This document shows, piece after piece, positions 1 through 32,951 of a DNA stretch of 32,951 bases. The notes below the pieces were generated by a model that had not been told where the DNA came from, made no database searches, and saw only the letters and a program-made list of their open reading frames with translations. Made by a program: the position numbers and the translations under genes. The stretch's first letter is position 1, and every line of letters starts with the position of its first letter. The stretch is from Saprospiraceae bacterium (GTDB lineage: Bacteria; Bacteroidota; Bacteroidia; Chitinophagales; Saprospiraceae): contig JAIBCI010000050.1 of NCBI GenBank assembly GCA_019694255.1, positions 1 to 32,951 on the forward strand, given 5' to 3'.

Positions 1-126
1 CAACCCTTCCGAGTGGCTCATTGATGTGTTCAATAGAATAAATGATCATCCAATTAACAGGATCGATGAGCTATTGCCCCAGAATTGGGAAAAAAAACTA
101 TACTAGGTACTTCGTGGGACGGATAC
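1..126 (+). mobile_element. Right end of an IS66-family insertion sequence (partial)
   Basis: The window opens inside an IS66-like element. The transposase C-terminus ends at the TAG at 104-106. It is followed at once by GTACTTCGTGGGACGGATAC (107-126), whose reverse complement begins GTATCCGTCCC, as expected for an IS66-type terminal inverted repeat. The left end lies outside the window, so neither the inverted-repeat pairing nor a target-site duplication can be checked. The exact outer boundary (about 126) is an inference. Confidence 0.6.
2..106 (+). CDS. IS66-family transposase, C-terminal fragment
   Basis: Only the last 34 codons are in the window, read in the frame starting at position 2 and ending at TAG 104-106. 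The visible peptide contains EWLIDVFNRI followed by HPINRIDELLPQNW. This is the characteristic C-terminal end of IS66 transposases, where the family has a pattern close to W-L-x-D-V-L-x-R-I-x-x-H-P-x-N-R-x-x-E-L-L-P-x-x-W. The catalytic DDE core would lie to the left, outside the window, so it cannot be said whether the full gene is intact. The adjacent inverted-repeat-like sequence supports an IS origin over a domesticated gene. Confidence 0.72.
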   Translation, partial: NPSEWLIDVFNRINDHPINRIDELLPQNWEKKLY

Positions 127-927
127 GTTTTCCTCGTATATCAATGTACCCAAATTTTCCATTCACTTGCACTTTTAAAAGTAAAGGATGCTTTGATAGG
201 GAAAATCCATTATAAGAATACGCAATAAAAATAAAAGGCAAAATGAATTTAATCATATCTTAATAACGAATGGTAAAAATTACATAAATGATTTCGATCT
301 TGTCCTATATTATTAATGAACGGTGAGTTTTATCCCTTATAATAGGTTGAACAAAAAACATAATAACGCATTACAAATGTATATATATTTTCACGTATCT
401 AGCGTCAGTTACTTAAAATTTATTTTACAACCATTTAATAAATACGATTCGTTTTCCTTTTACAGATTTAAGATTTCAATTTTTTATAGCCGTTATGCCC
501 TCTATTTTTGAGATAAATGAAATAAGTGAATCAGATTATCAAATTCTAATCGGAATGGACGCTCTGTCATCAATTGATCTCCTTTTATTTTTGCCTAATC
601 ACAGGGACGATTTTGTTTAATAATTTTTTCGAAGTATAATTTTTCTAAAGAAAAACTGTCAAACAAATGTGAAAAACTTCGCGCTTCATTCCTGAATATT
701 AACTCCATGTGATTAATATTTTTCATTTAGGATAGTTTAAAAGCATATTGATTACAAAGAATAATTCGAATTTCATATTGGTTATAAATAAATTTAACAT
801 ACATTGGATGGCATTTAATTAGAGCCAGTAACCTTGCTAATAAAAAATCGAATCATCATTCATTTTCATTTGAATAAAATTGAACAAATGAAGTAAATTC
901 TCTATTTTTATCCAAAACTTACGACAG
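127..927. other. AT-rich intergenic region, no gene seen
   Basis: About 800 bp between the IS66 end and acs. It is very AT-rich with stops in all frames. A GTG-started 62-codon frame at 323-511 is low-complexity (rich in Phe, Tyr, Ser and Ile) and does not look coding. I see no RNA gene or strong hairpin. The only candidate signal is the weak promoter-like pair just upstream of acs. Confidence 0.6.
880..910 (+). promoter_or_regulatory. Weak Bacteroidota-type promoter candidate for acs
   Basis: TTG at 880-882, a 20-bp spacer and TATTTTTA at 903-910 resemble the Bacteroidota TTG-N(17-23)-TAnnTTTG promoter, except that the final G is A. It lies 17 bp upstream of the acs ATG, implying a short leader. 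Such matches are frequent in AT-rich DNA. Confidence 0.25.
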
Positions 928-2859
928 ATGTTCTACCCGTATCTGATTCAATCTGAAGATGAATACCGTCGCCATTATCGCCAGAGTGTGGAAGATCCAG
1001 AAGGCTTCTGGTCCGGTGTAGCTTCACACTTTCACTGGCGCAAGAAATGGGATCAGGTTTTGAATTGGAATTTTGAAGAACCGCGCGTGGAATGGTTCGT
1101 CAATGGGAAGCTCAACATCACTGAAAATTGTCTCGACCGGCACATCAAGGAAGGTAACGGTGATGTGCCGGCACTGATTTGGGAACCGAATGATCCCAAA
1201 GAGCCTCATCGGGTGCTTACCTATCGCGATCTTTTGCAACAGGTCAATTTGTTTGCTGAAGTTTTACGCATACAGGGTGTTCGTAAAGGAGACCGTATCT
1301 GTATCTATATGGGCATGATTCCGGAGCTTGCGGTTGCGATCCTGGCTGCAGCCAGAATTGGAGCGGTACATTCGGTGATTTTTGGTGGGTTCAGCGCGCA
1401 GAGTATAGCAGATCGGGTGGACGACGCCGGAGCGGAATATATCGTTACCTGTGATGGCGCTCATCGCGGAAGCAAGGAAATCCCGCTAAAACCAGTGATC
1501 GATGAGGCCTTTGCACACTGTAGGGAAGTCAAGAAAGTAATTGTTTTCCAACGTACCGGCGCAGAAGTATTCATGAAGCCTGGCAGGGATGTTTGGTGGC
1601 ATGATGAAATGCGCAAAGTGGAATATTCTGGACAGATGCAGGTGGATGCAGAAGAAATGGATGCTGAAGACATGCTTTTTATCCTTTACACTTCAGGCAG
1701 TACAGGCAAACCAAAAGGTGTCGTCCATACCTGTGGCGGATATATGGTGTGGGCTGCCTATACTTTTGTCAATGTATTTCAATACCAGAGCGGAGAGATC
1801 CATTTTTGCACAGCAGATATCGGATGGATCACCGGGCACAGCTATATCCTGTATGGTCCTTTGTGTGCCGGCGCCAGTTCATTGATGTACGAAGGTGTTC
1901 CAACATGGCCTGACGCCGGGAGACTTTGGGACATTGTAAAAAAGCATAAAGTAAATATACTCTATACGGCACCTACTGCAATCCGAAGTCTGATGTCGTT
2001 CGGACTTGAACCAATTAAAGACAAAGACTTTAGTAGTCTCAGGATGCTGGGTTCAGTCGGAGAGCCCATCAACGAAGAAGCTTGGCGTTGGTTTTACGAG
2101 AATATCGGCCAATCAAATATTCCAATAGTGGATACATGGTGGCAGACCGAGACGGGAGGTATCATGATATCAAATCTGGCAGGTGTCACACCGCATAGAC
2201 CAGGCTGGGCCACATTGCCACTTCCCGGCGTACAGCCCGTACTCCTCGATGATCATGGCCGTGAGGTGTTAAGCAAAGATGAAGATGGTTTGTACAAAGG
2301 TAACCTGTGTATTAAAGCTCCCTGGCCAGGGATCCTTAGGACCACCTATGGCGATCATGAACGCTGTCGCCTCAATTATTTTGAGCGGTTTGCGGGAATG
2401 TATTTTACAGGAGACGGTGCCATGCGAGATGAGCACGGCAATTTCCGCATTACCGGAAGGGTAGATGATGTTCTCAATGTGAGCGGCCACAGGATTGGTA
2501 CTGCCGAACTTGAAAACGCAATCAATATGCATCACGCCGTAGTCGAAAGTGCAGTGGTTGGGTATCCTCATGACGTCAAGGGTCAGGGTATCTATGCTTA
2601 TGTCATTTGTGCAGATGTTGTCGAAGATCATCACGCCAGGCGTCAGGAGATTTCTGTGACCGTCAGCAAGATGATTGGCTCAATTGCCAGACCGGATAAA
2701 ATACAATTCGTACAGGGTCTTCCCAAGACCCGTAGTGGAAAAATTATGCGTCGTATCCTACGAAAAATTGCAGAAGGAGAGACCGATAATGTTGGTGACA
2801 CGACTACGTTACTGGATCCTTTAATCGTTGAAGAGATTAGGTTAAATCGAATTTTCTGA
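928..2859 (+). CDS. acs: Acetyl-CoA synthetase (AMP-forming)
   Basis: This 643-aa protein of the ANL adenylate-forming superfamily activates acetate with ATP and CoA to acetyl-CoA via acetyl-AMP in the cytoplasm. The length is normal for Acs (about 640-650). The N-terminal ACAS_N region is present (YPYLIQSEDEY..., with EDPEGFW near residue 22). The ATP-binding P-loop YTSGSTGKPKG starts at residue 254. WWQTETGG begins at residue 404; the tryptophan pair there limits the acyl pocket in acetate-specific enzymes. YFTGDGA and GRVDDVLNVSGHRIG form the hinge and C-domain signatures. PKTRSGKIMRR holds the catalytic lysine at about 605, the residue acetylated in characterised Acs proteins. The ATG at 928 gives the expected N-terminus. 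The gene appears monocistronic; the secreted CotH-like gene follows 122 bp later and is functionally unrelated. Confidence 0.95.
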   Translation: MFYPYLIQSEDEYRRHYRQSVEDPEGFWSGVASHFHWRKKWDQVLNWNFEEPRVEWFVNGKLNITENCLDRHIKEGNGDVPALIWEPNDPKEPHRVLTYRDLLQQVNLFAEVLRIQGVRKGDRICIYMGMIPELAVAILAAARIGAVHSVIFGGFSAQSIADRVDDAGAEYIVTCDGAHRGSKEIPLKPVIDEAFAHCREVKKVIVFQRTGAEVFMKPGRDVWWHDEMRKVEYSGQMQVDAEEMDAEDMLFILYTSGSTGKPKGVVHTCGGYMVWAAYTFVNVFQYQSGEIHFCTADIGWITGHSYILYGPLCAGASSLMYEGVPTWPDAGRLWDIVKKHKVNILYTAPTAIRSLMSFGLEPIKDKDFSSLRMLGSVGEPINEEAWRWFYENIGQSNIPIVDTWWQTETGGIMISNLAGVTPHRPGWATLPLPGVQPVLLDDHGREVLSKDEDGLYKGNLCIKAPWPGILRTTYGDHERCRLNYFERFAGMYFTGDGAMRDEHGNFRITGRVDDVLNVSGHRIGTAELENAINMHHAVVESAVVGYPHDVKGQGIYAYVICADVVEDHHARRQEISVTVSKMIGSIARPDKIQFVQGLPKTRSGKIMRRILRKIAEGETDNVGDTTTLLDPLIVEEIRLNRIF

Positions 2860-2981
2860 TAAGGTCCTTAATAAGTTTACTGTTTTTCCTTTTTTGAAGG
2901 AATATTCCACGGCTATAAATAAGTCCATACACCAGTGAGTACATCTTGGATATTGTCTACTTTTAGGCTAAATTAGATCCA

Positions 2982-5267
2982 ATGAGTAGATTTTATTCGA
3001 CCAGGTATTACTTGAGTTTGATACCTATTTTATTATTGAGCGCAGTCAGCGCACAGGATTATTACCGTCAGGATAGTATTCAGGAAGTAAAAATATATTT
3101 CGGCTACACAAACTGGGATTACCGGCTGGACACCGCCAAGGCAGGAAATGAAGACTACATTCTTGCGTCATACTGTCTGATCAACGGCGTGCGCTTTGAC
3201 AGTGTAGGCGTCAAGTATAAGGGTAACAGCAGTTATCGCGCCGCACAGGTCAAAAATCCGCTGCATATTAAGCTCGACTGGGTCAGGGAATCCCAAAACT
3301 ATAATAAGATCACGAGCATGAAATTCGGTAACAATTTCGCTGATCCTTCAGCGGTTCGTGAAGTACTGTGCTATGAGATTCTCGGACATTATATGGACTG
3401 TTCTGTCGCAAATTTTGCCAAAGTCTATGTCAATGACCAGTACCTTGGACTGTATTCCAATGTTGAAGCGGTCAACAAAAAATTCTGCAGTGATCACTTT
3501 GGTTCTTCTGAACACGTATTTGTGAAAGGCAATCCGGACAGACCGAGTCAGAATTCGACCAGCAATTTGGTATACATCAATAATGATAGTAGCAAGTTTT
3601 ACGCACTCTATGGAATGGAAAACGGAATTGGGTGGTACAAACTCATCGCATTGATGGACTCATTGAAAAACAATATCAACGGGATTCCCGCTATTGTAGA
3701 TATCGACCGATCCATTTGGATGCACGCATTCAACAGTGTGTTTTCCAATTATGACAGTTACACAGGATCTTTTTCTCAGAATTATTATCTGTATGAGGAT
3801 GATTTTGGCCGCTTTCTGCCAGTGATCTGGGATCTCAATATGGCCATTGGTGGTTTTCCGGGAGGAACAGGTGGTGCGGCAACAACAATTGACAAGGTTG
3901 CTTTTTTTAATGGAGAGACCAACGCTGCCAGACCATTGATTCAGAAAATTCTGCAGAATGCGCGTTACAAAAAAATGTTTACAGCACATGTCAGAACGTT
4001 TTGCAATGAATTTATTGCCAATCAGGAATATCAGAAAATTGCGCTTCGACTCCAAAAAATGGTGGATTCACTGGTTCGTACGGATCCCAACAGCCTGACG
4101 ACCTATGCGGCATTTCAGACATCTATGACCGCTCCGATATCCTCTGGCGGAGGCCCCGGCCAGTCTGCTCCTGGGATAACAACGCTGATGGAAGCTAGGC
4201 TCAATTATTTTAAGACAATTGCAGAGTATAACGCAGTACCGCCGGTGATAGGTGCTCCGCAATGGTCGTCTGCAAGTCCGCACATTGGGGATAGTATTTG
4301 GTTGAATGTCAGAATCACCAATGGGACCGATGGATTTCTGGCCTATCGCAAAAACCGTTATGACCTTTTTACCAAACATCAGTTATTGGATGATGGACTG
4401 CATCATGACGGTAAAGCGGGGGATGGAATTTACGGTGCGTGGATGATTCCGGGTGGAAGAAAGACCCAATACTATATTTATGCAGAAAATAATGCAGCGG
4501 GTATTTTTTCACCAGAACGCGCTGAATTCGAATATCATGTATTAAATGCAACAAATACTTTTCCGACTTTGCAAAAAGGCGATCTCGTCATCAACGAATT
4601 GATGTCAGTCAATCAGAAGACGGTCATTGATTCTACCGACCTTAAATACGAAGACTGGACAGAACTTTACAATAATAGTGCACAGGATATTTCACTGGAA
4701 GGTTATTATTTGTCCGACGATTCAGCCAACCCTCTGAAATGGGAATTTCCAACAGGCACTTCGATCCATTCAAAAGGATTGCTCGCGGTCTGGCTCGATG
4801 AAGATGGTAACGCACCGGGGCTTCACGCTAACTTTAAGTTGTCATCTTCTGGCGAAATGCTCCTTTTGTCCCGTGAAGACGGTTTGGTGCTGGACAGCAT
4901 CACGTTCGGATCCTTGTCTGCCGATCATTCTTTGGAGCGATGCCCCAACGGAACAGGATCTTTTGCGCTGACGTCAAAACCCAGTTTTTTAAAGATTAAT
5001 TGTTCGCTTACTTCGGTAGACGAACAGGAGATATCGTGCAGGTTATATCCAAATCCAGCCAGCAACGATGTGATAATTGATTTTGAAAAAGGTCAACCCG
5101 TTCTAGCCGAATTCATTGATATACAAGGCAAAATGGTCAAACGAGAAGTCATTGCGCATTCAGGTCAAATGATCGAATTATCAGGCATGGCCCAAGGTTA
5201 TTATCATGTTCGGCTGATCGATACCAATGGTCTGAGTTTGGGTGTTTTAAAGCTGATCATTCACTAG
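2982..5267 (+). CDS. Secreted CotH-kinase-like protein with lamin-tail and T9SS sorting domains
   Basis: 761 aa. A Sec signal peptide covers residues 1-24 (hydrophobic LSLIPILLLSAVSA, then Q25). A CotH kinase-like domain follows (about 35-400), with KGNSSYR near residue 80 in place of the usual RGNSS, the KFGNNFADPSAVRE segment, LGLYSNVEAVNK, and WDLNMA at 283-288, probably metal- or ATP-binding. A beta domain carries DDGLHHDGKAGDGIYGAW, a pattern common in exported members of this family. A lamin-tail domain spans roughly 534-670 (INELM ... YEDWTELYN ... LAVWLD). The C-terminus (about 685-761, LYPNPASNDVIIDF onward) is a T9SS type A sorting domain, so the protein is probably released or anchored at the surface. 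CotH proteins phosphorylate protein substrates in Bacillus spores and in related effectors; the substrate here is unknown. Confidence 0.85.
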   Translation: MSRFYSTRYYLSLIPILLLSAVSAQDYYRQDSIQEVKIYFGYTNWDYRLDTAKAGNEDYILASYCLINGVRFDSVGVKYKGNSSYRAAQVKNPLHIKLDWVRESQNYNKITSMKFGNNFADPSAVREVLCYEILGHYMDCSVANFAKVYVNDQYLGLYSNVEAVNKKFCSDHFGSSEHVFVKGNPDRPSQNSTSNLVYINNDSSKFYALYGMENGIGWYKLIALMDSLKNNINGIPAIVDIDRSIWMHAFNSVFSNYDSYTGSFSQNYYLYEDDFGRFLPVIWDLNMAIGGFPGGTGGAATTIDKVAFFNGETNAARPLIQKILQNARYKKMFTAHVRTFCNEFIANQEYQKIALRLQKMVDSLVRTDPNSLTTYAAFQTSMTAPISSGGGPGQSAPGITTLMEARLNYFKTIAEYNAVPPVIGAPQWSSASPHIGDSIWLNVRITNGTDGFLAYRKNRYDLFTKHQLLDDGLHHDGKAGDGIYGAWMIPGGRKTQYYIYAENNAAGIFSPERAEFEYHVLNATNTFPTLQKGDLVINELMSVNQKTVIDSTDLKYEDWTELYNNSAQDISLEGYYLSDDSANPLKWEFPTGTSIHSKGLLAVWLDEDGNAPGLHANFKLSSSGEMLLLSREDGLVLDSITFGSLSADHSLERCPNGTGSFALTSKPSFLKINCSLTSVDEQEISCRLYPNPASNDVIIDFEKGQPVLAEFIDIQGKMVKREVIAHSGQMIELSGMAQGYYHVRLIDTNGLSLGVLKLIIH

Positions 5268-5304
5268 ATGAAGTAATGTGAATTTGGCTTAAAGGATAAA
5301 TGAC

Positions 5305-5332
5305 AGCATAAAATCGGATTTCGTATTATGCT
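5305..5332. terminator. Weak hairpin between convergent genes
   Basis: AGCATAA (5305-5311) and TTATGCT (5326-5332) can pair in the 115-bp gap between two convergent genes. The stem is short and AT-rich with no clear T-tract, so a terminator role is only a possibility suggested by position. Confidence 0.25.
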
Positions 5333-5382
5333 ATTTGGCAATACTTAAATGCAAATCAGGCGAAGCATTTTACAGATAGATG

Positions 5383-6801
5383 TTAGCTATATAATGCTGC
5401 CAGTTTGCCTTCAAGCCATGATTTTTCGGGGAATGGAGGCGTCTGAGAAATTTCTCTGATGAGATTTTTTATTTTCGTGCGGTCGGACTTATTAAGCGTA
5501 AGTATTTTACGTGTGAATTTGATCAGCGTAGTGAATAATTCACGATGGCTTCCAATATTTTTTTTCCGTTTGAGAAAAATTTCGAATGAATCGAGCAGCG
5601 AGTTTAGCGCCATCCATTCTCTGCGTTCATAGTAAATGCGTAGCAGCATTCTTCTCGAATTCAAGTCGTCGTATACATCAATAAAACGCGTATTGGACAT
5701 GATTTCCAGGGCCCTGTCGTAATCTCCTTGTCTGAATAGCAAAGTTGCCAGGTTGAACTGATAGCTGTTGTTGCGAATGTCTGCAGGCAAAAACGAAGTG
5801 TATTTATCCATAAACTGCCGGGCCTGCTCATACTCATATAGGTTGAGATAAAGGAAAATGATGTTTTTGTAGGTATAAGGGGAGAGTCGGTTGGCTTCCA
5901 GAAGTATCCTGTTTTCAAGGCCACGGATATAAAGCATGAGCGCAAGAGAGGCATATTTCTGGTCGCCGCTGTTATAAAAAAAAGCGCAATAGTTGATTAA
6001 TATGATGTAAAGGTATTTCCTGTCATGGTCATTGATAAATTCTTCATTGCTGTAGAAAGTATTGAGCAGTGATTCAAAATCTGATTCAGGCTGTTCATAG
6101 ATGAGCCGAAAAATATTAATGTATAAATCGAGAACTTGATTTCTGCCTCTTGCCTCGCCGAGAAATTGATTAATCGCCAGGTTGATCCTGGATTTGAAAA
6201 ATGCCCTGTTTCCTGATTCTTTGAAATTGACCCAATCGTAACAGGCAAGCTTGATGTTTTCAAGAATAAAATACTCGTCAAGAGTCTGGACAAGTGGTGT
6301 GATTTGATCTCCCGTAAATCTTGAAATGCTGTGTTCAAATTCATAAATCTCTTTATGGAGAATGTATTTTTCAAATATGGGGTCGACAATGGACTCCTTG
6401 GCAGGAATTGATTGATTGGAAGATATATTGCGTAACGTTTTTCTGAAATTGGACTGAAGGTTTTTGTGTCGCAGTGTGTTGAGCAGTATACTGTTTTGAA
6501 GCGATTGGTTTTTTTTAAAATTTTGGGATATCAGAAAACTGTTGAGTGTTTTTTTGAACTGTGCGATCCGCTGCCGGAGCTGCACCGGGCTCAGCGGTTT
6601 GTCAGGGCTAAGGGCTTTGGAGAGTTCTTCAGGCTCAAAGCTGCCTGGTACTTCTTGTTGAATTTTTTGAAGCAAATGGTTGTAAAACGGAATAAAATTG
6701 GCGTTGGTATTATTAAATTCGGATCCTAGAAAGCTTAAAAAGAGCCTGGCTTCACGTTTTTGGAAGCTTTTTATAGTTGATAGTATATAATTAATTTTCA
6801 T
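5383..6801 (-). CDS. Hypothetical helical (TPR-like) protein
   Basis: 472 aa, unrecognised. It has no signal peptide and no long hydrophobic segment, so it is probably cytoplasmic. The N-terminus (MKINYILSTIKSFQKREARL, then FLSFLG) and the rest of the chain look almost entirely alpha-helical. Repeating patterns such as LFRQGDYDRALEIM and LYEYEQARQFMDKY resemble tetratricopeptide helix pairs, suggesting a scaffold or protein-binding role. It is rich in Lys, Arg, Asn, Phe and Tyr. It is transcribed convergently to the CotH gene and divergently from the small orphan at 6946. A good Bacteroidota promoter match lies directly upstream. The ATG at 6801 gives a very short leader from that promoter; no other start looks better. 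Function unknown. Confidence 0.75.
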   Translation of the reverse strand: MKINYILSTIKSFQKREARLFLSFLGSEFNNTNANFIPFYNHLLQKIQQEVPGSFEPEELSKALSPDKPLSPVQLRQRIAQFKKTLNSFLISQNFKKNQSLQNSILLNTLRHKNLQSNFRKTLRNISSNQSIPAKESIVDPIFEKYILHKEIYEFEHSISRFTGDQITPLVQTLDEYFILENIKLACYDWVNFKESGNRAFFKSRINLAINQFLGEARGRNQVLDLYINIFRLIYEQPESDFESLLNTFYSNEEFINDHDRKYLYIILINYCAFFYNSGDQKYASLALMLYIRGLENRILLEANRLSPYTYKNIIFLYLNLYEYEQARQFMDKYTSFLPADIRNNSYQFNLATLLFRQGDYDRALEIMSNTRFIDVYDDLNSRRMLLRIYYERREWMALNSLLDSFEIFLKRKKNIGSHRELFTTLIKFTRKILTLNKSDRTKIKNLIREISQTPPFPEKSWLEGKLAALYS

Positions 6802-6811
6802 TAATATTCTA

Positions 6812-6840
6812 CAAAAATACTATAAATACTTGATAAACAA
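6812..6840 (-). promoter_or_regulatory. Bacteroidota-type promoter for the 472-aa minus-strand gene
   Basis: On the minus strand, TTG (6840-6838), an 18-bp spacer and TATTTTTG (6819-6812) match the Bacteroidota consensus TTG-N(17-23)-TAnnTTTG exactly. The start codon lies 10 bp further on, so the leader would be only a few bases long. Confidence 0.45.
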
Positions 6841-6907
6841 TATATTAAAAAATTGTACAGCAAACAAAAATAATAATTTGTAGGAATTTAGAAATATTAA
6901 ACTTCAA

Positions 6908-6915
6908 TACTTTTG
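6908..6915 (+). promoter_or_regulatory. -7 box candidate for the 186-aa orphan
   Basis: TACTTTTG at 6908-6915 matches the Bacteroidota -7 box TAnnTTTG and lies 30 bp upstream of the ATG at 6946. A matching -33 element is poor: the nearest TTG ends at 6880, 27 bp away. Confidence 0.33.
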
Positions 6916-6945
6916 CTTTGCAGTATGATATAAGGATCTCGAATT

Positions 6946-7506
6946 ATGGTAAATCGCTTGAATTTTAATCTGATCGCATTAGTATGGTTGCCCATCATAT
7001 TAATACATCTGCATGGCAATATAATACATCCAGTAAGGGATGAGGTAAAGAAAATACTTTCCGCACCCAGCCCAAAATCTAATGTAAGTGTCTCCGTCAG
7101 TTGTACAGATGAGACTATTGTATTCGCTGTAGCGAACAACAGTAATACACAGAGCGATGAATTCACATTAAGTATTATTGAAGATGATATCGTGTTATTT
7201 ATAAAAACGTGCAGGCTCAATGGAGGTGAAATGCAGTTATTTCCATTTGAGGATGAAGGCATCGAATATAAAGTGTTGATAAATTTTAAGGGTAAATGTC
7301 AGGAGGATATTGAAGCCAATTTTCCAAGTTGCAAAAATAAATCAATTCATATACCTGCAAGAAATCTCCCGGCTGACCCTGCCTTATACAGACAACGTAA
7401 TGATTTACCTATTATCGATATTCCTTCGGGAATCTTAACTGCCTTATGCTTTGACAACGCCCTAATTTTTATTTCAAAAAATGAAGATCATCTCTTATTG
7501 TGTTAA
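6946..7506 (+). CDS. Small membrane-anchored or secreted hypothetical protein
   Basis: 186 aa, unrecognised. A hydrophobic segment at about residues 6-24 (NLIALVWLPIILIHLHG) is either a signal peptide or an anchor. The following region (about 45-115) looks like one beta-sandwich repeat: SVSCTDETIVFAVANNS, then FTLSIIEDDIVLF, then a Gly-Glu turn and YKVLINFKG. This order (a noun-like N-x-x-N-S strand, an I-I-E-D strand, then a Y-x-V strand) recalls single repeats in large Bacteroidota T9SS surface proteins, but no sorting domain follows. Six cysteines lie in the exported part. The C-terminus is abrupt (HLLLC). It may be a standalone small protein or a truncated remnant of a larger surface-protein gene. 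Confidence 0.5.
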   Translation: MVNRLNFNLIALVWLPIILIHLHGNIIHPVRDEVKKILSAPSPKSNVSVSVSCTDETIVFAVANNSNTQSDEFTLSIIEDDIVLFIKTCRLNGGEMQLFPFEDEGIEYKVLINFKGKCQEDIEANFPSCKNKSIHIPARNLPADPALYRQRNDLPIIDIPSGILTALCFDNALIFISKNEDHLLLC

Positions 7507-7728
7507 ATTAAACCCCAAATAGCTTTTTTGCTTCAAAGGCTAGTTCAGCAATCCTGATATTATCGAATCAGTTTTAGTGGTATTGATAAGATTCAGAAGT
7601 CTGACCATTGAATCTGATGGAAATAGGAAATGGACGAGCTTATCAATCAGAAGCGAATTCCTCTGATTCTAAATAATACGGGTTGAAGTAAATTGACTAC
7701 TACTGTTATTTTGACCTCATATGGCACG

Positions 7729-7775
7729 AGGCTCGGTCCTGATCGCAAGAAATAAGGGGCCGGGCCTTCTTTTTT
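7729..7775 (+). terminator. Rho-independent terminator
   Basis: The left arm AGGCTCGGTCCT (7729-7740) pairs along its length with AGGGGCCGGGCCT (7755-7767), allowing G-U pairs. The loop is about 14 nt, and the stem is followed by TCTTTTTT (7768-7775). It lies 222 bp downstream of the 186-aa gene and is the first plausible stop for that transcript. Confidence 0.7.
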
Positions 7776-8543
7776 GTAGCTTGGTTTCATACGGTTACTT
7801 ATAGTTTTAGAAACCAAAATGTTTGTTTTTATGCCTACGCTACGTCAGGGCGTAACATCATTATTTTTTTGTTAACACAAAGAATTTCTCGTTTGATGCC
7901 GTACGATGCAGATTACCAAAAAACTTTGTATTGCATATATTAATATGGTTGAATAATTATTACTGGAATACGAAGTATCATTTCCGTCTTACTCGTAATG
8001 GAAAGAAATCATAGAATATATTATTCTGGATGATACAATGATAAACACATAGGTGTTCATTAAGTAGGTGTAATCTAATCATGATTTTTGTAAGGCCGCA
8101 AAAATTCTATGTATCAGTATGCATTGATTTTTAATTGCACAATGCCTGTCTAAAGTCCAAATAAGACTTTAATCAAGCGGCATTAACTGAATATGGAATC
8201 TGGCTGAGCAATGATGTCACAAATAACATTAAAACAACGGACTTATCCCTGGTTTTTCTTTATAAAATTCACAAAGTTATGATTGATTCCGAGCCAGCAC
8301 AAGTGTTTGGATAATTGAATAATACTGAAGTGCTGCAATAGCCCAAATGAACTTGATTTATGGTCATTATCCGATAAATTTAAAAATAAATATATATAAA
8401 ATGATAATCATCAAATCGATATAAATTTAATAATTAAAATTTTTAGTTGCATGTTTAAAAGTGTACATATTATCATGGCCTTGACTATATATTTGTGAGG
8501 ATTTTTCTTTAGCAAAGGTCTTAATTTATGGAAACTACAACAG

Positions 8544-8559
8544 GCGACAGATTTGTCGC
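8544..8559. repeat. Short perfect inverted repeat upstream of the giant gene
   Basis: GCGACA (8544-8549), loop GATT, TGTCGC (8554-8559). It is GC-rich against an AT-rich background and has no T-tract, so it is not a terminator. It could be a leader hairpin or operator; function unknown. Confidence 0.35.
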
Positions 8560-8851
8560 AACCGTCATTTTTAAAAGTGCGAACAACCTTATTCAATTCT
8601 GTTTATCGTCTATTGCCCTAATCAGGTTTTCATATTTATTCTTTCTTGAATTTGTTGGTGCTGGTAACTTGCATAAGCAATACCTTCAGAGATCCGCCAC
8701 ATCGTTTAATTTATTTCATTGTTCACCATTAGAAAGGACAATGACTAGTGCAGTTATTCATTATAACAAATCGCACGAAATAGAACGAACAAACCTATTC
8801 ACACGACAACTTTAATTTGCTTCTCAAAATAGTTCATAAAAACTACATAGA

Positions 8852-11800
8852 ATGAAAACATTTTTCCATCAGATTGCGAGAAACTTCAAAATGCGATTCA
8901 CACTTACAGCATTCGCGAGTGTGATGATGCTATTAATGGCCGCCTTTGCGCCTATGAAGGGTTGGAGCCAGACTGTCAAAACAGAAAAGGCTATTGCCTC
9001 TGGTTGTTATTACTACGGAGGTGCCAGTAAGACAACAATTAGTGTACAGGTTGGCTGGACAGGTGCCGTCAATGGTGACATCATCAAAGTGGTGCTCGAC
9101 GGTTCTACAACCAGGAATATCAAACCGGAGTCATTCTATGATCCGGGCACAGGTTCCGCAATTGCCGGACCAATGGTAACGCCACAGGTTGTCGCATTTG
9201 AAATTAATGCAGATGGAATTTCACATAAAATAGAAGTAGATTTATTTTCCTCTACCAATGTGCTAAAAGCATCCGGTGCGGACTATTATGTCACTGCGCC
9301 AACACCATGTGCGCCAATTGCATGTAGCGGTACTGCATTAGGAGGTATGGTCTATTTTGATAACAATGCAGACGGAATACATGATGCAGGAGAAACGCAG
9401 GGAATAGAAAATGTGACCGTTACGGCATTTGACAAAAATGGAAATGTGTACAATGCAACATCGGATGGGTACGGAAAATATGCATTCAGTGCAGCCTTGG
9501 GCAATAATATTCCAACAGCCAATTTTCCTGTGCGACTGGAATTTACCAATTGGCCAACGAATGTAATGGGTAATTCCGGACCCTCCATTACTGGTAACAA
9601 ATCAAGTGTAAGATTCGTAGCAGCTGCTGCGTGTAATGTAGATTGTGGTGGGGTATACCCTTTGAACTATTCACAGTCCAATCCTACCATTTTCAATAAC
9701 ATCTATACCAACGGTGACCCGCTGGCAGGAGGTACTGCAGGAAATGAACCTGGATTGATTTCTCACGCATACACTAACAATACAGATTATAATATCACAA
9801 CGATTGTCAAACAAAATTTAATTGGTAGTGCCTGGGCAAAGGCCTGGAATAAATTTGAAAAGAAGTTAATAGTGGCTTCGTTTCTGAAGCGTCACAGCGG
9901 ATACGGACCACTGGGACCAGGTGGATTATATATCCTCAATTATACCAATCCAGGTTCACCTGTTTTTAGTCAGTTGATCGATATAACAACGATTGGAATT
10001 AACGTTGGTCAGGCCTTGATACCGTCAAATGCGGCAAGGGGGCTCTTAGCCAATAAAGATACCCCGAATAAAGATGCAGCCGTTTTTGGACTGGTGGCGA
10101 AAGCAGGTATTGGAGGTATTGATTTATCAGAGGATGGCAATATGCTTTATCTCATGAATCTATACGATCGGAAAATATACTCTATCAATTTTACCAACTA
10201 CTGGAATACCGGAACACTCCCAACCGCATCCGATGTGACTTCTTACGCTGTACCAGATCCTGGCTGCACAGGAGGTGACTACAGACCATTTGCATTAAAG
10301 GTATACAATGGTGTTTTATATACGGGTATGGTTTGTGACGGTTCAACCGGAACCAAATCCAATATGGTGGCCTATGTCAAAGGAATGGATCTGACGACCA
10401 ATACATGGTTCGATGTATTCGATTTCCCGCTAACCTATCCTAAGGGTTATCCCGATCAGCAGGATGGATCAAAAGTGGGATGGTATAAATGGAGTGACGT
10501 CATGTCTGATGTTTGGAACGGTACAGGATCTATTCTTCATCCAGTACCTATTTTTTCAGATATTGAATTTGACTTGGATGGTACGATGGTTTTGGCCTTG
10601 ATGGACCGTACCCCACAACAAATGGGGCATGAAAACTATGATAACCCTGCCCTGAATGGAGGTGCATTTATTGCAGCGGGAGGTGATTATCTGAGGGCAT
10701 TCTATTCCAATGGCGCATATGTATTAGAGAATGCTGCCAAAGCAGGACCCAATGTAGGTTTTTATCCAACCAACAACCAGGGACCTGGATTTGGAGAATT
10801 CTATAATGATAATATCGATGGTGGTGTCAAATACCACACGGAGATGGGTACCGGTGGACTGGTGCTCGTTCCGGGATCAGGAGAAGTCCTGGCTGGCATG
10901 GTTGACCCAAATTTTTACGCGGGTGGACCACTTTACGCCAATGGTGTTCGCAGGATGAGTAATACGACCGGAAATCATACCGGAGGATTTTCTTACATCG
11001 CAGGAAATTCGATTGACAATTTTGCCAAAGGTATCGGCATAGGAGATATGGAAGCCGCTACCAACAACCTTACCTACATCGAATTGGGTAACTATGTGTG
11101 GCGGGACAGCGATGCAGATGGTATACAGGATCCTGCCGAAACAGGTGTAAGTGGAATTATTCTTAAATTATATAAATCATCAGATGGTTCATTAATTGGT
11201 ACTGCAACCACTGATGCCAATGGTAACTATTATTTTTCGACGTTGAGTGGACTCAGCATTCTTCCGAATACAGATTATTGTATTCTGGCGGGTGTTGGAC
11301 AGTATGTTACAGGTCCGGGAACCATAACGCTCGGAGGAATTACTTACTCTCTAACAGCATTTAATACTGGGCAGGGAGCGGATCCGGACCTGAATGATAA
11401 TGATTTTACAAATGGCAATTTGTCGACTGCGTTAGGAGCAAGACCGGCAGGTTATCCGCAATTCTGCGTTAAAACCGGAGAATACGGGTATATCAACCAT
11501 ACCATCGATATGGGTCTCATTCCTTGTAGTATCACCGGCACCGCGACACCGACAGCTTGTAAGGATAACGGTACGCCTTATAATACTGCGGATGATTACT
11601 TCCAGGTAGTCGTCAACGCTACCAACGGAGCAGCAGGGCCAGCCAATATGTACGAAGTCGTATACAATAACGTGGTTATTGGAACAGGTACGTACGGTAC
11701 AAGCATAACGGTAGGCAATGCGACTACGCCACCTTTTAAACCAGATGGTACAACAACTTATGATTTATATATTAGAGACAAAGACCATCCGGATTGTATT

Positions 11801-14800
11801 ACGGGTGTAATTAAAGTTGGGCCTGTCACGCCTTGCCCGAAATATTACGACTGGGGTGACCTGCCGGATACCAACTCTGGCCTGCCAAATAGTTATGCAA
11901 CAAATAATACCAATGGTGGAGAGGGTCTAGGTCCTAATCACTTAATCATTGATGGATTGAAGATTGGAAATACCATCGATTCAGAAAACGATGGGCAGCC
12001 CAATACAGGGGCAACTGGAGATGGCAATGATGAAGATGGTGTGACCTTGCCTATGTTTATCGCAGGGCAAACGGCTACCGTTCCTGTGACGGTCATGAAT
12101 ATGACCGGAGGCGATGCCAAATTGACAATGTTCATTGATTTTAATAAGAATGGCAATTTGAATGAAGCCTCTGAAATGGCATCAGCCACTGTCCCAACCG
12201 GAACAAATGGTATTATTAACTTAAGCATTCTGGTACCAACCAATGCTATTGCCAATCAAAATATCGGTGTTCGATTCAGATTGTCTACAGATGCAGCTTC
12301 AAGTATGATTCCAACGGGTGCAGCTCCGGATGGTGAAGTTGAAGACTATATCACACAAATTATGGCTTATGATTATGGTGACCTGCCGGATACTGATAAT
12401 GGTAGCGGTTCTTACCCGACCAATACTAATAATGGTGGTGAAGGCATAGGTGCTAGTCATAAAATAATAACTGGTCTTAAAATGGGTGCTTCTGTAGATG
12501 CAGAAGCAGATGGACAACCCAACACACTAGCAACTGGAGATGGTAGTGATGAAGATGGCGTGACCCTGCCAATGCTGATTGCAGGAACTACGGTCACGGT
12601 GCCGGTAACTGTAATGAACACAACCGGCGCTACTGCAAAGCTTACGATGTTTGTAGATTTCAATTTGGATCATGATTTTAATGATGCAGGTGAAATGGTT
12701 AGCGCCAACGTAAGTACAGGCACCAATGGTGTAGTTAACCTTACCTTGCCAGTTCCTGCAGATGCAGTACTCAATAAGAGCTTGGGAGTAAGGTTTAGAT
12801 TATCAACAGATGCGACAAAGAGTATGTCTCCAACCGGATCAGCGCCGGATGGAGAAGTTGAAGACTATCTTACGACTGTGATGGGATATGATTATGGTGA
12901 CCTTCAGGACACCAATAACGGTGCCGGATCTTATCCGACTAATCTTACCAACGGTGGCGAAGGTGTTGGCCCAAGTCACAAAATTGTTGATGGATTGAAG
13001 ATTGGTACTGTCATTGACGCAGAAGGCAATGGGCAACCCTCTACTTTGGCAGATGGAGATGACAATAATGGATCTACGGCAGATGATGAAGAGGGTGTAA
13101 CCTTACCGGCTTTCAATACCGGTAATACGGCAATAATACCTGTCAGGGTAATGAATATGACCGGAACAGATGCCAAATTGACAATGTTTATTGATTTCAA
13201 TAATAACAAGAACCTGGCAGATCCGGGAGAGATGACTTCAATAACTGTTCCAGCGGGTACTAATTCGACACTTAACATGAGTATCCTGGTCCCGGTTACT
13301 GCTGCGACCAATACGAATTTGGGTGTTAGATTCAGGTTAAGTACAGATGCTGCGGCCAGTATGATTCCAACCGGTGCCGCTCCAGATGGTGAGGTTGAGG
13401 ACTATGTAACAAGTATTACAGGTTCTGTAATTACACATAACAAATCCATTAAAAAAGTCACTTCAACAGGTCTCAACCAATATCTCGTTGAATATACCAT
13501 TAATGTCATAAACAGTGGCAGTGGATCAGGTACATACAAACTGGAAGACAGAACTGCATTTGACAACGATATCAATATACTCAGTGCAAGTTATACTTCA
13601 AATGCACCTGGAAACTTAGGTCCGGTTAATCTAATAGGCAGCGGAATATGGACTCTTGCTTCGAATCAGACTATCAATGCGAATACAACCCATACTTATA
13701 CGGTTGGCGTAAATGTTTCGATAGACCTGTTAGATGGAGTGACCGGAGATGACAAATACACAAATTGTGGCAAGGCCATCACCAATTACCCTAGTTCAGG
13801 AGAAGGACTTTTCAATGAATCAATTCTTGATATCTATGCGGATGGTTCAGTTGATCAAAAAGACACTGCATGCACAGATCTTCCTTTTATCATTCATGAT
13901 AAGACACTCGGAACAGTTACACAGGTTGGGGTCAACACCTACGATGTAGTGTATGGAATTCTTGTAAAAAATATTGGAGGAGCAACCGGTCAGTATGATC
14001 TGCAGGATGAGCCAATGTTTGACGATGATATTACCCAGGTTTCTGCCAAAGTCTTAAGCAGCATCACCGGTGTAACAACAACATTGGGCGTGCCCGGACC
14101 ATGGTTATTGGCCAATAATCAGAGTATTGCAGCCGGTGCCTCACAGAATTATACGTTGACCGTAAGAGTTAAGTTGGATCTTGAAGATGGTGTGGTCGGA
14201 GATGATCAATATACTTCATGTGGAACATTGAATCCCGGAATTCCAAATGAGAATGAAGGATTATTCAACAGGAGTTTGCTGGATGTAAATGATGATGGCA
14301 AATTTGATTACCGCGACAGTGTCTGTACAGATATTCCATATATCGTGCATGAAAAACTGATCGATAATGTGGTTACAACTGGAATCAATAAATACAAAAT
14401 CACCTACAAAATCATCGTTAAGAACATTGGTGGAGCCTCTGGTTCTTATAACCTGAGCGATGCGCCAGGATTTGATGATGACATTACCATTACGGCTTCT
14501 CAGTATTCTACCAATGCCGCGGGTAATCCTGGAAATCCAGGACCTGTAGCGTTGGCAGGAAGTGGCCCATGGACATTGGCTACCAATCAGAATATCAGTG
14601 CGGGTGCCACACAGACATTTACCATACCGGTGGATGTTACTGTAAGTCTCGAAGCAGGAAGTGGTGGTGACAATATTCTGAAAGCTTGTGGTCAGGCGGT
14701 ACCTGGAGTTCCACGGGTCGGAGAAGGATTGTTCAACAGGAGCTTGCTGGATTTGGATAAAAATGGTACACCGGATCGCCAGGATTCAGTATGTTATGAC

Positions 14801-17800
14801 ATTCCATACATCATACACGACAAGGAAATTGTAAGCGTTGTACCGAACGGTGCCAATGCGTATATTGTAAACTATAAGATCAACGTCAAAAACGTTGGAA
14901 CAGTTAGTGGTAATTACGGTTTGGCTGACGCTCCAAACTTTGATAATGATATAAATATTCAGAGTGCAAGTTATACCAGCAATGCGCCAGGCTTCCTTGG
15001 ACCTAATAATCTGGCGGGTAATGGACCATGGACTTTGTCTACCAATGTAAGCCTTGGAGCGGGAGCAACGCATACTTACAATCTGGCAGTAAAAGTTAAT
15101 ATTGACCTGCTGGATGGTGTGTCTGGTGACGATAGTTACTATGCATGTAACAGAAGCAGCTCAACGCATTATACAGCTGGGGAAGGATTATTTAATGAAT
15201 CCAGACTTGATTTGAACAATGACGGTCTGGCAGATATGAAGGATACGGTTTGTGCTGATCTTCCATTTATCATCCATGATAAGACACTTGGATCTGTTAC
15301 TCCGGTTGGAGTCAATACTTATGATGTGGTGTATGGTATCCTTGTAAAAAATATTGGTGGTGCAGTTGGTCAGTATGATCTTCAGGATGAACCAATGTTT
15401 GACGATGATATTACCCAGGTTTCAGCCAAAGTGTTAAGTAGTGTTACCGGTGTAACAACATCACTGGGCGTGCCCGGACCATGGTTATTGGTAAATAATC
15501 AGAGTATTGCAGCCGGTGCCTCTCATAATTATACATTGACCGTAAGAGTTAAGTTGGATCTTGAAGACGGCGTATCTGGGGATGACAAGTATACTTCTTG
15601 TGGAACATTTAATCCGGGTGTCCCTAAAGAGAATGAAGGATTATTCAACAGGAGTTTGCTGGATGTAAATGATGACGGCAAATTTGATTACCGTGACAGT
15701 GTCTGTACAGATATTCCATATATCGTGCATGAAAAACTGGTCGATAATGTAACCCAGACTGGGATTAACAAGTATAAGGTAACTTATAAAATCATTGTTA
15801 AGAATATTGGTGGAGCCTCTGGTTCTTATAACCTGAGCGATGCACCTGGATTTGATGATGACATTACCATTACGGCTTCTCAGTATTCTACCAATGCCGC
15901 GGGTAATCCTGGAAATCCGGGACCTGTAGCGCTGGCTGGAAGTGGCCCATGGACATTGGCTACCAATCAGAATATCAGTGCGGGTGCCACACAGACATTT
16001 ACCATACCGGTGGATGTTACAGTAAGTCTCGAAGCAGGAAGTGGTGGTGACAATATTCTGAAAGCTTGTGGTCAGACAGTACCTGGAGTTCCACGGGTCG
16101 GAGAAGGATTGTTCAACAGGAGCTTGCTGGATTTGGATAAAAATGGCACACCGGATCGCCAGGATTCAGTATGTTATGACATTCCGTACATCATACACGA
16201 CAAGGAAATTGTAAGCGTTGTACCGAACGGTGCCAATGCGTATATTGTAAACTATAAGATCAACGTCAAAAACGTTGGAACAGTTAGTGGCAATTACGGT
16301 TTGGCTGACGCTCCAAACTTTGATAATGATATAAATATACAGAGTGCAAGTTATACGAGCAATGCGCCGGGCTTCCTTGGACCTAATAATCTGGCGGGTA
16401 ATGGACCATGGACTTTGTCTACCAATGTAAGCCTTGGAGCGGGAGCTACGCATACTTACAATCTGGCAGTGAAAGTTAATATTGACCTGCTGGATGGTGT
16501 GTCTGGTGACGATAGTTACTATGCATGTAACAGAAGCAGCTCAACGCATTATACAGCTGGGGAAGGATTATTTAATGAATCCAGACTTGATTTGAATAAT
16601 GACGGTCTGGCAGATATGAAGGATACGGTTTGTGCTGATCTTCCTTTTATTATTCATGACAAGACGATTAGTAGTGTTACGCCGGTAGCAATTAATACAT
16701 ACGATGTCGTATACAATATTGATGTCAAAAATATTGGAGGAGCAACGGGCACGTACGATCTTGATGACGAACCTGAATTTGAAGATGATATTACTCAAAT
16801 TTCAGCCAAATTCTTAAGTAGCGCAACAGGCATTACAACTTCTTTGGTAATCCCTGGTCCTTGGAAATTGGCCAATAATCAAACAATTTCTGCCGGATCA
16901 ACCCAAAAATACACCATCACAGTAAGAGTGAAAATTGATCTCGAAGATGGTGTTTCAGGAGATGATCATTACGATGCTTGTGGATCATCCGCGCCAGGAA
17001 CTCCGAAAGATTTTCAAGGTCTGTTTAACAGGAGTTTACTGGATATTAATGATGATGGAAAGCCTGATTACAGAGATAGTGTATGCGCAGATTTGCCTTA
17101 CGTCGTTCATGAAAAACTGATTGACAATGTAACTCAGACTGGTATTAATAAGTACAAAGTAACTTATAAGATCATTGTTAAGAATATTGGTGGCGCTACA
17201 GGTTCATACAATCTGAGCGATGCGCCTGGATTTGATGATGACATTACCATTACGGCTTCTCAATATTCTACCAATGCGTCAGGTAATCCTGGAAATCCGG
17301 GACCTGTAGCTTTGGCTGGTACTGGACCATGGACATTAGCAACAAATCAAAGTATTAATGCCGGGGCTGTTCAGGTATTTACAATTCCGGTAGATGTAAG
17401 TGTAAGCTTAGCTGCAGGATCAGGCGGTGACAATGTGCTTAAGGCATGCGGCCAGACAGTACCTGGAATTCCAAGAGTGGGTGAAGGTCTGTTTAACAGG
17501 AGCTTGCTGGATTTGGATAAAAATGGCACGCCGGATCGTCAGGATTCGGTATGTTATGACTTGCCGTATATTATTCATGACAAGGAAATAGTAAGTGTGG
17601 TGCAAACCGGTGCTACAAATTATACTGTAAACTACAAAATCACAGTTAAGAATATTGGTACCATAACAGGTACTTATGGATTGGCGGATGCACCAGCATT
17701 TGATAATGACATAGCCATTCTAGCAGCACGTTATACCAGCGATGCACCATCATACTTCGGTCCTATTGCCCTTGCAGGGATTGGTCCTTGGACATTGTCC

Positions 17801-20800
17801 TCCGGAGTCAATCTGGCTGCGGGTGGTACACATACTTACAACCTAGCCGTGGACGTCAAGATTGATTTAATTGACGGAACGTCAGGTGATGATGTCTATT
17901 TTGCTTGTGGAAGAAGTAGTTCTACGCATTATACAGCTGGAGAAGGTCTATTTAATGAATCCAGATTGGATTTAAACAATGATGGACTTGCAGACATGCG
18001 GGATACCGTTTGTGCAGATCTTCCATTTGTGATTCATGACAAAACCATTATCAGCGTAACCCCTACCGGAGTCAATACTTACGATGTGGTGTATGGAATT
18101 GATGTTCGGAATATTGGTGGTGCAACAGGTAAATATGACTTGAGAGATGAACCAAAATTTGATAACGATATTGCAATGCTGAATGCAAAATATCTAAGTT
18201 CTGTAACAGGCACAACGACGAGTTTGGCTGTACCTGGCCCATGGATTCTTGCAAGCAATCAAAGTATCAATGCAGGAGCACTCCAAAAGTATACGATTAC
18301 TGTAGGTGTTGCCATTGACCTTGAAGACGGTTTGACAGGCGATGATCGTTATTCATCATGCGGTACACAAACTCCGGGAATGCCTGGAGAAAATGAAGGT
18401 CTTTTCAACAGAAGTTTGTTAGATGTAAATCATGACGGCGCTTATGATTACCGCGATAGTGTATGTGCAGATATTCCTTACATTGTACATGAAAAAATTA
18501 TTGATAATGTAGTCTCTACAGGAATCAATAAATATAAGATTACGTATAAAATCAATGTGAAAAACATTGGCGGTGCTGCCGGATTGTATAATCTGAGCGA
18601 TGCGCCTGGTTTCGATGATGATATTACGATAACGGCGGCAAGGTATTCCTCAAATGCTGCGGGTAATGCTGGCAATCCTGGCCCGGTTATTTTGGCAGGA
18701 ACAGGGCCATGGACACTGGCCGTGAATCAGAATATTAACCCGGGTACAACCCAGACATTCACTATTCCGGTAGATGTAAGTATTAGCCTTGCAGCAGGTT
18801 CTGGTGGCGATAATATCTTGCGTTCGTGTGGACAGACCGTACCGGGTGTTCCGCGTGTAGGAGAAGGCTTATTCAATCGTAGTTTGTTGGATATTGACAG
18901 AAATGGTACCCCTGACAGACAGGATTCTGTTTGCTATGATTTGCCATATATTGTTCACGAAAAACAGTTTGTTGGTACCACCCAAACAGGTGCCAGGACT
19001 TTTAAAGTTGATTACAAGATTATCGTTCGCAACATAGGTACAGCCGCCGGCACTTACGGATTAGCGGATGCCCCGGCATTTGACAATGACATAGATATTA
19101 CCAGTGCGAGCTTTACAAGCAATGCGCCAGGTTATTCAGGACCGTTGAACTTAGCAGGTTCAGGACCTTGGAACCTGTCCAATAATGTCAATATTGGTGC
19201 AAATGGCGTGCATACTTATAATATTGCTGTAAATGTCAGATTTGACCTGAGTACAAGTACCGGTGATAAGGTTTACAATCAATGCGGTAAGGCAAATCCT
19301 AATTTACTTACTGCTGGAGAAGGCTTGTTCAATGAATCGAGACTTGATCTTGATAATGATGGACTTGCAGACATGCGGGATACGGTTTGCGCAGACCTTC
19401 CTTATGTGGAACATCAGAAGTACTTTACGAGCGTTGTAAAGACAGGTCTGGGAATGTACACTGTAAAGTACAAAGTGGAGGTTAAGAACAGGGGAGGTGC
19501 AGTTGGAACTTATGATCTGATTGATAATCCTGGTCTGGATGATGACTTTGAGATTGTTAGTGCAAAACTGAGTTCTGACGCTTCGGGTAATCCTGCAACA
19601 CCGGGTCCAGTGAGCATTGCCAATAATGGTCCTTGGGTTTTTGCCAATGATCAGAATATCAATCCAGGTGGTATTCAGACTTATAACCTGTCACTTGATG
19701 TGAAAATTGACCTTCAGACGGTATCAAGTGCCGGAGATGAAGTATACAATTATTGTGGAACGCATTTTCCTGGCATTCCAAGCAAGGGCGAAGGTTTATT
19801 TAATGAATCTACACTGGATGTAAATAATGATGGATTGCCGGATCAACGCGATTCAGTCTGTCAGGACGTGGAAATTGTTGATCTCGCATTGAGAAAGCAG
19901 GTTGTTACTGCCGGACCTTATGCGTATGGACAGGATATCACATTCTCAATACAGGTTGTTAACCAGGGTAACGTGACAATGAATCAAGTCGAAGTGACAG
20001 ATCACATTCCGATTGGGTATAGCCTGGCACCAGGTAATGTTGGATGGACGGGAGTATATCCGAATATCAAAAAGGTTATTCCTGGACCATTAGCACCAGG
20101 AAGTTCCCTGACGACCAATTTAGTCCTGAGATTAAAACAAACGCAGGGTGGTCGTATGGATTGGGTCAACTACGCAGAAGTATCCAAGACTATTAATTCT
20201 CGTGGAGAAGATGTTTCTTTGGATGACGAGGATAGCAGACCTGCGAGTGATGGACCGGCTGAACGTGCAGTCAAGCCAGGTGACGTAAAAGATGATGATA
20301 TTTTCAGCAGAGACAAGGGTGGTGAAGAAGATGATCACGATCCTGCCGGAATTGAAGTCTATGACCTTGCATTAAGAAAAATTTACAAAGGAGCTTATCC
20401 GATTCATTATAATGATGTAGTTCCATTTGAAATTACGATATTTAATCAGGGTAATATTTCCAGTAAGGAAATCAGTATTGTGGATTACATACCGCAGGGA
20501 TATGAATGGGATGTTGCACTCAATGGTGGCTGGAGTTATAATAGTTTAACTAGAATGGCCACTACGACTTATCCTGGAACAATCGTGCCAGGAGATAGTG
20601 CTAAAGTAACTGTATATGTTAAAGTACTGGTCAATTATTCAGGTATTAAAGCCTGGGATAATTATAGCGAAATCAAGAGTACGAAGGATACTACCGGAGT
20701 GGTCCGCACAAAGGATATTGACTCTAATTTTGACATGATACCAGACAATGATATGGGAGGAGTTCCGGATACCAAATCAGATAATTTTATTGATGATGAT

Positions 20801-23365
20801 GGTAATGATGGAGACGGTGATGGTATCAAGGATGAAGATGATCATGACCCTGCCAGACCTCAGATCGTAGACCTTGCGTTGAGAAAGTGGGTACTGAACA
20901 AAAAGCCATATTACATTCCAGGTGAGATTGTTCCATATACTTTGACAGTTTTCAATCAGGGTAATGTAATAATGAATAGCGTAACAGTCAATGATTACCT
21001 GTTCGCTGGATATTCCTTCGATCCTGCAATCAATCCGGGTTGGACACTGGTTGGTTCTACATTGAGTAAAACTCAGGTAGGCACGCTAAATCCGAACGAT
21101 AGCATGCAATTCCAGTTAAAACTTAAGGTGCAGGTACCTGTTGGCGCTAGCGTAGAATCATGGTGGAATTATGGTGAAGTCAAAGGAATGATTGATACCA
21201 ACGGAAAAGTCAGAGATAATGATGATGCAGATAGCAAATCTAATTCGGATTCTCCGTATGAGCGTAATGTCAAACCTGGCGATCCATGGGATAATGTTAT
21301 TGACGGACAGGGTCAACCTGAAAATGAGGATGAAGACGACCATGATCCGGAAAAAGTAATCGTTACAGCATACCTTGGTGATTACGTCTGGAAAGATGAT
21401 AATGGTAACGGTGTTCAGGATATAACTGAACACGGAATTAAAGGCGTTGAAGTTCAACTTTATGATTGTAAGACGAATACGCTCGTCAGAAAGGATACAA
21501 CGGATGTGAATGGAGAGTATGGTTTCGAATTCTTATTAAGTGGAACTTACTATGTTAAATTCATTAATCCTGATCCGGAGAAATGTGGATTTACATTTAA
21601 AGATAAGGGAGGAAATGATAAGAAGGACAACGACGCCAATGATGCTGGAATAACAGACTGTATCTTCCTGGATTGGGGTCAGAGGGATAGTACTGCAGAT
21701 GCTGGTCTGGTTCTTTGGGCAAGTTATGGTGATTACACCTGGCATGATAGAAATGCAAACGGAATGCAGGAAGCCGGTGAAGAACCAATTGCGGGCGTTA
21801 AAGTGACTCTTTACAATGGCGATACCAAATTATCTGTTCGAACCACCATTACAGATGGCAATGGTCTTTACAGATTCACTAAATTGTTGCCAGGTAATTA
21901 CTATGCTAAGTTTGATGCGGATCCAATGTGGGTTGAGACCGATGCAAATACGAGCAATGATGTTAAAGACAGCGATGTCGATGGAAGTAATGGAGTACAT
22001 ACTACGGCTACAACCTTCCTCAGCCCTGGCGAAGATGATCTGACATGGGATGCAGGTTATTGGAAGTGTAGCATGATCGGTGGAAGGGTATTCCTGGATG
22101 CTGATATGGACGGCGTATTCGATTTCAATGAGAATGGTATTAACGGACTGAAAGTATATCTTGTCAATGCAATGACAGGTGTATCAGTAGCTCAATTGCT
22201 CACGGCAGTGAATCCGGCAACTCCTTCTGATGATGGTTATTACAAGTTTCCTTGTGTAAAACCAGGAATGTATTATATCAGATTCGAAAGACCGGGTCAT
22301 CTGGCAGCCAGTGAGCCATTCAAAGGTGGTAATCCTGACAAAGACAGTGATATTAGTCACGAGAATGGCGTCAACACCACACGTAAGTTTACTATAACCA
22401 GTGATAATATGCTGATTAATATTGGTGCTGGATTCCAGACCAAGGCTATGGTCGGTGATTTTGTATGGTTAGACACCAATTTTAACGGTCTTCAGGATGC
22501 AGGCGAACAGCCGGTGGAAGGTGTTAAAGTCATGGCAGTAAAACTGAATGGTACAATCGTCTCCGAATCAACTACAGAAGCTGATGGTCACTACACACTG
22601 GACGGTATAGCCCAAGGTGATTACTTTGTTAAATTTGATCCACCAGCAAATCTAAGCTTCACGGTAGCACATGCCGGAAGTGATGAGGTCGACAATGACG
22701 CAGATGGTACGAATGGTTATGGTACAACAAGGACTTATCGCGTCAACCCAGGTGATGTTAGACCATCTGTAGATGCTGGTCTTGTGTTCCAGGTTCTGCC
22801 TTTGGAATGGCTAAGTTTTGATGGCAGATTCAATGGAAGTTTCACTGAGTTGGATTGGAAGACAGGGGTTGAACTCAACAATGATCATTTTGAAGTTGAA
22901 AGACGACATGAAAGTGAAACAGCATTCACTAAAATTGCCCAGGTTGAAGCAAGCACGGCACCAGCAAATAAGATTCATGTATATGACCATGATGATTATG
23001 ATATGGTAAGACCAGGGGTGTACTACTATCGTATTCGTCAGGTTGACCGTAATGGACAATTTACCTACAGCCGCACAATCAGTGTTCGCGTGGAAGGTAG
23101 CCGCGAATTAAATGTTAGCATCTATCCAAATCCGACGGATGAAAAACTAATAATAGACCTCGGATTAGGTGAAGATACTGATCTTGAAGTGCGGGTATTT
23201 GATGAAGCCGGTAAGAATGTGCTTACCAATCCATTTAGTGGATTCAGAAAAGCTGGATTTTACAGAGAAACTTTAAATACTTCTGTACTGATACCAGGTC
23301 ATTACAACATGCAGATTAAGACTACGCAGGGACTGATTAATAAGAAGTTTACGGTAGCGAGATAA
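8852..23365 (+). CDS. Giant multi-repeat T9SS surface protein (4837 aa)
   Basis: Predicted mass is roughly 0.5 MDa. A Sec signal peptide covers residues 1-39 (TAFASVMMLLMAAFAP ... GWS-Q); Met14 is an alternative start. Then, in order: an N-terminal beta region; SdrD_B-like domain (about 161-255); a propeller-like region (about 270-740); a second SdrD_B domain (from 745, LGNYVWRDSDADGIQDPAE); a linker beta domain; three GEVEDY modules (about 999-1525); fourteen ~153-aa modules (1529-3672); three DUF11-type modules (3677-4170, each opening DLALRK); four SdrD_B modules (4174-4645); a short Fn3-like region (PLEWLSFDGRF onward); and a T9SS type A sorting domain (about 4754-4837, SIYPNPTDEKL). It is probably an exported, calcium-stabilised surface stalk or adhesin. 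The frame is open throughout and ends at a strong terminator. Ligand and role are unknown. Confidence 0.9.
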   Translation: MKTFFHQIARNFKMRFTLTAFASVMMLLMAAFAPMKGWSQTVKTEKAIASGCYYYGGASKTTISVQVGWTGAVNGDIIKVVLDGSTTRNIKPESFYDPGTGSAIAGPMVTPQVVAFEINADGISHKIEVDLFSSTNVLKASGADYYVTAPTPCAPIACSGTALGGMVYFDNNADGIHDAGETQGIENVTVTAFDKNGNVYNATSDGYGKYAFSAALGNNIPTANFPVRLEFTNWPTNVMGNSGPSITGNKSSVRFVAAAACNVDCGGVYPLNYSQSNPTIFNNIYTNGDPLAGGTAGNEPGLISHAYTNNTDYNITTIVKQNLIGSAWAKAWNKFEKKLIVASFLKRHSGYGPLGPGGLYILNYTNPGSPVFSQLIDITTIGINVGQALIPSNAARGLLANKDTPNKDAAVFGLVAKAGIGGIDLSEDGNMLYLMNLYDRKIYSINFTNYWNTGTLPTASDVTSYAVPDPGCTGGDYRPFALKVYNGVLYTGMVCDGSTGTKSNMVAYVKGMDLTTNTWFDVFDFPLTYPKGYPDQQDGSKVGWYKWSDVMSDVWNGTGSILHPVPIFSDIEFDLDGTMVLALMDRTPQQMGHENYDNPALNGGAFIAAGGDYLRAFYSNGAYVLENAAKAGPNVGFYPTNNQGPGFGEFYNDNIDGGVKYHTEMGTGGLVLVPGSGEVLAGMVDPNFYAGGPLYANGVRRMSNTTGNHTGGFSYIAGNSIDNFAKGIGIGDMEAATNNLTYIELGNYVWRDSDADGIQDPAETGVSGIILKLYKSSDGSLIGTATTDANGNYYFSTLSGLSILPNTDYCILAGVGQYVTGPGTITLGGITYSLTAFNTGQGADPDLNDNDFTNGNLSTALGARPAGYPQFCVKTGEYGYINHTIDMGLIPCSITGTATPTACKDNGTPYNTADDYFQVVVNATNGAAGPANMYEVVYNNVVIGTGTYGTSITVGNATTPPFKPDGTTTYDLYIRDKDHPDCITGVIKVGPVTPCPKYYDWGDLPDTNSGLPNSYATNNTNGGEGLGPNHLIIDGLKIGNTIDSENDGQPNTGATGDGNDEDGVTLPMFIAGQTATVPVTVMNMTGGDAKLTMFIDFNKNGNLNEASEMASATVPTGTNGIINLSILVPTNAIANQNIGVRFRLSTDAASSMIPTGAAPDGEVEDYITQIMAYDYGDLPDTDNGSGSYPTNTNNGGEGIGASHKIITGLKMGASVDAEADGQPNTLATGDGSDEDGVTLPMLIAGTTVTVPVTVMNTTGATAKLTMFVDFNLDHDFNDAGEMVSANVSTGTNGVVNLTLPVPADAVLNKSLGVRFRLSTDATKSMSPTGSAPDGEVEDYLTTVMGYDYGDLQDTNNGAGSYPTNLTNGGEGVGPSHKIVDGLKIGTVIDAEGNGQPSTLADGDDNNGSTADDEEGVTLPAFNTGNTAIIPVRVMNMTGTDAKLTMFIDFNNNKNLADPGEMTSITVPAGTNSTLNMSILVPVTAATNTNLGVRFRLSTDAAASMIPTGAAPDGEVEDYVTSITGSVITHNKSIKKVTSTGLNQYLVEYTINVINSGSGSGTYKLEDRTAFDNDINILSASYTSNAPGNLGPVNLIGSGIWTLASNQTINANTTHTYTVGVNVSIDLLDGVTGDDKYTNCGKAITNYPSSGEGLFNESILDIYADGSVDQKDTACTDLPFIIHDKTLGTVTQVGVNTYDVVYGILVKNIGGATGQYDLQDEPMFDDDITQVSAKVLSSITGVTTTLGVPGPWLLANNQSIAAGASQNYTLTVRVKLDLEDGVVGDDQYTSCGTLNPGIPNENEGLFNRSLLDVNDDGKFDYRDSVCTDIPYIVHEKLIDNVVTTGINKYKITYKIIVKNIGGASGSYNLSDAPGFDDDITITASQYSTNAAGNPGNPGPVALAGSGPWTLATNQNISAGATQTFTIPVDVTVSLEAGSGGDNILKACGQAVPGVPRVGEGLFNRSLLDLDKNGTPDRQDSVCYDIPYIIHDKEIVSVVPNGANAYIVNYKINVKNVGTVSGNYGLADAPNFDNDINIQSASYTSNAPGFLGPNNLAGNGPWTLSTNVSLGAGATHTYNLAVKVNIDLLDGVSGDDSYYACNRSSSTHYTAGEGLFNESRLDLNNDGLADMKDTVCADLPFIIHDKTLGSVTPVGVNTYDVVYGILVKNIGGAVGQYDLQDEPMFDDDITQVSAKVLSSVTGVTTSLGVPGPWLLVNNQSIAAGASHNYTLTVRVKLDLEDGVSGDDKYTSCGTFNPGVPKENEGLFNRSLLDVNDDGKFDYRDSVCTDIPYIVHEKLVDNVTQTGINKYKVTYKIIVKNIGGASGSYNLSDAPGFDDDITITASQYSTNAAGNPGNPGPVALAGSGPWTLATNQNISAGATQTFTIPVDVTVSLEAGSGGDNILKACGQTVPGVPRVGEGLFNRSLLDLDKNGTPDRQDSVCYDIPYIIHDKEIVSVVPNGANAYIVNYKINVKNVGTVSGNYGLADAPNFDNDINIQSASYTSNAPGFLGPNNLAGNGPWTLSTNVSLGAGATHTYNLAVKVNIDLLDGVSGDDSYYACNRSSSTHYTAGEGLFNESRLDLNNDGLADMKDTVCADLPFIIHDKTISSVTPVAINTYDVVYNIDVKNIGGATGTYDLDDEPEFEDDITQISAKFLSSATGITTSLVIPGPWKLANNQTISAGSTQKYTITVRVKIDLEDGVSGDDHYDACGSSAPGTPKDFQGLFNRSLLDINDDGKPDYRDSVCADLPYVVHEKLIDNVTQTGINKYKVTYKIIVKNIGGATGSYNLSDAPGFDDDITITASQYSTNASGNPGNPGPVALAGTGPWTLATNQSINAGAVQVFTIPVDVSVSLAAGSGGDNVLKACGQTVPGIPRVGEGLFNRSLLDLDKNGTPDRQDSVCYDLPYIIHDKEIVSVVQTGATNYTVNYKITVKNIGTITGTYGLADAPAFDNDIAILAARYTSDAPSYFGPIALAGIGPWTLSSGVNLAAGGTHTYNLAVDVKIDLIDGTSGDDVYFACGRSSSTHYTAGEGLFNESRLDLNNDGLADMRDTVCADLPFVIHDKTIISVTPTGVNTYDVVYGIDVRNIGGATGKYDLRDEPKFDNDIAMLNAKYLSSVTGTTTSLAVPGPWILASNQSINAGALQKYTITVGVAIDLEDGLTGDDRYSSCGTQTPGMPGENEGLFNRSLLDVNHDGAYDYRDSVCADIPYIVHEKIIDNVVSTGINKYKITYKINVKNIGGAAGLYNLSDAPGFDDDITITAARYSSNAAGNAGNPGPVILAGTGPWTLAVNQNINPGTTQTFTIPVDVSISLAAGSGGDNILRSCGQTVPGVPRVGEGLFNRSLLDIDRNGTPDRQDSVCYDLPYIVHEKQFVGTTQTGARTFKVDYKIIVRNIGTAAGTYGLADAPAFDNDIDITSASFTSNAPGYSGPLNLAGSGPWNLSNNVNIGANGVHTYNIAVNVRFDLSTSTGDKVYNQCGKANPNLLTAGEGLFNESRLDLDNDGLADMRDTVCADLPYVEHQKYFTSVVKTGLGMYTVKYKVEVKNRGGAVGTYDLIDNPGLDDDFEIVSAKLSSDASGNPATPGPVSIANNGPWVFANDQNINPGGIQTYNLSLDVKIDLQTVSSAGDEVYNYCGTHFPGIPSKGEGLFNESTLDVNNDGLPDQRDSVCQDVEIVDLALRKQVVTAGPYAYGQDITFSIQVVNQGNVTMNQVEVTDHIPIGYSLAPGNVGWTGVYPNIKKVIPGPLAPGSSLTTNLVLRLKQTQGGRMDWVNYAEVSKTINSRGEDVSLDDEDSRPASDGPAERAVKPGDVKDDDIFSRDKGGEEDDHDPAGIEVYDLALRKIYKGAYPIHYNDVVPFEITIFNQGNISSKEISIVDYIPQGYEWDVALNGGWSYNSLTRMATTTYPGTIVPGDSAKVTVYVKVLVNYSGIKAWDNYSEIKSTKDTTGVVRTKDIDSNFDMIPDNDMGGVPDTKSDNFIDDDGNDGDGDGIKDEDDHDPARPQIVDLALRKWVLNKKPYYIPGEIVPYTLTVFNQGNVIMNSVTVNDYLFAGYSFDPAINPGWTLVGSTLSKTQVGTLNPNDSMQFQLKLKVQVPVGASVESWWNYGEVKGMIDTNGKVRDNDDADSKSNSDSPYERNVKPGDPWDNVIDGQGQPENEDEDDHDPEKVIVTAYLGDYVWKDDNGNGVQDITEHGIKGVEVQLYDCKTNTLVRKDTTDVNGEYGFEFLLSGTYYVKFINPDPEKCGFTFKDKGGNDKKDNDANDAGITDCIFLDWGQRDSTADAGLVLWASYGDYTWHDRNANGMQEAGEEPIAGVKVTLYNGDTKLSVRTTITDGNGLYRFTKLLPGNYYAKFDADPMWVETDANTSNDVKDSDVDGSNGVHTTATTFLSPGEDDLTWDAGYWKCSMIGGRVFLDADMDGVFDFNENGINGLKVYLVNAMTGVSVAQLLTAVNPATPSDDGYYKFPCVKPGMYYIRFERPGHLAASEPFKGGNPDKDSDISHENGVNTTRKFTITSDNMLINIGAGFQTKAMVGDFVWLDTNFNGLQDAGEQPVEGVKVMAVKLNGTIVSESTTEADGHYTLDGIAQGDYFVKFDPPANLSFTVAHAGSDEVDNDADGTNGYGTTRTYRVNPGDVRPSVDAGLVFQVLPLEWLSFDGRFNGSFTELDWKTGVELNNDHFEVERRHESETAFTKIAQVEASTAPANKIHVYDHDDYDMVRPGVYYYRIRQVDRNGQFTYSRTISVRVEGSRELNVSIYPNPTDEKLIIDLGLGEDTDLEVRVFDEAGKNVLTNPFSGFRKAGFYRETLNTSVLIPGHYNMQIKTTQGLINKKFTVAR
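11846..13432 (+). repeat. Three tandem GEVEDY modules inside the giant gene
   Basis: Units start at 11846, 12368 and 12887 (522 and 519 bp spacing). Each opens YD[WY]GDL, continues through an NGGEG...H segment, a DEDGVTLP-type acidic loop (DEEGVTLP in unit 3), a TMF[IV]DFN strand and a GVRFRLSTDA strand, and closes with APDGEVEDY. The GEVEDY motif is a named repeat domain of bacterial surface proteins. The DxDxN and DEDG clusters suggest metal binding. Confidence 0.85.
14431..15264 (+). repeat. Near-identical DNA block, copy 1 (B1-C1)
   Basis: Aligned with 15811-16644 at an offset of 1380 bp, I count about 17 differences in 834 bp, so about 98% identity. Several 60-bp stretches are identical. 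Similarity drops on both sides of the block. Confidence 0.85.
15811..16644 (+). repeat. Near-identical DNA block, copy 2 (B2-C2)
   Basis: Partner of 14431-15264. Many of the differences are synonymous third-position changes. This is what a recent tandem duplication or gene-conversion tract under protein-level constraint would look like. Confidence 0.85.
19880..21370 (+). repeat. Three DUF11-type modules inside the giant gene
   Basis: Each opens with DLALRK (19880, 20363, 20880) and continues with a VFNQGN-type strand (VVNQGNV, IFNQGNI, VFNQGNV), an [DN]Y[IL]P.GY-like segment and a closing acidic stretch with DxDDHDP. This layout is typical of DUF11 repeats in surface proteins. The Asp-rich linkers probably bind calcium. 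Confidence 0.8.
21371..22790 (+). repeat. Four SdrD_B modules inside the giant gene
   Basis: Units start near 21371, 21725, 22066 and 22448. Each has a GDYVWKDDNGNGVQD-type calcium loop, then GVxVxLY, a DGxYxF turn and a YYVKF-type strand, the SdrD B-domain pattern. The third is the most divergent (GGRVFLDADMDGVFD). Confidence 0.85.
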
Positions 23366-23403
23366 ATTAATTGCAGATAAGCTAGTTTGCTAGATTTGAA
23401 AAT

Positions 23404-23437
23404 AAAAAGCCCGGTTCAAATGAATCGGGCTTTTTTA
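23404..23437 (+). terminator. Strong rho-independent terminator of the giant gene
   Basis: Arms AAAAAGCCCGGTTC (23404-23417) and GAATCGGGCTTTTT (23422-23435) form a 14-bp stem with one G-U pair and a 4-nt loop, followed by T. It lies 38 bp after the giant gene's stop. The flanking A and T runs make it usable from either strand. Confidence 0.88.
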
Positions 23438-24120
23438 TTCTTAATAATTAGTAGCCAATAATTTTTACGACTGCAGTTCGGTTGACAATATATTTTGATC
23501 TGTAGAAATGTAATGGTCGTAAATACGCCATAAATACCTTTTCTGATATTGATACTTTCAGTCTGCCAACCATTCAACAACCTGATAAGAAGAGAGTAAT
23601 TCAATCGCAATTTAATCTTGTAAAGATGAACTGATAATACTTTTTGAATCGGTTGTAAAGTATATTGCTGTAAAAACAGATTATAGCATCAAGCTAAACT
23701 TGAAGTGCATATACCATAACTAAAATCGGATTGTAAAAGCCACACAGGGCTTACTTCAGATAAATGAAATGCAGCCATCCATTGATAAAAATTAATTAAG
23801 AGATAACCATGAATTGAAATTCTTTTGATTGGCAATAATGCCTGTCAGAGAATAGTAAAAATATATCTGATCATATCATTATTTCTTTTGAGAATCAAAA
23901 TTTCAAAAAATAATGACCAATCAAAAGCTGGTGAAATTATGAAAGACAAATTATTAACCACGACAGTTCGTAAAAATGCAAAATGTGAAAATCAGCGGCA
24001 GATAAAAAGTGAGATGGCAATTTTACCTGAATCATTGCTTTATACATTATGCGATATTTTGACGGTCGGGTAGCTGTCAAGGAGATTATGTTACACTTAA
24101 AATTCATTATTTAATCTATT
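23438..24120. other. Intergenic region between convergent giant gene and cbb3 operon
   Basis: AT-rich. The only open frames are short: one at 23825-24073 (plus) and one at 23416-23610 (minus), neither with a recognisable domain or believable composition. I see no obvious terminator for the minus-strand operon. TTGAC...GTCAA at about 24059-24080 is only a 5-bp stem. Confidence 0.55.
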
Positions 24121-24825
24121 TTATTTGCAATGAACCATGGATCTGAGCAAGTCGAACTGGTCAATATATGGACTCAGGTAGGGTATACCAAGGTTAAGGC
24201 CTCGGATGACTAGTAGAACGCCAATGACGATACTGATCGCATTGGAAAAACGGCTGAATCGGCTCCTTGCGAATGGGTTGACAGCACTGTGAATAATGAT
24301 TGTGGCAAGAAGCAGAGGAATTGTTCCAAGTCCAAATCCTGCCATCAGCACAATAGCACCTGACAAAGTGCCGAGACTTGCAGCTGTTGTGATAGCAACG
24401 AGTACTAGTCCGCAAGGAAGGAATCCATTCAGGATACCTGCAATATAATCTGTTACGCTGCTGCCCGATGTAAGAATTTCATTCCCAATGTATTTGGCAA
24501 TCTTGTTACTGAATTGCTGAAAGATTGGCCAGTGTGGATTGTATTTTCCTAAGCTAAGTAATATAATAACAATTCCTGCCGCAATTGCAAAAAACTGACC
24601 GGCTCGCAATATGGCAACACTCATTCCAAGCATTCCGAAAATTGTTCCCAGGAAAATATAACTGCTGACTCTTCCGAGGTGGTATGCTATAAAAGCAAGA
24701 TACTGTTGTGATCCTCTGGCTAACCTTGACTGATATCGCAATACCAAGGGGCCACACATGGCGACACAGTGCATACTTCCACCTGCACCAATAATCAAAC
24801 CGACAATAAAGCTTTGAAGAAGCAT
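24121..24825 (-). CDS. SafE/TauE-type membrane protein of the cbb3 cluster
   Basis: 234 aa, polytopic, in the sulfite exporter TauE/SafE / DsbD-like family. The first membrane segment carries GGSMHCVAMCGP (residues 15-26), the M-H-C-x-x-M-C-G-P signature of members found next to cbb3 oxidase genes and thought to handle copper or thiols. A second conserved GFLPCGL motif lies in the middle of the protein. It is the last gene of the operon, 9 bp after fixH, so a role in copper supply or oxidase assembly is likely by context. The substrate is not shown by the sequence. Confidence 0.8.
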   Translation of the reverse strand: MLLQSFIVGLIIGAGGSMHCVAMCGPLVLRYQSRLARGSQQYLAFIAYHLGRVSSYIFLGTIFGMLGMSVAILRAGQFFAIAAGIVIILLSLGKYNPHWPIFQQFSNKIAKYIGNEILTSGSSVTDYIAGILNGFLPCGLVLVAITTAASLGTLSGAIVLMAGFGLGTIPLLLATIIIHSAVNPFARSRFSRFSNAISIVIGVLLVIRGLNLGIPYLSPYIDQFDLLRSMVHCK

Positions 24826-24834
24826 TATGTCGGA

Positions 24835-25272
24835 CTAAAGCTGCAAATCCTCTTCCCTGTAGTATTTGCCGGAATCGTCTCTCCACTGAATACGGCATTT
24901 GTACTGGCCTTTGGTTTTAAACAGCAATGAAGGAAATACTTGTGCACCACTGCTGTCCGGTTCAAAGGTCAGGTGAAGATCTGCTTCATGATCATTGTAG
25001 TGGATTAGTTCAATTTTGCCGTCTTTCAAATGATGGGCAAGCTGGGTAGGAATTCTGATGTTCACATTCCCCTGTTCCTGACTTATTAAAGGCTTATTAT
25101 AAATTTGGTTTAGACGGTTGGAGGCATCAATTTTTTGTTGAAATTCAATTTCTTCCTTGTAGTAATTGCTATCCATTAACTCATTCTTCTGCTGAGATGC
25201 GATATAGACAAAGTAAAACAACATGGCCAGAAAAAGGCCAATAATCAACATAATCCGGTATCCCCAATTCAT
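24835..25272 (-). CDS. ccoH: FixH/CcoH cbb3 oxidase assembly protein
   Basis: 145 aa. One N-terminal membrane segment (residues 7-25, IMLIIGLFLAMLFYFVYIA) is followed by an extracytoplasmic domain. NYYKEEIEFQQKIDASNRL just after the membrane is the usual FixH region (D-x-x-Y-Y-x-x-E-x-x-x-Q), and the C-terminal beta domain ends WRDDSGKYYREEDLQL. FixH/CcoH is needed for assembly or stability of cbb3 oxidase. The start is 5 bp downstream of the ccoG stop, so the two are co-transcribed. Confidence 0.85.
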   Translation of the reverse strand: MNWGYRIMLIIGLFLAMLFYFVYIASQQKNELMDSNYYKEEIEFQQKIDASNRLNQIYNKPLISQEQGNVNIRIPTQLAHHLKDGKIELIHYNDHEADLHLTFEPDSSGAQVFPSLLFKTKGQYKCRIQWRDDSGKYYREEDLQL

Positions 25273-25277
25273 GATAT

Positions 25278-26675
25278 TTATTTAAACGGACCTAAAAACT
25301 TGCTTCTGATGGTTTGGATTCGTTCCTCGCCTTCGTATAGCCCAAAGTTAATGTCCGTGCTTCTTTCATGAATCTGTGAAGCGGGTATTTCAAGAAAAAA
25401 GGTAAAATCGTTGACTTTTTCTTTTTCAAGGTTAAAACTGTCACGCCCTACGATCTTGATATGTCCCTCCAGATTATCCAGCCTCAGGGTTACGGGAATT
25501 CTGCGGTTTGTTTTATTAATAATCTTGGCTTCAAATAGATTGCTTATGCCTCCGGTAGCGGTCTCCTGGTATAACTGACCCTTTACTCTTGAAATGTAAC
25601 AGTCCAGGTGCTTGAATCGTATGACCAGAAAGGCCATAAAGCCTAGAAGGAGGAGCAACAAAGCACTATATGCTTTAATACGGTTATTGAATTTGAATTC
25701 TTTCTGATCGTGAATCTGATTCTCTGATGCATAACGAATAAGCCCTCGCTTAAAATTCAAACTGTCCATCACTTCATCACAGGCATCAATGCATGCAGTA
25801 CAACCCACACATTCCATCTGTACACCATTGCGGATATCAATGTTGGTAGGACACACCTGTATGCATTTGAGACAATCCACACAATCACCCTGTGACCTGA
25901 CTTCGTTTTTACGATACCTTCCCCTGGGCTCCCCCCTGTGATAATCATAGGAAATTTGCATGGTATTCTTATCTGTCATCACGGACTGAAGTCGTCCGTA
26001 CGGACATATTGTAGTGCAGACAATTTCTCTTACAAAAGAAAAGACGCTATAAAAAAGTAGCGTAAAAATAATCAGGCCGCTGAGCAGTACGAGATGATCA
26101 GCAAGTGGTTCGCGGATAATTTTCACCACTTGATCAATGCCCAGAATATAGGCTAAGAATGTATGCGCAATGGCAAAGCTGATCAGAAGATACAACGTGT
26201 GCTTGAGGGTCTTGCGAATGATTTTATTCGCCGTCCAACCCTCCGCCTTAAGTTTTTTTTGTGAGTTCGGAGATCCCTCGATCAGCCATTCTATGGGCCT
26301 GAAAATAAATTCCATGAATACGGTTTGAGGACAAACCCATCCACAGAAAAGTCTTCCGTAAATAATGGTGAATAATATGATGAACACAATAAATGTGATC
26401 ATCGCAATGGCAAAAATGAAAAAATCCTGGGGCCAGAAAATTTTGCTGAACCAGATAAATTTGCCTTCAACAATATTCAGCATAAGGAATGGTTCTCCAT
26501 TGACCTTGATAAAAGGCAAAGAAAAGAACACAATAAAATAAAGAAAGGCAAGCGCAATTCTGTAATTGTAAAAAATGCCTTTGGGTTTTAAGGCATAGAC
26601 CCAATTGCGCTGGCCTTCCTTATTGACCGTACTGATCCGATCCCTAAAAATTTCTTTTTCTTCGGTGTTCTTCAT
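25278..26675 (-). CDS. ccoG: CcoG cbb3 oxidase accessory ferredoxin-type protein
   Basis: 465 aa, with several membrane segments. Cys pairs occur at C111/C115 (CGWVCPQT) and C220/C224 (CTTICPYGRLQ). Two [4Fe-4S] clusters are predicted from C265, C268, C271, C275 and C289, C292, C295, C299. A C-terminal Ig-like domain follows a late membrane helix (about 335-355). CcoG (RdxA/FixG) has been linked to reduction of Cu(II) for CuB-site assembly of cbb3 oxidase. The length is typical. The start lies 6 bp after the ccoP stop. Confidence 0.93.
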   Translation of the reverse strand: MKNTEEKEIFRDRISTVNKEGQRNWVYALKPKGIFYNYRIALAFLYFIVFFSLPFIKVNGEPFLMLNIVEGKFIWFSKIFWPQDFFIFAIAMITFIVFIILFTIIYGRLFCGWVCPQTVFMEFIFRPIEWLIEGSPNSQKKLKAEGWTANKIIRKTLKHTLYLLISFAIAHTFLAYILGIDQVVKIIREPLADHLVLLSGLIIFTLLFYSVFSFVREIVCTTICPYGRLQSVMTDKNTMQISYDYHRGEPRGRYRKNEVRSQGDCVDCLKCIQVCPTNIDIRNGVQMECVGCTACIDACDEVMDSLNFKRGLIRYASENQIHDQKEFKFNNRIKAYSALLLLLLGFMAFLVIRFKHLDCYISRVKGQLYQETATGGISNLFEAKIINKTNRRIPVTLRLDNLEGHIKIVGRDSFNLEKEKVNDFTFFLEIPASQIHERSTDINFGLYEGEERIQTIRSKFLGPFK

Positions 26676-26681
26676 GTGATT

Positions 26682-27809
26682 TTACAATGATTTCTTACTT
26701 GTCGTATCGGCGGTTACTGGTGCTGCTGCTTGTTCCTTGTATAATTCCCCTTGCGGTGCTTTTGCATCCGGTGGATTGCTACCGTGAATTGATTTGATGA
26801 AGCTTGCAAGCTGGGCTATCTGATTGGCAGACAACTGATCCTTCCAAGAGATCATCCCTTTTTCAGGCCATCCATATTTGATGCTCTTAAAAATATCCTT
26901 GATCGAACCACCATGGATCCAGTAATCATCGGTAAGGTTAGGACCTACACCGGTAGGTGATGATCCGCCGTGACTCATGTGACATGGTGTGCAATACTGG
27001 TTAAAAGTTGTTTTGCCAAAATTAATATCATCTGGACCCAACATGGTTACGCTGTTCTCATCGACGAGACTTCCTTGTGACGCCAGCCTCTGCTTGTCTT
27101 CAAGAGCGGCAGCTTCCATTTCAGCTTTGTATTCCTGCAACATCAGCGGAGCTGAATGGGTGACGTGATATCTGTACAAATACACACCTGCAAAAAGAAT
27201 ACTTAGCGCAAAGGCTATAGTAAACCAGGGTGGTATCACATTGTCCAGTTCGCGAATACCGTCATAATCATGTCCCGTGTCAAAATTGGCTTCATCTTTA
27301 ATCGGACGGAATGCGTTGAATTTATCCCACCAGTTCACTTCCGGTTCTGCGTTTGGATCATAAACCCTGGGCGTTACAATGGTGCCAATCTGAATAGCAA
27401 AAAATGTAATCAGAATACATTCCAGAAAGAAAAGAAACAAAAGTACCCAGGTGATAGGAGTGAAATCACTGAAAAACCCGAATACGCCAGACTGTCCTTT
27501 GGCGGAAGCACTATTGCCTGCGATTAAAAGAAGCGCAAGGGTCATCATTGTCTGATTTTTATTGCCGGTTCCAAATTTGGCTTTGTAACGACTTAATACC
27601 AGGTTGCGAAACAGAACACCCATCGCAATAACCGGGATAAGCATGAAGACGACAATAAATCCCAGTATTTCGTCCTGGCCAAAGGTCGAGATGCTGTTCT
27701 TTGTTCCCGCATCTGCTACAGCCTTGGCTGCTTCCTGACCATTGACTAAAACCGGCAGGGTTAGACCTGCAAGGATATGTATGATTTTGGATTTTAATAT
27801 TAGTTTCAT
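26682..27809 (-). CDS. ccoP: CcoP-type cytochrome c subunit of cbb3 oxidase (monoheme)
   Basis: 375 aa from the ATG at 27809; the frame is open further upstream to 27878, but that would overlap ccoQ and displace the signal-like N-terminus KIIHILAGLTLPVLVNGQ. Hydrophobic segments lie near 47-65, 88-97 and 115-140. After WWDKFNAF, the FixP-N-like motif ELDNVIPPWF leads into another helix. A single cytochrome c site, CTPCH at 273-277, is followed by the GVGPNL and W-x-x-G-x-M-x-S-W (GMISW) region with the axial Met. Proteobacterial CcoP has two hemes; I find only one CxxCH here. Transfers electrons to the catalytic subunit. 25 bp separate it from ccoQ. Confidence 0.88.
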   Translation of the reverse strand: MKLILKSKIIHILAGLTLPVLVNGQEAAKAVADAGTKNSISTFGQDEILGFIVVFMLIPVIAMGVLFRNLVLSRYKAKFGTGNKNQTMMTLALLLIAGNSASAKGQSGVFGFFSDFTPITWVLLFLFFLECILITFFAIQIGTIVTPRVYDPNAEPEVNWWDKFNAFRPIKDEANFDTGHDYDGIRELDNVIPPWFTIAFALSILFAGVYLYRYHVTHSAPLMLQEYKAEMEAAALEDKQRLASQGSLVDENSVTMLGPDDINFGKTTFNQYCTPCHMSHGGSSPTGVGPNLTDDYWIHGGSIKDIFKSIKYGWPEKGMISWKDQLSANQIAQLASFIKSIHGSNPPDAKAPQGELYKEQAAAPVTADTTSKKSL

Positions 27810-27834
27810 ATCGGACACTATAATGGTTTGATAA

Positions 27835-28005
27835 TTATTGGTTGGAATCATTAAATGGAATGTTTTCATATTTTTCAATCAGTGACGGGTCCGTTTTGAA
27901 TACGAAATAGGTCACAACGACGAAAAAAACAAAAAACAAAATCAGCGAGATCATCGGGTAGATACCGACTCCTGAAATATTTTCTAAATAGGTAATGAAT
28001 TTCAT
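27835..28005 (-). CDS. ccoQ: CcoQ small subunit of cbb3 oxidase
   Basis: 56 aa, ATG at 28005-28003, TAA at 27837-27835. The predicted protein begins MKFITYLENISG, has one membrane helix (about 16-36, YPMISLILFFVFFVVVTYFVF) and a short polar tail starting KTDPSLIEKYENIPF. This is the usual CcoQ layout. It lies between ccoNO (13-bp gap) and ccoP (25-bp gap). CcoQ stabilises the oxidase or the attachment of CcoP. Confidence 0.85.
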   Translation of the reverse strand: MKFITYLENISGVGIYPMISLILFFVFFVVVTYFVFKTDPSLIEKYENIPFNDSNQ

Positions 28006-28018
28006 GATCCGGATTTAT

Positions 28019-30136
28019 TTATTTGTTCAATTTAACATCTTTACCAAGACGCTGTAAATAAGCGATCAGCGCAATAATTTCACGCTCTTTAGGTATGTCA
28101 ATTTTACTTTCCTTTAAGCTGGTTGCAATCGTTTGTGCTTGCTTGTCCATGTCATCATTGGCCTGGACTTCGTAGTTAGCCGGATAAGGTACACCAAGAT
28201 TTCGCATGGCATGTATCTTAGACATGGTGGTAGAACGGTCTATATCTTTTTCAAACAGGAATGGATACGATGGCATGATGGAACCGGGAGCCATGGATCT
28301 TGGATCAAGCATGTGATTGAAGTGCCAGCTGTCAGAATATTTGCCACCTTCGCGTGCGAGATCTGGTCCCGTACGTTTGCTACCCCATTGGAATGGGTGA
28401 TCATAGACAAACTCACCAGCTTTACTGTAATCACCATAGCGCTTGACTTCGTAACGGAATGGACGTATCATCTGCGAATGACAGTTGTAGCAACCTTCAC
28501 GAATATAAATATCCCTACCTTGTAACTCAAGCGGAGTGTATGGTTTGACGGAGGAGATGGTTGGAATATTTTCCTTTACCAGAAATGTGGGTATAAGTTC
28601 AAAAATTCCACCGATGGCAACTACAATAAGGCTTAACACCAACAACAAAAGCGGCTTTCTTTCAAGAATAGCGTGCGTGAATGCGTGAGAGACTGGCTTG
28701 TGCTGTGCACTGAGCGGAGCAGCTTCACCGTATTCTTCGGCAACAAATCGACCCTGACGCGCCGTTTTGATTAGATTGTATACCATGACAAAGACGCCAA
28801 CGAGGAAGATGGTTCCGCCAACAGCTCTCATGATATAAAAAGGTACCACTGACTGCACAACATCAATAAATTGGTATTGAAGTTGACCTTCCGGTGTAAA
28901 TGTCTTCATCATAAAGTAAGCCCTGAATGCACTCCAGTACATTGGTATGGCATATAGAATAATACCCAATGTTCCTATCCAGAAGTGCATTGATGCCAGC
29001 TTCCTGGAATAAAGTTGCGTGTTGAATAACTTCGGAATCAACCAATACATCATACCGAAAGTCATAAAGCCATTCCAGCCCAAAGCGCCGATGTGAACGT
29101 GTGCAACGGTCCAGTCGCTGTAATGGGAAATGGCATTGACGTTTTTGAGAGAAAGCATAGGCCCTTCAAAAGTGGCCATGCCGTAACAGGTTACGGCAAC
29201 AACGAAAAACTTTAAAACGGGATCTTCCCTTACTTTATCCCATGCACCTCTCAAAGTAAATAAACCGTTTAACATTCCTCCCCAACTGGGAAGTATAAGC
29301 ATGATCGAAAATGCAGTTCCAAGTGACTGTGCCCAGTCAGGAAGAGCGGTATACAAAAGGTGGTGGGGTCCAGCCCAGATATATAAAAATATAAGACTCC
29401 AGAAGTGTACAATACTTAATCGGTAAGAATACACGGGCCTTTCTGCAGCCTTGGGAAGGAAGTAGTACATCAATCCGAGATACGGAGTAGTCAGAAAAAA
29501 TGCTACGGCATTGTGTCCATACCACCACTGCACCAATGCATCCTGAACCCCGGCATACCATGAGTAGGATTTAAAAAGCGATACCGGCATTTCCAACGAA
29601 TTGACAATGTGCAGCATGGCGACCGTTACCCATGAGGCAATAAAAAACCAGATTGCCACATACATGTGCCGTTCCCTTCGAGTGAGAATGGTTCCGAACA
29701 TATTAATTCCGAAGACTACCCATATCAGTGTGATCAGTATGTCAATCGGCCATTCCAGTTCCGCATATTCTTTGCCGGTTGTGTATCCTGCAAGCAGCGT
29801 GACGGCAGCGAGAACAATAATGAGCTGCCAGCCCCAGAAATGTATCCGGCTCAGAAGATTGCTCCACATCGAAGTCTTCAGTAGTCGGGGTAATGAATAA
29901 TATACTGCCGTAAAAATACCGTTGCCCACAAAGGCAAATATCACGGCGTTGGTATGCACCGGGCGAAGCCTTCCAAAAGCAAGGTTGGGAAAATAATCGC
30001 TGAAATTAAGTGCAGGAAAAGCCAATTGGAAAGCGGCGATTACACCGAGGAGCATTCCAACGGCCCCCCAAAACACACAGGCAATGGCGAATAGCCTGGG
30101 AATTTTGTTATCGATCGTAAATTTTTCTTGGTTCAT
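28019..30136 (-). CDS. ccoNO: CcoNO: fused catalytic and cytochrome c subunits of cbb3 oxidase
   Basis: 705 aa. The N-terminal part (about 1-480) is CcoN, the heme-copper catalytic subunit that reduces O2 to water and pumps protons. Ligands match Pseudomonas stutzeri CcoN numbering plus one: heme b H61 and H348, CuB H208, H258 and H259, heme b3 H346, the cross-linked Tyr as Y252, and the Glu near the pump pathway as E324. A membrane helix at about 490-512 (LLLLVLSLIVVAIGGIFEL) starts the CcoO part. It has one heme c site, CYNCH (549-553), and a Met-rich PGSIMPSYPF loop. Fusion of ccoN and ccoO is known in Bacteroidota. The start overlaps the ccoS stop by 4 bp (ATGA, 30136-30133). Confidence 0.96.
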   Translation of the reverse strand: MNQEKFTIDNKIPRLFAIACVFWGAVGMLLGVIAAFQLAFPALNFSDYFPNLAFGRLRPVHTNAVIFAFVGNGIFTAVYYSLPRLLKTSMWSNLLSRIHFWGWQLIIVLAAVTLLAGYTTGKEYAELEWPIDILITLIWVVFGINMFGTILTRRERHMYVAIWFFIASWVTVAMLHIVNSLEMPVSLFKSYSWYAGVQDALVQWWYGHNAVAFFLTTPYLGLMYYFLPKAAERPVYSYRLSIVHFWSLIFLYIWAGPHHLLYTALPDWAQSLGTAFSIMLILPSWGGMLNGLFTLRGAWDKVREDPVLKFFVVAVTCYGMATFEGPMLSLKNVNAISHYSDWTVAHVHIGALGWNGFMTFGMMYWLIPKLFNTQLYSRKLASMHFWIGTLGIILYAIPMYWSAFRAYFMMKTFTPEGQLQYQFIDVVQSVVPFYIMRAVGGTIFLVGVFVMVYNLIKTARQGRFVAEEYGEAAPLSAQHKPVSHAFTHAILERKPLLLLVLSLIVVAIGGIFELIPTFLVKENIPTISSVKPYTPLELQGRDIYIREGCYNCHSQMIRPFRYEVKRYGDYSKAGEFVYDHPFQWGSKRTGPDLAREGGKYSDSWHFNHMLDPRSMAPGSIMPSYPFLFEKDIDRSTTMSKIHAMRNLGVPYPANYEVQANDDMDKQAQTIATSLKESKIDIPKEREIIALIAYLQRLGKDVKLNK

Positions 30137-30294
30137 TTGCTTTCATTTTTTGTTTTATGTTGATCAAATAAAATTCTATTTGCAGGACTATCAAGGTCAT
30201 CATACTGACCGTTGCGCACGTTCCAAAAAAAACTGATAAGGAACGAACCGCTGATCAGCATACTTATCGCGATGAGAATGATGATGACACTCAT
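30133..30294 (-). CDS. ccoS: CcoS cbb3 oxidase maturation protein
   Basis: 53 aa, ATG at 30294-30292, TGA at 30135-30133. The N-terminus is one membrane helix (MSVIIILIAISMLISGSFLI), followed by the CcoS signature SFFWNVRNGQYDDLDSPANR. CcoS is required for correct insertion of heme and copper cofactors in cbb3 oxidase. It overlaps ccoI upstream and ccoNO downstream by 4 bp each (ATGA), so translation is probably coupled across three genes. Confidence 0.92.
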   Translation of the reverse strand: MSVIIILIAISMLISGSFLISFFWNVRNGQYDDLDSPANRILFDQHKTKNESK

Positions 30295-32729
30295 GACATT
30301 TTGTTTTGAGGAATCAATGGACGTTTAACTTTCTCGCCAAATGGATGCCTGTAAGATAACCATTGCACGGAAACATAACTCAGCAATAGTATGGTCAGCG
30401 AAGTAAGTGGCATCAGAATAGCCGCGATCACAGGAGATAATAGACCCTGTACCGCGAAATATAGTCCGGTAATATTATAAATGGCGGACAGTGTAAAAAT
30501 GATCCTTACAACTTTTGAAGAATGTCCGGCAAAACTGATGATTTGCTGTAGATGTCTGATCATCCCGGCTTCCATGATCATGTCGGCAGCCGGAGTGAAA
30601 CCCGCGTTTCCATTCATAACAGCTACGCCGAGATCCGCAGCTTGCAGGGCATTGGAATCATTGAGTCCGTCACCGATCATCATCACCACAGTGTGTTCGG
30701 CTTGTATCGCCTGAATGTACCTGCTTTTTTGTTCGGGATCCTGTCTGAACAATAATTTAGCCTCAGGACCCAGGAGTTTGCTGAGACGTTCGGCTTCTCT
30801 GTCATGATCCCCGCTTAATACACTGACATTGTATTTTTGATGAATGCCTTTTAGCATTCGGCTAATACCATAACGGTATTGGTTGTGAATAATAAATTCA
30901 CCGGTGAGCTTGCCATCAATCATCAGGAGTACCTGTGTTTGTGATTTTTTACACTTTGTACCAGTCACAAATTCACTGCTGCCAATCTTCACATGATGTT
31001 CATCAATCCATGCTTCGATACCTGCACCACGGTAAACCTTAAAATGTTCTACGGGTCCGTTATCCTGAATATTTATAAAATCACCAATGGCACGACTGAG
31101 CGGATGCGTACTGTTTTTGACCAGTCGGGCGATCATCTTCAATTCGCTGCGCTCCAACTTTTGGCCGTAATAACGGACATGATGTGAACGCGCATCGGTT
31201 AGTGTCCCCGTCTTGTCAAAGACAATGTGACCCAACTTGCTGAATAAGGGTAAAATTTCAGCTGAACGGAGATATATATTAGCCTTGTTCAAGGCCGAAA
31301 GAAAAAATCCGTAAGTGTAGGTCTTCGCAAGTAAAAGTATGCAGGGGCAGGCAATGATAAAAACTGTCGTAATAGAATTCCACATGCGCTGTGAATCACC
31401 ACGCATAAACCAATAGGCAAAAGATGCTAAACCAATTACAAGCACTGCGATGCCAAATGCAGCGCCTGCACGATCGTAAAACTGATCTTCATAATATTTC
31501 TGTTTTCGGACGGTGGCTTTATTCCATAATCCGGTCAGATAACTTTGTGCCAGCGGCTTGACAACAATCATTTCAAGCTGCCCGCCGGTCTGTCTTGCAC
31601 CGGCATAAATGATTTGTCCGGGCGCGATATGCTGTATGGTGCTTTCACCGTTGACAAAACTGTAATCAATCTCAGCACGTCCTTTGGAAAGCATGGCATC
31701 CACAGGAATGATTTCCTGACTGTGTATGACGATGACATCTTTTTCACAGATGGCATTGACTTCAGTCGGAATATATTTTCCTTCGACGAGCCTGGTGACC
31801 GCCATTGGAAAAAATGATTTGTAATCGCGATCAAAGGATTGAGAAGCAATCGTCCTTGATTGAAACCACCGGCCAACAAGCATGAAGAAAACAATTCCGC
31901 TCATGCTGTCCAGATATCCGCTGCCGTGATGGCCTGTTATTTCATAGACACTGCGTCCAAAGGTGATTAGCAGCGAAAGCGCAATCGGTGCATCAATGTT
32001 GATAAAACCACTTTTTATGGCTTTGTATGAACTCGTAAAGAATTCTGAAGCAGCGTACAACAGTACTGGAATGGACAAGACGAGTGAAAACCATTGCAGG
32101 CTGCTCTTGATCATCGGATCAATCTCGTTGAGCATCGCAAAATAATCTGCAAGACTGAAGACCATGATGTTACTGAAGGCAAACCCCGCAAGACCAATTT
32201 TAATCAATCTTTCCTTGTCATAGGTCCCACGTCCTGTAGTTTCGCCTGACAGCGATAGATGAGGATCATACCCTATCTTGTTAAGGGTCTCGACGACCTC
32301 GCGCAGACTGGTTAATCGGGGGTCGTAGGAAATGAAAATTTCCTTTTTCTCAAAATTGACACGTGACTCCAGTATGCCCTTTTGCAATTGACCTATCCGT
32401 TCAAGAAGATAAAGGCAACTGCTGCAATGAATCTGGGGAATGTATAAATTGAGCTGACAGACTTCAGGGCTTTCAAACTTGATAATGCGCTGTGCAATTT
32501 CCTTCTGATCCAGAAATTGGTAGCGATTATTTGATGAATTGCGCTGAATGGTGGTTCCTGGCTTCTGGTTCAGATCGTAATAGGCACACAGGTCATGCGC
32601 TTCCAGAATGTGATATACGGTCATGCATCCCTGACAACAGAAATACTTGCCTTCGGTATGGATATCACTGCCCGCGAGCGCCTCGCCGCAATGATAACAG
32701 TCAACTGCAACCGGAACCCCTGCTTTCAA
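30291..32729 (-). CDS. ccoI: CcoI copper-translocating P1B-type ATPase
   Basis: 812 aa. It starts at TTG 32729: a TAA lies two codons upstream in the same frame, and no upstream ATG is possible. The N-terminus has CYHCGE (C11, C14) and FCCQGC (C31, C32, C35), then an HMA-like domain with HCSSC (C102, C105). It has P1B-ATPase features: the CPC metal site at 461-463 in ACPCILLLA, the phosphorylated Asp in DKTGTLT (D505), THPLSRAI, and GDGLNDSNAL (686 onward). The CPC motif marks copper specificity. In cbb3 clusters this pump (CcoI/FixI) moves copper outward for CuB assembly. Its stop overlaps the ccoS start. Confidence 0.94.
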   Translation of the reverse strand: MKAGVPVAVDCYHCGEALAGSDIHTEGKYFCCQGCMTVYHILEAHDLCAYYDLNQKPGTTIQRNSSNNRYQFLDQKEIAQRIIKFESPEVCQLNLYIPQIHCSSCLYLLERIGQLQKGILESRVNFEKKEIFISYDPRLTSLREVVETLNKIGYDPHLSLSGETTGRGTYDKERLIKIGLAGFAFSNIMVFSLADYFAMLNEIDPMIKSSLQWFSLVLSIPVLLYAASEFFTSSYKAIKSGFINIDAPIALSLLITFGRSVYEITGHHGSGYLDSMSGIVFFMLVGRWFQSRTIASQSFDRDYKSFFPMAVTRLVEGKYIPTEVNAICEKDVIVIHSQEIIPVDAMLSKGRAEIDYSFVNGESTIQHIAPGQIIYAGARQTGGQLEMIVVKPLAQSYLTGLWNKATVRKQKYYEDQFYDRAGAAFGIAVLVIGLASFAYWFMRGDSQRMWNSITTVFIIACPCILLLAKTYTYGFFLSALNKANIYLRSAEILPLFSKLGHIVFDKTGTLTDARSHHVRYYGQKLERSELKMIARLVKNSTHPLSRAIGDFINIQDNGPVEHFKVYRGAGIEAWIDEHHVKIGSSEFVTGTKCKKSQTQVLLMIDGKLTGEFIIHNQYRYGISRMLKGIHQKYNVSVLSGDHDREAERLSKLLGPEAKLLFRQDPEQKSRYIQAIQAEHTVVMMIGDGLNDSNALQAADLGVAVMNGNAGFTPAADMIMEAGMIRHLQQIISFAGHSSKVVRIIFTLSAIYNITGLYFAVQGLLSPVIAAILMPLTSLTILLLSYVSVQWLSYRHPFGEKVKRPLIPQNKMS

Positions 32730-32732
32730 TGC

Positions 32733-32930
32733 TTATTTTGACTTTATTTCAGTGAGCTCTGGTTCGCTTTGACCTGTTGCGGACTTTGCTTTCTCGGATT
32801 CACATTTGCTGTTGTTCTTGCAGGAGCCGCAGCAACTGCCACCATGACCATGATCATGATCATGGTCTGTCACCTCCTCCTCATGGAGAAGGACAGTTAG
32901 AAGATAGTTCATCTCAATATTACTCTGCAT
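32733..32930 (-). CDS. His/Cys-rich small protein, putative metal binder
   Basis: 65 aa from ATG 32930; a second in-frame ATG at 32912 (MNYLLTVLLHEEE) is equally plausible. The centre is DHDHDHGHGGSCCGSC followed by C43 in KNNSKC (if starting at 32930): five His and four clustered Cys, a strong metal-binding composition. The C-terminus is polar (KSATGQSEPELTEIKSK). It is probably soluble; the first 15-20 residues are mildly hydrophobic. The stop (TAA, 32735-32733) is in the same frame as ccoI, with GCA and then the TTG start immediately after. Placement as the gene before a copper ATPase suggests copper chaperoning or buffering, but I recognise no family. It may begin a longer operon running off the window. 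Confidence 0.62.
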   Translation of the reverse strand: MQSNIEMNYLLTVLLHEEEVTDHDHDHGHGGSCCGSCKNNSKCESEKAKSATGQSEPELTEIKSK

Positions 32931-32951
32931 ATAATTATATTAATATCTTTA

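Follow-up and report, generated by a model that had tools for sequence, protein, structure and literature searches.

The window analysed here is a 32,951-nt stretch of DNA from a Saprospiraceae bacterium. An open reading frame on the forward strand (8852 to 23365), the strand of all features given below, encodes a giant surface protein of 4837 residues. A Pfam scan of the whole protein showed six SdrD_B, three GEVED and three DUF11 stretches, together with Por_Secre_tail. Three GEVED-type repeats (PF20009; repeat families D6, D8 and D9) with a spacing of 519-537 nt are located at 11893 to 13427, just upstream of an array of tandem modules. The best of the three DUF11 stretches (residues 3677-3780; 19880 to 20191) follows this array immediately, and the best SdrD_B match lies at residues 4174-4286 (21371 to 21709). 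The C-terminus of the protein carries a type A sorting domain of the type IX secretion system (T9SS; residues 4757-4835; 23120 to 23356), which passed the curated cut-offs of PF18962 (38.3 bits, cut-off 27) and TIGR04183 (33.7 bits, cut-off 23). This sorting domain supports the surface location assumed in the original prediction. The N-terminus is hydrophobic and, as judged by eye from the sequence, resembles a signal peptide. Given its C-terminal type IX secretion signal, the protein most likely serves as an extended surface stalk.

The array (13430 to 19876) consists of 14 modules of about 152 residues in the order C0-(A-B-C)x4-D, the borders of which were set by the anchor [VIE][VITE]H[NDEQ]K. 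The N-terminal edge module C0 (13430 to 13888) is followed by A1 (13889 to 14341), B1 (14342 to 14809), C1 (14810 to 15268), A2 (15269 to 15721), B2 (15722 to 16189) and C2 (16190 to 16648), the protein sequence of which is identical to that of C1. A3 (16649 to 17101), B3 (17102 to 17569), C3 (17570 to 18028), A4 (18029 to 18481), B4 (18482 to 18949) and C4 (18950 to 19405) come next, and module D (19406 to 19876) forms the C-terminal edge. The module lengths are 153 residues for C0, 151, 156 and 153 in each of the first three triplets, 151, 156 and 152 in the fourth, and 157 for D.

The A modules start at 13889, 15269, 16649 and 18029, and the three intervals between them are each exactly 1380 nt, as had been claimed. 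The exact phase holds for the A starts but not throughout the array, the distance from C3 to C4 being 1377 nt owing to the missing residue in C4. The exact length alone is evidence of little weight, because the modules rarely take insertions or deletions. When the array was compared with itself at lags of 100-4499 nt, the top three lags were 1380, 2760 and 4140 nt (70%, 62% and 55% identity), whereas the maximum after codon shuffling was 32% (50 shuffles; lags from 300 in steps of 3). The 1380-bp periodicity, the absence of which had been named as fatal to the claim, is thus clearly present. The mean amino acid identities at module lags 1 to 9 were 49, 49, 77, 49, 48, 70, 48, 47 and 64%, and the permutation test for period 3 gave p = 0.0005, the lowest value attainable with 2000 permutations. 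In the module tree, proposed as a check, the A, B and C units each formed one starred clade. These facts establish the A-B-C super-unit in the 14 modules. Tandem Repeats Finder did not detect the array, because the periods it covers end at 500 and adjacent modules share only about half of their sequence.

When the 14 modules were scanned singly, none gave a convincing Pfam family (best E-value 0.017), and no family matched more than two of the 14 at an E-value of 1 or below. DUF1454 reached 29.3 bits summed over the protein (cut-off 25.6) with its best stretch within a module, but no stretch was significant alone; we take that score as a sum over repeats. A sequence search of the PDB with the modules gave a best E-value of 0.13. 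AlphaFold2 predicted all-beta structures with high confidence for the single module B2 (model m88a3a05109c6; pLDDT 96.0, pTM 0.90) and for the triplet A2-B2-C2 (model mf3e691be6f24; pLDDT 92.7, pTM 0.82). In the Foldseek matches listed, the single module was paired with cellulose-binding domains and pilins and the triplet with integrin-alpha legs, all with low TM-scores. The loop D-x-[DNY]-x-[DN]-G-x2-D-x2-D is found in all 14 modules. It resembles loops of the dockerin/thrombospondin kind, and its acidic residues probably form a calcium site. Each module also contains exactly two cysteines, which are likely to form a disulfide. Twenty alignment columns, five of them indel columns, are invariant inside each class but not across the classes.

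Relatives of the module were found in 55 of 398 genomes of the family Saprospiraceae. In a class-level sample, in which at most nine candidates per genome were scored, only the genome of the window matched (1/395), and none of the 106 candidate stretches from viral contigs did so. The survey comprised 67 arrays or pieces with 340 modules in total. The module family has no name of its own; within the class as sampled, all of its occurrences with known kinship so far belong to Saprospiraceae.

The triplets of the window have diverged to different extents. Nucleotide identity between copies 1 and 2 was 88% for A, 94% for B and 98% for C, and that of the remaining same-class pairs was 62-83%. At fourfold sites, copies 3 and 4 differed at 30/42 positions in A and 44/58 in B, close to the 75% at which random sequences would differ; C was left out of this comparison owing to the missing residue in C4. 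The considerable divergence of copies 3 and 4 noted in the original prediction was therefore confirmed. Copies 1 and 2, by comparison, are not evenly alike across A, B and C, which corrects the earlier picture: they differed at 21/63, 10/76 and 6/69 fourfold sites, respectively (p = 4.5e-4). The divergence was also uneven between copies 2 and 3 (p = 1.3e-4) and weakly so between copies 1 and 3 (p = 0.09); between copies 3 and 4, no unevenness of A against B was found (p = 0.79). The dN/dS ratio was 0.06-0.10 for eight of the nine computable same-class pairs and 0 for C1/C2, the other nine of the 18 pairs having no value because dS was saturated. The dN of the B pairs except 1-2 (0.065-0.131) was lower than that of the A pairs (0.205-0.261). 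The triplets of the window are thus of old date, with homogenisation in patches. A single clean duplication cannot account for the uneven divergence of copies 1 and 2, which requires later gene conversion or overlapping duplication as well. Since the synonymous sites are saturated, the original duplications in the window can be neither dated nor ordered.

It had further been proposed that C0 and D are the older edges of the array. C0, C4 and D have one-to-one counterparts in the genus-mate G001 with amino acid identities of 84%, 76% and 73%, respectively, that of C0 being the first module in G001. In the module tree, D falls together with the final modules of G001, G002, G004 and G006, whereas the final modules of G003 and G008 lie elsewhere. 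The proposal thus holds for C0 and D; it missed C4, which had been counted as an ordinary C module but is an edge as well.

The original prediction had called for array lengths to be compared among related genomes. An orthologue-like series in other genera has 3, 3, 6, 6, 9 and 9 modules (L080, L070, L065, L069, L058 and L062), with matching N-terminal flanks (54-94% identical; for L069 over 246 residues only). The modules of this series cluster across genera by position modulo 3: p1, the first p0, the inner p0 and the inner p2 each form one starred clade. L058 contains a fresh, nearly exact tandem duplication of a 1392-nt triplet with exact runs of 47, 1310 and 50 nt. Block duplication is therefore directly visible in relatives. 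Between the window and its close relative G001, whose array is interrupted by contig ends, no triplet was seen to have been gained or lost. Complete arrays include ones of 14, 11, 14, 4, 5, 8 and 8 modules (window 14, G008 11 and L066 14 among them), so that a multiple of three is not a law; it is kept for the series from L080 to L062 only. The paralogue L060, the N-terminal flank of which is 45-50% identical to those of the series, fits by count with 18 modules but has period 4. Among 23 arrays of at least five modules, some of which are cut by contig ends and two of which (L068 and L074) deviate from a clean tandem arrangement, six gave p of 0.05 or below in the period test; only the window, L048 and L060 survived correction for the 23 arrays.

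The three classes X, Y and Z of G060 were compared with A, B and C by AU tests. In the first tests, B and C were confounded by the modules of these classes in G001, which lay outside the forced clade. Without G001, seven of nine pairings were unrejected and B=X and B=Z were marginally rejected (p = 0.039 and 0.024); a single clade gave p = 0.12 for ABC and p = 0.05 for XYZ. The class residuals between the two sets amounted to at most 1.5% identity.

The best reading of the triplet is block duplication, and we consider it probable that the array is the stalk of a giant T9SS surface protein and was shaped mostly by block exchange of A-B-C triplets. The modules would be beta-sandwiches that jointly form an extended rod, probably holding the N-terminal region off the cell. 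Three neighbouring modules would have diverged first, to about 49% amino acid identity. Homology-dependent recombination, by unequal crossing-over or slippage between modules of the same class at a distance of 1380 nt, would then mostly have gained or lost whole triplets with the phase retained. Purifying selection would have fixed the length and the class-specific residues as synonymous sites saturated, and later patchy conversion would have re-homogenised parts, chiefly the B and C modules of the first two copies. C0, C4 and D, the end modules, would lie outside the exchanging core; they are the older modules. The original prediction had offered either whole-triplet expansion or structural constraint. 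Expansion is seen directly in the series and in L058, and constraint is not needed.

Such a constraint would make the triplet a unit of structure or of ligand register, an idea put forward for titin super-repeats; every third module would face alike or bind the same partner, and selection would keep the ABC order. Period 3 does recur in three parts of the module tree (the window and G060; the L058 group, there G207 and G180; and L087). The classes also differ from one another: the dN of B is about half that of A, there are the 20 class-distinguishing columns, one class of the L058 group has an extra cysteine pair in every third module, and one class of G060 has lost the acidic loop in 7/9 copies. 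Simple descent, however, also yields class differences. The genus-mates G003 (24 modules), G006 (at least 14) and G008 have no significant period, nor do L066, L072 and L088, and complete arrays are not always multiples of three. The period of 4 in L060 indicates that the unit is not fixed at three. A strict structural rule is therefore unlikely, and we regard the register unit in general as unlikely too.

It is possible, though somewhat doubtful, that selection against misfolding sets the block, since copying three unlike modules would hold neighbours near or under 50% identity while the DNA could still recombine over a distance. The mean adjacent amino acid identity is 43-57% in the eight arrays with a higher-order pattern (49% in the window). 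Anti-aggregation selection favouring multi-domain duplication is suggested in PMC1553488, and an identity below 50% between adjacent domains is cited in PMC8201768. On the other hand, adjacent identities of 93% (L033), 79% (L066), 74% (L039) and 69% (L031) are tolerated, and low adjacent identity is partly inherent to any array showing classes. An error in triplet number or order from draft assembly is very improbable. The genome is a draft of 125 contigs, of which the window is one whole contig, and the G001 array is broken at contig ends. Nevertheless, the longest exact repeats (125 nt at lag 1380 and 35 nt at lag 2760) should be resolvable by short reads, a single open frame runs across all 14 modules, and copies 3 and 4 can be told apart by sequence. 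Block duplication remains our preferred reading.

MpAFP is secreted by the type I route. Its region II, as described in PMC4083281, resembles the window array in being a long Ig-like tandem extender with acidic residues at calcium sites; it has about 120 identical repeats of 104 residues, whereas the window has modules of about 152 residues in three classes, T9SS secretion and a putative calcium site. The Periscope Proteins (Whelan et al. 2021, PMC8201768) are likewise described as tandem folded domains in bacterial surface stalks with variable repeat number, and were found through long, highly identical repeats and number variation in long reads. In the window, the nucleotide identity within classes is 62-98%, mostly 62-83%, and variation in module number is seen only between species (14 in the window, 24 in G003, 11 in G008 and 4 in G002). 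The A-band super-repeats of titin, according to PMC10665226, are also repeats of repeats, with same-position domains most alike and the edges less so; they mix Ig and FnIII domains in units of 7 and 11, the longer matching a filament period. Unlike titin, the window has one module family, three modules per unit and no known partner period.

Copying of several domains at once is described as the commoner mode of domain-repeat expansion, which also occurs in prokaryotes, with the seven-domain blocks of nebulin as an example (Bjorklund et al. 2006, PMC1553488). As in the block-expanded repeats of that account, internal similarity in the window peaks at a multi-domain lag. The modules of the window also cluster by block position. 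Unlike the cases described there, the unit consists of three modules, all from one bacterial module family that has no name, for which orthologue-like whole-block steps are at hand. Lengthening by multi-module copying is thus a known process, of which the module family and its arrays are new examples. The 2006 account left open whether chance or control governs repeat expansion, and what determines the block size (PMC1553488). The stalk module offers a natural series, with lengths from 1 to 27 modules and repeat orders of none, 3 and 4, by which this question becomes testable through comparison. Members of Saprospiraceae are reported to be abundant in wastewater plants (PMC9304909), where such surface stalks may shape flocs.

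In the genus g107, modules of this kind are divided between consecutive secreted proteins, the cut falling inside one module class. Promoter-like sites in the gaps between the split genes were no more frequent than in shuffles. One speculative and rather unlikely idea is that the module acts as a joint of two parts (residues 1-101 forming a sandwich and 102-152 a loop/cysteine cap), that blocks are units of both assembly and duplication, and that the split halves of consecutive g107 proteins pair into a head-to-tail fibre. Fused homologues contain the same module whole. The two cuts in G260 are exactly three modules apart, like the ABC unit, and those in G116 are four apart.

A giant surface protein of 4837 aa was identified by ORF calling at 8852-23365 on the plus strand of the window, which is a complete contig within a draft genome of 125 contigs (3.56 Mb). 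Pfam matches in this protein comprised six SdrD_B stretches, three of GEVED and three of DUF11, and a T9SS sorting domain was matched by a Pfam/curated profile at residues 4757-4835. The 14-module array (13430-19876, plus strand) is placed between the GEVED and DUF11 stretches. When its modules were scanned one by one against Pfam, no convincing family was found (best E 0.017); DUF1454 exceeded the cut-off over the whole protein only as summed stretches, none of them significant singly. The neighbours look ordinary: upstream lie a gene resembling that of acetyl-CoA synthetase and one for a CotH/LTD protein, downstream the genes of a cbb3 oxidase and of a P-type ATPase. A 95-aa ORF (8528-8815) lies immediately 5' of the giant gene.

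The array, in the order C0-(A-B-C)x4-D, showed the 1380-bp spacing of the original prediction. The A modules start at 13889, 15269, 16649 and 18029; the C3-to-C4 spacing is 1377, because C4 is one residue shorter. Self-identity of the array was 70% at a lag of 1380, 62% at 2760 and 55% at 4140, the best lag among 50 codon shuffles giving 32%. Among the 12 A, B and C modules, amino acid identity was 62-100% within a class and 45-52% between classes, and each class formed one starred clade in the module trees.

The history of the four triplets was analyzed at synonymous sites. The NG86 dS values were saturated or above 0.8 for all same-class pairs including copy 3 or 4. Fourfold-site differences between copies 1 and 2 were 21/63 in A, 10/76 in B and 6/69 in C (p 4.5e-4), and those between copies 2 and 3 were 35/46, 29/71 and 39/56, respectively (p 1.3e-4). 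A single duplication with even drift afterwards does not account for these two comparisons, and patchy conversion or overlapping duplications would account for them. Neither the 1-3 comparison (p 0.09) nor the 3-4 comparison (p 0.79; A 30/42, B 44/58) was clearly uneven. Since dN was lower among B pairs (0.065-0.131 except B1/B2) than among A pairs (0.205-0.261 except A1/A2), B is the more constrained class.

The genus-mate G001 carries a related protein, the N- and C-flanks of which are 80% and 67% identical to those of the window protein. Its array is interrupted by contig ends. The first module is 84% identical (aa) to C0, the last is 73% identical to D, and the next-to-last is closer to C4 (76%) than to C1-C3 (63-66%). 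A B fragment is equally close to B1-B3 (88%), and an A fragment of 36 aa is 81% identical to A1-A3. The three classes are therefore older than the split from G001. In the tree, D groups with the last modules of four genus-mates (G001, G002, G004 and G006), and the last modules of G003 and G008 lie outside this group.

A profile of the 14 modules matched 11 of 60 genomes, the window's genome included, and this first search found no array in G005 or G007. A 65-module profile (E <= 1e-15, at most nine candidates scored per genome) matched 55 of 398 Saprospiraceae genomes, in 28 of 112 genera. Among the genus-mates, G003 has a flat array of 24 modules (~69% nucleotide identity), G006 at least 19 modules in two pieces cut by contig ends, the longer mostly >90% identical, G008 11 modules with a weak period of 3 (p 0.49), and G002 four. 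A second gene (L042-L046, in G000, G006, G004, G001 and G002; ~2700-2780 aa) has exactly three modules, unexpanded in all five genomes and strongly diverged (mean 26-36% aa identity among themselves). A 12366-aa open frame, L066 (G396:C67), contains 14 modules of 58-98% identity.

Periodicity was scanned in the 23 arrays that have five modules or more. A period of 3 at p <= 0.05 was found in five (window, L048, L058, L062 and L087) and a period of 4 in one, the 18-module L060; after correction for 23 tests, significance was left only in the window, L048 and L060. The locus L048, in genome G060, has 27 modules in clear X, Y and Z classes. The acidic loop is absent from seven of nine class-Y copies there (L048:287-12784), and in L087 the loop glycine is replaced by W in all three copies of one class. 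In one tree, window and G060 modules were separate from the L058-group classes (support 99/97). In another, where four single modules from further arrays joined them, they were again separate from the L058-group classes and also from those of L087 and L060 (96/84). The higher-order pattern therefore had more than one origin, unless exchange between classes wiped out older kinship.

Genes with an L058-type N-flank, found in other genera, have three (L080, L070), six (L065, L069) or nine modules (L058, L062). Some flanks compared were short owing to contig or fetched-stretch ends (L069 N, 246 aa; L070 C, 156 aa; L062 C, 229 aa). L065 and L069 have a similar period-3 pattern that is not significant (p 0.12 and 0.11). 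In the cross-genus tree these modules cluster by position modulo 3, with the exception that the last-position group alone requires two changes. The proteins of L058 modules 2-4 and 5-7 are identical, and in the DNA a unit of 1392 nt is repeated in tandem, stretches of 47, 1310 and 50 nt matching exactly. Block duplication, which corresponds to one of the two alternatives in the original prediction (expansion by whole triplets), was thus seen directly in the relative L058 rather than in the window. L060 (G297:C27), a more distant paralogue with an N-flank identity of 45-50%, has a super-repeat of four modules, as four blocks plus two edge modules; every module has four to six cysteines.

AlphaFold2 predicted all-beta structures for A2-B2-C2 (pLDDT 92.7, pTM 0.82) and for B2 alone (pLDDT 96.0, pTM 0.90). 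Foldseek matched the triplet model to integrin alpha legs at a TM of about 0.2, most rows having an rmsd of 15-21. The single-module model matched cellulose-binding domains, pilins and a protein of Thermus (TM about 0.25-0.43), just two of its matches reaching E <= 0.001. These matches show a general Ig-like resemblance and point to no specific family. Each of the 14 window modules has a single acidic loop and a total of two cysteines. From these features, and by likeness to MpAFP (PMC4083281), the loop may bind calcium, the cysteines may form a disulfide in each module, and the array would be rod-shaped. In published work, several-domain copying is described as the common mode of domain repeat growth (PMC1553488), titin is the classical case of super-repeats (PMC10665226), and Periscope Proteins are variable bacterial stalks (PMC8201768). 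Literature searches covered such proteins in Saprospiraceae (PMC9304909 among the matches), super-repeats of higher order in surface proteins of bacteria, and pili of Bacteroidota that use strand exchange; as far as the listed text shows, no paper on the module family appeared among the matches listed.

In three genomes of genus g107 (G116, G205 and G260), one array is spread across consecutive ORFs at L097 (G116:C8), L092 (G205:C392) and L103/L053 (G260:C169). At each of the five junctions the upstream ORF terminates within a module, at model position 99-101, and the downstream ORF has a start that by eye resembles a signal peptide, followed by a match from 87-104 to the module end. Terminator-like hairpins are found in two gaps (L053:11324-11361 and L097:7374-7346). 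All five upstream half-modules have an extra cysteine pair. Among the 338-339 modules of the first set, cysteines occupy the two columns (module positions ~17 and ~97) in 20, never one column without the other (in L053, L058, L062, L065, L069, L070, L071, L073, L080, L092, L094 and L097), at each third module in L058, L062, L065 and L069; further such modules occur outside this set in L098, L100 and L101. At E <= 1e-60, 42 of 398 genomes gave homologues of the first split protein, most matching only the N-terminal part. In G297, G180, G101 and G193, nearly the entire protein was matched inside a longer open frame. The corresponding second module is intact with the extra pair in G297, G101 and G193, and G180 has two modules without it. 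The occurrence of one gene in fused and split forms suggests that the split halves meet.
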